A stretch of DNA of 64,000 nucleotides from positions 1-64,000 of the forward strand of contig JAPJBO010000608.1 of assembly GCA_030068145.1 (NCBI GenBank). The letters are read 5' to 3'. The translations under genes were made by a program, and so were the position numbers. The notes beneath the pieces are model-generated. The model had not been told where the DNA came from. It ran no database searches and worked only from the letters and a program-made list of their open reading frames with translations. Origin of the DNA: Diplonema papillatum (taxonomy: Eukaryota > Euglenozoa > Diplonemea > Diplonemida > Diplonemidae). Positions 1-64,000 of the stretch are shown here, piece after piece (positions within the stretch are counted from its first letter, which is position 1; each line of letters begins with the position of its first letter).

Positions 1-801
1 CGTGGCCCCCTTCTGCAGGGCGACCACCGGCATGCTGTCCCGGCACGCCTTCTCCGTCGACCGCCAGAAGCAGCCATCCCGACCGGAGCTGGCCAGGATC
101 TCGTCGGCATGGGCGCGGGGCACCCGCACGACCAGCTCGCGCCGCCCAGTGCTGCGACGACACGCCCCACATGGTGTCGTCGCGGACACGTATGTCCATC
201 TTTAGGGCCGCCCTGACGGCCCTTCGGCATAGGCGTGTCAGCGCCGTGCGGGGGTCCTTCTCCACGCAAGACCACGTCTCCTCCGACGCGTGTTTGCGGG
301 CCACGACGAAGGCCAGCACCGTCGTGGCAGCGGTCGGCTTCACCGCGCCGACGGGCACTCTCTGCACTGTCACCTGCCCCCGCTGGCGCACCGGTTCTCC
401 GCCCGTCCACAGGTACATCTCTTGTACCCTTCCGCCCACCATCAGCACGGGGCCCCGTCGCGCGTCGCTGAAGGTCTCACGGCACAGCACGCCAAGGCGC
501 ACCCGCTTCCCGTCGCGCTCCGCGACGTCCACCGCATCCGCAGCGGGTCCCTTCGCTTCCTCTGCTGCGGCGGCGCTGGGGGCGACCCAGAGCCCAGCCC
601 CGACCGCCTCGAAGTTGGGTTCTGGGAGGACCGGCGCGTCCCAGTCGGCGGCGTCGATCTCGCAGGGCGGCGGGGGCCGCCTGGTCACGTCCGCCCAGGT
701 GGGCGCGTTCCCTTGCCGGGGGCGTTGTGGTTGCTGCTGCTGCGGCTGCTGTTGGTGTTGCTGCTGTTGCTGTTGGTGTTGCTGTTGCTGTTGCGGTTGC
801 C

Positions 802-842
<41 letters not shown>

Positions 843-1117
843 GGTCGCTGCTGTTGCTGCTTCGGTTGCTGCTGCTGCTGTTGCTGTTTCGGCTGCTGCT
901 GCTGCTGCTGCTGCTGCGGTCGCTGCTGTTGCTGCTTCAGTTGCTGCTGCTGCTGCCTTGGTGGTTGCTGCGCCGGCTTGCCGCTCCGCGCTTCGATCCT
1001 ACGCCTGAGCAGCGTCGTTGCCACGTCGATGATGCCGTAAACGGCATCCAGCTCGTCGAGGGCGGCGAGCTCAGCCATCCCCCGCGCCTCCTGGATCAGG
1101 ACGTTGATCCTGTCCAT
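1..1117 (-). CDS. Poly-glutamine protein, 3' part beyond the window; possible retroelement ORF1-like protein
   Basis: An open frame starts at the ATG at 1117 and runs leftward off the window. The first ~45 residues look helical (starts MDRINVLIQEARGMAEL). About 90 residues of nearly pure Gln with scattered Pro, Lys, Arg and His follow (CAG/CAA, about 720-955), then a globular part beginning NAPTWADV. Near 145-155 the frame breaks: the coding-looking continuation (RELVVRVPRAHADEIL, then a Trp/Cys-containing stretch) is in another frame, so either one base is missing or there is a small intron. A TWADV-type entry into a basic globular domain recalls proteins encoded ahead of reverse transcriptase in algal LINE elements, but no reverse transcriptase is visible in the window. 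The link to a retroelement is inference; a host poly-Q protein is equally possible. Confidence 0.5.
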
Positions 1118-1296
1118 CGCTTCCGTTTGGGTGAGCAGCGGGCAGCTCGTGTTCTTTAAGCGGGTGGGTACCGCTGTTGTGTTAAGGGGGGTGTTCGTCC
1201 TGGATGTTGTCCGGGCGCACTTTACCGGCCGCGTGAGCAGCCAATAAAGTACAGAAACTGTAGCTTTTAAATCGTTGGTTGTTAAGCATTGAGTTC

Positions 1297-1515
1297 TTTT
1301 AAGTACATGAACCACATGGATTAGCATGCACTAATTGTTAAGCAGCGGCTGCCAAAACTTGTCGCGACACCTATGAGCAAAGTAAAGTGGAGAAGAGAAC
1401 AGAAGGGATCTGAGTGCTGTGACTACCGAACCACGTGTTGAACGGACGTGAGGTCATGCGGGTCCCCTACACGACAAATCACACAAACACAACAGGTCAA
1501 AGTCCTGAGTGAAAG
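1297..1515. repeat. Dispersed repeat; inverted partner at 60.8 kb
   Basis: Bases 1393-1515 recur as reverse complement at about 60793-60920, including GAACGGACGTGAGGTCATGC and CACAAACACAACAGGTCAAA. Bases 1297-1330 (around AAGTACATGAACCACATGGA) recur with few changes at 35799-35835. It lies just upstream of the poly-Q frame, so it may be that element's 5' region. Confidence 0.7.
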
Positions 1516-2539
1516 AAAAAAAAAACGGTGGTGTAAGCGAAGAACAAATCAGATTGTGTTTGTATTGTATTTGTCCCTTACCTCTATGTTTCCTTCCATT
1601 CGGAGTCGAAGCAGCTACGTCGAGTACTTTTAGAAAAGACGGACGCTTCGTTTGTTTTGAGGGCCTCGATCTGACTCTGGGCACCATGATCGGGACACGT
1701 GTGGTGGTGTCACTTCGGTCAGTCCTTGGCCAAGTCACTGCAGTCGACTCGCAAAATAAATACTTTTCTAGACTGTTTCTTCGTGCTTTTTTCATCTTCG
1801 GAAGAAGTGGCGTGGGCTCTTGGCCACGTGGTGCCGTCCGGTAGCAGACTTGTGTTGCTTATCCTGTATTGAGACAGCAGCCATCCGGCGGACGGCTGCC
1901 GCCCGCACTTTTTTCGTACTGACGGGCGGACGCGCCTGCAAATACCAGTTCCATAGAGGGGGTAAAACTTAGTTCAGTGTATAGGCCAGTACCCGGGGGG
2001 GGGGGATTGCAAGAACGTGCTTGGAATGGGTATGTGCTCAACACTGCACTGGTCCCGTCTGCGCCGTGTTTCGGTCCTCTAAGCCACGGACACATAAGGC
2101 GGACCATCATCAGCGCGGAACCTGAGTGTCTGCAGACAGGACAGCGGTGTAAGTCTGGTTTGTCAGGCGGCTCGTCACAGCCAGGACCACCTGTGCTACT
2201 AGAGCCGGGGAGGGCTTCGGCAAAAAGATTCCGACAATGTTCGATGTGTATGTATGTGCGACGTCTTCCCTCCGAATCCCGTATGCTGGGGCCCAACGAG
2301 GGCCCAAGTGTCCGGGAAGCCTTCTTCTGAGCATGGGGTCCCCGTTTCTCTGGGTTTAGAAGTCTGTTGGTTACACAGTTTCGCACACCACGCATGCACA
2401 GCATCGTACTTTGCCAGCATATTTTTTGCCCAAACAAACCCGTCCCCCTCCCCTTGTGGCTTCGTCTCATCTCGGCGAGGAACAATACAAGGCGCTGTTT
2501 GACACGACCAACTCGGCTAAAAGCTTTTTTACCCCTGCC
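1516..2539. other. Intergenic region with a fragment of a dispersed family
   Basis: No convincing gene. Bases 2050-2135 (around CCACGGACACATAAGGCGGA) match 31525-31590 closely and 47185-47240 more weakly, so this is an old dispersed family. A G-run sits at 1997-2006. Confidence 0.55.
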
Positions 2540-2837
2540 CTATCCGCTAGCTAGGTTACGTCCGGAGTCGAAACCCATCGAACACTGATCGGGCGATCTC
2601 GTGATTAAAGTTCCAGACACCAAAGCCAGGTGGTGGTACGCACCGCGATGCCTGGTTCGATTCGACTGCAGATCCGCCACCTGTGAAAACAACATATGAG
2701 AAGGACGTGACGTATGTAATCAGTTGTTAGAGCGAACAATTGGTTGTCGCCTTGAGAGGTGTTCTCAGCCTTCTGGGCCTGACACGTGAGTTGAAGAATT
2801 GTGAAAACGGGTTGCACACAAAACGGAATGTGCACAC

Positions 2838-3200
2838 CTTCATGCCTTCCACGGCGATGTTGCAGGCGCCAGGGGTCTGGCCCTCACCGTACACGCCGAT
2901 GACCAAGCACTGTGTGCTTCTGGCGATGCACAGTCCAGACGGTCCCTTCTTGCCGTAGAAGAGGCCTTCGTCGCCAACCATTCTCAGGCAGAAGTACTTC
3001 TCACCGCCGAGAACGCATCCGTTGTCCTGGAAGTACTTGCCGGACACTTCGCCCATGCCGCCTGCGATGGCAGTAGCCTCCTCCTGGGTGAGGTTGCACC
3101 CGGCGTCCTTGGCCCAGATCGACCCATCAATGCCGAGCAGTGCCGCGTGTGTCACGTTGCCGGACTGGAGAAGGTTGTCGACGTACGAGTCCCAAGACAT
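2838..3200 (-). CDS. PFN: Profilin, first coding exon (121 residues)
   Basis: Profilin binds actin monomers, helps exchange their nucleotide and delivers them to proline-rich filament nucleators in the cytoplasm. The ATG at 3200 begins MSWDSYVDNLL: Trp3, Tyr6 and Trp29 (GSIWA) occupy the conserved poly-proline-binding positions. The strand pattern continues through IAGGMGEVSGKYF, GCVLGGEKYF, GKKGPSGLCIARST, the core LVIGVYGEGQTPG and NIAVEGMK. At residue 121 the frame meets a good phase-0 donor (AAG then GTGTGC) and the 51 residues beyond it do not look like profilin, so the C-terminal helix should be in a second exon. One candidate begins after TTTTCACAG at 2680 and reads VADLQSN, but it continues about 46 residues to a stop, longer than usual, so I leave it unannotated. 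Full profilins are about 125-140 residues. Confidence 0.9.
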
Positions 3201-3363
3201 TTTCGCTTTTTTCTTTGCTTTTTTTTTGTGTGGGATTCCTATTAGGCTGGTCTTCGGAACTGAATTGCGCGCGAACCAATTGGCTCGCGAGTACTTACAA
3301 TTGCCCTATCACACCGGAGAACAGCCGCCACTTGCCATCGGTGCACTGCCGACCCTTTTTCGG

Positions 3364-3894
3364 TCCTTTTAGGGTCCGAGTAGGGTCCGTGTAGGGTCCG
3401 TGTAGGGTCCGTGTAGGGTCCGTGTAGGGTCCGTGTAGGGTCCGTGTAGGGTCCGTGTAGGGTCCGTGTAGGGTCCGTGTAGGGTCCGTGTAGGGTCCGT
3501 GTAGGGTCCGTGTAGGGTCCGTGTAGGGTCCGTGTAGGGTCCGTGTAGGGTCCGTGTAGGGTCCGTGTAGGGTCCGTGTAGGGTCCGTGTAGGGTCCGTG
3601 TAGGGTCCGTGTAGGGTCCGTTTAGGGTCCGTGTAGGGTCCGTTTAGGGTCCGTTTAGGGTCCGTTTAGGGTCCGTTTAGGGTCCGTTTAGGGTCCGTTT
3701 AGGGTCCGTGTAGGGTCCGTGTAGGGTCCGTTTAGGGTCCGTTTAGGGTCCGTTTAGGGTCCGTTTAGGGTCCGTTTAGGGTCCGTTTAGGGTCCGTTTA
3801 GGGTCCGTTTAGGGTCCGTTTAGGGTCCGTTTAGGGTCCGTTTAGGGTCCGTTTAGGGTCCGTTTAGGGTCCGTTTAGGGTCCGTTTAGTGTCC
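3364..3894. repeat. 11-bp telomere-like array, about 48 copies
   Basis: The unit is GGGTCCGTGTA or GGGTCCGTTTA, repeated head to tail. The second version contains TTTAGGG, the plant/alga-type telomere heptamer, plus TCCG. The two versions are zoned: GTG units occupy about 3374-3625, TTT units dominate from about 3645, and two GTG units are interspersed near 3705-3725. The array lies about 165 bp upstream of profilin. Confidence 0.95.
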
Positions 3895-4078
3895 AGGGCT
3901 GTCCAGGGCTGTCCAGGGCGGTGATTTGGTGCACACGCGGGCGCACCAAATTTCAGAAACCGGCTGCGCACGGCAGCGTACGCCGCACGCGCACGGCTGA
4001 CGCAGTGTAGCAAAGAGCGACTCTGAGTGAGGGCGGCAGTTTTATCATTGTCAACGTCAAGCGCGTTCTTCTTGGGAA

Positions 4079-4331
4079 ACGCACGTAATTTGTGGTCCCC
4101 GGGTCTGTTTTTCACGGTTCTCTTCATCGGAGCACAAAATCGCCGAAGAAGGTCTGCTACATGGGCCAGCAAAGAAATGTCACCAACCAGTGGGTTGATT
4201 CCCTCGTTCCCAATGAAACCCTGTGGATTCCATGCCCGGCGCCCCGCATCTGGTAAAGACCCACGAACCACGCACATAATTTTTGATCCACGAGTCTATT
4301 TTTTCACAGTTCTCTTCATCGGAGCTCACTA
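4079..4331. repeat. Direct duplication of about 60 bp
   Basis: Bases 4079-4140 recur, imperfectly, at 4269-4331; both contain TTCTCTTCATCGGAGC. No gene is evident in 3900-5250. Confidence 0.65.
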
Positions 4332-5257
4332 TGCGGACCAAGAAAAAAATCCAACTTTTTCCAGATTTCCAAAATGCCTCTTTTATGCAAGGTGCCTCTT
4401 GTATGTGCAACAGACCGGCATGTACCGTTGTGTTGATAAGTATGCGCCCCTCGAGAAAAGACGCGCTCTGCGGCCCATCTGCAACCCTATGTTATTCTAG
4501 CGGTTCTTGTGGTTTAGAGGTTCGGTGTTTTAGGGTTTCCGGTTGACCATTGAGGCTGTGAGGCGGGTGGTATGAGGGTAGTAGGTATGCTTATACACTT
4601 TAACTACGGCTAGCCATGTTTGTAAGTGTTGCGACCGACGCCAAGAAGAAATTCGCTTTGGAATTTAGTCTTGAGCCCCCCACGCGCATGCATTATTCAC
4701 TCGAAAACGCGGGGTTCACTCGATTTTATTTCCCTTCACTGGAATGGCTGCCGTGACGAGCCTAGCTTCTTCGTATCACATGCGGAGAGAGAGAGAGAGT
4801 GGAGAGAACGACAGTGAGGGTTTGGAGGAGGACGCGGCGTGCGTCGGGGCCCGTGAGGAAGCACCGGCCACCTTGGTAGATAAAACCTGCCTTGGAAGAG
4901 GCACCTTATTACTCGCGGGGGTAATGTAGGCACCCCTGCGGAGGCCCTCTTCCGTGTGCCTCCACGCGGAAGGAACACTAGGCCTTTTCGAAGGCCGCGG
5001 AGGTCGGTGGACCGCAGCTACCGGAGAGGGTGTGTGCGTTGTTGGAAACCTGATACGTGTGTGTGTGCGATGATGTGGGTTTGCGTGGCAGCCTGATACG
5101 TGTGCGCTGGCTGTTACACGAGCTTGATGCTCCGCATGGATGCTTGGTGCCGTGTGCCGTGGGCACCGCCCGCTGCACACGGGGATTCGTTTGCGACAAT
5201 AAAACCTCGGAGGGAAAAAGACTGCGTGTTTATCCCACTCAAGAAATACTCGAGGGG

Positions 5258-5455
5258 CTGCCTTGTGCTTACTTCGAAGGAGGCTAGAGGGGGAGAAACA
5301 ATACAACTACAAAATGGGTTTTTTTTTGTTGAACGCTTACGCCCGCCACTGAACCCAGATTCACCTGTGTTTCGTGTGGGCTACAGCACATTTACCTCCT
5401 TTGATCTTTTGCAACTGGCAGCCTCCTCAAGTATTTCCTACAAGGTAAATTTCCC
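5258..5455 (+). repeat. Dispersed ~210-bp repeat (family A), copy 1
   Basis: Reads from GCTTACTTCGAAGGAGGCTA through TTGAACGCTTACGCCCGCCA and TTTCGTGTGGGCTACAGCAC to CAGCCTCCTCAAGTATTTCC. It is found at nine or ten places in the window. The ends show weak inverted similarity (CGAAGGAGGCT against AGCCTCCTCAAG), so it is MITE-like, though a SINE is not excluded. Two short repeats (CCCTTATATCCCA type) follow. Confidence 0.85.
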
Positions 5456-5724
5456 TTATATCCCACCCCAAACAAATTTGTGCCCTTATATCCCACTTCA
5501 AACAAATTTTGTGCCCTTATATCCCAGATTGATAGACAGGGAACCGAACCGGCCACCTGTGGTGCCGGTGGCGTGCGTGCTTTGACTCGGCCACAACGTC
5601 CAAAAATTCCAGGTTATCGGTTATCGGTACGGTGGATACCTGTCTCGAGTTAGTCCTTGAGAACAGGTGAGGTGGTTCCTTGTGCCGCCCCACAAGGAAA
5701 CACCAAAAACGAATGGAAGGGGCT

Positions 5725-6085
5725 GGGTCAAAACTTTTGGTCGAATTTTTTGGTCGAATTTTTGGGGTCCAAATTTTTGGGTCGAAAATCTTTGGTCGAA
5801 ATTTTGGGTCCAATTTTTTGGGGTCGAAATTTTGGGTCCAATTTTTTGGTCCAAATTTTTGGTCGAAAATTTTGGGGTCCAATTTTTTGGCATCGAATTT
5901 TTGGTCGAAATTTTGGGTCCAAATTTTTGGTCGAAAATTTGAGTCCAAATTTTTGGTCCAATTTTTTGGTCGAAATTTTGGGTCCAAATTTTTGGTCTAA
6001 TTTTTTGGTGTCGACATTTTTGGTCGAAATCTCGTTGGGCAAAAATTTGTGGGCAAAATGTTGGGGCAAATTTTGGTCTAAAATT
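5725..6085. repeat. Degenerate minisatellite (TTTTTGGTCGAAATTTTGGG-like)
   Basis: Short imperfect units alternate between TTTTTGGTCGAA and TTTTGGGTCCAA. Every open frame through it, such as the Asn/Lys/Gln-rich minus-strand reading, follows from the repeat and is not taken as coding. Confidence 0.85.
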
Positions 6086-7390
6086 TTGCCCTGGAAGGCC
6101 ATAGGAAGGGCCAAAGAAAGGGTGAAGCAAGCTTACGAGCGGTCACCGGGATGCAGATAGAAAACTGCATGAAGTAAACATTGAATTACAAGTGCAACCA
6201 ACGAGCAATCTCCTGGATCCGAACCGGCGTCGGGAGGGCGAACTAAGACGCAAACGCCCACCGACCTCAGGAAAAGCCCTGCAGACCACCCACTTCTTAT
6301 TTCCATTTCCCCTCCGTTCAGTTCCGGGAGTAGGGGAGGGCGGGCAAAGTAAAAAGCTCACTGAACCCCCCCACCAACGTGAGACCGTAAAAGCAAAGAA
6401 CGAAACCGAACACGAAAACAAACAACGCGCCAATAAAGCTGGCTTCAATGCCCCACCCGAGACGTCTCAAGACGTTCTGGGTGCCTCAGAGCGACTGGTT
6501 GCACCGTTTCACAACTTCAAGCTGGCCACCGCAGCCACACTCGATCCCCGATCGGGTGCCTCAAGCAAGTACTCAAGAGAACCACATCAGAGCCAGGTGC
6601 CTGGCTGCACCGTCTGACCGTGCGGCGTGTCACGGAGTGCCACACTGACGTTCGGTGCTAATCGCGGTGACAGAACTGTAGTAGCTGGCCAGATGCTACA
6701 GCCGAGAGTCAAGCGAGACAACTGATCTCATCAGACTCATGATCCGTTTCTTGGCCTGACATACCAGTGACCACGGTCATTCTCCACTGTCCTTGCTGAG
6801 GCTGTGTCACACTGTGACTGTCACACTCACACCGGCTGAGTCACAGTGTCAGTGACCGGACAGTGTCGCGGCAGCCGTAAACTGCACACCCACCGTCTGC
6901 AGGATTCACCTCCAGAACACAGGGTATCGCTATAGCTGTCCGACTCCGAGTGCCTGGAGTGGAGAGGCTGGACAATGGAGGCTCCTTGGAGCAGCAGCTG
7001 CAGCAAAGCAGCAGGACCGGGACTACTGGCTCAGTGCCAGTGGAGTGAAGGCGCCGCTGTCACACGGCTGTGAGTCAGCCACAGTCACAGCTGATTTCAC
7101 TTACGCAGTGAAGCCTGCAGTGAAGGAAGCTGTGTCCACCGTCGTGCAACCAGTTGCGGTGCAGGCGTGGGCACAACGACAGTTGATGACTTCAGGAAGG
7201 AATCAGCCATTCTTGCGTGAGCTGCAGATTCCGTCTGTCGGCAACAGTGTCCGACTGTGTCGCCACCTTGGGTTGTTAGCCCACCGTCCTCCGCGGTTCT
7301 GGCCATCTGTCTTGTAATCTGGGTTCAGTTCCGAGTTTGGTTTCCTATCCGAGGCTATCGGGCACTGGTTCGGTTCTGCCACCATCACTC
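6086..7390. other. Gene-free region rich in short palindromes
   Basis: No supported gene. About 6780-7130 is dense in TCACAGTG/CACTGTGA words in both orientations (for example TGTCACACTGTGACTGTCAC), giving local fold-back potential. Confidence 0.5.
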
Positions 7391-7397
7391 CTCACCC

Positions 7398-7875
7398 AGT
7401 GTGGCTTTTGTGTACACAAAATTACACATTGTGTACACAAAATTACACAAAGCATTACACAAAATTACACAAAAAATTACACAAAATTACACAAAGCATT
7501 ACACAAAATTACACAAGAATTACACAAAGGATTTCACAGTGTATTTGGGCTCGAAATCGCTTTCGGAACCTTTTTCGCGACATTCCCGTCACATTTTGGC
7601 CTCAGCTTTGCCCCGTGAGTGAATTTGGATGTCTTTCGAGAAATTCACAGCTGGCAGACGAGTCTTCCCCACCACCACCACCACCACCACATCAGACTTT
7701 AGCCACCTCCTTGTCACGAACTTTCCTGCACGGCCAACCTTAATAAGGTCCTTATCGAGGCATCGTTTCAAGGAGAATGGCTTGCACTGAATTTGCCTCA
7801 CTGGCCGCGGTAGCCTATGTGCGTACTGAGTAGGCTCGGGTGTCAAGAAGAGTGAGAGTGTGAATCGACATCAAT
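7398..7875 (+). repeat. Left arm of a large inverted duplication
   Basis: The arm includes an ATTACACAAA microsatellite (about 7423-7530), a block around ATCGCTTTCGGAACCTTTTT and a CCA/CCACCA run. Its reverse complement, diverged by substitutions and small indels, is at 10152-10604. Together they bracket about 2.3 kb. Confidence 0.85.
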
Positions 7876-8596
7876 GATGGACGACTCCAGCCTCAGGACC
7901 CAGGCCGCAGGCGAGACCCAACGTGACTTCGTTGTTATCTACAAGAACGAACACTTCTGTGTGACTCTGAGTCAGAAAGGGGCGCTGGAAAGATCTTGCG
8001 CAGAATTCTTCTACCCGGAACTTCTCTTTCCGGATGTGCCGAAGCCTGTGGCGAAGGTCCTGCCACTACTGTAGTTACTGGAGAGGCGGGATCACGGCCG
8101 CTGAACACAAGGCCCCACGCACGAGAGCAGACAGCGAGGAAGGCCGGTGAAAAGGTGCGCGCCGTGCCGCAGGCGACTCCGCAAAGCTGCCACCTCGTAC
8201 GGCAGGTTCCGCCCACAGGAACTACTCATCGGGAATGGCAACGCAAGCAGGCCCGATGGAAACACGAAGTGAAGCGCGAGAGACGGACTACAGAGACGGG
8301 ACGCGAGCCGTGCCAAGGGAAGACCGGCGTTGGGAATCGTCAATGATCGTGCGAAACCGGAAGAAGTCCAAAAACGAAGCAGCATCGACATGGAAGCACA
8401 ATCCAAGGACAGCCAAGCAGGCCTCGGGAACCTACGGCGGTGAAGTAGCGAAGCTCACTCGAGCGACCGATGAAGTCCCTTGTCAATACCAACGACGGTA
8501 ACACGCATGCACAATGCCGGATGCTAGCTTCTGTCAAGAGCATGCGTGGCACAGCCGTGTCTTAAAGGTGAGATGAGAGGCATTGGCTCACTCTGT

Positions 8597-8700
8597 CCAT
8601 ACCACTACTGTAGTTACTGGCTCACATGGTTGAAGGGAAACTCTTTTTGGTTCGACTCACGGTTCTGGGACCGTTGTCGCTTCATTGCGAAGGAATCCTG
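8597..8700. repeat. Second block of the inverted duplication
   Basis: The segment around CTGTAGTTACTGGCTCACAT and GGTTCGACTCACGGTTCTGG recurs inverted at 10045-10153, where it is contiguous with the right arm. On the left the two blocks are separated by about 720 bp (7876-8596), so that stretch was inserted on the left or lost on the right. Confidence 0.8.
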
Positions 8701-8807
8701 GGGGGACGTGGGCCCGGTCCGGGAGGGCAAGTTCTCAAGATCAGTCGCTGTTGTTGAAGATCCATTGATCGGGAAATCCTTCTTCAGAACCATGCGATTC
8801 AACTCGC

Positions 8808-8853
8808 GATACGTGATGCTCGTTCTCGGACCCGAGAACGAGCATCACGTATC
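8808..8853. repeat. Near-perfect 46-bp palindrome
   Basis: Two perfect 22-bp arms (left arm GATACGTGATGCTCGTTCTC plus GG) surround a 2-base spacer. A related word, CGCGACACGTGATG, occurs at about 10663-10676. Confidence 0.95.
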
Positions 8854-10151
8854 CAACACCCAGTTATGCTGAGACAGTGCGTGATGATCACTCGACCGAT
8901 TCGGACACTTCAGTGTGAACACACAGCACGTCACTGCAAAAAGTTCGCTGCGTATACCAACCTACTCGGCTCTGCGCAGAGCACGAACATGAAGCCGCAG
9001 TGCCGCACGGAAACTGAGCACTGCCCCCCTTCGCCTTTTCGGATAGCGTGGCGAAAGCCGCAGTGCCACTCGAAGCTCGCAAGCAGCCGCCAGAACCTGA
9101 GCCCCGGCTGAAGGACACAGGCGAGCAACGTGTGTAGTACGAGTGCGTGTAAGTTACGTTAGTAATGTGTAGTAGGCACCGTTCGGAACAGCTGAAGGCC
9201 TAAACGGGAAAAGTCAGTGCCTGCATACGGACAAGCCAAGCAACCAACCTATCTTTCCCCCCAGGGCCCATACTACTTATGTAGTATCCGGAACAGTTCA
9301 GTGTGTGCACAGCACGTCGCTGCAGAAGTTCGCATCGAGTAGAAAATCACCCTCTACTCGCCTTCGCGCACAGCACGAACAATCGAAACAAGAACGTGAC
9401 GTACCCCGCATAGCCGCTGTGCCACAACTCCCAGTGGCATGAACAGTCGCCGCGAACGACTACGTCGGGATCTATAGATTGTCGGATCGAGACGGGCCGC
9501 CGTCGTTGCTCGAGCAAACACTGCCACTACTCGGAGACCTGGCGCTCCGCTCGGGCTGAGCGGGCTCCCGAGCGGCGTGCCTCGATCCTCCCGACATCTG
9601 CGGCGATAGTCTATCGCCGGCTTCGCAGTCACCTCTTTGCACGTGAAGTGTTGTGCTCATCTCGTCATGATCAACTTCGTTGTCGTCGCTTCATTGCTCG
9701 CGCAGGTGCCGTTATTCCAACCTTCGCTCTCAATTCTGGTTCCCGCGCTTTTCTGCACCTTCTGGTCTTTCCGGTAGCCAGCACCACGTTCTCGCGCTTC
9801 ACTCGATTCGGAGGTAATGCCGCCGGCGAGGCTCTTCGGTGCCACTTTCTCAGCGTTTATTTGCCTTTAGGTAAACCCCGTTTTCTTCTTCGTTGAATGA
9901 TAGCACGCCCCCACCGCGCACGATGATGCACCTTCCTGTCCAGGTCAACGGCTCCTCCGGATTTCGCCTGCAACTGCGATGCTCACTCGGTGCAGCTCCG
10001 GAACGTGGCGCCGACTCCGTCCCACCTGGCACGGGAAGGCTGAGTAGCTTCGCAATGAAGCGACAACCTCAACGGCCCCGGAACCATGAGTCGAACCAAA
10101 AAGAGTTTCTTCGCCACCCTTCAACCATGTGAGCCAGTAACTACAGTAGTA

Positions 10152-10604
10152 ATGATGTCGATTCACAATCTTCTTGACACCCAAGCCTACTTAGTATGCA
10201 CGTCGGCCCAGTGGGGCAAAATCAGTGCAAGCCGTTCTCTTTGAAACGGTGCAGACCTACAATACACTGTAAGGGCCTTACTAAGGTTGGCCGCGCACAA
10301 AGGTTCGCGACAAGGATGGTGGCTAACGCCTGGTGTGGTGGAAGACTCGTCTGCCAGCTGTCAAATTTCTCGAAAGACTTTCAAATTCACTCACGGGGCA
10401 AAGCTGAGGCCAAAATGTGACGGGAAAGTCTCGAAAAAGGTTCCGAAAGCGATTTCGAGTTCCAATACACTGTGAAATCCTTTGTGTAATTTTGTGTAAT
10501 GCTTTGTGTAATTTTGTGTAATTTTTTGTGTAATTTTGTGTAATGCTTTGTGTAATGCTTTGTGTAATTTTGTGTAATTTTGTGTAGACAAAAGCCACAC
10601 TGCC
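10152..10604 (-). repeat. Right arm of the large inverted duplication
   Basis: Inverted copy of 7398-7875, including the TTTGTGTAATTTTGTGTAAT microsatellite at about 10483-10587. Confidence 0.85.
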
Positions 10605-11227
10605 TCACCCGAACTTCTGGGTTCGGGTTCGATTTCGGGTTTGGCTCGCCATGGGCGTCAACTCGCGACACGTGATGTCTCCATGTCACTGCCAATGTCA
10701 GCGTGGAATGGCAACGCCACCTTTCGCTGCTGTTCCTGTCTGAGCACTCAAACTTTGAGTCAAAGCGCACGCGCCCGCTCTCCTCCTTCGTTCGCTGCGA
10801 GTACGCACGAGACTGACACGTGGTCAAAGTTTTCGCTTGTCCAGCTATGCTGCGAGTCAGCACGACTGACACGCGGGATGAAGTCCATCAACCGAGAGCT
10901 GACTCAAGGTCAGGGTTTGAACAAGGCCGCCTGGCAGGGGTGCACAGGCCCGTTACAGGGAGTCCAGCGTCGGGACCCGGCTGGACGAAAAAGTTTTTTT
11001 TTTTGCCGTAGGTATCCGGATGGTCGAGCCAACCACCCTTGGGTTTCAAGGTGAGTGGTCGGGGGTTCTGAGCAAACAGGTCTATCACTTCCTCGGCAGT
11101 TTCGTCGTTCATTTCCTTGTTGTCGGCATCAACAATGCGGAACATGGCCCAGAGTGTCGTGTTCAACAAGCGGTTTCGTAGCCTAGTCTTCACCCGAGCC
11201 GTCTGTTGTTGGGCCGCTTAAACCACA
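10605..11227. other. Gene-free region
   Basis: I see only short frames without protein character, and a T-run at 10990-11003. Confidence 0.4.
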
Positions 11228-11415
11228 CCCTGACCACACACAACACGCACCCACTTCACCACCAGCCCACCACCCACGCCCACCCACACTGTCCACCACA
11301 ACCCGCGCCCTTACCACCCACAACCCACGCCCCGACCACACACAACACGCACCCACTCCACCACCAGCGCCCACCACCCACGCCCACCCACACTGTCCAC
11401 CACAACCCGCGCCCT
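11228..11415. repeat. CCACCCAC-rich tandem duplication (~110-bp unit, 2 copies)
   Basis: The block from CACACACAACACGCACCCAC to GTCCACCACAACCCGCGCCC occurs twice, starting near 11226 and 11334. The strand is strongly C/A-biased. A T-rich stretch (11455-11520) follows. Confidence 0.8.
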
Positions 11416-11529
11416 GACCACCTACACCCAGCAACGCAAAATCCCTTCAGTGAAAAAAGTTTTTTCACCAAGCCCATTTTGGGAATTTTTTTTTTAGTGA
11501 ATTTTTTTTTTTTCACTAAAGGGGAAAAT

Positions 11530-13735
11530 CCCTGGTTTTCTTGTACTTGCTGCTCATTTTGTTCCGCCCCCCCTCTCCGGTACACCCTTCTTCTTTTGAC
11601 TGATTGAGCGATTGCGTGCAACTATTAGCCCCGTTTCCACGCCTGGCTCGTGACTTTCTGGAGGGACTGCCTGCTTCTTCCGAGCAAATCGTGCGCCCCT
11701 AGTCAAGGTATCGAGCGAGAACATTTCCGGAGTTGGGGCTTGCACTGATAAACGGGGTAACGGACGATCAGCGTCAACTGATGAAATTGATGAGGTAAAA
11801 GTCTTGTTCTTCGCGTGTACAGTGCATGAACCTGTTTGGGGGGGTTTCCTGTGTATTGGCACGTTTTAGTTGGCCTCGTTTTCTCATTCGTGCGCAACCG
11901 TTGGTCCGGAAATGTTCCCGTCAGTACAAATGTACTATTAAGAAGAAGAAATGAAATGCGTAGATTTGTTGGTGAAAGCGAGGCACGTCTTTTCTGCACT
12001 GTGTTGTGCGAGCTGTCCCCTCCCCACCTCCCGCTTCCCCATCAACGACAGGAAGGGTCCGACTAGCCCACCCGGGGGTGGTCGATTCCTTCCTGACCGG
12101 TCCTCCAATGGGGAGGTTTGAGCTACAATTTCCTTTTGGTATATTTGTGTTTCCGACGATCCGGTGCGGGCGTTCAGATTGGTGTCCTCTTTTTCCTTAA
12201 GAGTGAAAGTTCTTTGTGTTGGTGTTGGCTTGTTGGTTGCTGTTGGTTTCTTTGGAGGTTGCGGTCCCTGGCTTGCTAGGGCCGACTCGGCGAGGGACAA
12301 TCCAATAGACACGTGAGCTGAATGGCGCGGTCGGCCAGCAAACGCAAGCTTGCTCGCCGCCAGCTGAGCTCCGTCTGTTAGACTCACAGCCACGGTTGCG
12401 CACCTGCCGCCTCCGTCGCTTAGTCAGTCCCGCACAGGCCGCCCCTGCTAGCAGCGGCTGCGCCGTCGGCTCTGTCCCACAGCTTTAGCAGGCCAGCTAA
12501 GGACCGTAACCAGTAACCACGTATTCTGTTTGGGCGAATGCGGCATTAAATGTACGTTAAATGCGCGGGACGAGTGGAAGCAACGGCTCCGAGCGACCCC
12601 TCGAAGGAGCGGAATTTAATAGCTATTTCTCAACACAGGAAAATCACTGCATGTACCCATGTATTGACAGTGGCATCCTGCTCGGCAATCCGTAAGCCCG
12701 CCCACCACGGTCGGCTGCAAGCGTGTGCGTTATCTCAGGTGCACACAATGCCCCATGGGAAGCCGCAGGAGTTCCTACCAACCGCCGTCCGAGTCAGCGA
12801 AGCCACTGCTACACCGTCAAGTCGGTGAGGCCGGTATGCCTTGGAAACACCCGTTTTGCCTTCGCCTACGAAACCCTGACCGGGAGCGCTTTTTCAACAA
12901 AAGACGTAAACGAACCCAGGGTAGTTGGTACACGGGCGTGTTTACAAAGCCACTACCGGGGGATTAGCTTCTGTATCCACATGGACTGCCAGTCCAAATC
13001 TGGAAAAGCCGGAAGAGATGCCGCGATTCCAGCGGGATCTCGATTGCGTGAAGCTTGGTCATAAAAATCCGCGTTGAGCCGCACTCTTCGCGGCTCGCCC
13101 CTAAAAAAGCCGAGAGTCCGAGCGGGATATACGCCGCGTACCCGCCCGGTTCCCATCAATCGTCCACAAGATAAAGCGCAACCACACGTGAAGGCTGTAC
13201 GAAGTTCTCTTATCGAGGGGAGCAGCAGGACACCTTGTCCAGGTGGGTAGCGCCACCTCCCCGATGCGAGCGGATTGCCGGTTGGATGCCGGCAACTGCA
13301 CCTCTGTACCACCGACACCCTCTGGGTGCTTCCGGTTACGCGCAATCGGGGGTTTGAAACACGATGATCGTGGTGCATCATGAGACTGTAGCCACGGTTG
13401 CTCAGTAATTTTTCGATGCAAGCAAAAGTCTACTGAAACCAAGTCCTTTTCTTTGTAGGAACAATGCTTTGCGAAAGAGAACACTGGCAGGGAGAAGGTT
13501 AGCCTAACGATCATATTCACTCACTATCAATCACTCCCCCGGCACGTACAAACAGGTTGCCCCGAGGGCTGTGCGGTTCCCGCAACTTCCTCAGATGGGT
13601 CAGCCCCGTGGGCCGGCCCCTACTTTGCAGAGAGTGCAACGGTCTCCGTTGGGTGACATCATGGCGTTTCAACCCACTTTCTCCCCACCCGCTCGCATTA
13701 TGGACTGCACATTCTTCAGCCTGAGTGAAAATCCC
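11530..13735. other. Intergenic region with a dispersed-repeat scrap
   Basis: No supported gene. Bases 12148-12195 (GTGTTTCCGACGATCCGGTG, ATTGGTGTC) resemble 32236-32290 and, more weakly, 26771-26815. Confidence 0.45.
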
Positions 13736-13738
13736 AGT

Positions 13739-13815
13739 GGGATAATGAGCCGAATGGGATAATGAGCCCCAGAACGGGATAATCAGCCGGCAGAGTGGGG
13801 TAATGAGGCCTGGGG
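13739..13815. repeat. Short tandem GGGATAATGAGCC-like repeat, 4 copies
   Basis: Four imperfect copies of GGGATAATGAGCC, about 20 bp apart, just before the long inverted repeat. Confidence 0.75.
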
Positions 13816-13855
13816 TGAGAGGCGAAAATGAGGTCCCCATGGTGCACAAACTGAT

Positions 13856-14168
13856 CGGCAAGTGCCCACTGTTTCGCCGAGAAAACAGCCCCAGTTCCGT
13901 GCACAGGGCTCCCGGCACACAAGCAAGATCCACCAGTTTACAGTACAACTACGATTCTTCACGGAGGTGGGCAAGGCTGGCTTGCGTCGTCTGAGAATCT
14001 GTGTAGGCCCATCCAGACACACATCCAGCTGTCTAGTCCTATCCCAGCCTTGCCCACCTCCGTGAAGAATCGTAGTTGTACTGTAAACTGGTGGATCTTG
14101 CTTGTGTGCCGGGAGCCCTGTGCACGGAACTGGGGCTGTTTTCTCGGCGAAACAGTGGGCACTTGCCG
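13856..14168. repeat. Perfect 125-bp inverted repeat with 63-bp spacer
   Basis: Left arm 13856-13980 and right arm 14044-14168 are exact reverse complements over all 125 bases. The arm starts CGGCAAGTGCCCACTGTTTC and ends GAGGTGGGCAAGGCTGG. It lies 53 bp beyond the stop codon of the superoxide-reductase-like gene, so read-through transcription from that gene would yield a long hairpin RNA. Confidence 0.97.
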
Positions 14169-14220
14169 CCCCAGTTCATAGTCAACTGTGCCTACGACAG
14201 GCTTCCGTTCTTTGGCGCCG

Positions 14221-17200
14221 TCAAGCTCTCGAAGAGAGCTCCAGCTCCGTTTCTTCCATCATCGAGGTGAACGAGGGTCGCTGCGCTCTTTGAGACGCCT
14301 TGGATATCACCAGCCCAGCTCCAAGCACGGTCAGGGACCCAGCCAAGCAAACCACCCCCCACAGTAAAACCATCGCGACGAAGTCGTCATCGTTGTCTTC
14401 TGCACCACCACCAACATCATCAACACCCACGAATGCTACTGCGCGAGCCACCTCGCAGGAAGCCTCCCAAGCGTTGTATGGCGTGTCCACGAGGTGCGGC
14501 TGGCTCGCCACAAGCCCGAACCCCGCGTAAAACGCGTAAACTTGCACCACGGAAGTGCCAACCGGCGGCGAAAACGACAGGAGAACCGCCGCGCCGCCTT
14601 CTGGCGGGTCGTTCCACCCCGTCAGGGCGACCACAGCTCCGTTCTGGTCGACCGCGTAAAGGGCTCCCAACCATTCGACCGGCGAGTCGCCCATAGCATC
14701 CTCGGACAGCATTGGCACAGCGGCGGGGGCTGAGGCGTTGACGCTCAACGTGCCATCGGCGTTGGTGTAGCTCACCAAGCGCACAGCAGGCAGTTCCGAA
14801 GACGTGTCACCGGCGGAGGAGCTGTCGCCGTCGGGTCCCGAAGTTGAGTTGTGCACAGTGGCTGCGTGTGCCATCATCTGCGCCCGCATGTTCGACAATC
14901 TCGTACAAGGCTTGGTCCCACCGCAAGAAACGAAGCCGCATACCACGTCTCCTGCATCAGCAGCAGGCGTTACGACGGTCGACGTTTTCTGGAAGTGCAA
15001 ACCACCGGTAGTGTGCAAAAAGTACGCTACCACGCTCGTCGCCTGCTTCGGAAGCTGAAACGTGAATTCGGGCACTATCTTCTGCCAGGTGTACTTCCCC
15101 GCCCCGATGATGGTGCCGGTCTGGTCTTCGACGTACATGGCCTCGAGGAACTGCGGCCCGACTTGCGTCCCATTCCACATGGTGATGGGGAAGTCGGCGG
15201 AAGGGATCCACCGGACAGTGACAGACCCGTTCGCGGTTTCAACGCTAAGGTAAGGGTTGGCATCTGCAACGGGATCGGGAAACCGCCTCAGTGCGTCGGC
15301 GCGCAGAACGTCAAACTGGATGCAGCTGCCGTCTGCGGAGGGTAACCCCGTGTCGACGTGGCAGCCTGAAAGCCGGCATTCCACCACACCGCCTGAGGCA
15401 GGTGCCGCCTTCGTGAGGTTGAAAGGAATGCTTCCAAAGAGTCCGTGGACGTTGCAGAAGGCAAACGCGGTCATTTGCGTGGTCCCCGCTGGGATGCGGA
15501 AGGAGAGGAGCGGCGCCTCGGTCGTGGCGCTCAACTCCGTCATAGCGATGATCCTCTCGTCTTGGTCCTCAACGTAGATAGTAGAGATGAAATGAACGGT
15601 CGCAGGATCTGCCGAAGCGACCTGCGGATGGGGAGCGGAAGGCGTCCCCACAGTCACCGCCGCCATGGTTTCGTTGTCCGACGTTTCGATACGCGGCGTG
15701 TGTTTCGGACTGACGTTCGGTCGAAACGGATCGGGCGTGTTGTAGTGATTGAGTTGTTGCATACGGATTTCAGACGCACGCAGGGCGAAGGCAAAGCAGT
15801 GGAGCAACTGTGGCCGGGAAGCGCAGGCGCTAACCCCACATGTGTGCGTGACCCCGCGGGTACGCGAGGTGTCGACCGTGATGTTCGGTAGGGCGATCAG
15901 TCCCTCCGTTGTGCTCAGGAATTGAACCGACAGTTCGGCGGTGTCCTCCACGATCGAGAACGAAAGCACGTTCGGAAACCCTCCGTAGGCGGCGTAAGAC
16001 GCGCCGCCGATGACTACCCCGGCCGCGTCGAACACGAGCACGTACCGAACATCGCTGGTTACCGGCTGCGGCGACGCGAAAATCCCCCCGCTCTGCCCGT
16101 CTGCGGCTGCGGGGGCGCCGCTTCCGTCGGCGGCGCCGATCTTCACGACGAATTTCGTGCCCATCTGCCGCATGGTGTACGCGTACTTGCTCCCCGCGCT
16201 CCACGGACCGACCGACTTGTCCAGCTGCTTCGCCCAAAGGCGCGCGTCTCCGTGGATGGCTGCGAATTGGATGCAATACGGCTCGGGACCGTATTTCGGC
16301 GAAAAAAAGATTTCACCGGGCTCGACCAGGCAACTTTTTTTGTCGAGCATCCTTGAGGCGACCGCAGTGAACGTGCGGTCCATTACGAACGGGTCTCCCC
16401 GGAGCAATCCTTGGTTGTTGTACATCAAGAAAGCCGTCAAAGTCGTGGTCCCTGCTGGGACCTCAAATTCGAACGCGTCATCGTAGTACGTTGTTCCGGT
16501 AAACATCGCCATCGCGATCACGGTCGAATCCTGGTTCTCCACAAAGACGTGCGTGATGTACCTCACATCCGACGGATCTGGGCGGCCGTTCCAATAGTCT
16601 AGGTCGTCCCCGGAGACAACCACCCTCGTAGCAGTCTTCCACCCGACATACGGCGCCTCGAAGGTGTAGTTGCTCGCAGTCGGTGGGAACGGCTCCACGA
16701 CGCCGGTTATCAACTTATGGCGGGAGATCACGACCGATTTCTCGTTTTCGAACAGCGGGCAACTCTGCGCCCCCTTTGCCATCGATCCGCACGCAGAGAC
16801 GCCGCACATCCGGGGCGACTCGAAGGGGGTCAAACTGCTGGCGCGGCCGTCCACCGACAGGTTTGAGCTTGCGAACAGCCCGTGCTGGTTGCACAGCGCG
16901 AACGCGGTCAAGTGCGTGACGCCGGTAGGGATCGTGAAACCGAGAACCGCAGGCTCCACATCGACCACTGTCAACTGACCTGCGGCGACGACACGCCCCA
17001 GCTGGTCTTCGACGTAGATCAGTTCAATAAAGTGGAGAAGCGTGGGGTCCATTGAGAATGTAGTTGGGTGCGTAGGGTCGGACGGATCCCCCGACACCGT
17101 CCCCAAGCCTACGGTTACCTTGCCGGTGCTCGAATCCGCGTCGAGTGTGATAAACGGGGTGTGCTTCGCGTTGGAGTCAGAAGGCGGAAAAGCTGAAGTC

Positions 17201-18714
17201 GTGCTGAAGCTCGACTCCTGCCTGCGCAACGCCTCTGCCTTCAAAACGCTGAATTGCGCGCACTGGTGGTCGGAGTCCAGCCCCAACTCGTTTGAAGAAC
17301 ACACATTTAGCTCGCAAAACGATGGGGCATCCCTGTGATAGTACGGGGAAACAGCCGATTCCCCTTGGAAAAGCCCGTGTTTGTTGCACAACGCGAAAGG
17401 TGTGAGCGACGAGACGCTTTGAGAGACCTTGAAGCGCAAGCTCGGAGGTCCAGCCGACGTGGCGGTGAATTCCGCCATTGCGACGACAGTGTCGCTTTCG
17501 TCATCGACCACGTAGATACTCGCGATGTAGTGCACCTCTCCCGGATCCTCACTTGCTACTGTCGGATGCCCAGCCCCGAGCCCTACAGTGACCAGGGCGA
17601 ACCCGCTATCGAACTTCTGCACTGGGAGGTGTAGTGTATCTCCGCTGCTGGGTAAAAACGGGTCAACCTGGTTCACCTCCGCGCGGTGGTGTCGCAAAGC
17701 ATCAACCCTCCTTGCCTCCAACAGTTTGCACCTTGCTGGCTGACGACGTCTTCCACACACTCTAACACCACAGGGATCGAGGAGCCTTGAACGCATTTCC
17801 TCCGGAATCGTGACACGCGGTAGGCTGTGCAGTCCGATCTTGCTGTCAAAGAAAAAGGCTTCAAGGTACTCAGAATCCCTGGGAATATAAAACGAGTATT
17901 CCAGCCACTTCTCGTTGGGGTCGTAAGCGGTGGGGGTGTACGCGGCGACAACCCGAGCTTGGTTCTTAACGTAAATCATCTTGACGGTGAAGAAGTCATT
18001 CACAGCTTGCGACGGGAAGGGGAAACGAGCAACCTGCCTCTCTGCGTCGATTACGATGTTGGCGACTCCGGTATCGGTGGTATTGGCGGACGATGCACCG
18101 GTCAGCTGCTTGTGCAGGATGAGTGCATCCGTCTCCACAAGCTGGCTCTGCAGGCAATTTCCTTGGTCATCAAACCCTACATCATCGGGAAAGCACGGGG
18201 TCAGACACCGGCCATCGTCGTCTGCCACACCCACTGTGCTAGGGACAGGCGTCGAGTTGCTCGCGAAATACCCGTGCACGTTACAGAGTGCGTACCCTGT
18301 AAGAGCTGTAGTTGTTCCATTCAGCGAGACCTCAAGCCGCGGCGTTGCCTGGGTGGCCAGGAAGGTCGCCACGCCTAGAATCTTATCGTTTTGGTCTGTC
18401 ACCCACAATTTCGATATGTAGTGCAGCTCCGCCGGGTCGGTGCTGGCGACGTTGGGGTGGACAGGGCCGTTTGGGTGGCCTGGCACCGTTCCGAGACCGA
18501 CGGTTACTACGGCTTTGCCGTTCTCAAACCAGACGTGCGGTGTATGCACGTCGGTTGCATCAGGAGGAAACGGGTCGTCCGAAGATGGTGTTATTAGTAG
18601 CTGCTGGCGTCTCGCCTCAGCGAGCTCGTTGTTGAACTGGGCGTCGCAATCTGTCGCTGCTGTTGACGCGACGCACGCTCCCAACAACAACAACTGCCTC
18701 CAGGCGACGCTCAT
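14221..18714 (-). CDS. Secreted, membrane-anchored protein with nine tandem superoxide-reductase-like domains
   Basis: This 1497-residue single-exon protein has a signal peptide (1-20, MSVAWRQLLLLGACVASTAA), nine modules of about 150 residues, a membrane segment (about 1446-1470) and a 27-residue tail. The modules match the iron domain of desulfoferrodoxin/superoxide reductase, which reduces superoxide at an Fe held by four His and one Cys. Module 1 has His57 (HTP), His86 (HP), His98 (LHYI), Cys144 and His147 (CNVHG). Module 3 has His362, 383, 395, Cys443 and His446. Module 4 has His518, 549, 561, Cys608 and His611. Module 7 has His1005, 1029, 1041, Cys1087 and His1090. Modules 2, 5, 6, 8 and 9 keep the fold words (IYVEDQ-like strand) but have lost the ligands. 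The second and third His are 12 apart against 6 in bacterial enzymes, an even insertion. Lys precedes the first His only in modules 4 and 7. CxxxC...C linkers separate the modules. Catalysis is inferred. Confidence 0.85.
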   Translation of the reverse strand: MSVAWRQLLLLGACVASTAATDCDAQFNNELAEARRQQLLITPSSDDPFPPDATDVHTPHVWFENGKAVVTVGLGTVPGHPNGPVHPNVASTDPAELHYISKLWVTDQNDKILGVATFLATQATPRLEVSLNGTTTALTGYALCNVHGYFASNSTPVPSTVGVADDDGRCLTPCFPDDVGFDDQGNCLQSQLVETDALILHKQLTGASSANTTDTGVANIVIDAERQVARFPFPSQAVNDFFTVKMIYVKNQARVVAAYTPTAYDPNEKWLEYSFYIPRDSEYLEAFFFDSKIGLHSLPRVTIPEEMRSRLLDPCGVRVCGRRRQPARCKLLEARRVDALRHHRAEVNQVDPFLPSSGDTLHLPVQKFDSGFALVTVGLGAGHPTVASEDPGEVHYIASIYVVDDESDTVVAMAEFTATSAGPPSLRFKVSQSVSSLTPFALCNKHGLFQGESAVSPYYHRDAPSFCELNVCSSNELGLDSDHQCAQFSVLKAEALRRQESSFSTTSAFPPSDSNAKHTPFITLDADSSTGKVTVGLGTVSGDPSDPTHPTTFSMDPTLLHFIELIYVEDQLGRVVAAGQLTVVDVEPAVLGFTIPTGVTHLTAFALCNQHGLFASSNLSVDGRASSLTPFESPRMCGVSACGSMAKGAQSCPLFENEKSVVISRHKLITGVVEPFPPTASNYTFEAPYVGWKTATRVVVSGDDLDYWNGRPDPSDVRYITHVFVENQDSTVIAMAMFTGTTYYDDAFEFEVPAGTTTLTAFLMYNNQGLLRGDPFVMDRTFTAVASRMLDKKSCLVEPGEIFFSPKYGPEPYCIQFAAIHGDARLWAKQLDKSVGPWSAGSKYAYTMRQMGTKFVVKIGAADGSGAPAAADGQSGGIFASPQPVTSDVRYVLVFDAAGVVIGGASYAAYGGFPNVLSFSIVEDTAELSVQFLSTTEGLIALPNITVDTSRTRGVTHTCGVSACASRPQLLHCFAFALRASEIRMQQLNHYNTPDPFRPNVSPKHTPRIETSDNETMAAVTVGTPSAPHPQVASADPATVHFISTIYVEDQDERIIAMTELSATTEAPLLSFRIPAGTTQMTAFAFCNVHGLFGSIPFNLTKAAPASGGVVECRLSGCHVDTGLPSADGSCIQFDVLRADALRRFPDPVADANPYLSVETANGSVTVRWIPSADFPITMWNGTQVGPQFLEAMYVEDQTGTIIGAGKYTWQKIVPEFTFQLPKQATSVVAYFLHTTGGLHFQKTSTVVTPAADAGDVVCGFVSCGGTKPCTRLSNMRAQMMAHAATVHNSTSGPDGDSSSAGDTSSELPAVRLVSYTNADGTLSVNASAPAAVPMLSEDAMGDSPVEWLGALYAVDQNGAVVALTGWNDPPEGGAAVLLSFSPPVGTSVVQVYAFYAGFGLVASQPHLVDTPYNAWEASCEVARAVAFVGVDDVGGGAEDNDDDFVAMVLLWGVVCLAGSLTVLGAGLVISKASQRAQRPSFTSMMEETELELSSRA

Positions 18715-18954
18715 GGTCGCGGATGCCTGCCTTCTTCACAGCCCGCTCTCGGAAAGTCAGCGCGATAGCGATGACAACGAGAACACGAAAAATGACAGGA
18801 GGGCGAGACCGGGCCTGGGACTGCTAAGGCGTGACAAACCCGCCCCTGTCCCTCCCCCCCCCCACGAGACTAGCCAGCCCCCCGACACGGAATCTCTTTC
18901 TTTTTAGCGTTATTTGTGGATTAGAAGGTTTTTCGTTTTGGGTTCTCTGCAGAC

Positions 18955-19375
18955 ACCCGTGGTGCCCTCGGCTTCGGTGTCGCTTCGGACATCCCCGGGG
19001 GTGAAGGCCCACGCTTCCGTCTCTTGGTCGTGCTCGGGTTGTTGCTGTAGTCGACGCGTAATCGAGCTCAAGTCGTCTAGGTGAATTGACTCATCAGATG
19101 CCGTAGCTAGCTCGAACCCTGAAAAGCGGGATGGGAGGGAGAAAGGAGGGCAGCACGACATGCCGACGTGCGAAGACTGCAGGGTGCTACCGGACCTGCA
19201 GAGCGTGCGAAGACTGCAGGGTGCTACCGGACCTGCAGAGTCGGCGACCAGGACAGTGCTGCAAGCGGGGGCACCACCACCGGGTGCTACAGCAACAACC
19301 CGAGCACGACCAGCAGAAGAGACGGAAGCACGGGCCTTCACCCCCGGGGACGCCCGAAGCGACACAGAAGCCAAG
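18955..19375. repeat. Inverted repeat, ~90-bp arms
   Basis: Bases 18968-19050 (CCCGGGGGTGAAGGCCCACG, GTCGTGCTCGGGTTGTTGCT) recur inverted at about 19285-19371 (CGAGCACGACCAGCAGAAGA, GGCCTTCACCCCCGGGGACG). Between them a ~35-bp unit around GAAGACTGCAGGGTGCTACC is duplicated in tandem. Open frames exist on both strands of 18910-19822, but none has recognisable protein character. Confidence 0.7.
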
Positions 19376-19900
19376 ACGCAAGCAGCTAGCGCCGGTGAAG
19401 AAGCAGCCGACGCCACCGAGGCGCGCCACAAAGGAAGCGGCGGATGCCGGCACCGACACCGCCATCTTCTGGCTCGTCGGTCTCGTTTCGTGCCACCTCT
19501 CTTCGTCGCTGGTACCTCAACTTGCACCTCTGCCCGCCTCGGAATGCACGTCTCTATCTTCGATGATGGCGAGTCCTTCCGCCGCCGCTTCGTTGCCAGC
19601 GGCCGAACTGGTGCTGTCGCCTTTTGCGGCGTTCTCACCAGAAACACGACACGGTGCGCTCTAAGAGGCAGTCACGAAAGAGAGCAGGTGCAGATTGTCG
19701 CCACAGATTCTTTGCATTCTAACCCAAACGATATGCGTCGACTGAGCTCGATTATTCGCCGAGGCAAGTCGGTGGCGTGGTGCTGTGCGGCACATCACAG
19801 GAAGACGATGGGCTCGCGGTGAAGTACTGCTCGCAACTTCGCCCTCGGGAAGGCTCGGGGGGAAATCATGTCCTCGGGACACAAGGCCCCGTATTTAGAG

Positions 19901-20283
19901 CTATTGGTGTGATCCGCCCTATTGGTGTGATCCGCCCTATTGGTGTGATCCGCCCTATTGGTGTGATCCGCCCTATTGGTGTGATCCGCCCCTATTGGTG
20001 TGATCCGCCCTATTGGTGTGATCCGCCCTATTGGTGTGATCCGCCCTATTGGTGTGATCCGCCCTATTGGTGTGATCCGCCCTATTGGTGTGATCCGCCC
20101 TATTGGTGTGATCCGCCCTATTGGTGTGATCCGCCCTATTGGTGTGATCCGCCCTATTGGTGTGATCCGCCCTATTGGTGTGATCCGCCCTATTGGTGTG
20201 ATCCGCCCTATTGGTGTGATCCGCCCTATTGGTGTGATCCGCCCTATTGGTGTGATCCGCCCTATTGGTGTGATCCGCCCTCC
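19901..20283. repeat. 18-bp satellite, about 21 copies
   Basis: The unit is TATTGGTGTGATCCGCCC. Copies are almost identical; one has an extra C near 19990. Because 18 is a multiple of three, frames stay open across it (PIGVIR or YWCDPP repeats), which is not evidence of a gene. Confidence 0.97.
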
Positions 20284-20455
20284 AGTTTTCCGTAGTTCTT
20301 CCGTACTTCTTCCGTAGTCTTGCCGTACTAAGGGGTGTCCAAAAATTATTTTACAGTGAAAGTTCGCTTTTTACCCAAGTACGTGCGCAGGGCTGTCAGT
20401 TTGGTCTCTGCATGCCTGGAGCATCAAAAATCTGCCTCTTCTGCAACCAAAAAAG

Positions 20456-20660
20456 AGTGTGCTTACTTCGAAGGAGGCTAGAGGGGGAGAAACAATACAA
20501 CTACAAAATGGGTCTTTTTTGTTGAACGCTTACGCCCGCCACTAAACCCAGATTCACCTGTGTTTCGTGTGGGCTACAGCACATTTACCTCCTTTGATCT
20601 TTTGCAGCTGGCAGTCTCCTCAAGTATTTCCGACAAAGCAGGTGCTTATACAAAAAAAAC
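20456..20660 (+). repeat. Dispersed repeat family A, copy 2 (inside the transposon)
   Basis: Nearly identical to 5268-5450 from TGTGCTTACTTCGAAGGAGG onward, and continues into GCAGGTGCTTATACAAAAAA. Confidence 0.9.
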
Positions 20661-20724
20661 GAGGCAGAAAATCGACCGCTAGATTCTACTGGTTGTGTCA
20701 CAGAATATCTGTATTTGCATCATG

Positions 20725-22687
20725 TCATGTTTGACGTCTTCGTTTAGGGTAGTCGCTGTTGTCGCTGTCTCCACCGCTCTCAAAGTGTCCGTCTTCAATA
20801 TCATCCTCCGACACAGACTCGTTGCCATCATCGACAGTTAACATGGAGTCTTTCACCGATGATGGCAGCGGCAACTTGTCGTCATACTCTTGCAGTTTTT
20901 TGAGCAGGGTGGGTGTTGTGCTCGAAGGACCAACTCTACTGATGCCGCGCTTCTTTGCCAAAGCAAGAAGCGCCGCGTTCGTACTTCCTGCATCGCACCC
21001 TTGAATGCGGGAGACCAAGTCCTTCTTGTTCAACTTCTGTGACGCGGTGAAGCGACGAGCGTCAGCTTGCTCCATGGGGAGCTCCTTCGGCCAGTTGGTG
21101 TCATAATCGAACCGCAATTCCACGTTCTGGCGGTACGCCTCCCGCCGTTGCTTTCTCCTGCGAGCTTTACCGGCTATCTTCTCTTTCTTGGCGAGGTAGT
21201 CCAACTTCAAGCGCCCCAGGCGTACTTTGCGATCGATGCTTTCGATGATTGCTGACGCCACCGTATTTTCAAGGCATCTTTGCACCCGAAGTGGCGGCGT
21301 ACCGTAGACGGGGAGGTGCCGCGGTGCACAACTTGGCGCGACAGCAAATGTCGAATCCGCCGGTTTCCTGATCCGCTATTTCTCGCTTGAGCTTTCCGAC
21401 CGTGCCGGGTCTTCCTGAGTGCAAAACCTTTGTACTTCCAAGATGAACCCGCAGGCTGCGTGGTGCAGCAGGCCTTTCACTTGTGTTGCAGTCGGAAAGT
21501 GGGGTGATCGCCCGAGACGAAGTGCCTTTGCTCCATAGTACTTTCAAATTCCGTGACGTACAACACCGTCGGGAAGGTTGGCGTTCACTTGTGTCACTGC
21601 TTCGGGATCGGGATACGGTTGTCTTCCACGACAGCGTCTCAGGTGTGACCCGACATTCCTGAGGAACACCCAGCACAGTTTCCCTACGTCGCACCATTCT
21701 CGCAATGTCTGCTTTCATTGCAACGATGGACAAACTTGAGGACAGCGATTTCACGATGCCAACCGTGAATGTGAAGTTTGTGTGATTACCATCAGCAAAC
21801 CCCCACAGAGCTCTGAAGAAAGGGTACACAACAAGAGCGAAGCCTAGACCCAACCTGCGATCTGTAGTCTGAGCATCTTGCTTCCCCTAAGCGGTGCAGG
21901 ACGTTCGTCTTTGCAGATGACTGCGATACCATCTTAGGGAACTTACCGAAGAACACGAGTAGCAACTCAAGTACCGACTTTCCCGAGTTTCCAACATGGG
22001 CACTCATGCAGAACGCAGCAGCCCATGCAGGGCCAAACCTGCCGAGTGTGGCGCACTGCCACAAGAACCCCTTGACCTCTTGAATGCTGTATTCGGCGGC
22101 AAGCCATTCCTGAAACTCTGGACCGACTGACGTAATTTGCGGCCTAGCATACAGCCTTTGTCTCCTTCTCAAAGTGAAGCGACGAGATCGCTGCTGTGGC
22201 AACCCGGTGCATGCGGTGGACAACTTCAAAGCCCCGCGTGCACGCGAATCCACCCATCGACATACACGACACAAAAACGGTCTTGCCCAAATGGGGCTTC
22301 CTCGTCCAGTACATTCAACGCAATCAGTTCGTCTGTCAACTTCGCGAAGTACTGAATCATCTTCTGGATGATACCATTGACGGCATGTGATGTGAACGTC
22401 GAGGTGGTGCCACAGGATTCTCCCTTCATCGTTTTTCCATGTCGCTGTAAAGTGGCCACCGACCCGTTGCGAAGCCGGGTCTGGTGGCCCAGCTGTAGGG
22501 CGACAATGCAGGTTTGGGTTCCTTCAGGAACTCCATATCTCGCGAGACTAGGTTCAAGGCCCAGATCTCTTCGACGCGCCGACGAGACACCTTTGCTTAC
22601 CCACTCGTGCATGAGAATACCTACGACGGTGCGCAACCGTGTCGTCTGCTTCCTGGCTGCCAGCGACATAACGTCTCTCGCACTCAA
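20725..22687 (-). pseudogene. Decayed or intron-rich transposon protein with a P-loop (SF3-helicase-like?)
   Basis: Coding character passes through four overlapping minus-strand frames (22687-22226, 22274-21792, 21853-21269, 21285-20725). The second contains a Walker A loop, AHVGNSGKSVLELLLVFFG, the style of D5/primase-type superfamily 3 helicases. A strong GTAAGT donor-like site follows at about 21943, so either introns or frameshifts explain the breaks. The last frame is highly basic, contains a SAP-like stretch (KLNKKDLVSRIQGC), then an acidic Ser/Asp tail and the putative nuclear signal PKRRRQ. I do not see the other helicase motifs. It is taken as the element's own protein because it lies between the inverted ends; the helicase assignment is tentative. 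Confidence 0.4.
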
Positions 22688-22966
22688 CCAGAACAGTTAC
22701 GTCTAGGATGCGTGGGATGCCAAAGGAAAACGAAAGTGACAATGCACTCGAGTCTGGTCGAACAACATCGTCAGCCTCCATCACTTCTCCTTTCCTCTTT
22801 GCAAATCCCCGTTTTCACGTTTCTTTCGCTCCCAGTGCTCAAATGTCATCAAAAGGCTGCATGAAAAGGTGCGGAAACCCCGTCTGAAATGCATTACCCC
22901 CTAGCCGAAACCCGGGTTCCTGGAAAAATCCCGAGCGCCGGAAAAAATATTTTTTGGACACCCCTT

Positions 22967-25900
22967 TCGAGTTTTCCGTAGTTCTTCCGTAGTTCCATCA
23001 TGGTTTCACTGTACTATATGGATCACACCAGCTATAGCGTTATTTGTGGATTAGAAGGTTATTAAGTTATAGTTCGCTTGAGAATGCGGGATTGCAGAGT
23101 CTCCAGGTGACCTTCGTCGAATGGGCTCTTTTAAAGCTAAAAACGTACTGCTATCTACCAGCTATGATTGCTGCCTGTTACTTGACTTTTCTGCATCCTT
23201 GAGAGCTACTTTTCTTACACATAACTGCAGTGTCTCTTTTGACACCATGGTCTGTGATATCGTAAGCTTCTTAACGGCGGTTCGTCCGTCATCCAGCGTT
23301 CCTCGTGATGATGGTTTTTTAGCCCTTCAGAACGATCGTTTGCCTCTGATTCGTCGTTCGTTTCGCAGCAGTTCCGAAACTGGCGAGTGCAATGGGACCG
23401 ACAATAGGGGAGTACAACCAAGATCTGCACGCAACCACGCTCCATCGAGGCTCACGCCAGCGACTTCGCGGCGTGGGCCACACACTCCGACGCACGCCTG
23501 GCTTTGTGATACCAGTACGCGGCCAACTATGGGTGGATCGCTTGAGCATCATCCATTTTCGGGACCGGAGCATTCGGCAAATGGGTTGTTACACACTCAT
23601 TATCGGATGCCGACTTCCATGGCCACCGGCCTGCTGAACCGACACGGGTACCTGGCTCACCCACTAACTTGCTAACTGTTGTCTCGAATGGCGTCCCCCT
23701 CGTCCCAGGTGCATCGGTGAGCAATGGCTCGCAGAAATCTATCCTGAGGGAAACTTCGGAGTGAACCAGCTACTAGATGGTTCGATGGGTCTTTCGCCCC
23801 TATACCCAGCTTTGACGAGCGATTTGCACGTCGACACCGCAACGGACCTCCACCAGGGCTTGGTCCTATCCAGGCATAGTTCACCATCTTTCGGGTCCCA
23901 ACAAGTGTACTTAACCTCAAATCCCTTTCCAGTAAATCAGGATCGGCTGTGCTGCGTCCTCAAGGAGTGGCACATCTCCCTTTCAGTGCGGCTTGTGAAG
24001 GAGAAAGGCTGGGAGCACCTCGGATCGATAGCAAAGAAAGGGATAGACGTTTTGCTTGCACCGTGGATGCAAGTTGGATCGGTCGGAGCAAAGAGGCGCA
24101 AGGCACAGGACATCGGCGGCATCGCAGAGCAGTTGGCTGCAGTCAATATCTTGAGTCATTGAGTTTTCTTTTAGATGTGAGGAGCCGCCTGCAGGAGTTG
24201 CTCAAATTATGAACGTCAAAACGTTCAACTTTAAATCGATCGTAGGGCTCGCATCTGATCCAAATCCTTGGCATAGTAGCAAGGATTGTTCTAACTGGCT
24301 GGCACGACAGTATTTTCCATGACAGCAAGGTGCAGCTTCATTCAAATCCTTCCCAAAAATCGTATAAAAGTGAGCCGTTTTGTTCGCACCACCCCACAGC
24401 TCGTCCTTGGAGATCAAGGAGTAGACCAATGGGCCTTGAGAAGCCTGTCTTCGGCGCCGTCACCCCCCCGCGCGCCCCTCCATACTAGTGGTCTTTCCGG
24501 GCCAGGGATACTGTGAGGGGCATTGCTCGGATAGTCACTACAGTAGACTTGCGATCTGGAGATGACGGCGGAGATGCGAAACCATTCGGTGCGGTTGTAC
24601 CCCCGCCGATGATGCGGAATCACGATGCTCAACTCAGCAGCAGAGAGGGTCATACAGGCCACAGCACAGATAGGACGTAGCGACGGGAATCATGCTCTGA
24701 AACTTTCCCGCGGTCTGTGGGTTGAGGACTTGCAGAACGCAGCTGCGTCGCAAAGGGAAGGGCGGCCGCACCACGCGTGGCCATCGATCCGGAGATGAAG
24801 CGTGTCTTTTCAGCCCAAAACTACAGCCAGGGACATCGTCTTCATTTCAGATACAGTATGGATGCAAGAAGGGGCACCACTCCAGATGCGGTAAAGGCCT
24901 GCCCAGTCCAAAGATACAGGGGGCATCACCAGTCGATTTCAGATGCAGTAAGGCGTCGTCACTTCAGATACTGCAAGGACCCTCCCCAGTCTGGATACGT
25001 GTGTCGCACTCGGTGCGACCGGCCCATCCAGATAAGTATCACTTTTGTAGCCGCACCTCGGCGCGCATCGCTCGGGTCAAGACGAGAATGCGGGAAGGTC
25101 GGCTGAGGCAAGATCCGATGACCCCCGCGAGAGATTCAGCCAAAAGAATACCTGCCAAACTCGTCCAGCATTCCGGAAGTCCCCGAGGATTCGAGCAACG
25201 AGGAAACACAACTTGCTCGTGGTCACGTTCCGCAGAGCACCGGTCCAGGCTTGGGCACTGCAGGCTCTTCCTGAAGTGAAGCGCAGGTTGTGCCGTGTGA
25301 ATGCCGGACGGGGGAGAATCTTACTTTCGTGTTCAGGCGAAGTTTTCCTCTCGTGTATGTTTAGGGGTAGGGGTAAGGCGAACCGTGTAAAAGCTTTTGC
25401 TTCTTCCCAGCTCGCCAATGCGCTCCATCTGGCTCTGCCGCTCTCATCCAGTTACGCATGCCACTGTCACAGGCTGGCCGCTCTGTAGGAGAAACACCGT
25501 CCCGAACGCGGGCGAAGGTTCGACCAAAAAGCCCTGGTGGACCCGCGGCCGTCAGTCGTCTTTTTGCTTCGCCGTACGTTGCACGAAGAGGCCCCGAACG
25601 AACGTCAACGCTGCCAGAACGAGACGGTACTGCGGTTTTGGTGCTTTTTTTGTGCGGTCGACGAATGCGTGAGTTACTCATGGCACATCGGATCTATCGG
25701 GCCACGACTAGCTTCGGCGAACGGCAACTTCCAAATTCACATCCAGATCCCGTGTCTCCAACCGGGTCTATACGAGTCCGAATGGACCGGCGGGCGTAAC
25801 GCACTGAGGAGCCTTGCTGTTCCGAGGGTTTGAGCCTTATGGCCGGTTCCTACGGTTATCTGGTTCGGCTCCACTCGAAAGAGTGGTTTGGAACAGGAGA

Positions 25901-26360
25901 AACCCGGATGTGAATTTGGAAAAAAACGACGATATACATCGTTCTGATGCCTGGCGACTGTGTTCCTTTGCTTGCTTTGTTTTTTTTTTTTTTCCTTGTG
26001 GACCTTTGCTCCTTTCAAACAAACTTATTTTTCCACTTTCTCGACGACTTTTCTACACTGCTCATAGGCTACTTTTCTTCACAGTGGGAACTTTTGGTTT
26101 TCTGTACCAATTCAGGCAATTCCAACACAATCTTGGGTGGGAAGATTCAAAGAAAAATGTTGTGAAACTCACTGCATTTCTCCCATCCAAAGCTCGGAAA
26201 ACATGCTGCTGGGCATGGCTAGCCCCCCGCCTCCGGGGGGCCCTCGTGGCAATCCGGAAAGCTCTCGTGCAAGAAAACAACTTTTGCACAAACAAAGGAA
26301 GCGCCAGATCCGTTTTTTCTCGGGCAAAAAAATAGCTATCTCTGGGACAATCCCCTTTCA
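22967..26360. other. Gene-poor region
   Basis: Bases 23066-23135 (around TTCGCTTGAGAATGCGGGAT) recur inverted at 56815-56885. GTTATTTGTGGATTAGAAGG occurs both at 18910 and 23039. Open frames at 23121-23675, 23761-24162 and 24722-25279 (+) show no family resemblance and are not called. Confidence 0.5.
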
Positions 26361-26364
26361 CCAA

Positions 26365-26613
26365 TCAGTTCACTCCCTTTTGCAGACAGAAATTCAGCCA
26401 GGTGACCCATTCTGACGCTTTGTCTCCAGGCTCTTGCTTAATTACCCGTTGGCATACACTTCGCATTATTTCTCGATCGCGTTTGGCAAAATCGGCTAGT
26501 ACTTGTTGGAGGGTCGGTTCCTTCGTACTCGTGTTGATGGTCGTTGTGCCGTAGAAAATTCGATGGCGGTGGTCCATTTTTGTGTGGCGTAAGCGTTCAG
26601 CAAAAAGACCCAC
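26365..26613 (-). pseudogene. Coding remnant, paralogue of 32.4 kb (C-terminal motif SVCxRxxxQEPxxKAxEWxxWL)
   Basis: This minus-strand frame ends with IMRSVCQRVIKQEPGDKASE, then WVTWLNFCLQ and a stop. The same pattern, with many silent changes, is read at 32365-32520 (VMKSVCERISYQEPSGKAAE, WASWLK). Conservation at the protein level suggests a real family, either a host gene or a transposon ORF. No start ATG with upstream context is clear; a family A fragment lies at its 5' end. Function unknown. Confidence 0.45.
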
Positions 26614-26672
26614 TTTGTAGTTGTATTGTTTTCTCCCCCTCTAGCCTTCGAAATGAGCACAAGGCAGTCCCT
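26585..26672 (-). repeat. Dispersed repeat family A, partial inverted copy
   Basis: The reverse complement carries AAACAATACAACTACAAAGT and TTTTTGCTGAACGCTTACGC. Only the first half of the family is present. Confidence 0.85.
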
Positions 26673-27315
26673 CGAGTTTTTTGTGTTGTAAAGTGTTGTA
26701 GCAAGGGTACTAGCTCTGGCCCGAGCCAGAAGCGTGGAAGCAGGGGACTAGGGTGAAGCTTTATTGCGTTACCGTCGATCCCGAGGGACGATCAGTTTGG
26801 TGTCTTGCGGCCTTTGTTTGTTTGGCAAGAGATTTTTCGGTGGCGCGCTTCAGTTAGAGTGGGAGGGGAATGAGAAATAAGTATGCCAGCTTGCTCTCTT
26901 ACCGGGTGCTCAATTCACTACGCAGCCAGTTTGCCCACTCTGCTGTGTTGTCTCCCGTCTCTTGTTGTTATTTCTTGTCTATTCTTGCATTAAGTTCTTA
27001 CTGAAAAACGGGAAGACGAGCATACCGCAGCCATTACTACTCCAACGATTCCGATCAAGGTCGAAGCGCCTCCGCAGGCCGCAAGAGCCACGGTTAGCAG
27101 CCACCAACCAATAAACCTCGCCTGTTGCGGTTGTTTTTTTTTTTCCCCCTCGTGCTATCATCAAGTCTTCTTCAAGATAGTAGCTAGTCGTCGTCTCACC
27201 TTCCGCAGATACGGAGCCGTGTTTGCATGCAAACAATTCACTAACGCCTGTCCAAAGCTAGAGCTTGGCAGTGGGTCCGTTGGATGGGGACTTTCGGTCC
27301 TGTTTCGATGCGAAC

Positions 27316-27973
27316 ACGTTCCCAACCGTTAGCCACCTTACGAATAACTTTTTTTACGGACGGGGGACATCAGTATTTAGGTCGAAGAACACGGTCTCGA
27401 ATCGAGGAAAAACGACATTAACTCGGGAGGTCAACCTCAACATTCCCACCGGAGTCAGCCCAAGCGTTAGCCACCTTACGAATACACGTTCCCAACCGTT
27501 AGCCACCTTACGAATAACTTTTTTTACGGACGGGGGACATCAGTATTTAAGTCGAAGAACGGTCTCGAATCGAGGAAAAACGACATTAACTCGGGAGGTC
27601 AACCTCAACATTCCCACCGGAGTCAGCCCCAAGCGTTAGCCACCTTACGAATACACGTTCCCAACCGTTAGCCACCTTACGAATAACTTTTTTTACGGAC
27701 GGGGGACATCAGTATTTAGGTCGAAGAACACGGTCTCGAATCGAGGAAAAACGACATTAACTCGGGAGGTCAACCTCAACATTCCCACCGGAGTCAGCCC
27801 CAAGCGTTAGCCACCTTACGAATACACGTTCCCAACCGTTAGCCACCTTACGAATAACTTTTTTTACGGACGGGGGACATCAGTATTTAAGTCGAAGAAC
27901 GGTCTCGAATCGAGGAAAAACGACATTAACTCGGGAGGTCAACCTCAACATTCCCACCGGAGTCAGCCCCAAG
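27316..27973. repeat. ~170-bp satellite, four copies
   Basis: Copies start at about 27316, 27486, 27655 and 27826 with ACGTTCCCAACCGTTAGCCA. Each holds a second GTTAGCCACCTTACGAAT motif near its end, so a smaller repeat is nested within. Copies 1/3 and 2/4 share variants (TTTAGG with AACACGG against TTTAAG with AACGG), suggesting duplication as a pair. Confidence 0.95.
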
Positions 27974-28099
27974 CGACGTAAAGGCAAGTCTGTCGATGCG
28001 CAGCTGAAGAAGCCGATCGGGCAGACGAAGAAGAAGAAGAAGAAGCAAAGCACCAAGCGCGCGCCTAAACGCGACGATCAAGTCGAGTTGAAGAGGTGA
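27960..28099 (+). other. Possible basic C-terminal coding tail
   Basis: Continuous with the last satellite copy, the plus frame reads a 45-residue Lys/Arg-rich tail (SPKRRKGKSVDAQLKK, then six Lys, ending DDQVELKR and a stop at 28097). It could be the end of a nuclear or nucleolar protein whose body was lost or lies in satellite, or a chance frame. Confidence 0.25.
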
Positions 28100-28192
28100 C
28101 CACGAAGTCGGCAATGCAGATTGTCGTCAGGTTCTTTGCATTCTATACTTTTTATGCCGAAGAACCGAGCACGAGCTCGGACACGGGTGAAA

Positions 28193-28253
28193 GACATTTC
28201 AAAAAGGAGCAACGTTTGCCGCTTTTTGTTCCGTTGCTCCTTTTTGAAGTGTC
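28193..28253. repeat. Hairpin, 22-bp arms, 17-base loop
   Basis: Arms 28193-28214 and 28232-28253 are inverted with one mismatch; the shared core is TTCAAAAAGGAGCAACG. Confidence 0.9.
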
Positions 28254-28476
28254 TGTGAACTGAGGTGTCTCAATACCTGTCCAATGAGCCCCATGTTCCC
28301 CCATTTTGAAGCCACACGACTCTTGACTTTGCCCGAGTGATTCCCGGGAAGTCTTACGGCATCCTGGAAGCCCCGCAATGGGCTCAGCCTCTTCGGGTGG
28401 ACATCCTCTGAACGTCTGTCGCCAAGCCGGCCCAATCGACCACTCGATGTCCCAAAACCTGGGCGATCCGGGTACG

Positions 28477-29090
28477 GTAAATGGGTTTATTAGTGAAGGG
28501 TAAAATGATCACTAACCAATAATTGTACGCCTACATCTATGTAGCCTATACCTAGCCCCCCCCCGTGCATAAGATGGATGAATAATTCGGGTTTTGGCGG
28601 TATCCATCTTAATCAAGGGGGGTATCCATCTTAAACACGGGGGCACTGTAGACTACAGTGTAGTCGCCTTGGATTGGCATTCTCGCCCGTTATCCCTCTT
28701 AATCAAGGGGGTTTGGCTATCCATCTTATGCACGGGGGAGGGTAGGTATTCGATTATTTTCGCGTTTTTCTCAAGAAATACCCGGTTAGTCGAACCCCAA
28801 AATCAGCCAGAATCTTCACCAATTTGACCGTTCAGTAATAAAAACGGGGTCCTCAGCGCCTTCGTGCTAGCCGGGGTAACGTTCCGTTGTTTCGTGTCGT
28901 CTTCTTTCGTTCCTACACACCCAAGTGGTTGTGAAGGATTCCAGGGCTTGCCCCCAGTCCGGTAAGTGCACTCAGAAGGCCTGTTTTAAGTAGTGAACGG
29001 TCAAATGTTCACTAGTTCGGAGCTGAAGACTGAAGACTTCACTGATTTGGCGGCTCACTAATAAAGCCCTTCGTTAATAAACCCATTTAC
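28477..29090. mobile_element. MITE with GTAAATGGGTTTATTA inverted ends
   Basis: The left end (28477-28492) is mirrored at 29075-29090, and subterminal TTATTAGTGA words appear inverted as TCACTAATAA. Size is about 614 bp with no coding capacity. A smaller element is nested at 28551-28750. Confidence 0.75.
28551..28750. mobile_element. Nested MITE with CCCCCGTGCATAAGATGGAT ends
   Basis: The 20-bp arms at 28560-28579 and 28719-28738 are perfect inverted repeats, and the similarity continues outward into ATACCTA on both sides. Internal ATCCATCTTAA words recur. The element lies inside the 28477-29090 MITE. Confidence 0.85.
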
Positions 29091-29165
29091 GGTGGTGCTT
29101 AATCTTTTGAGCCTTCGCAATGTATCTTGGGGCCGTAGTTCTAAAAGCCTGCGTGCAGGTAAGAT

Positions 29166-29438
29166 TCATACCCAGAGGGCGTCAGGTTGCTGAGTCTTCG
29201 GCCACTTCATCTTCTGCACCCTGGCAAATCCATACGTCGGCGAGTTGCGAGCCAAGTACATGCACCAGAGACCGCCTGCAATGCACACCGAGTACAAAAT
29301 TAGATCTTCCGTCGATGCTGTAAACATGCCACGGTACCTCTTCTCAGCTGCCACAGAACCCGGTTCGGCCTGCTTCTCTTCCACAGGGACTTCAGGCTGC
29401 TCTTCCCTCGTCTCTCGTGCCTCATCAGCGACTGCCAT
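29166..29438 (-). CDS. 90-residue single-pass membrane protein, unknown function
   Basis: The ATG at 29438 (MAVADEARETREEQPEVPVE) opens an acidic, Glu-rich N-terminus of about 35 residues. One hydrophobic segment follows at about 46-63 (DLILYSVCIAGGLWCMYLAR), then a short tail (TYGFARVQKMKWPKTQQ) ending at a TGA. The compact structure, clean start and strong hydrophobic segment favour a real small gene. I do not recognise the family; small subunits of organellar or ER membrane complexes look like this, but nothing specific supports one. About 35 bp upstream is AGTTCGCTTGAAACTCCGGG, a word repeated at 30178-30203, so the 5' region derives from a dispersed repeat. A further 3' exon cannot be excluded. 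Confidence 0.6.
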   Translation of the reverse strand: MAVADEARETREEQPEVPVEEKQAEPGSVAAEKRYRGMFTASTEDLILYSVCIAGGLWCMYLARNSPTYGFARVQKMKWPKTQQPDALWV

Positions 29439-30216
29439 TTTCTTCCCCTACTTTGCTATCCTTTTTAGAGCGGAAGTTCGCTTGAAACTCCGGGGTTTTA
29501 TAGTCCTAAGCCGGTCTGTCCCTATCTCCTGGAACTGCATCGAATTGTCTGCCGCTGTTCATTGTAGCGAATCGAGGTCCACCACGGTCTATCAGGTCCA
29601 TCCATATCCCCTAGCTGCATAGAATTGCCCGGAGCTGCATTCTTCTGTCTATCACAGCCTATCAGGAGGGGATGCACCGGCTTAAGTCCGCAGACTCTGC
29701 CCCATCGCTAAACGAAGACGTCCCCCCTTCACTCGCTTCGTGACTTCTGCCGAAGTCACGGAGTGAAAAGGCTGGCACGAGTGTGTTGCTCTTTGGCACG
29801 CCGACCGCATTCCCAACGGACCCAAGAAGAGCTTGAATTGCTACCGTACCGTTTGTCGGGGGGGCTCCGCCAAATTAAAGGGGGTATCGGGAGGGGGGGA
29901 TGAGTCTTTTTGTCCCCCGACGACAGCAAGCAGGCTATTAGGTTCATGTTGCCTCAGTTTTCCAAATTCCGTCTCAATAGCCAATTCGCTTTTCCCGCTC
30001 TGAGCCTGAGAAACCTTTGTTTAGGCCCCCCGAGTCTTCCAAAGGGGGGGGGGGGGCCCGGGGGGACCTTTGCAGAGCTCTGCAGAACAATGTGTCAAAC
30101 CTAATTATGAAAAGTTGTGATTTTTTGGGCTAAAAAATAGGTGGATCACCCCAAGATGCCGTATTTAGAGTTAAAGTTCGCTTGAAATTCCGGGGTTTTA
30201 GTTTTATTTGTAAAAA

Positions 30217-30286
30217 AAGACGTACCGGAAAAAGCCACAAAACTTTCCCCAGAGCCCGCGGGTACATCTTTTTTCCGGTACGTCTT
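30217..30286. repeat. Hairpin, 17-bp arms (AAGACGTACCGGAAAAA)
   Basis: Arms 30217-30233 and 30270-30286 are perfectly inverted; an extra TTTCCGGTAC follows at 30288-30298. Confidence 0.9.
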
Positions 30287-30608
30287 ATTTCCGGTACATA
30301 ATAATTCTGAAAAATCTCGGAGGGGTTATTTTCCCCTGCTACTGGCGTTCGATTTCATACGCTCTCTCCGCTTCTTCTTCTGGAGCCTCGCTTGCACTTC
30401 TCGGTATGCGTATAACGACAATGCGTTGTCGACGCGTGAAACACGGACTGGAAGGGCGAGAAGCTAAGCCGCAACGGTCCTCACCGCGAGACGTTGTCTG
30501 AAAGGCAAAAGATAGTGAAGATAAAGGAGCGCGCCACGCCTCCTTCCCCACTGTACCCCCAGCCCCCAAGGCAACCCCCCCCCAACCCCTGACCCTAGCC
30601 CACACTGC

Positions 30609-30770
30609 GGAGTCCAGCCGCACTGCAGGAACGGGACCAAAGTGTACGAGTCCAGCCTCACTGCAGGAACGGGACCAAAGTGCACGAGTCCAGCCTCACT
30701 GCAGGAACGGGACCAAAGTGCACGAGTCCAGCCTCACTGCAGGAACGGGACCAAAGTGCACGAGTCCAGC
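30609..30770. repeat. 38-bp tandem repeat, four copies
   Basis: The unit runs CGAGTCCAGCCTCACTGCAG then GAACGGGACCAAAGTGCA. The first copy is slightly diverged. Confidence 0.95.
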
Positions 30771-30910
30771 CTTACAAGCTGGAGCTAAAAGCTGGAGGGA
30801 AAATGCGGGTGCCACACCCGCTGTTAGGATGTGCATTCACACGCGTGCTGCTGCAGGCACGCCCGGTTTATCGGGCACTTTACTCCAGCCTCTGAGGCTG
30901 AACTCCACAC
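30768..30910. repeat. Fold-back element (relative at 53345-53455)
   Basis: It starts CAGCCTTACAAGCTGGAGCT and ends CTCCAGCCTCTGAGGCTG, with an internal GCGGGTGCCACACCCGC palindrome. The copy at 53345-53455 has the same plan: CAGCCTCAGAAGCTGGAGTT ... CTTCTGGGGCTG. Confidence 0.7.
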
Positions 30911-30994
30911 CGATAACGGTTTCGCCGGGCGAAAGAAGTTTAGAAGCGTAGTTGGTTTGTTGAAAAAGGGTCGTGGCGCGCCGCCTTTTTCTTC

Positions 30995-31215
30995 GACAAT
31001 GCAGATCGGGTAAGGAAAAGAACCCCCGGAGAGGCTTTGGAACGACTGCCCACGCGGACGGCGGCGCAGCTGGGAACGAGCGCGGGTATCGAATGACACA
31101 CTAGTACGCAGATCGGGTGGAAAAGAGCCCCCGGAGAGGCTTCGGAACGACTGCCCACACGGGCGGTGGCGCAGCTGGGAACGAGCGCGGGTATCGAATG
31201 ACACACTCGTACGCT
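30995..31215. repeat. ~107-bp direct duplication
   Basis: The block from GCAGATCGGG to GGTATCGAATGACACACT occurs twice, starting at about 31003 and 31111. Confidence 0.9.
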
Positions 31216-32364
31216 CGACGACCACTCTTGGTCTCGCATCGGGCTGCTTGACTTCAAAAAACTGCCATTGAAAGGCGGACGAGGAAAGAGAGAGAGTGCA
31301 GGGACCGTCTCTCCGAAAAGTATCTGTGTCGCCTCACTCCTGTCACTCAAGCCAAACTGGACCGAGGAAAATCTGACGAATCAGAGATTTTCCGGTAGCA
31401 GATGGGATGGAAAAGATGACGCTCGCAGAGACCTGATCGATGGAAGATAACGCTCGCAGAGACCTGATAAGGGAGAGGAGAATGCAAGACCGTGGTCCTG
31501 TCTGCACCGTGTGCCAGGCCTATAAGCTACCTATAAGCCACGGACACATGTGGCGGACCATCATCAACGCGAAACCTGAGCTGCTGCAGACAATGTCGGG
31601 CGGCTGTTCGTAGACGGGTAAACCCGATGTCACCCTCGGTATACTACCGCCGAAACGAGGGGAAGCAGCTTGCCTTGTTCCGATGCCCGGGACCTCCCCG
31701 GGCACACCTACCTCGAAAGTGTGCCGGCTCGATACTGAGCTCGCCACACGATCGGAATCACAAGAAGACTTAGCCCCGCTAACAACTCCACATGCACTCG
31801 ATCTTGACGACGGCATAAAGCAACCTGACCTACGAGAGTGGATGCTGGTCTATGAGGATGCTAATCCATGTAGCTCATGTACTTCAAAGCACTCAAGGCT
31901 CGGTATATCTTGTAGTGGCACCATTCTCAGCCAAGACATCCCTCAACAAGGAAAACCGATGTCGCCCGTCGATTAACTACGTTGAAACAAAAGAGAACAA
32001 CTATTTTGCACCGGAACATCGGTTGTCGTGACTACCGCGTCCAGCCCAGACGTCTATCCACAAGCAAAGAATGTTATACTCCCACGGTCACCCAAGAGGT
32101 CCCGCGCTCCAGGGAGCCATGCAAAGTGCCAGGATTTCAACGTCCTTCTCCATGGCTTTCCGAATGCCGGCAACATCCTGACGCTTGTCATTTCGAAGGG
32201 TTGCGTCGGCGACCTGATGAGACGTTTATTTTTTTTTGTGTTTCCGACGATCCCGTGGGACGTACAGATTGGTGTCTTTCGACCTTTTGTTTGTTTTGTG
32301 AGGTTCAGCTTGGTGCGTGTGGTCGGTGGGCGGGGGGGGGTTGGATAGGAAACTCTACTGTATC
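31216..32364. other. Gene-poor region with dispersed-repeat pieces
   Basis: 31525-31590 belongs to the family also seen at 2050-2135. 32236-32290 resembles 12148-12195. No supported gene. Confidence 0.5.
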
Positions 32365-32520
32365 GGGCTAGACTTTAATTCATGCTTGAGCCAGGATGCC
32401 CACTCCGCAGCCTTTCCGCTGGGCTCTTGGTAGCTGATCCGCTCGCATACACTTTTCATTACAGTGGCGTTGCGCGCTGCGGAGTCGTCCATGATTTGCC
32501 AGTACGTCACGTTGCATCGT
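32365..32520 (-). pseudogene. Coding remnant, paralogue of 26.4 kb
   Basis: The minus frame reads about 45 residues including VMKSVCERISYQEPSGKAAE and WASWLK, then reaches a stop just after, as at 26365. Upstream the frame is broken by a stop near 32522. See the 26365-26613 entry. Confidence 0.4.
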
Positions 32521-33888
32521 ACTTAAATTATCGCCAGGTCTGCTTCGGGTCCGTAACTCCGCACGTGAAGTTCGTCGTTGGCCGTGAGCACGTGCTTAGC
32601 GCTTCCTCGTTCAGCGCATCCTACGACGGCGCACGCCTCGCTCGTTCTAAATTGCATGCTTCGGACCAGGGCCTGGAGCAAGTCCGTCGCGCCGTGTAAC
32701 TTCCGCAGATTTATTTTTTGCTGAGAACTTCCAGTGCATAATACAGAGACGTGATTTTGGCCAAAAACGGGTGTTTTGCGCATCTGGACGTTTTTTGGCC
32801 TGAAGGCTTTGTACACCCTGACCTGTAATTTACGGCCCTTTAATTTGCGGAATTCTATTTTATGGCCAATTTATGGACGAGTTATCTATGTTATTTTTTG
32901 GAGGGGCCCAGAATTAATATTTCCTGTCCAGGCTCTTGGACAGGCACTCGACCTTTTTGGGGACAGGGAACTAGCTACTCTAGGGGGTGCCCCGACCACC
33001 CACCACAGAGACAGATGCTAAATATGCCTGCGCCGCAGGCGCGGAAATTTTTGGCCAGTCACACAAAAGCAAATGCTTGTTTCCTATAGAGGAGGATGTT
33101 CTTGTTACAAGTACCCCTGACTGGTCCCAGCTGTTGCGATCGATGGACTGTGGGCAGGGCTTACTTACGGCTTCAAACCTGATTGGACAATAGTGATTGA
33201 ACTGACCGGTCGCTATGTGTTCTTCTCGCCGAGCCCTTTCCTGTCCATAGCATGGCCAGTGACTTGTTGCTTTGCTATAATTTGTGGTCAGCTAATTTAT
33301 GGATTTGTAATTTATGGACGAATTTAATTTACTTTAGGCGATTTTTGGCGAATCCATAAATTAGAAATCCATAAATTAGAAAGCGGGGTGTATTCGGGCA
33401 CAGCGGGAGGCACAGCTCTTGGGGTCATGGGTCGTTTCGGTTTTGGGTGGTGCGAGTGTGAGGCGTGTCTATCCAAGATGGTGAGTGAGGGCAGTACTCA
33501 TGGCATTCATGGCAGGCAAGGGCACTTCACAAAGGCAGAACACACAGCCTCTGGATACAGTTACCACGAACTTCACAGCATAGTCTGTAAAGGTCGGAGA
33601 GGCTGAACCAGGCTTGATCCGAGCCAGTTCGATGAGCACACGCGGGAGCTCTTCACGTGCGTACTCTGCCGACCCTCCTCGACCCTCTGCAACACCCCTC
33701 GACCCTCCGCCGGCGCGCGCGATGCACACCCGGAGCCCCACCCATAGTTCATGTGTGTACTGGAGTACACCTTGACACAAAATCCGGACACGAATTTTTT
33801 TTTTTTTTTTTTTTTGCGCATTTGAGGTGCGCAAAAGACCCCCTGTATTATCCTATGAGTTGAACTTCTATAATTTATAACCACACTT
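32521..33888. other. Gene-free stretch with AT-rich short repeats
   Basis: Contains scattered TAATTTATGGAC / TCCATAAATTA words (about 32820-32885 and 33285-33385), partly inverted, and a T-run at 33797-33814. No supported gene. Confidence 0.45.
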
Positions 33889-34131
33889 ACCTCCTTTGAG
33901 ATTTCGCAACTGGCAGCCTCCTCGAATATTTCCTACAAAGCAGGTGGGCTCCTTTCGAAGGAGGCTCGGGGGGGATAAGAAATACAACTACAAAGTGGGT
34001 GTTTTCTGTGGAGCGCTTACGCCCGCCACTAAACCCAGATTTACCTGTTTCGTGTGGGCTGCAGCACACTTACCTCCTTTGAGATTTCGCAACTGGCAGC
34101 CTCCTCGAGTATTTCCTACAAAGCAGGTGCG
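33889..34131 (+). repeat. Dispersed repeat family A, one partial plus one near-complete copy
   Basis: 33889-33946 is the 3' third (ACCTCCTTTGAGATTTCGCA). 33951-34131 is almost full length, from TTTCGAAGGAGGCT to CTACAAAGCAGGTGC. Confidence 0.9.
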
Positions 34132-34200
34132 CAGAACGCTGGCGGCCGTCCTCCCCCCGGCACGTGCAAACGAACACCGCGTTTATTCTTTTGTGCCGGG
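34132..34200. repeat. Dispersed repeat (copy at 35500-35580)
   Basis: GGCACGTGCAAACGAACACC and TATTCTTTTGTGCCGGGAT occur in both places. The end (GCCGGGATAGTTCAGAGGTT) loosely resembles a tRNA A box. Confidence 0.7.
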
Positions 34201-34307
34201 ATAGTTCAGAGGTTAAGGTTAGGGATTTCTTTAACCCTTTACGGAGGGGAGACGTTGTTTATGGTGCTGGTTTTGAGGGATAGTGAAAGACAAGAATTTG
34301 GCGGTGG

Positions 34308-34317
34308 TGCGGTGTCA

Positions 34318-34350
<33 letters not shown>

Positions 34351-34665
34351 ATGTACTCCCCCCCTGAACCCATAATCTTTGATTTCTCGTTCGGGGAGCG
34401 CCGTGGGAGCCAAAATGACTTCCCTCGATCCCGAGACGGCATCGTTTGCAGCAGTGGAGTATCTGATCATCTTGGATCCCCACGCTCTCGAATGAAGACA
34501 TTCTTGTCGAATGCTTTCGCAGAAGTTCGTCTTCCTACGATCTAAGAATTTCACCTCTGTCTTAGGAGTACGTACGACCCCGGCAGTCCCTATTGATCCC
34601 GCGCAACGAGGCCTTAGACGAAACTCAAAAGAGAACCGCTAGTCCGTTGGATTGGTAGTGTGTGC
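34308..34665 (-). rRNA. Diverged fragment of 18S (SSU) rRNA
   Basis: Read on the minus strand it contains several universal small-subunit rRNA words in the right order: ATCAATAGGGACTGCCGGGG, CAGAGGTGAAATTCTTAGAT, AAGACGAACTTCTGCGAAAG, GATCAGATAC, AAACGATGCCG, TCATTTTGGCTCC, GAGAAATCAAAG, and CGCAAGGCTGAAACTTAAAG followed by GAATTGACGGAA. Intervening positions differ from usual eukaryotic 18S, and similarity stops abruptly at about 34308 just past the CACC after GACGGAA. About 350 bp of an ~1.8-kb gene is present, so this is a pseudogene fragment or a divergent rDNA variant, not a working gene. Confidence 0.9.
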
Positions 34666-36140
34666 TACCTCCGTTCTTTTACACGTTCGTTGGTGTCTCT
34701 ACTCACTACTGTAGTACTCTTTCACTCTTTTACTCTCTTTGGCTAGCCAGAAAAGACTCCTGCGACCGACACCACGAACACATTACGGAGGGGGGAAAAT
34801 CTTAGTTTAATGTCTAGGCAGAGCGCTGCCTCTGATGCTAGCATCAAGTCTTCTTCGAGGAAGATGTTGTCGAGGAAAAAAATAGAAAGAGGTAAAAAAG
34901 GGGCGTGTACGGCTCCCAAAGTGGTTATGAAACCTTGAGGGACTAGCCCCCTGTGTTTTTTTCACCGCGGTGGTGTGTGCACGTCGTTCTTCGTCTCCGG
35001 TTTCGCTCTTGAACGCAGGAAAAATCTTAGTTTAGCTTGTAACCAACCGCCACGGGGCACCACTTTCAAGAGGAGGGAGGCTGTCCCGCGCGCAGAAAGC
35101 CTCCTGGGGAATCTGTGGTCGAGAATTTTTACAACCCCAAAATGGGAAGTCTGGTGCTTCTCGGAAAGGTTTCGTACATGGAATACATCTGTTCACAGCA
35201 GCAAACATTGATCATTTGTGGCGTGTCTCTGCGCTGGATGCCCACAGTGTCCGGACTCCAGCTCGGGTTCACTTTGTCGACGATCAATTTACTGCAGCAT
35301 GGTAATGCAGAATAAGGCGGATTGGGGACAGCCGGAACGGATCGGGGCTGTGGGTGCAACCTCGCGTTGTAGGATCCGGCGTGGAAGCCTTGTAAAAATT
35401 GAAGACGGCCAACAACCCGAACGACAGGTTTTCCGCTCCGACTGTCCAGAGAAAAGAAAGTAGCTTGCTTTCACAACAAACTCGAAACTCGAAAAAGAAC
35501 GCTGGCGGAGCCTGGCGACCGTCCTCTCCCCCGGCACGTGCAAACGAACACCGCGTCTATTCTTTTGTGCCGGGATGTTCAGGGGATACGTTTGGAGTGT
35601 TTTAAAGCCCTCTTCCCGGGGTTCCCACGTGATACACTGGTTTTAGTGGTAGCCTGCACAAGACAGTGTAGGACAACCCGCAACATTGTTAAGACGAAGA
35701 AAGTTAAAGTACGGTTAAAAACGTAGTGCAGCGGTGTCACCTGAGGGGGGGGAATCTCAGGGCCGCCCACGTTATCAAGCCGTTGAGCACTGGGAACCTT
35801 TAAGTACATGGACCACATGGATCAGCATGCACTTTCTCACGGGCTGGGTTGAAGGGGAGGGTCGAATAATAACAGTTACTTGACACACGTCTGGTTGTCT
35901 AAAAACACTACCACTATTTGATCTTGCTACTGTTCGGCTACTCGGAACTTGTATTATTATTCGACAAATCGAATAGTAACACAGTGTTATTATTCGACCC
36001 CCCCCCTTTACTTGTAACGTCATCATCGCCTGCATTTGCGTCACCAAGATCGAGTACTTGTGGTGTAAACGGGGCTACGGTTAGGTGATCTGGCGGGTCT
36101 GATTCAATGTCTGAGTCCAAGAGCGAGCAGGCACGCTCGT
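34666..36140. other. Gene-poor region
   Basis: Holds the second copy of the 34132-34200 repeat (35500-35580) and the AAGTACATGGACCACATGGA word shared with 1300. The 36140-36260 stretch may hold the 3' untranslated end of the La-motif gene. Confidence 0.45.
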
Positions 36141-36261
36141 TTCTACCTTTCGAGGGCACGGGTGTGCCCGAGGCCGTTGGGCGCCTCTGCTACTTTCCCG
36201 TTGAGCGGCTGTCGGCTTCTCCCGTGACGTCTTTTATGAGATAGTTGAACTTTGTGATATG

Positions 36262-39200
36262 CTACTGTGTGGAAAGAGCGGTGTTGGTCGCTCTCTCTCT
36301 TTCTGTGCAGGTTATAAAAAGAAGCGATACCACTTGCAGGTGGAGCGGCAACGGCAGTTTCCTCTGGATCCACTCCCGCGACGAGCTGTCCATCCACAGC
36401 TGCACGACGTCGCTTCGCGAGAGGGCGCTCCGGATGCGGGCTTCGGGGATGGCTTTCAGGCTCGGTGCGGACAGAAGGTGGTTGAACGGGAACAGGCCGG
36501 TTTCCGTCTGCTTCCCCAGCCAGAACTTGTCGTACGGAAGGTTCGCGTCGGAGAAGTAGTACTGGAGCCTGTCGATGAGGTCCCGGTCGTCGTCCAGGTT
36601 GGGGGGCGGCTTCTTCTTCTCGGGCGACCCCGCACCAGCGTCTGAGGGCAGCTGGGATATGGGTCCTCCCGAAGCCTGCTGCGCCGCGCTGAACGATGGT
36701 TGACCTGAAGTCGAGGGCACGGTTTGGTTGGGCGAACCGCCTTGGCCCGGTGCGGGTTGAAGACCGGACGGGACTCCCTGTCCAAACGCCGACACGGGAA
36801 CTGGGGCAGTGAAGGATTGCTGGGGATTGCCTGTGCGGGCAGCTGGCTGCGGTTCGACCTGGCCAGCTGTGGTCGGCTGGTGCGCATACTGATACCCAGG
36901 AGCACCCTGTGAGCTGGTTGGTCCGGGCGTTGGTGCGGTGGCATGGGAAGGCGGGGTAGCCGGGTGTGACGCAGGTTGAGTAGTAGGGTACGCTGCCGAT
37001 GCCAGCTGCTGTTGCTGTGATTGTTGCTGAGCATAATGATACCCGGGAGCTCCCGAGCCGTTTGGTGCTGACGTTGGTGCGGTGGCATTGGAAGGCGGTT
37101 GGCCGGTGTGGGTGGGATGTGACGCAGGTTGAGTAGTAGGGTACGCTGCCGATGCCGGCTGCTGTTGCTGTGATTGTTGCTGAGCATAATGATACCCGGG
37201 AGCTCCCGAGCCGTTTGGTGCTGACGTTGGTGCGGTGGCATTGGAAGGCGCTTGGCCGGTGTGGGTGGCCGGATTTGACGCAGGTTGAGTAGTAGGGTAC
37301 GCTGCCGATGCTGGCTGTTGTGGTTGCGGCTGTTGCTGTGCATACGGATACCCAGGAGCTCCCGAGCCGTTTGGAGGTGACGTTGGTACGGTGGCATTGA
37401 AAGGCGACTGGCTGGTGTGGGTAACCGGATGTGTCTCAGGTGGGAACGCTGGTGCTGGCTGCTGTTGGTGTGCATATTGATACCCAAGAGCACCCTGCGG
37501 GCCCGTTGGTACTGACGTGGGTGCGGCGGGGGTAAGCGAATGTGTCTCAGGCTGGTACGCCGGTGCTGGCTGCTGTGGGTTCGCATAATGATAACCAGGA
37601 GCTCCCGAGCTGTTTGGTGTTGACGTTGGTGCGGTGGTGTGGGTAACCGGATGTGCTTCCGGTTGAACAGCAGGGTACGCTGGTGCCGTTTGCTGCTGGT
37701 TGTGCGCTTGTTGGTGCGCATAAGGATACGCAGAAGCCCCCTGCGAGCCGGTTGGCGTTGACGGTGGTGCAGATACATTAGAAGACAGCTGGTTGTGGGT
37801 ACCCAGGCGCGGTTCGGGTCGGTTAGTTGGGTACGCTGGTGCTGGCTGCTGTGGTTGTGGCTGTTGGTGTGCATGATGGTACCCAGGGCCCACCTGCGAA
37901 TCTGCAGCCCACGTAGGAACCGGGGTATTCGAAGACGGTGGGCCACTTTGATGGGGTTCCCGGGCAGTGTAAGCGGGCTGCCCTGGCTGCTGTGAGCGCT
38001 GCGCCTGGCTGCCGGGATACTGGGGCCCCTCCGTCGGCGCCAACGTGCCTTCGGACTGGTTTCGCGGCGGAGGTTGGGAAAACGGCTGCGGCGGCGTCTG
38101 CCGCGACGGGTCTGCGTGGCCCTCGGGCTGGTCGCGCTGCGGCTGGTGGAGCTGCTCCGGGTACGAAGCGCCGTGCGGTGCGGGCCGGGCGGGGTATTGA
38201 TTCTGCGCGCCGTACTGGTTCACGCATCGAGCTTGCCCATCCGGCATAGGTGGCGAAGCTTGGCGCGCAGGCTGCGATGCGGAGGGGTAGGACGATGGCG
38301 GGGCATGCCCAGGCTGGAGTGAAGACTGGCTGTCCACTGGAGCGTGATGCGGTGGCTGCGTCGATGAAAACGGGTACTGCTGACCAGTGCCAGCATACCC
38401 CTGTGCTCGGTCCAGAAGCGGTTGACTGCCATACGGCACGGGCACTGAGTAGCCCTGGGGGTCCAGAGGCTGGGGCCGTCCTTCGGATGCGGGGTACTCG
38501 CGGGGACCTTCGGGCGAATGCTGCTCGGTGTACGGCGGGGCGCCGGCGCGGGCAGGCTGCGCCTGCGGTTGACCGTATACCGGTTCCCTCGCGCCGCTCG
38601 CGTGGTATCCGGCGGGGTTCTGGTACTGCGGTTGATCGTGTCCGGGATACAGCGGCGCTGGAGGAGTAGACGAGACAGTGTGGGCAGGTTGCGCCTCTCC
38701 TTTTGCACCACTAGGGTAACTGTGGGGTACGTGGTACTGCGGCTGATCGTGTGCGGGATACAGCGGCGCTGGAGGAGGGGACGAGACAGTGTGGGCAGGC
38801 TGCGCCTCTCCTCTCCCACTAGGATAACTGTGAGGTACGTGGTATTGCTGTTGATCGTGTGCGGGATACAGCGGCGCTGGAGGAGTAGACGAGACAGTGG
38901 GGGCAGGCTGCGCCTCTCCTCTCGCACCACTAGGGTAGCTGTGGGGTACGTGGTACTGCGGCTGACCGTGTGCGGGATACAGCGGCGGTGGAGGAGTGGA
39001 GGAGACGGGGTGGTCGGGTCTGGAGGTCGCCCACTCACGGAAGGCCGCATTCGCCTCCGGGCCATCTTGCGGCGCGGGCCGCGCCGCGGCCGACTGGTGC
39101 GATTCGACCGAAGGCCGCCGGTGCAACGGCAGCGGGCCGTGGTCGCTGCCCCCGTCCGAAGCGCGATCCCTCTGCTTTTCGGGGGCACGCGCCTGCTGCT

Positions 39201-39477
39201 GGGGGTGCGGTTGGTACGCCGGCGCCGCGGCACCGGACGCGTCACTGGCAGGGTGGCGGGGCTGAGAATAGGGCGGATCCTGCCGCTGTAGCTGCTGCTG
39301 CTGCTGGTGGTGATACACCGACGACGCCGCACCGGACGGGTCACTGCCGGGGTTGCGGGGCTGGGGATAAGGTGGATCCTGCTGCTGTTTCGGCTGCTGT
39401 TGATACATCGGAGACGCGGCGGCACCGGACGCGTCACTGGCAGGGTTGCGGGGTTGAGAATAGGGAAGATCCTGCCG

Positions 39478-39513
<36 letters not shown>

Positions 39514-41289
39514 ATACAACGACGCCGCGGCACCGGACGCGTCACTGCCGGGGTTGCGGGGCTGGGGATAAGGCGGATCCTGCCGCTGTTGCGCCTGCTG
39601 TTGATACATCGGCGCCGCGGCACCGGACGCGTCACTGGCAGGGTTGCGGGGCTGGGGATAAGGCGAATCCTGCCGCTGTTGCGCCTGCTGTTGATACATC
39701 GGCGACGCGGCACCGGACGCGTCACTGGCAGGGTTGCGGGGCTGGGAATAGGGCGGATCCTGCCGCTGTTGCGCCTGCTGTTGATACATCGGCGACGCGG
39801 CACCGGACGCGTCACTGCCGGGGTTGCGGGGCTGGGGATATGGCGGACGCTGTTGCGCCTGCTGTTGATACATCGGCGACGCGGCACCGGACGCATCACT
39901 GGCAGGGTTGCGGGGCTGGGAACAGGGCGGATCCTGCCGCTGCTGCGGCTGCTGCTGATACACTGGCGACGCAGCACCGGACGCGTCACTGCCAGGGCGG
40001 CGGGGCTGGGGATAAGGCGGATCCTGCCGCTGTTGCGCCTGATGTTGATACATCGGCGACGCGGCACCAGACGCATCACTGGCAGGGTTGCGGGGCTGGG
40101 AATAGGGCGGATCCTGCCGCTGCTGCTGATACACCGGCGCCGCGGCACCGGACGCGTCACTGCCAGGGCGGCGGGGCTGGGGATAAGGCGTATCCTGCCG
40201 CTCTTGCGGCTGCTGCTGTTGATGATGCGGCTGACTCGGGGTGTGCGGCAAGTAGCTTCCGCTGGCGGAGTACGTGTACGGCTGCGCGGAACTGGCCGAA
40301 CGCTGGTCGGCATAGGGTTGAGGTTGCGGTTGCACCGGGGCGTAGCCATAGGCCGGAGCCGGCGCTGGTGAGGCGGACTGGCTGTAGTGGGGCCTGGGCG
40401 GCGGTTGGGAGTCGTCGAGCGGTCGATACGTCCGCTCCTGCGGGTACAGCGCGCCGCCGTCGTCCGAACGGTGGGGCGCGTGCTGCGAACTCTGGGGCCA
40501 CGGGACGCCCGGCGGGCCGGTCCGGGGATCCGGAGCCGCCGCCGGGGGGTGCTGCTGCTGCGCGGGGCTGGAGGATGCATTGCTGCCGGGAGCAGAGGGG
40601 TGCGACACCGCCGCACTCGGCGGCTGCGGGTGCGGAGCGTAGGCAGACGGCCCAGCCGCCTGGGCCGGCCCGTGAGGTGGCGGCACCTGCCCGTCCCTAT
40701 CCCCTGGCACCCCACTACCACTCGAACCTCCCGACGCAACCGGCGCGGGGCCCCTGGGTATCCCCGCCTGGGACGAAGGCTGCGAAGGCCTTGGGTGGGC
40801 AGGACCCTGCCAGTAGTCCGCCGAGGGTCGGTTGGCTACCGGCTGATTCCCGTACGCGTACTGCGCGGGCGCCGGTTGACGGGGGTTCGGCGGGAAAGCA
40901 GACGGCTGGGCGCTGTACCCGCCCTGCGGCGCGGCCTCACGACCCAGGACGGCCGGGTGCTGTTGATGCTGATAGCTCGCATAATTCGAGGGTCCAGCCC
41001 CTCCGGGCTGAGCGCCGAAGGCTTGCTGCGCAGGCTGGGGGTACGCCTGGGCTGGGCTCGGCCCCGTGGCCGCGGGGTACAACCCCTGGCCGCTGCCCCC
41101 GGCGCCGCCCCCCGGCCGCGGCGGCACCGGCGACGGCGACACCGAAGCGAAGTCCCGCGGGGTTGCCACGCTGCCGTAGCTTTCCGGGGGCAGGTTCGAC
41201 GAGTACGACTCCTGCCGCGCGTACCCTTGCCCCGGCGGCGCCGCCGGCGCGTACGGGTAGGCCTGCGGAGGGGGCGCCGTGTGATACAT
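36262..41289 (-). CDS. La-motif (LARP) RNA-binding protein with a long Pro/Gln-rich repetitive N-terminus
   Basis: Starting at the ATG at 41289 (MYHTAPPPQAYPYAPAAPPG), the frame encodes 1675 residues. Residues 1-1550 are Pro, Gln, Ser, Ala, Tyr and Gly-rich, with three repeat blocks: about 365-690, eleven units built on PQPRNPASDASGAASPMYQQ; about 763-883, four units built on STPPAPLYPAHDQPQYHVPH; and about 1140-1470, units built on APTSAPNGSGAPGYHYAQQQ. At 1566-1652 is a clear La motif: LIDRLQYYFSDANLPYDKFW, FNHLLSAPSLKAI, LSRSDVVQLW, WIQRKLPLP. La motifs bind RNA 3' ends or 5' TOP/cap-proximal sequences. A C-terminal motif without RRM recalls yeast Sro9/Slf1 and LARP1-type proteins. The last 23 residues may be intron read-through, since CAA-GTGGTA could be a donor. 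A cytoplasmic mRNA-binding, granule-forming role is inferred. Confidence 0.85.
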
Positions 41290-41319
41290 TCCTTAACCCC
41301 GCCCGCTTCGGGAAGAGGG

Positions 41320-41450
41320 CCTCCCCTCCCCCCTCCCCTCTTTGTATGTGCAGCCCCCGCACCCCTTTCCCCTCCTGTGCGTTGCGGTTTTTTTGGGTGA
41401 CAGCGAATCGTGCAGCTCTTGTGAAGTCTCGCAGTGGAATATAGGTAGAG
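41320..41450. promoter_or_regulatory. Presumed 5' region of the La-motif gene, duplicated at 42185-42290
   Basis: The ~100 bp upstream of the start codon (CTCCCCTCTTTGTATGTGCA, CCTCCTGTGCGTTGCGGTTT, CTTGTGAAGTCTC) recur in the same orientation at 42192-42285. That the segment is a promoter or 5' leader follows only from position. Confidence 0.45.
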
Positions 41451-42870
41451 GTATAGTGCGTTGCTCAGGGTAGTCGAAGGCCTGACAATCACACTAATGC
41501 AACAAATTTACATATAGAGCGCGGGGGGGGATGGCCGTGAAACCCTCCCCCGGGATGACGAAGGCCGGGGAGAGCCGGGGGCAGTGAAGTAACGAAGCCC
41601 GCGAACGGTGGGTGGTGACCCCTCCGAACAGTCTCCCTGGCCCTGGCCCACGCCTGATGCCGCAACCCCTTAACCCGGGCGGCGGCGCTTTGGCATGAGC
41701 CAGGAACCTCAAGGGGAGCAGCGCGAGAGGCATCATCCACGCTTCAAAAGCCCACACACACTAATGCAACAAATTTACATATAGAGGCTGATGAGAACCA
41801 CACGAATGTGCTCGTCGAGTTCGCAACTTGCGGCCTCCTCGAGTGCTTTCTGCAAAGCAGTTCTTCAAAGAAATTGAAACTGACGCGGATCCCCCCCACT
41901 TTTTTTGTGTTAACAATGCATTGTTGGTACTAAGAATTGGTAGTTGGCAGCGTACTACATGAAACTTACCAAAGCAGGTGAGTTCCGCTAGTGCGCACAA
42001 ACAAAAGAAAGCGCCATACTATTTTTTTGGGGAAATTGGTGCAAAGAAAAGCCGGGCTTCGCCCGTTTAGATTCGGAGGTGTATCCAAAGATCGGGAACG
42101 AGGACCAGCCGGCCAGTAGTGGCTGCCACCAAATACTAGGTGCCTGGTGGCCTTGCGTTTTTGGTTTTATGTTTCCATCTACGCTTCCCCCCCTCCCCTT
42201 TTTGTGTACGTGCAGCCCCCGCGCCCTTTCCCCTCCTGTGCGTTGCGGTTTTTGGGTCCTTGTGAAGTCTCCCAGTGAGATATTCGGAGGCTGATCAGCA
42301 CCACACAGCACCAAAGCACCGCGCTATGTGTTCATCTAATTCGCAACTTGCGGCCTCCCCGAGAACTTCCTGCAAAGCAGTTGTTCATAACAACTGCTGA
42401 CGGTATCTTGAGCATCATACGTAAAACCCTCTAGCGGGTATCGTGGATTCAACCGTGTGAGCCTTTTCAGCAACCATGCGCCGAGATCGGACGTGCGCTC
42501 TGAAGACGTGTTTGCGTTGAGCCAACACTGAGCGACACGCGAAACTGTACGCAGACACAACCTGGAGGACAGAACGGCAGAGCGGCAAAGGAAGACCATC
42601 AACACGGAGGTACACTGCAGCGTTAATACGTGTGCACACGCAGCTGCCAGGGTGGCACATTGGAGTCGCGCTAGCCGCCTACAGCGCGACGTTTTCGAGC
42701 AGCACGAGCCCTTTGAAGTCGGTGTTTTCTTAAGCATTTTCGAGACGAGTCCAAGAGCCGCGTCTGCAGGAGGCGGCGGGAACAGATTTCCCGACACGAG
42801 AGACAGAAGCTGGAGAGCTGCGAAGGGTACCGGCTAAATAAAAGGGGGTAAGCGGAGGCCGCTGGAGCAA
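41451..42870. other. Repeat-rich intergenic region
   Basis: TAATGCAACAAATTTACATA occurs at 41495 and 41763. Short family A 3' ends lie at 41818-41865 and 42333-42388. Bases 42806-42865 (AGACAGAAGCTGGAGAGCTG, GGTAAGCGGAGGCCGCTGG) recur at 59461-59542. Confidence 0.6.
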
Positions 42871-42871
42871 C

Positions 42872-43080
42872 ATGGTGTCCTCGACAAGCGACCACGGCCA
42901 GTTGTCTTCCACGTCGGGGATCTCAGGAAACTTGGACGGCGCGGGAGGTGCGCAGCGAAGTACCGCGCGGCGCTCATTCTTAACGTCGTACACAGTCACC
43001 TCCTTAACCGGCTCCGGCTCGACCGCAGGATCCAGTTCTTACCCCAGCAGCCCGGTGGAGCCGGAGGCACCGAAACACAA
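42872..43080 (-). pseudogene. Duplicated 3' end of the prenylcysteine oxidase gene
   Basis: The minus frame reads TVYDVKNERRA..., PPAPSKFPEIPDVEDNWPWS, LVED, matching the end of the neighbouring oxidase exon (ETVYDVMNEY..., PPAPSIEMPDEDDNWPWSLV). The DNA of 42872-43080 is a diverged copy of about 43209-43420 in the same orientation. The copy lacks the rest of the gene and its reading frame is broken by indels. Confidence 0.85.
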
Positions 43081-43156
43081 GACTAGACGACCAGGCGAAG
43101 GCAGGAAACCAAGTCTGGGACAGCCCAAAAACTCGACTTCCACGCGAAGAGAAGCT

Positions 43157-43890
43157 TTACTGCTGCGGAGCGGCTGCTTGGTCGCCCATGGAGTTGAGCC
43201 ACGATACCCACAAGCTGTCCTCGACGAGCGACCACGGCCAGTTGTCGTCCTCGTCGGGCATCTCGATGGACGGCGCCGGGGGCACGGCGGTGTCCTCAAC
43301 GCCGAAATACCGCGCGGCAGACGCGAGGTACTCGTTCATGACGTCGTACACAGTCTCCTCCTTCACCGGCTCCGGCTCTACCTCAGGCTCCGGTTCTTGC
43401 CCGAGCAGACCAGCCGTCCAGTTGGCGATGCTACCCGCCACGTGCCCTGCGAAGGAGAGGAGAGGTTCGAAGGCAGAATGCGTGTCTTCTCCGTCCGCTT
43501 CGGCGTCCGGTGCGGCTTCGTCTTCAGGCGCCGGCGGCGGGCGGTGCGCGTCCCACCACGCCGCCCGGTCGGCCATGAGGAGGTTGACCGCGTTTCTCGC
43601 CGATATAGCGGCGGTTTCCATCAGAGGCACGACGGCCTGGAAGCCCGAGGGGTAGTAAACGCGGCTCGCCGGCCGCACCCAAGGCATCGCCTGCAGCGGC
43701 TTCAGCCTCGGGACCGCCGCCCACGTGTGGCGCGCATACCGCGTGCTGTTCTCGAACATCTCCCGCAGCAACCCGTCGGGCAGCGCGTTCCTGCTCAGGA
43801 TTTTGTACACCCGTTGGTCGCCGACGTGGTGCACGATGCCTGTGTTGAAGTTGTTCCTTCCGTCGACAGTGCGCAAAGTCCCGAGATAAC
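43157..43890 (-). CDS. PCYOX1: Prenylcysteine oxidase, C-terminal exon
   Basis: The frame is open from about 43900 and ends with TAA at 43157. It carries the conserved C-terminal half of prenylcysteine oxidase: YKILSRNALPDGLLREMFEN, HTWAAVPRLKP, RVYYPSGFQAVVPLMETAAI, SARNAVNLLM, the part that completes the FAD fold and substrate side. It then adds a lineage-specific acidic tail of about 130 residues with many Glu-Pro and ending in DDNWPWSLVEDSL. Upstream an in-frame stop at 43901-43903 (minus) forces an acceptor near 43888-43898. The phase of the obvious donor in the upstream exon does not match these acceptors, so a short extra exon or another donor is probable. Confidence 0.85.
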
Positions 43891-44554
43891 TTTGCGACTT
43901 TCAAGTTTTACAGGTCCGGTATACCGTAACTGGATTAATGTTGAAACCCCTGGATACGCGCCCACCCAAAATGGGGCTGGGTGTTCAGGTTTTACCCGGT
44001 TCGGCATATTTCTTCCGGGGTTTGCGACTTTGCGTACTTTGCAGAAGATCACAGATTTACCTGCGTTTCGTGTGGGCTACAGCACATTTGCCCTGGACTT
44101 TTTTGCTTGTTTGAAGAACGGGTGCTAGAGTTTTCGTTGACCCCGCTAGATGCGTCTCGTGCTGGATTGCTCCAGTCTGTCAGTGTGGTGGTACTACGTA
44201 GGTGCATGTGGTGGTATGTGATACCACGTAGCATCAGGAGGTGAGTGGATACTCACACCGCGTGGGTGGATATCCACACATACGTAGTATGGTGGTATAC
44301 ATACTACCTACAGAGTACCCTGTAGTGCCTGTGGTACTACGTGGTGGTACTACGTGGTGATATGTGGTAGATACCACACCTCGTGGGTGCACGGAGGAGC
44401 TGAGGCCGCTGCGTAAAAGATATAGGTAGAAACGAACCAACTGGCATCTAGTGGGTTTGCCACATGAAGCAAGAGCGTGCGCGGGGCCCTGGACCACAGT
44501 ATGCCACCAGTCGGTTTATAGTAACCTTCTCAGATAGGCGTCCTATGTTTTGTT

Positions 44555-44695
44555 TTGTTGAACGCTTATGCCCGCCACTAAACTCAGATTTACCTGTGTT
44601 TCGTGTGGACTACGGCACATTTACCTCCTTTGATCTATCGCAACTGGCAGTCTCCTCAAGCATTACCTACAAAGAAGGTGCTTATACAAAAAATA
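44555..44695 (+). repeat. Dispersed repeat family A, copy in intron
   Basis: From TTGTTGAACGCTTATGCCCG to GGTGCTTATACAAAAAAT; the 5' quarter is missing. Confidence 0.9.
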
Positions 44696-44812
44696 GTACG
44701 GCGGGTTCTTTTGTTTGTGTGCACTAACGAATCTCACCTGCTTTGATAGTGTCATACAGTACGCTGCCAACTGCTGTTCCCTCTATTATTCCCTGGTACC
44801 AACACAGCATTG

Positions 44813-44960
44813 TTTGTTGAACGCTTACGCCCGCCACTAAACCCAGATTTACCTGTGTTTCGTGTGGGCTACAGCACATTTACCTCCTTTGATCTTTCGC
44901 AACTTTGGCCGTCTCCTCAAGCATTTCCTACGAAGCAGGTGCTTATACAAAATAAAAGGT
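44813..44960 (+). repeat. Dispersed repeat family A, second copy in the intron
   Basis: Tandem to the previous copy, separated by about 120 bp that includes CAGTACGCTGCCAACT, a word also found at 41949 (inverted) and 56946. Confidence 0.9.
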
Positions 44961-44981
44961 TTTGATGAGGAGGGTCGGCAC

Positions 44982-46161
44982 CTAGTGAAAGGAAGCTCGC
45001 GAGCTCCTCCTCGGTGGTCAGCAACAGGACCGGGTCTTCGTCGGACGACATCAGTTGGAAGTAGTGCGGCGAGAGCCCGTTGGCGAGGATGACGGTGACG
45101 TGGATGGTCTGGTAGCCGCTGGTCTCAACCGGCACGCACCGGTCCTCGTCGTCGGTAACGGACACGCCGGCCCGGTCGAGCGGAGCCGCGATGACGACCG
45201 CGTCGACGGCAACCGACTTCGTGACTTCCTTCTCCGCGGGTGGATCACCCGACTTGTCTCGCGGTTCGACGCTTCTGAATACCCTGTACGTCACTTCGAC
45301 CGGCTTGCCTCCAGCGTCGCTGGGCAAGACCGCTGTGACGGTGGCTCGGGGCATGACGTTTGCGGAGGTCACATTCAGCAGCTGTTCGACGAGGTGCCCG
45401 TTGCCTCGGGCCGCGCTGACCATGGTCTCGGACGCTGTTTTGAACGCGAGGATGCCCGCCAGGGCGTTCACATCGACGATCCCCTGCCCGTAGTTGCACC
45501 GAACGACGGACTCGATCACCTCGTCCAGGAACGCCGCCGTCAGCCCCGCGGTCCGCATGACGTGGCGGAGGGGCGTCTGCGCCATCTCGTAGAGGTCGAG
45601 ACTCCTCAAAAGGTGCTCGTGCTGCTCCCAAGCCCCGGCGCCCAGCGCCTCGTAGGCGCCGCGGAATCGCTCGTGGGTTCCGGCGACGAGCGTCTGGGAG
45701 TGCACGGGGGACCACCCGTAGCGCCAGAGCATAGACGCGACCATGCTGTATGACCCCGACGACTTCTTGAAAACGACTTCCTTGCCGTTCCACACACCGT
45801 ACGCCGCCGTGTTAAGGCCTCGGGCGGCGTGGGGGTCCTCGGTGAGGACGCCGGCCTTCGCGCAGAGCTCGTTCATTAACGTGTGCCCGCTGTGCCACGC
45901 GGCGGCGCCGACGTCGACGCTGACGTTTGGCAGGTACGGCGCCGTGCGCAGCGCCCCGCCGACCTCGGGCTCCCGCTCGAACACGAGGATCGACGCGCCC
46001 GGATACGCGTCCCGCAGGTACGCCGCCGAGGCCGCCCCCGTCAAGCCGCCGCCCACGACCGCGACGGTCATCCCCTCGCCATCCTCGGCCGCCCCCCAAG
46101 CTGCCGCGAGGCCCGCGGACAACACGCACGCCGACAGGCGGGTGAGAACCCGGTGCTGCAT
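44982..46161 (-). CDS. PCYOX1: Prenylcysteine oxidase, N-terminal exon
   Basis: Prenylcysteine oxidase is a lysosomal or secretory FAD enzyme that cleaves the thioether of farnesyl- or geranylgeranyl-cysteine, yielding cysteine, a prenyl aldehyde and hydrogen peroxide during turnover of prenylated proteins. The true ATG at 46161 (MQHRVLTRLSACVLSAGLAA) gives a signal peptide of about 25 residues. The dinucleotide fold follows (VAVVGGGLTGAASAAYL, 33-49) with the FAD-ribose acid in LVFERE (59-64) and EVGGALRT. Family landmarks are VDVGAAAWHSGH, the conserved NYGQG (223-227), GNGHLVEQLL, and HVTVILANGLSPHYFQL. Protein similarity ends at ELASFLSL (about 392), where CTAG-GTGCCG offers a donor. The other half of the enzyme is at 43157-43890, so the two exons form one gene of about 640 residues. 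Confidence 0.88.
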
Positions 46162-46174
46162 GCGTGGACCACCA

Positions 46175-46375
46175 CCCGGCAACCTCAGGGTCCTCTGCAG
46201 GCTACTTCCTTGCAGGTCGTTCTCCCACTTCAAGGCCTCTAAGGGCCAGTCTCTGATCGATGGGCCTTCAAGCCGAGCCTTCCACCTGAGGGTCCTCTAA
46301 AAGCTACTCCTTTGAGTCGTTCTCGCGACTTGAAGGCCTCTAAGGGCCAGTCTCAGGTTGCTGGGACTGGGTCCT
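46175..46375. repeat. ~115-bp direct duplication in the 5' region of the oxidase gene
   Basis: Two copies of the CTCAGGGTCCTCT... CAAGGCCTCTAAGGGCCAGTCTC block start at about 46181 and 46291, immediately upstream of the start codon. Confidence 0.85.
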
Positions 46376-46379
46376 TCTC

Positions 46380-47821
46380 CGCGAAGGCTAACCTGTTAAC
46401 CTCAGCTATCCTTCCTTTTCTTTTGAGCACGCTTTGCGCTAGCTAGGCCTCTCTCCCTCCCCGTCCTCACGTTTTCCCCACTCGCGGGACCGATGGTGAA
46501 CGGAGAAGCCGGGGTTCGGCTGCCTATGCTTGATCGCTGGCTCGCATCTTTTGTTCTCTACTGCCTCGTTTCTTTTGTTTCTGGGCGCCCCCCCGTGTCC
46601 TTCTCTTCCTGCACGGGGAATTGACGACGTCTGGTTTGCACAACTGCGGGGACACTCGGTGCAAGATCATTCTGCAGCACTGTACACCCGACAACCTGGT
46701 GGCACAAGATACTGCCGTGACTCGCTGCAGAGTGACACGGAAGGGCTCTCAATATCACACTGCAGTGGCCCTCGGGACACAAACATGCTGCAGTGGCGCA
46801 CTTCGGTGACAATCTTCTCTGTGGCAAAACGGTGCAGTCAAACTGTGGGGCAAGCTGTAGCGGTACTGTGTCGGTGACAATGTAGTAACACGCATGCGGC
46901 GTCGCATTCAGCAAGAATCGCGATAGGTGAGCCGTTCATCGAAAAGAAAGCAAACGGGTGGCAAGACACGGGTTTATCGTCGGGTAATTCTACTTTCAGG
47001 CAGGGGAAAAGTGGTGGAAGATTAAAAGGTAAGCGCCCATGCGCGCAAGCAAGAATGCCGCGCAGTGCATGGGACACGAGAAACGGTGTCACTGAGCTGT
47101 CGAAGTAGGGAAGAGGGTGTGTAGGGGCGAGTGAAGGAGGGGGAAGTGTCGGAACGGTATGTGCTCACCACCGCACCGAGGCATATCTGCACCGTGTTCC
47201 GCACACATTAGGCGGAGCTTCTCGCGGAACCTGAGTAACAGATGATGCAAGTCTGATTTGATAGGCAGCTGCCCGTAGCTTATCACATATAGGACACGCC
47301 GCGAGAGCACAGGCAATCCCGTCACGGGGACTCTACAACCGAACACGAAGCGTCGAAAAGTGCCAGAACACTGATTTTTCGTTTTCCTTTTTGACCGTGT
47401 CTTGCGCTGAGCTTGAATATGCACCCGGGAGCATATTGTGGTGCTTCTCATCGGTGCGATCGGTTTCCAGCCCCTGTGGTCACACACTCTGGGGACGTGG
47501 GGCACCAATCGCAACGCTTACTGTACGCTTTTTCTCACAAAAGCAAGGCCGGTCCTGCGGCTTTGGACACGCCAACTCACCGCTGCCCGCGGTGTAACAA
47601 ATATAGCCGCTCACCCGACCTCGCTTCCTTTCGAAAAGAAAGAAAAGAGAGGAAGTCGTTTCCAATTCTGGGAGCATAGGCGATCTCCGTCGGAAGTACA
47701 TGCTACTGCTGGTCTTTGCCACGTGCACTCTTGTGGACGTACACGATCACACTCTCACGTTAGCTAACCAAGAGACACGCACACGACCGATGCGTTGATC
47801 ATCAGAGAGGGAGTCACTCAC
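46380..47821. other. Intergenic region between the IQ and oxidase genes
   Basis: About 46640-46860 has many short CTGCAGTGGC / CACTGCAG words. A scrap of the 2050-2135 repeat family lies at 47185-47240. No supported gene. Confidence 0.45.
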
Positions 47822-50800
47822 TCACGGCAGTTCTTCACCGTCGACTCGTGCCCGCCTTGACTTCCGTCTTTCCTCGCGGCGCTTTTCCTTCTCCGCTCGG
47901 GATCGGTGGCACAAGTACGCGCGCTGGACGACGCATGCGGCTTGGTCCCTTGCCTCGGCTCTCTCTGCAGATTCTACTGAGTTTTGCGCGGGACGGTGCG
48001 ACTCGGGCGACGCTTCTTCTTCGTCTTCTTCTACTACTGCTGCGTCTTCTTCTCCTTCTCCTTCTTCTTGAAGAAAACCCGGGGCTGCATCCGTTGACAG
48101 CACTTCTGACTCGGGTGGGTCCTCTGGCGACGGTGGTGCGTCAGCAGAGCCCGCTTGCTCTCCTGACTTCCCTTCAAGGGGACCAAGCGCGTCTGGCATG
48201 TCGTGCTGAGGCACGTCTCCACACTGTCCCGCGTCTCCGTTATCAACGGAGGAGTCCGCTACCCCCGGCAGAGCCCCATGCGGCGACAAACCCGGCGGGT
48301 CGTCCGCCTCCGGACAGGCAGCGCTGAGCGCCCGCTTACCTTCGCCGGGTGGGGCAGCGGTTGGCGTGAGCGTGGCTGGAATCGACACGGTCCCGGGAGA
48401 AGCGCACTCCTGCGACTCGCCATCAGCCGCGCCGCTGAGCGCCGGCGTGCCGCTGCGGGGTGGGCGGTGGGGGGACAGGGACTGGCGCGGGCTGTCGCTC
48501 GCAGCCCGACTCGGCGGCCCGCGTGCTGAGCCGTCGGTTGGGGTGGGTGTAGTTGCGGCGGACATCCTTGGCTCGCTGGCAGGATCGCCGGTCACTCCGG
48601 GCTGCACCCGTTGGCCGCCGCACGCTTCGTGCGGATACTCCGGGGGCTGGTGTCTGCGGGGGGATGCGGAAAGGTACGGTTCACTCATGTCAGCTTCTTC
48701 CAGCTGCACTTCGTGGTCTTGATCCGGAGTCCCGCTCGTCGGGACTTCGGTTGACGTGGTCGCAACGGGTGCGGTTCCGGGAGAAGCGCACCTCGACTCG
48801 CCGGGCGAGGGATACTGCGTGAGGCACGCGGCCTCGTCTGCCTGGACCTGGTGGCGGACCGATTCGGCCACGTTCGCCCGCACCTCCGCGAAGTTGCACC
48901 GCGCGATTTTCCCGCGGACCTGCGCCTGGATGGTGACGGCGGACACGTGCATGAGGGACAGTAGGTCGGCCTCCGCTTTCCGGGCGAGGTGCGCCTCCAT
49001 CGCTTCCTGCCGTGCGGTCTTGAACCGCTTCGCGGCGAAGACGCGGAAGCACCGCTGGATCCCACACGCCGACGAGTCCTCGACGGTCCACGCCCCCGGG
49101 TCCAGCGTGCTGTGCAGGCCCGCCAGCTCGACCTCGTTCGCTCGGAGCGCGGCGGCCAGCCGGCTCCGCTCCGCCACCGCCCGGCGGGCGGAGAAGCAGC
49201 GGAACCCGCGTTGGATGGTCCGCGCCGCGGCAGCTTTTTCCTTCAGGGTCCGCGACGCCCCGCGGGCTTTGAGCTTTCCCTCGGCCTTCCGCAGCGCGTC
49301 GTACCGCGCGCCCCGGACGTCGTCCAACGCGCCGGCCGCGGGCGGCGGGGGCGCTTTGTGCGCGCCATCGAGCGCCAGCGCGCTCGTCTCCCGGTCGATC
49401 TCCTCGCGGAGCGTGCGGAGCCGCTCCGCCGTGTCCTCGCACGAAGGCGGGGTTGCACCGGGCAGCTCGCGCACTTCGAGTGGCGGGTTGCGGGGCTGTG
49501 CGCTCGACACCGCAGAAGGGGGGGTGGCCGGCGGCGGGGGAGGGGCGAGCTCGTCTCCTTCGCGGAGCATGCCTTGCGTCGCGCCCGCCGGGGCAGTGCT
49601 CGCGGTCCTCCGGTCCGCCATTGCCGCGAGGTGTGCCCCTTGGACGACCCGGAGGTACCTGCGGGCGTTCTCGTCGACCAGCCCCCGGTACAACGCGTCG
49701 AGCGCGTGCGCCGCCGGCTTCTCCGCCGCCGGGCAGCTGTCCGGGCGCCCCCCGCGCTGCTGCGCTCCCCCGCGCGGCTGCGCCGGCGGGACCGGCAGGA
49801 ACAGCGGCGGGTCGATCCGCCTTGCACTCGCCGGCGGTGCGCCGGCCGCAGCTTCCTCTGCGGCAGACGCGGGCGGAGAGGGAGGGGGCGGGGTCCCTGG
49901 GCCGGGGGTCTCGGCGGGGGGGTGCGAAGGGGGTTTTCCGGCGTTCAAAAAGGCCTCGAGGTCGAACGGTTTTCGCGGGATCGTGATGATGCTCGCATCG
50001 TCAAGATCGGCCGGGTCGAAAAGGGGCGCGAAATCAGGGGGGGGCGGCGCCGCGGCCGCGGGGGCGGGGCTGGGCGGCGGCGGCTTCGTCAGGCTCCGCC
50101 GGGCGGCGGCCCGCGCGCACTTGTCGCCGCTGCCGGCCGCTATCCGGCGGGCTCGGAACGCGGCGGTGATGATGCAGGCCGCAGTTTCCTGGTAGGCGCG
50201 CTCCTCCTCCGCTTGTTGCTGCTGCTCGCGGTCCGACGCGGTGCGCTGCCGGTCGGCCCGCTCCTGCCGGCCGAGCAGCTTCGCGGTCCACCACCGCTGC
50301 AGGACCCGCGAAGCGGCCGCCCGCAGCTCCTCGTCGAGCTCCCGCTGCATCATCTTTCGGACGCCCTGCACGAAGCGCGCGGCCCTCCACCGGCGGATCG
50401 CCGTCTGCACCACGACCACCATCCGCTCCCTCTCCGCTTCGGCTGCGCCCAGCACGTTGACACTGGCCACGGTTCGACCCGCAAACCGCGCCAGCCGCTC
50501 CAACCCCTCGAGCACATCCACCCGCGCGCCTCCCGTGGCCGTCAGGTGGATGGAGTGCTCGCCGGTGCTGGCGAACCCAGCTTCCGTGAGGTTGTCGAAC
50601 GTGACGTATCCCGCCGCGGGGTACCACGCGATCTGGTCGACCGCGTGCGAGAACTCGCCGTCCACGAACGCGAGCAACCGCCGCGGCTCGTCCGCCCGCA
50701 GCACGACGGTGCGGGCCCACGGCGCCGACAGCACCACCGGCTCCGGCGGCGGCGTCGCCGGCTCCGCCCGGCCCTCCTCCCCCTCCTCGGCGCCCCGCCG

Positions 50801-51703
50801 CGCTTCGGCGGCGGGCTGCCCGTCTTGCCCGGGGACGGGTTCGACGTCGGTTTCCCCCGGGAAGTCGGGTGCTCCGACCCCTGCAACCCCACGCACGCCG
50901 GCGGGTGGCGCAGCGCCCTCGGAATCAGGGACCGCACACTGTGCGTCCGAGCTGGGGAGTGGGTTTGGGTGCGGATCCACGTTGGGGCATGCTGTCTCGC
51001 CGCTGGTGGTGGCGGCGGCGGTGCCCGGCAGCTCGTTCGGCGGCTCGTCGTGGACGCCGGGGGCGGCGCCATTGTTGGAAGCGTTTGCTTGGAACGAATG
51101 CTCGCCCAGCCCCGCGCTGGTCCCGGCTTCCCCGCGGTTCGGCCCTTGCAGCAGCTCGTCGCCGGGGGGAGGGGTCGCCGCAGGGCCGCTGGCTGGGCTC
51201 GGCGGACCTTGCGGCGGGAATGGGGTGGGGTGCGATGTCTCATCGCCTTCGGCGGGTGTCTGCCCTCCGCTGGGGTTCTGCGGGGCGCTGTCCCGCCGGA
51301 TGGCCTGTCGCGCCAGGTGCCCGCGCGCGGCCGCTTCTATCTTCGTCGCGGCCCGGTCTCGGTCGGCGTTACGCTCCGCCTGGGCCGCCGCCGCCTGCCG
51401 CCTCCGGCCCGCGGCCACCCCCCGTCCGACGTGCCCCCGCCACGCGCTGGCTATGACGGTGGCCCGGTACCGCCTGCGTTGCGCGTCGAGTCTGCACGTT
51501 CGCTCGCGCCTCCGGTCGTCCGCGGCCCGTCTCGCCTTCCACTGGCGCACCGCGCACTGTATCTTCACCGCCGCTTCCGTCTGCACGGCCAGCAGCCGGC
51601 CCGCGTGGTCCGTCCTGTGCTTCGTCAGGATCACGGTCGCGTCGCGCGAGGCGAAGTACTGGCGGACGCACAGCTGGATGCGGCTTGACGAATAGTTGCG
51701 GAG
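47822..51703 (-). CDS. IQ-motif scaffold protein, last and largest exon (1293 residues)
   Basis: IQ motifs bind calmodulin or related light chains. This exon starts at LRNYSSSRIQ after a long C/T tract and the acceptor CGCACAG (phase 0), and ends with a stop at 47822. About ten IQ-like motifs are visible, including AAVKIQCAVRQWKARR, ATKIEAAARGHLARQ, VVVVQTAIRRWRAARF, ARTIQRGFRCFSARR, CGIQRCFRVFAAKR, VTIQAQVRGKIAR and ACVVQRAYLCHR. Between groups of motifs are low-complexity linkers rich in Pro, Gly, Ser and Glu, and one globular stretch (about 50400-50740; VVLRADEPRRLLAFVDGEFS, WYPAAGYVTFDNLTEAGF) that I cannot assign. The tail is acidic then basic (KSRRARVDGEELP). The frame continues upstream only into poly-Pro encoded by the polypyrimidine tract, which is not expected to be translated. 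Cytoskeletal scaffolding is inferred. Confidence 0.85.
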   Translation of the reverse strand, partial: LRNYSSSRIQLCVRQYFASRDATVILTKHRTDHAGRLLAVQTEAAVKIQCAVRQWKARRAADDRRRERTCRLDAQRRRYRATVIASAWRGHVGRGVAAGRRRQAAAAQAERNADRDRAATKIEAAARGHLARQAIRRDSAPQNPSGGQTPAEGDETSHPTPFPPQGPPSPASGPAATPPPGDELLQGPNRGEAGTSAGLGEHSFQANASNNGAAPGVHDEPPNELPGTAAATTSGETACPNVDPHPNPLPSSDAQCAVPDSEGAAPPAGVRGVAGVGAPDFPGETDVEPVPGQDGQPAAEARRGAEEGEEGRAEPATPPPEPVVLSAPWARTVVLRADEPRRLLAFVDGEFSHAVDQIAWYPAAGYVTFDNLTEAGFASTGEHSIHLTATGGARVDVLEGLERLARFAGRTVASVNVLGAAEAERERMVVVVQTAIRRWRAARFVQGVRKMMQRELDEELRAAASRVLQRWWTAKLLGRQERADRQRTASDREQQQQAEEERAYQETAACIITAAFRARRIAAGSGDKCARAAARRSLTKPPPPSPAPAAAAPPPPDFAPLFDPADLDDASIITIPRKPFDLEAFLNAGKPPSHPPAETPGPGTPPPPSPPASAAEEAAAGAPPASARRIDPPLFLPVPPAQPRGGAQQRGGRPDSCPAAEKPAAHALDALYRGLVDENARRYLRVVQGAHLAAMADRRTASTAPAGATQGMLREGDELAPPPPPATPPSAVSSAQPRNPPLEVRELPGATPPSCEDTAERLRTLREEIDRETSALALDGAHKAPPPPAAGALDDVRGARYDALRKAEGKLKARGASRTLKEKAAAARTIQRGFRCFSARRAVAERSRLAAALRANEVELAGLHSTLDPGAWTVEDSSACGIQRCFRVFAAKRFKTARQEAMEAHLARKAEADLLSLMHVSAVTIQAQVRGKIARCNFAEVRANVAESVRHQVQADEAACLTQYPSPGESRCASPGTAPVATTSTEVPTSGTPDQDHEVQLEEADMSEPYLSASPRRHQPPEYPHEACGGQRVQPGVTGDPASEPRMSAATTPTPTDGSARGPPSRAASDSPRQSLSPHRPPRSGTPALSGAADGESQECASPGTVSIPATLTPTAAPPGEGKRALSAACPEADDPPGLSPHGALPGVADSSVDNGDAGQCGDVPQHDMPDALGPLEGKSGEQAGSADAPPSPEDPPESEVLSTDAAPGFLQEEGEGEEDAAVVEEDEEEASPESHRPAQNSVESAERAEARDQAACVVQRAYLCHRSRAEKEKRREERRKSRRARVDGEELP

Positions 51704-52480
51704 CTGTGCGGGTTTCGGTGCGTCGCGGATGGCAAGCGCAGAAAGGAATGGGGGGGGGGGGGGGGGAGGGGGGGGCAAACTTTTTTCGACAAAAATGAAA
51801 CTGAGTAAAGCCGGCAGCATGCACCCATGCCTGGGGCCCCTAAGGGTCCTCTGGGGACAAGAAATTCATTTCCCGGCCTAGTTTTCGACTGAGGAGGCTT
51901 AAAAGAGAGGTGAAACGCAAGTTTCATGTTTTTGGGGTGCGCCACTTACTAAATAGCTGCTCGTTTCAGATAGCACCCTGTTCCTGCGGTTCTGCACTTA
52001 TTCCTGCGCTTCTGACCACGGTCCAGTACTCCTGAACACCGCTCCTGACCGCGGTTCTGCACTCCTGACCACGTTCCTGCCCTCCTGGCCATGCTCCTCG
52101 GTTCCTGAATCTACCAGGTGTGACTGAGTGCGTGTGTGCTGGGCACTCGTGTTTGCACAGTGTCTGAGGGATCACTTGACTGTGTCAGGAGTGGCCGCGT
52201 TGGACAACTCGATGGGCTGACAAAGGCGTGTCGTTGTCGGTCGCAATCGGTTGCGGAGGTGTGCGAGGTGTCGCGGGTTCGTCTTATGCACCCGAGTGTA
52301 CGTCCATCCCTCCTATCCCGTTTACTCCAGCTCTTGCACCCCTTCACTTGTCTGGTGGAGAAATGACCGCACTTCAGACACCGGTTCATTGTTTCTAGTG
52401 GCATTTCATCTGTATATCTGCATTTCAGGGTGGTAAAGCGGAAATTCTGTCTTTTTTCTGGAATTTCAGTAAGTCTGACC

Positions 52481-52625
52481 ATCTATGTAGTGATTCTGAC
52501 CAGCTATTTAGTGACTCTGACCAGCTATTTAGCAAATATGACCAGCTATTTAGTGAGTCCGACCAGCTATTTAGTGAATCCCACCAGCTATTCAGTGCAT
52601 CTGGCCGGCTATTTAGTGAATCTGG
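52481..52625. repeat. 21-bp tandem repeat, about seven copies
   Basis: The unit is GTGAATCTGACCAGCTATTTA with several substitutions. Confidence 0.9.
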
Positions 52626-52954
52626 CCATAAAACTGGTGGTTTTGGCCTGTTTTACCAACTTTTGGCACCCGCCAGTCACCGGTGAGGGCATTGCTGTGG
52701 ATTTTGGATCCAGATTGGGGTGTTTTCGACAAGATCAGAACCACAGGTGCTTGTGACCCGCCGAGCGACCGAGGCCTATAAGGGGCTGAAAATGCCTCAA
52801 AAAGGCTCAAGAAGGCACTAATATGCACTGCAGACTGCCAAACACCCTCCACAAAGTCATCATGTGATGAAAAAAGGGTGTTGGTTTTTAAAGATTGGCC
52901 TAAAAAGTACTATAACGCCAGAAAAAGGCTAAGTGGCGCAGTTTTCAGAGTTTG

Positions 52955-53614
52955 CCCCCCCCCTAGGGCTATGATGGCAAGTAAACGGAAACGTTTCCCG
53001 TTTCCGTTTCCGTTTCCGTTTCCATACTTTCAAGGAAACGGCGTTTCCTTATTTGGGAAACGGCTGCTGCAGATTGCAGTGTGTAAGGTGACCACACCTC
53101 GGATGGGCGGGGGGAAAAATTTTAGGGGTATTTCCCAACGAGCCAGCAAAACAAGTTTATCTGTGCAAACGGTGCTGTCTCCGAAGTAGTCCCGAACTGC
53201 GCGGTCCTTCGTAGTGGTGGCAACCAAGCACTCAGAGAATTGGGCCTGGAGACCTCCCCGCGAAGTTTCTTGACAAGGTTCGTATGCGCGACAGTCTTTT
53301 CGGTTTTGGCTGCAAGTTGACACACCCTGTCGGGGATGTGAGCAGCCTCAGAAGCTGGAGTTAAAACTGGAGTTAAAAAAGCGGGTGTCACACCCGCTTT
53401 TTGGGTGTGACTCAGGCACGCTCTTTAGCTCCAACTTCTGGGGCTGGACCTCACCGTGTAGTATTCCCTGGTGGTGTTAGCATGGTTTGTGGGTAGCCTG
53501 CAAAACCACGGAGCCGTTTCCGTTTCCGTTTCCGTTTCCGTTTCCATGTTTCGGAAAAAACGGATGGAAACGCGTTTACTTGCCAACATAGCCCTAGGGG
53601 GGGGGGGGGGGGGG
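52955..53614. mobile_element. MITE with CCTAGGGCTATGATGGCAAG ends and subterminal TTTCCG repeats
   Basis: The left end (C-run, CTAGGGCTATGATGGCAAGTAAACG) is mirrored at the right by CGTTTACTTGCCAACATAGCCCTAG and a G-run. Inside each end lie 4-5 copies of TTTCCG (52998-53022 and 53515-53545), both on the same strand. A fold-back element (53345-53455) sits within. No coding capacity. Confidence 0.85.
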
Positions 53615-53902
53615 AATCGTAGTTTAACCCCTTACGGACGGTGTTGCTGCTCGTCAGAAGGGAGTTGGAAGTATGGTTAAAGGTAAAGCAGTGGTGTCGC
53701 CTGAGGGGGTAATCTCAGGGCTGCCCGCGTGACACGGTTTATTAGTAGTTTAGTTGGATTTTGTGGATTAACAACTGTGTGGAAAGAGTAGTGTCGGCGC
53801 TCTTTCCGTTTAGTCCTCGAAGAAGTAAGAAGACGTATTTGTAATTGATATCACCAGCGCACGGGACTGTTGAGGGCCTGCCGTATCCCGGGGAAACGAG
53901 CT

Positions 53903-54064
53903 TGGGCGAGGTCTTCGGGGGTTAGGTAGGGTGGGAAAGCCTTACTTCCCTCGGCCAACCACACCCTGCAGGCTGTGTAATGCTGGGCGAGGTCTTCGGG
54001 AGTTAGGTACGGTGGGAAAGCCTTACTTCCTTTGGCCAACCACACCCTGCAGGCTGTGTAAAGT
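53903..54064. repeat. 81-bp direct duplication
   Basis: TGGGCGAGGTCTTCGGG to ACACCCTGCAGGCTGTGTAA occurs twice (starts 53903 and 53984). Confidence 0.95.
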
Positions 54065-54235
54065 ACACCGTCAGTAGGGTATGAAACCTTGGGGGACTGG
54101 CCCTCTGTGTTCTTCTTTTCGCCACGGTGTGCGCATGGAGGGAGGGAAGGTGCGTGATTGTTTGCTGGTGGTTTGGACAAGCGACTTTGCAGCCCAAGTC
54201 ACTGCGCTAGTTTATGCCCGTCGAGTGTTGGATGT

Positions 54236-54578
54236 TCAGTGTTCAGTGTTAAGTGTTCAGTGTTCAGTGTTCAGTGTTCAGTGTTCAGTGTCCAGTGTTC
54301 AGTGTTCAGTGTTCAGTGTTCAGTGTTCAGTGTTCAGTGTTCAGTGTTCAGTGTTCAGTGTTCAGTGTTCAGTGTTCAGTGTTCAGTGTTCAGTGTTCAG
54401 TGTTCAGTGTTCAGTGTTCAGTGTTCAGTGTTCAGTGTTCAGTGTTCAGTGTTCAGTGTTCAGTGTTCAGTGTTCAGTGTTCAGTGTTCAGTGTTCAGTG
54501 TTCAGTGTTCAGTGTTCAGTGTTCAGTGTTCAGTGTTCAGTGTTCAGTGTTCAGTGTTCAGTGTTCAGTGTTCAGTGT
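54236..54578. repeat. 7-bp satellite GTTCAGT, about 49 copies
   Basis: Nearly pure. It keeps all three frames of the plus strand open by accident (VQCSVFS repeats). It lies 35 bp beyond an exon of the IQ gene, inside the intron. Confidence 0.98.
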
Positions 54579-54613
54579 TCGTGCAGGGCAAGGAATAAAA
54601 CAGTGCGGAATAC

Positions 54614-54817
54614 CTCCAAGAAGTCTTTCCGCGTCCGAACGCGCTCCTTCTCCTCTCGTCGGGAATCAGCGTACCTACGTTCTCTGTAGCCTCTCCAGCT
54701 GGAACCAATACGGGAGCTCGCGTGTTGCCTGAGTGCTTCACCGTCCAGCTGTCGTTGCCGGCGAATCTTGCCCTTCAACTGATCAGTGGCTTGACGGGTG
54801 CGGTATCCTCGGAATGC
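54614..54817 (-). CDS. IQ-motif scaffold protein, internal exon (68 residues)
   Basis: The exon starts after CTGCACAG and ends before GTATTC, both phase 0, and is 204 bp. It begins AFRGYRTRQATDQ, which completes the IQ motif whose first half (VVQK) ends the preceding exon: joined, VVQKAFRGYRTR is a full motif. A second motif follows (ASSRIGSSWRGYRERR), then a charged helix (SRREEKERVRTRKDFLE). The join both supports the splice and places this exon in the same gene as 58334-58783. Confidence 0.85.
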
Positions 54818-55454
54818 CTGTGCAGTTTGAGACGCGTTTCGAGAACAACGAGCTCGCTCGAAACTCCGGGCGGTGTAGACCCGTGGATTCACACTCGTAA
54901 GAGTGGTGGCTACACGAGGTGAGTGAATCGGTGGGTACCTTGGTTGTTGGTCCTTGGTTTGCGGCCATTTCGTTTCGGCCATATAATAGCTGGTTAATCT
55001 GTCCCCGTTCGCTGCTGCGTGATGCAAAGCTGATGACGCCAACTTGTATGAAGGCCACGCAAACACGAACTTCTCCTGGCACTCCGGCTGCAGGCCACCT
55101 TGCTCCAGAGAGGGGCACGGGGGGCTGTCTAACTTTTAACGAACTGTACAGTTTCAGATCCGCTTTGGAGAGGACGCGCCATATAACACGCAGCGACGAC
55201 GGGTACTCATTTTTTGCGTGGCGCCCTCGTCCGTGTGCAATCACGCGGAAGGAAACATCAGACGCCCGAAAAACGTCAGACAACATCCTGGCCGCAAGGG
55301 TGTTTTTTTCTTGACGTCACTGAGGCACTCCCCGTCTGGGAGGACTTCAAAAAATATTTCTGACCTGCGGGTCAAGAAAAAAGACGTCGCAAACCACACG
55401 GGTAGAGTCTCCACTTAGTTGCTCAGCCCACCGGGTCCTGTAGCCTATGGCTTG

Positions 55455-55690
55455 CACGAGCCCGCAAATACTCGAGGGGCTGCCTTGTGGGTACTTACCT
55501 CGAAGGAGGCTAGAGTGGGAGAAACAATACAACTACAAAGTGGGTCTTTTTTGTTGAACGCTTACCCCCGTCACTGAACCCAGATTCAGCTGTGTTTCGT
55601 GTGGGCTACAGCACATTTACCTTTGATCTTTTGCAGCTGGCAGCCTCCTCAAGTATTTCCTACAAAGCAGGTGCTTATACAAAAAAAGTA
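55455..55690 (+). repeat. Dispersed repeat family A, near full length
   Basis: From AATACTCGAGGGGCTGCCTTG through TACCTCGAAGGAGGCTAGAG to GCAGGTGCTTATACAAAAAA. It shares even the 20 bp before the usual start with 5246-5265. Confidence 0.95.
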
Positions 55691-55818
55691 CTCGCCTGAA
55701 AACCTTGGCTGAATACCGTTTTTTTTTTTTTCAGCGACCGGGGTTCAGGACCTTATGCAGCCCATTTTCTCCTTCAGACTAGACACCAAGCTCATTTTCT
55801 CTGGTGAGTCTTAATGCA

Positions 55819-55999
55819 GGGGGGGTCCGGGGGGCACCGCCCCCCGGGAGACGGTACGGTACATGGCACTTCAGATTCTGTCTTGTTCGGAACCTGTAAC
55901 AGAAACTGATGCCTGGAAACAGGCGAAAATTCGAAATCTTGTAGATAGTTTATGGGGGGTCCAGGGGGCACCGCCCCCTGGGAGACGGTATGGTACATG
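55819..55999. repeat. Two copies of a 47-bp hairpin
   Basis: GGGGGGCACCGCCCCCCGGG and CGGTACGGTACATGG type sequence lies at 55819-55866 and 55953-55999. The G-run and C-run around CACC can pair. The two copies carry compensating changes in the stem (GGGGGCACCGCCCCC in both). Confidence 0.85.
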
Positions 56000-56995
56000 G
56001 TCAGAATCTGATGTCCTGGCTGAGGCAGGACCTTCTGCCGTGTCCTCCAGAAGACCCCTAGCCTACTGATCATTGTTCTGATGAAAGGTCTCACCCTTCT
56101 TCTGTAGCACAGCCAGAATAGGAGAAATAATTCCCACTGCAGACACCCAAAACCTCTGCCCAACCCAAGATTACAGACACCAAACTCCTGCCCAACCCAG
56201 TCCGAGGTAGTGTAAATCAACCCAACCTCCCACCCGATTTTCGATTTTTTTTTTTTTTTTGGGTGAGTTACCTCACCCAACCGCTGCAGTGCATAGCCCC
56301 CTGCCGGGGTTTTGAAATTATTTTGGCCACACCGCAACGATAATTCCTGATTAGCGACCCGCCCCCATAAATAACTTCAAACCCCGGTTTTGATTACCGG
56401 GATACGGGTCCTGATTGGCTGCAGTTTTCGCTTTCTGCACGAATCTGTCGGAGTGTTTCTCCTTGCCTCGACATTCTCTGTCCTAGAAATGTGAAATATC
56501 TGGGGAATGATCCTGTTGCAGGTTCACCTGCAGCAGCCTTGCTGCACACCTTTTGCTTCCTCTGGATTCGGGGGCTAAAACGAGGTTTCCCCCAGTGACG
56601 GAACCAGGTGTACTTCGGTCACGCGTGCATTGGCCAAGTGTGCAACGGCTAAGTGCATTTATTTGTCCAATACAAGACTTGGTTACGAGATTTTGCCAAA
56701 TGCGCCCTTCGCCTCGTGAATCTGAAAAATACTGGCCCCAACAGTCAGTTGGCAAAAAGTAAGCATGAACAGTGTACACGAAAGAAGCCATGCATGCCCC
56801 CAGTAAGTAATAGCTTTCAAAGAACCCATTCGACGAAGGTCGCCCGGAGACTCTGGAATCCCGGATTCTCAAGCGAACTATAACTCTGAAAAATAGTATC
56901 GCGCTTTCTTTTGTTTGCGCGCAGGTGCTTTGGTAAGTTTCATGCAGTACGCTGCCAACTACTAATATTCAGTACCAGCAATGCATTGTTAACGC

Positions 56996-57995
<1,000 letters not shown>

Positions 57996-58333
57996 TGTGT
58001 CGTCTGCCGAAGCAGCCGGAGACAGCAGGCGCAGGGGGCAGGTCTTGCTTTACAATTTTCTTCTTCATGGAGACCCGCCCCCGGCAATCCCGACTGTCCA
58101 ATCACTGTCGAGAAAGGTTTGTGTCCTATAGTGATGAGATGGTTGACCAGGCCCCCACGAAGCCTTATACACAACACGGCTACAACACGAGGATGCAGCC
58201 CTGCTTAGGTGTGCACTCAGCCTCAGATCTCGCTACTTGACCTGACACAGCTGCCACCCAGAAGGCCGCAGCAGTAACCTTCGCAATGAAGAGTGAAAAC
58301 AAAAATTGTTAACGCAAAAGAAAAAAACGCGAC

Positions 58334-58783
58334 CTTCTGCACGACGGTCGCCGCTACGCGCGCCCTCTCGACGGCGAGGCGGGCGGCCTGCGCCTGCCGC
58401 TTGTCGTCGCTCCGCGTGTGCGCGCGCTCGCGGGCGGCCGCGCACCTGAAGAAGCCCTGGATGGTCTTCGCGGCCCAGCTGACCTGCTTGTAGTAGCTGC
58501 TCAGGCGCCGGGTGCGACGACGGGCAAGCCAGCCGCGGGCGCGCTTCTGCACGAGCACCGCCGCCGCGTCGCGCTTGTGGTGCTCCTCCTTCGCGGTCTT
58601 CTCCCGCTGCTTCCGCTTCCGGTTCTGCGTCGCGACGCTGCGGATGCAACGCGTGACCGCCAGCGCGGCCTTGTCCTCTTCGTGCATCCTGCGCACCGCG
58701 TCCCGTTGCCTCGCCCGCTTGCCGTTCTCGACCGCGTTCCGCGCCGACGTGCACCGGAAGGCACATTGGATCAAAAGAGCCGC
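58334..58783 (-). CDS. IQ-motif scaffold protein, exon with four and a half IQ motifs (150 residues)
   Basis: The acceptor is CAACAACAG before AALLIQCAFRCTSAR; the donor is AAG-GTCGCG; both are phase 0 and the exon is 450 bp. Motifs: LIQCAFRCTSAR, VTRCIRSVATQNR (degenerate), AVLVQKRARGWLARR, AKTIQGFFRCAAAR, and VVQK at the very end, continued in the exon at 54614-54817. Long Arg/Lys/Glu helices link them. The 5' ~55 bp has a diverged duplicate at 59375-59428. Confidence 0.85.
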
Positions 58784-58875
58784 CTGTTGTTGTTGTTGTT
58801 GTTGTGTTGCGCGGGTAGGTTGGGCAGCATTCACAGTAGTGCTGAAAAGGGGTGTGTTGGTGCGCGACGCAGGTT

Positions 58876-59365
58876 CGATAAGAGAACGCTACACAGTCGA
58901 CAGGGCGTGGTCGGTCAAGTAGTTGTAGTAGTAGTAGTTTGAACTTGATGTGCAACCACAATCTGTGACGGTAGACTGCACATCCGCAGATACGGGAGCC
59001 ACAGTTCTACCGAGGGAGTTGATGCGCCACACAGGTCGATAAGAGAACGCTACACAGCCGACAGGGCGTGGTCGGTCAAGTAGTCGCAGTAGTAGTAGTA
59101 GTTTGAACTTGATATGCAGCAACAATCTGTGACGATAGACTGCACATCCGCAGATACGGGAGTCACAGTTCTACCGAGGGAGTTGATGCGCCACACAGGT
59201 CGATACGTGAACGCTACACAGCCGACAGGGCGTGGTCGGTCAAGTAGTAAGAGTAGAGTAGTTTTGATTTTGACGTGCAGCAACAATCTGTGGCGATAGA
59301 CTGCATATCCGCAGATACGGGAGTCGCAGTTTTACTGAGGGAGTTGATGCGTCACGCAGGTCGAT
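58876..59365. repeat. ~160-bp tandem repeat, three copies, plus one at 59740-59900
   Basis: The unit includes CGATAAGAGAACGCTACACA, GGCGTGGTCGGTCAAGTAGT, a short AGT run, AATCTGTGACGATAGACTGC and TACCGAGGGAGTTGATGCG. Copies start near 58877, 59036 and 59200. A fourth, separate copy is at 59740-59900. Confidence 0.95.
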
Positions 59366-59374
59366 AAGACTTCC

Positions 59375-59428
59375 GCGCCGACGTGCACCGGAAGGCGCAT
59401 TGGATCATAAGGGCCTCCTGTTGCACGC
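59375..59428 (-). pseudogene. Duplicated scrap of an IQ exon (start of the 58334-58783 exon)
   Basis: The minus frame reads EALMIQCAFRCTSARK after an AACAG acceptor-like site, against AALLIQCAFRCTSARN in the real exon. Similarity ends where the ~160-bp repeat begins. The conserved module also seen at 42806-42865 follows at 59461-59542. Confidence 0.8.
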
Positions 59429-59899
59429 AGGTAGGTTGAGCATCATTCACTCGAGGCAGCAGAGACAGAAGCTGGAGAGCTGCGAAGGGCAGCGGCTAAA
59501 TAAATTCGGGGGGTAAGCGGAGGCCGCTGGGCAATGGTGCATTGCACCAGCACTTAGTTGAGAGAGGGCTCGATACGCTTTTGGATGTCCTGCCTGACGA
59601 ACGATACAAGCGAAATCTCAACTGACCCAACGATAGCTGGCTGAAGACGTTTCTGGGACCTCACTTTCTCATCCTGTCACTCCAGCCTCAGCGGAGTATA
59701 ACTACATTGCCCTGAACAAATTGGCCACAGTTGTGCTGAAAGGGGTGTGTTGATGCGCGACGCAGGTTCGATAAGAGAACGTTACACAGCCGACAGGCCC
59801 GGTCGGTCAAGTAGTAGTAGGAGTTTGAACTTGACTTGGCAAACAATCTACGACGATAGACTGCATAGTCCGCGGATACGGAAGCCACAGTCGAAGTTA

Positions 59900-61023
59900 A
59901 AAGTGGCTGTGGAGGGGGGAGGAATTTGGCGCGGCGTTTTCGAACGGTGCCGCTCCCGTACAGGAGTTGCCAGGTGTTGTCCTCGTTTTGCACTGCTCCT
60001 TGCAGAATTCCACATGTCTGCTGGATTGGGGCGAGGAACCGCTTCTGCAAGCATGCTTTTCCGTCGGAATGATGCAGAAGAGCTCCAGATGGGTTCCCAA
60101 AAACTGCTGTTGCACACAGGTGTCGAAATCAGGCTCCCGGAGTCACGCTTCGTACACAGGTTTTCGTATTCAAGGTGTCGTACGCATCGTTTGCAGTACA
60201 AGCTCTCGCACACAAGTTACGACGTTAAAATTCTGCTTCTTCGAGAGCCCTAAAGTACACATACACGAAAATCCGTGTCCTATTCAAGTAATGGTGTTTT
60301 CGCCTCTACCGAAGCTTCGCACGAGATTAGCTGGCAAACACACTCGCACAGGAAGAGTGCCCTGTTTCCGGGGGAACCTGCTTGTCGCAATGAGCGCCCC
60401 CGACCTTTTCTTCGACCCGCCCCTTTTTTCGTGCCTTACAAATGCAATTTGCCAAGAACAAACCCCGATCGATGCGCAGCGTACTATCCCCACTCCCGTT
60501 CGACGAACAAAACGGAAGTGCGCACGAAACCCCGATGCTTCCCACGCGCTTGTTTGCACACCACGCGCAAGGGCCCAGGAACACATTCTGCGTTTTTTTT
60601 TCCGTGGTTTCGTGCACTTGAGCAAAGTTCCGGGCTGTTGAGCGTGAAAACAGGTTAATCCCACCGGGTTTCATGGGGTCCCCGAAGTGCCTATCTTTGG
60701 CTCGTTTTTGTATTCTGGGCGCCATTCTCACCAAGTTTGGGGTTACACTCCATCAGAGTGCTACGCTTTTGTTCTTCGCTTACACCACCGTGTGTTGCTT
60801 CTCACTCAGGACTTTTGACCTGTTGTGTTTGTGTGATTTGTCGTGTAGGGGTAGACCCGCATGACCTCACGTCCGTTCAACACGTGGTTCGGTAGTTACA
60901 GCACTTGGGATCCCTTCTGTTCTTTGTCGGGCAGCATCGTCGAGCATTTCCTTTCAAGCTGGCGCTTATGTAAAAAGAACACCCCGGAATGCAGCGTATG
61001 ACGCCGTGTGCGATGGACCGTAC
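59900..61023 (-). other. Part of an IQ-gene intron; no further exon recognised
   Basis: The intron runs from the donor CAG-GTACGG at 61023 to the acceptor at 58784. Apart from the inverted copy of the 1393-1515 repeat (60793-60920), I see nothing recognisable in 59900-60790. Confidence 0.5.
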
Positions 61024-61878
61024 CTGGAACTGCTGCTCGTAGATGTCCTCTTCCCGCAGGAGCCGCACGAGGACCTGGTGCATGTACGCGACGATGTCGT
61101 CTTTTTTCCGGTCATCCTCCCGGCCGCCGCCTTCGTCGGCCTTCGCCCCCGCCCGCGACCCGCCTGGCCCGCCCTTCCGCGGCTGGCTCTGGTTCTGGGT
61201 CTGGGCCTGCGTCTGGTTCTGCTGCTGCGCCGCGGCGGCGGGTTGCCCCCCCGCCAGGGCCGGCTGGCCGGGCATTCCGGTCTTGCCGTCGCCGGGTGCG
61301 GCGTGGGACGCCCGGTTGCGGGGGTCGGTCGCGGGTGGATGCGCGGAGCGGGATGGCAGGCGCGAGTCAGCGGGCGGCGGTGGGTTGTGCGGTGCTGGCT
61401 GCGTCGGGGCCATCCCGCCCGGCTTGCCTTGCGTTGGATTCCCGCCGAACGATCCGCGCTGCGACGTCGGCGCGCCTCTGGCGGCCGCCGGTGCCCGTGG
61501 CACCTGCGGCGGTGCTTCGGCGTGGTTGCCCACCGAACCCTTCGCCTGCCTGCCGGCCGCGGCGTCCCTCGCCTTCGCGCCGGCCGGCGGCTGCGGCTGG
61601 CCGCCCCGCGCCGCCGCCGCCGGCGGCGGCGGCGGGTTGTCCTTGTACGACCCCCGTCCCGACTTGCCGCCGCGGGTGCCCCCGTCGCTTTCGGCGTGCT
61701 TGTCGTTGTCCGGTTGCTGCGGGTGCCGGCGGTGGGCGTTGCCGTGCCCGCCGGCCCGCGGATGCTTCGCGTGGGCCTGCTTCCGGGGTTTCGACTTGAC
61801 CGCGCGGTTGGTCTCCATCGGCGCGTAAAGATCAGACACGTCGTTGCTGGCATGCATGTCCGAGTCGACGAGGATCAT
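61024..61878 (-). CDS. IQ-motif scaffold protein, first coding exon (285 residues)
   Basis: The ATG at 61878 (MILVDSDMHASNDVSDLYAP) opens a low-complexity region rich in Gly, Pro, Ala, Gln, Lys and His. It ends in a compact helical segment, KKDDIVAYMHQVLVRLLREE, DIYEQQFQ, immediately before a consensus donor (CAG-GTACGG, phase 0). Joined to the next exon it reads EQQFQAALLIQCAFR, leading straight into the first IQ motif, which supports the assignment. The reconstructed protein is about 1796 residues over four exons, though further small exons may be missed. Part of this exon is duplicated at 62053-62290. Confidence 0.65.
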
Positions 61879-62052
61879 TCCTGTGCGAAACGCGGGTAAA
61901 CTTTCTATTCAACTGTAGGGAGACACACACTTTTTGGGGTTTAATAAATGAAGCCGTGTGGTAAAACTAATACTTTTTTACGAGTGGAAGGAGACCACTT
62001 ATATAATGTGGGAGTCACCTACTACCAGCCGATGGTACTTCCCCCTGTACCG

Positions 62053-62290
62053 GTGTGGTTGCCCACCGAACCCTTCGCCTGCCTGCCGGCCGCGGCGTCC
62101 CTCGCCTTCGCGCCGGCCGGAGGCTGCGGCTGGCCGCCCCGCGCCGCCGGCGGCGGCGGGTTGTCCTTGTACGACCCCCGTCCCGACTTGCCGTCGCGGG
62201 TGCCGCCGTCGCTTTCGGCGTGCTTGTCGTTGTCTGGTTGCTGCGGGTGCCTGCGGTGGACGTTGCCATGCCCGCTGGCCCGCGGAGGGC
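62053..62290 (-). pseudogene. Duplicated scrap of the IQ gene's first exon
   Basis: A same-orientation, highly similar copy of about 61529-61770. It reads ASGHGNVHRRHPQQPDNDKH to GRQAKGSVGNH against the same words in the real exon. A 6-bp GCC-type contraction and several substitutions distinguish it. Both edges are abrupt. Confidence 0.92.
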
Positions 62291-62307
62291 CAATGACCAT
62301 TGTAGAC

Positions 62308-62402
62308 CATACTTCAAACTTTTGACCCACGTTTCAAACTTTTGACCCACGTTTCAAACTTTTGACCCACGTTTCAAACTTTTGACCCATCATAGACCAT
62401 GC
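62308..62402. repeat. 20-bp tandem repeat, about five copies
   Basis: The unit is CGTTTCAAACTTTTGACCCA; the end copies are diverged. Confidence 0.95.
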
Positions 62403-62539
62403 TTCGCACTTTCGACCCATTGTAGCCAGCATTGACACTTGACATTGGATCACCCACGCCTGGTCACGGATTCCTTAAAAAAACACTGGAGTGCACGTTA
62501 AAGCTCAAATTAGAAACTTCGAGGCTCATTGACAGTCAT

Positions 62540-63125
62540 CATCGCGGCTCAATCCACGGATAATGCCGGAAGATAAAAAGGGTGCCTCGTTTTCGTCTGC
62601 AAATTCCCGGGGCTGCAACTGCGATCAAGTTATGGCCCATAGTATGGGCTACAGTAGTGCAGACCCAGAGCAAAAGGACGTCGTGGAGACACGGAATCGC
62701 ACGCTCACTGTGTGGGAGCTGGCCCCACTCAGCCCGGAAAGCCCAGCCTCTGCATCTTGCAGCCGGCGGGGCCGAGGCCGCAACGGAAGTCCATATGCAC
62801 TTCACAAGCCAAAAGCTTGACCATCCAAGATGAAGGAGCTACTACGCGTAGTGTGCAGAGACAACCAGCAGTGACAGCTAACTCTCGGCCACTACGCCCT
62901 CCACGAGTCGCACGACGATCGCGTACAGACGGTCGAGTACAGAGCAGTCGACACGCAGACGAGCAGTCAGGTGGCACAAATCGAAGAAGCCCGTGAGGCA
63001 GGGAGTGGAGACGAAGTGATGCAAGACGAAGGGGACGCGAAGCGACCAGCCCGGACGGACCAACAAGACCAGGCGACCAAGAGAAGGAGGGGGACGCGAC
63101 CCAGAGACCCGGGCTAAGTAGTGTG
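62540..63125. other. No supported gene
   Basis: Only short frames without family resemblance are present. Confidence 0.4.
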
Positions 63126-63135
63126 ATGGACCTTT

Positions 63136-63405
63136 CTTGATGTTGCTTTGATCAAACTCACACTAAGCTGAAACTCACCAGGGAGTGTCCGGCCTTCTCA
63201 CCACGTATTCCTCCTGTGCTGCATGGCGCCACATAGGGGACCAGAGCCGCATTCATTCAGTACCGTGCCTGGTGCGCCACGCCTTGATGTTGCTTTGATC
63301 AAACTCACACTAAGCTGAAACTCACCAGGGAGTGTCCGGCCTTCCTCCTGTGCTGCATGGCGCCACATAGGGGACCAGAGCCGCATTCATTCAGTACCGT
63401 GCCTG
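63136..63405. repeat. ~147-bp direct duplication
   Basis: CTTGATGTTGCTTTGATCAA to CATTCAGTACCGTGCCTG occurs at 63137 and 63284. The second copy lacks about 13 bp (TCACCACGTATTC). Confidence 0.97.
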
Positions 63406-63604
63406 TGATGTCGGCCGACATAACTTCCTCCCTCGACTTGCGAAGGTGGCTACAAATGTGTGCACGTAGCAGACCACAAAAAGCGACCGCCACTGAACCC
63501 ACACGGAGACAGATTCGACTCTCAAGCGACAACTGGGCATTTAAAGCCGCCAACCACTGAAGGACGGAGGGGGGGAGAGTTAATTTGGAAAAAGGGCGGG
63601 CTCC

Positions 63605-63964
63605 ATGGCAAACCTCATGATGATGCAGGTATCCGTTGAGAGCTCGGAGCAGGATTTCTGCCCGATGAAGGACGCATTTCAAAGATTTGTGTCAGATCTT
63701 TCCGATGAAGCAAGCGGCGACCACTTTCGACCATTCTTTGGCCTCTCGCCCGCGAACTTGGCACCCGCGAACTTTCTTGAATTACCCCCCCACCCCCCCT
63801 CCGTGATGTTCGCATCACAAAACAAGGAAGACAGTGAAATGGTCGTTACCTGGTCGGGTTTCGCTCGCGACCGTTTCTTGAACAATCCTTCACTAAATCC
63901 GCGGTTAAATAACCTGGCCTCAGTGGTGCAAGCGCCACGCGCTCTTCAAACCCAAGAAAGTTGA
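63605..63964 (+). CDS. Doubtful 119-residue ORF
   Basis: The ATG at 63605 opens MANLMMMQVSVESSEQDFCP, continuing with DAFQRFVSDLSDEASGDHFR and FFGLSPANLAPANF to a TGA at 63962. Its composition is protein-like but I recognise no family, and it is the only plus-strand candidate near the end of the window. Confidence 0.25.
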   Translation: MANLMMMQVSVESSEQDFCPMKDAFQRFVSDLSDEASGDHFRPFFGLSPANLAPANFLELPPHPPSVMFASQNKEDSEMVVTWSGFARDRFLNNPSLNPRLNNLASVVQAPRALQTQES

Positions 63965-64000
63965 AGTATGGCTAAACATTTTCCCCCCGTGTTAGTGTCG

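Follow-up and report, generated by a model that had tools for sequence, protein, structure and literature searches.

A nine-module superoxide-reductase-like membrane protein of Diplonema papillatum and its large paralogues

The locus and the layout of protein A

The window, by which we mean the whole 64,000-nucleotide stretch of Diplonema papillatum DNA that was analysed, carries on its minus strand a reading frame, uninterrupted from ATG to stop over 14221-18714, that encodes a predicted membrane protein of 1497 amino acids with nine modules resembling superoxide reductase (SOR). This protein, here called protein A, matches the desulfoferrodoxin/SOR family PF01880 in four stretches (E = 7.2e-25; 87.8 bits, with a cut-off of 22.2). 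A chance frame is ruled out by that match and by the open run itself, which spans 1504 codons, while each plus-strand frame within the same interval, among the ORFs listed, reaches at most 183 amino acids. Bacterial contamination is ruled out by the spliced leader and the eukaryotic rRNA fragments in the window, and is further countered by the presence in the same assembly of paralogues with a euglenozoan-like cyclase.

The 35-base spliced leader of Diplonema has an exact match at 1242-1276 (minus), followed by GCTGC, not GT, and then by a polyglutamine-rich frame that runs to the window's left end; this has the look of a retroelement, or of a retrocopy of a trans-spliced mRNA, and not of an SL RNA gene. 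The same leader, at 39 bases, appears as 'Euglenozoa 14' in an excerpt of PMC3795323. Fragments of eukaryotic LSU and SSU rRNA lie apart from each other at 23418-24023 and 34368-34860 (both minus; 307.5 and 108.2 bits, respectively). Also on the minus strand are genes for a profilin (2727-3305, 117.5 bits) and a prenylcysteine lyase (44917-46296, 124.6 bits), as well as a long frame rich in repeats (36262-41292), in which a La domain scores 25.9 bits and stays under its cut-off of 37.1; an (AGT) repeat of 333 units occupies 56996-57995 with a 100% match.

Residues 23-1420 of protein A split, on Cys positions and alignment, into nine units of 129-153 amino acids; the module edges were set at Cys residues by choice, which is why each of the nine starts and ends with Cys. 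Beyond them lie a transmembrane helix (residues ~1445-1470, 14305..14382, minus), with a hydropathy of 2.36 over 19 residues within the only segment above threshold in a Kyte-Doolittle scan (1443-1473), and a short tail (residues ~1471-1497, 14224..14304, minus) that is presumed to be cytoplasmic. The minus-strand frame, the alignment and the hydropathy scan thus bear out the initial annotation, which had described nine modules in tandem, followed by a single membrane helix near the C-terminus and a short tail. It had also claimed a signal peptide, and here the evidence is divided: a probable one can be read by eye at residues ~1-21 (18652..18714, minus), with a hydrophobic core and small residues before C23, but the N-terminus stays below the hydropathy threshold used for membrane segments.

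Module sequences, putative iron-ligand sites and predicted fold

By sequence, four of the nine modules have all five iron ligands, four His and one Cys. From alignment and ligand columns these are H57, H86, H98, C144 and H147 in module 1 (residues 23-170, 18205..18648); with Pfam in addition, H362, H383, H395, C443 and H446 in module 3 (residues 329-467, 17314..17730) and H518, H549, H561, C608 and H611 in module 4 (residues 485-637, 16804..17262); and H1005, H1029, H1041, C1087 and H1090 in module 7 (residues 973-1113, 15376..15798), the best Pfam match and one for which an SOR fold is predicted. All modules are on the minus strand. No ligand stands at the aligned columns in modules 2 (residues 187-315, 17770..18156), 5 (652-795, 16330..16761), 6 (814-959, 15838..16275), 8 (1131-1259, 14938..15324) and 9 (1270-1420, 14455..14907). 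The five-ligand SOR signature that had been noted in four modules was confirmed, in the correct order, when the residues of modules 1, 3, 4 and 7 were checked. Its 'near-family spacing' needs qualifying, since the second and third His are 12 residues apart in all four, against 6 in the aligned T. pallidum SOR.

When the modules are scored singly against PF01880, three of nine pass (module 3 with 24.0, module 4 with 27.2 and module 7 with 40.6 bits), module 1 falls under the cut-off at 18.7 bits, and modules 2, 5, 6, 8 and 9 give no match to this family. The latter five were recognised by alignment and by a module HMM that was seeded from protein A's own nine modules, module 8 also by its structure model. 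Against TIGR00332, the desulfoferrodoxin ferrous iron-binding domain, protein A scores 61.5 bits with a curated cut-off of 61.9, and having missed it by 0.4 bits is not assigned to TIGR00332. A profile built from 10 of the 11 complete modules of the family described below gave 10 matches among PDB sequences at E <= 0.01, all to SORs or putative SORs; in the best of these alignments, to A. fulgidus, the third His lies opposite a residue other than His; in the separate alignment to T. pallidum SOR noted above it falls on a His. Apart from PF01880, Pfam gives only a sub-threshold SoxZ in protein A and finds no electron-donor, DOMON, b561 or cyclase domain.

When module 7 and the degenerate module 8 are modelled with AlphaFold, SOR structures are the top structural matches, so that on these two modules structure prediction, which had been suggested as a check, favours the SOR beta-sandwich. 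The module 8 model was built from the same nine-row alignment as that of module 7, and its SOR match is not independent for that reason. An origin from SoxZ was considered and rejected as weaker by sequence (12.6 bits, cut-off 25) and, for module 7, by structure; SoxYZ, the thiosulfate carrier, matches module 7 less well than the SORs do, though for module 8 it is mixed among them, at ranks 8 and 10 in one structure list. We know of no His4-Cys site in SoxYZ.

Known SORs, small soluble enzymes found chiefly in anaerobic microbes, carry out superoxide reduction at a ferrous His4-Cys centre and depend on an electron donor; to our knowledge, they have as a rule one such centre per chain. Protein A has in common with the SOR/neelaredoxin proteins (PF01880 and TIGR00332; N. 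equitans 6gq8, A. fulgidus 4bff, Giardia 4d7p) the predicted fold, the His4-Cys ligands and a CNxHG-type motif, and together the PF01880 match, the ligand sites and the predicted fold support its interpretation as a membrane-anchored SOR-like array. It differs from these small, single-centre proteins in being an array of nine modules with a membrane anchor. An excerpt of the SORGOdb paper (PMC3116461) likewise presents SORs as small and soluble and as belonging mostly to anaerobes, and sets out seven architecture classes, including domain fusions, an 'atypical' class and forms with a Tat signal; its architecture section, as excerpted, mentions neither a tandem SOR array nor a membrane anchor.

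Protein database searches for relatives of protein A, in some of which the ~8,000 best word-sharing candidates were scored, returned only protein A itself or nothing; this is a weak negative, since paralogue C (below), of suitable length, was not returned either and the sequence set thus probably lacks this organism's proteins. Scans with module A1 confirmed 0 of 26 pattern matches in genome contigs and 0 of 24 in viral contigs, tblastn found no relative in phage contigs, and 13 plasmid matches (E ~0.5, identity <60%) were taken as chance; these negatives are weak as well.

Paralogues and the retention of the sites

In the genome that was searched (271,365,524 bases in 2910 contigs), PF01880 gives four matches on three contigs, the window protein included, and protein A gives 29. 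Three large paralogues were recognised, here called B, C and D, whose matches to protein A have 26-41% identity (contigs C357, C141 and C861:79770-83459). Paralogue B (contig C141, minus; 3460 amino acids from the chosen ATG) has 20 modules and a cytochrome b561 (32.6 bits). Paralogue C (contig C357, plus; 2191 amino acids) has a hydrophobic N-terminus followed by 8 modules, a DOMON-like and a b561-like part, a cytochrome b5 and a class III cyclase. Paralogue D (contig C861) has 8 modules in one frame, and a downstream frame has a ninth module (45 bits) and, by eye, a hydrophobic stretch; if both frames are exons of one gene, paralogue D would have the plan of protein A. Fragments of the protein A gene itself are scattered at C470:157321, C861:4040, C658:104632 and C731:37477, with 294-425 bp aligned and 75-99% DNA identity, the C470 fragment including the membrane helix.

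An iterated module HMM run over the four proteins detects 9 modules in A, 20 in B and 8 each in C and D, 45 in all and every one at E <= 4.7e-15; the next row, with an E of 2.1, is chance. A Cys stands near the N edge in 39 of the 45 and near the C edge in all 45, edges that were partly chosen there. The complete His-His-His-Cys-His set is found in 11 modules (A1, A3, A4, A7, B1, B3, B12, B20, C5, C7 and D7, with one ligand of B3 assigned by hand); 28 modules have no ligand at all, 4 have one, 1 has two and 1 has three. In 20,000 column shuffles, which ignore the relatedness of the modules, at most two modules had all five ligands. Retention of the ligands over the 45 modules is thus close to all or none.

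This pattern bears on the possibility that the array serves mainly for adhesion or as a spacer, as a rod of Ig-like modules whose four sites in protein A are relics. A rod would suit the 34 of 45 modules that have no complete site, as well as the Ig-like and FN3 chains that rank after the SORs in the structure lists for modules 7 and 8. Drift, however, would leave many partial sites, whereas here the sites are mostly whole or wholly lost (11 with five ligands, 28 with none, 6 between), also in paralogues at 26-41% identity, and we regard this reading as very unlikely.

Proposed superoxide chemistry and the haem-chain relatives

We give about an even chance to protein A being an ectodomain SOR array in a family of redox receptors, with modules 1, 3, 4 and 7 reducing superoxide outside the cell. 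It would be a type I membrane protein, its outer part a rod of nine modules of the SOR (Ig-like) fold, each probably closed, as the Cys pattern suggests, by a disulfide from its opening to its ending Cys. Each complete module would bind one iron through its four His and one Cys and convert superoxide to hydrogen peroxide, either extracellularly or inside a food vacuole, and modules 2, 5, 6, 8 and 9 would be spacers that have lost the metal site and kept the fold. The iron could be re-reduced by external reductants or by neighbouring b561 proteins; in paralogues B and C, the b561 haems of the same chain could donate electrons to the array. With the SOR arrays of B and C carried on cytochrome b561, and C also having DOMON, cytochrome b5 and cyclase, the family would appear to couple extracellular superoxide chemistry to transmembrane electron flow and, in paralogue C, perhaps also to cyclic-nucleotide signalling.

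Several points stand against this reading: the conserved Glu/Lys pair is mostly lost in the complete modules; protein A lacks a redox partner domain of its own and narrowly misses TIGR00332; the DOMON and b561 of paralogue C score below their cut-offs; and Fe(II) would need to be loaded into, and retained by, a site outside the cell. In SORs the catalytic Lys directly precedes the first His, and one paper reportedly deals, by its title, with SOR residues Glu47 and Lys48. Lys is found at this position in 3 of the 11 complete modules (A4, A7 and C5), two of them among the four of protein A (modules 4 and 7); two residues before the first His, Glu occurs in only one of the 11 (B20), and in none of those of protein A, and Asp in three (A1, C5 and C7). 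Rates may therefore be low, or the role may be one of sensing, and protein A is not classed as a proven SOR enzyme. The N. equitans neelaredoxin, whose site begins with Pro-Lys-His as does that of module 7, is said in the title of a paper to reduce superoxide without the conserved Glu, in which case Glu is not strictly essential. Modules C5, with Asp-Lys-His, and A4 and A7, with Lys-His, look the most enzyme-like.

The loss of the Lys/Glu pair from most complete sites would also fit iron sites whose binding of, or reaction with, superoxide or peroxide serves only to switch conformation or redox state, protein A then being an accessory or decoy subunit of paralogue C. In favour of this is paralogue C itself, in which eight modules are joined to a class III cyclase (79.3 bits) that keeps FTDI, GDAF and N..AAR, which we take to be catalytic motifs, and whose best PDB relatives are the trypanosome receptor-type adenylate cyclases GRESAG 4.3 and 4.1 (1fx2/1fx4; E 5.5e-23). 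The likeness to these is in the cyclase domain; their ectodomain and the multi-haem membrane part of paralogue C differ, and protein A has no cyclase. At least 77 matches to a cyclase like that of paralogue C were found in the genome, with 76 of 241 candidates scored, many clustered on contig C21. Protein A, however, has no signalling tail of its own, and a purely sensory or co-receptor role seems to us unlikely, though less so than relic sites.

The membrane part of paralogue C resembles CYBDOM proteins (DOMON with cytochrome b561), and paralogue B does so in its b561 alone; the SOR array, the cytochrome b5 and the cyclase are extra in the paralogues, and protein A has no CYBDOM part. The cytochrome b5 of paralogue C is clear (67.4 bits), while its DOMON scores 18.5 bits against a Pfam cut-off of 32.7 and its b561 12.8 bits against 23, both too low; they are called because the block matches, at 39% identity over 510 amino acids, a protein of contig C3 with a b561 that does pass, at 26.8 bits. 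Four His are invariant across the four b561 parts compared.

Such proteins raise the further alternative that the modules hold iron at the surface, with the b561/DOMON paralogues serving as ferric reductases that feed iron uptake. The His4-Cys site of known SORs is, however, a tight redox site and not an exchange site, and a frame on contig C1600 has a peroxidase (86.6 bits) in place of the SOR array ahead of b561 and b5, together with a sub-threshold PA14, which points to reactive-oxygen chemistry. We consider iron handling less likely than the sensory role, in spite of the promotion of ascorbate-dependent iron reduction by an Arabidopsis CYBDOM protein that is described in an excerpt of PMC10784552.

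The fold, the DOMON-b561 module and the receptor cyclases are already known; tandem SOR arrays, their anchoring and the fusion of such arrays to a haem chain and a cyclase are without precedent among the literature matches listed. These matches, from open-licence papers, include no SOR array, no diplonemid SOR, no membrane-anchored tandem SOR array and none fused to a haem chain and a cyclase. The main text of the D. papillatum genome paper (PMC10161547) has no occurrence of 'superoxide'; an excerpt of it reports expanded oxidative-stress families, two of them acquired from bacteria, and the genes of the protein A family may already be among these. If true, SOR-like arrays with 8 to 20 modules, probably extracellular in a eukaryote, would give cells a novel means of dealing with superoxide or sensing it, two of the arrays being set on a b561 membrane part and one of these also on a cyclase.

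More tentatively still than extracellular superoxide reduction by protein A, we suggest a class of diplonemid redox receptors whose extracellular part, be it an SOR array, a peroxidase or DOMON repeats, would be connected through the plasma membrane, by the haems of a DOMON-b561-cytochrome b5 chain, to a class III cyclase or a domain resembling one; the signal would be electron flow to extracellular superoxide or peroxide, and protein A would be a tail-less scavenger or co-receptor. Besides the peroxidase protein of C1600, frames on contigs C3 and C15 have b561 and b5 with repeated DOMON-like units read by eye; in C15 one DOMON passes at 39.7 bits and the b561, at 17.5, does not. The matches of all three to a query made of the membrane, b5 and cyclase parts of paralogue C stop at residue 348-369 of 571, before the cyclase, and their ends are cyclase-like by eye only, so that among these four proteins a clear cyclase is present in paralogue C alone.
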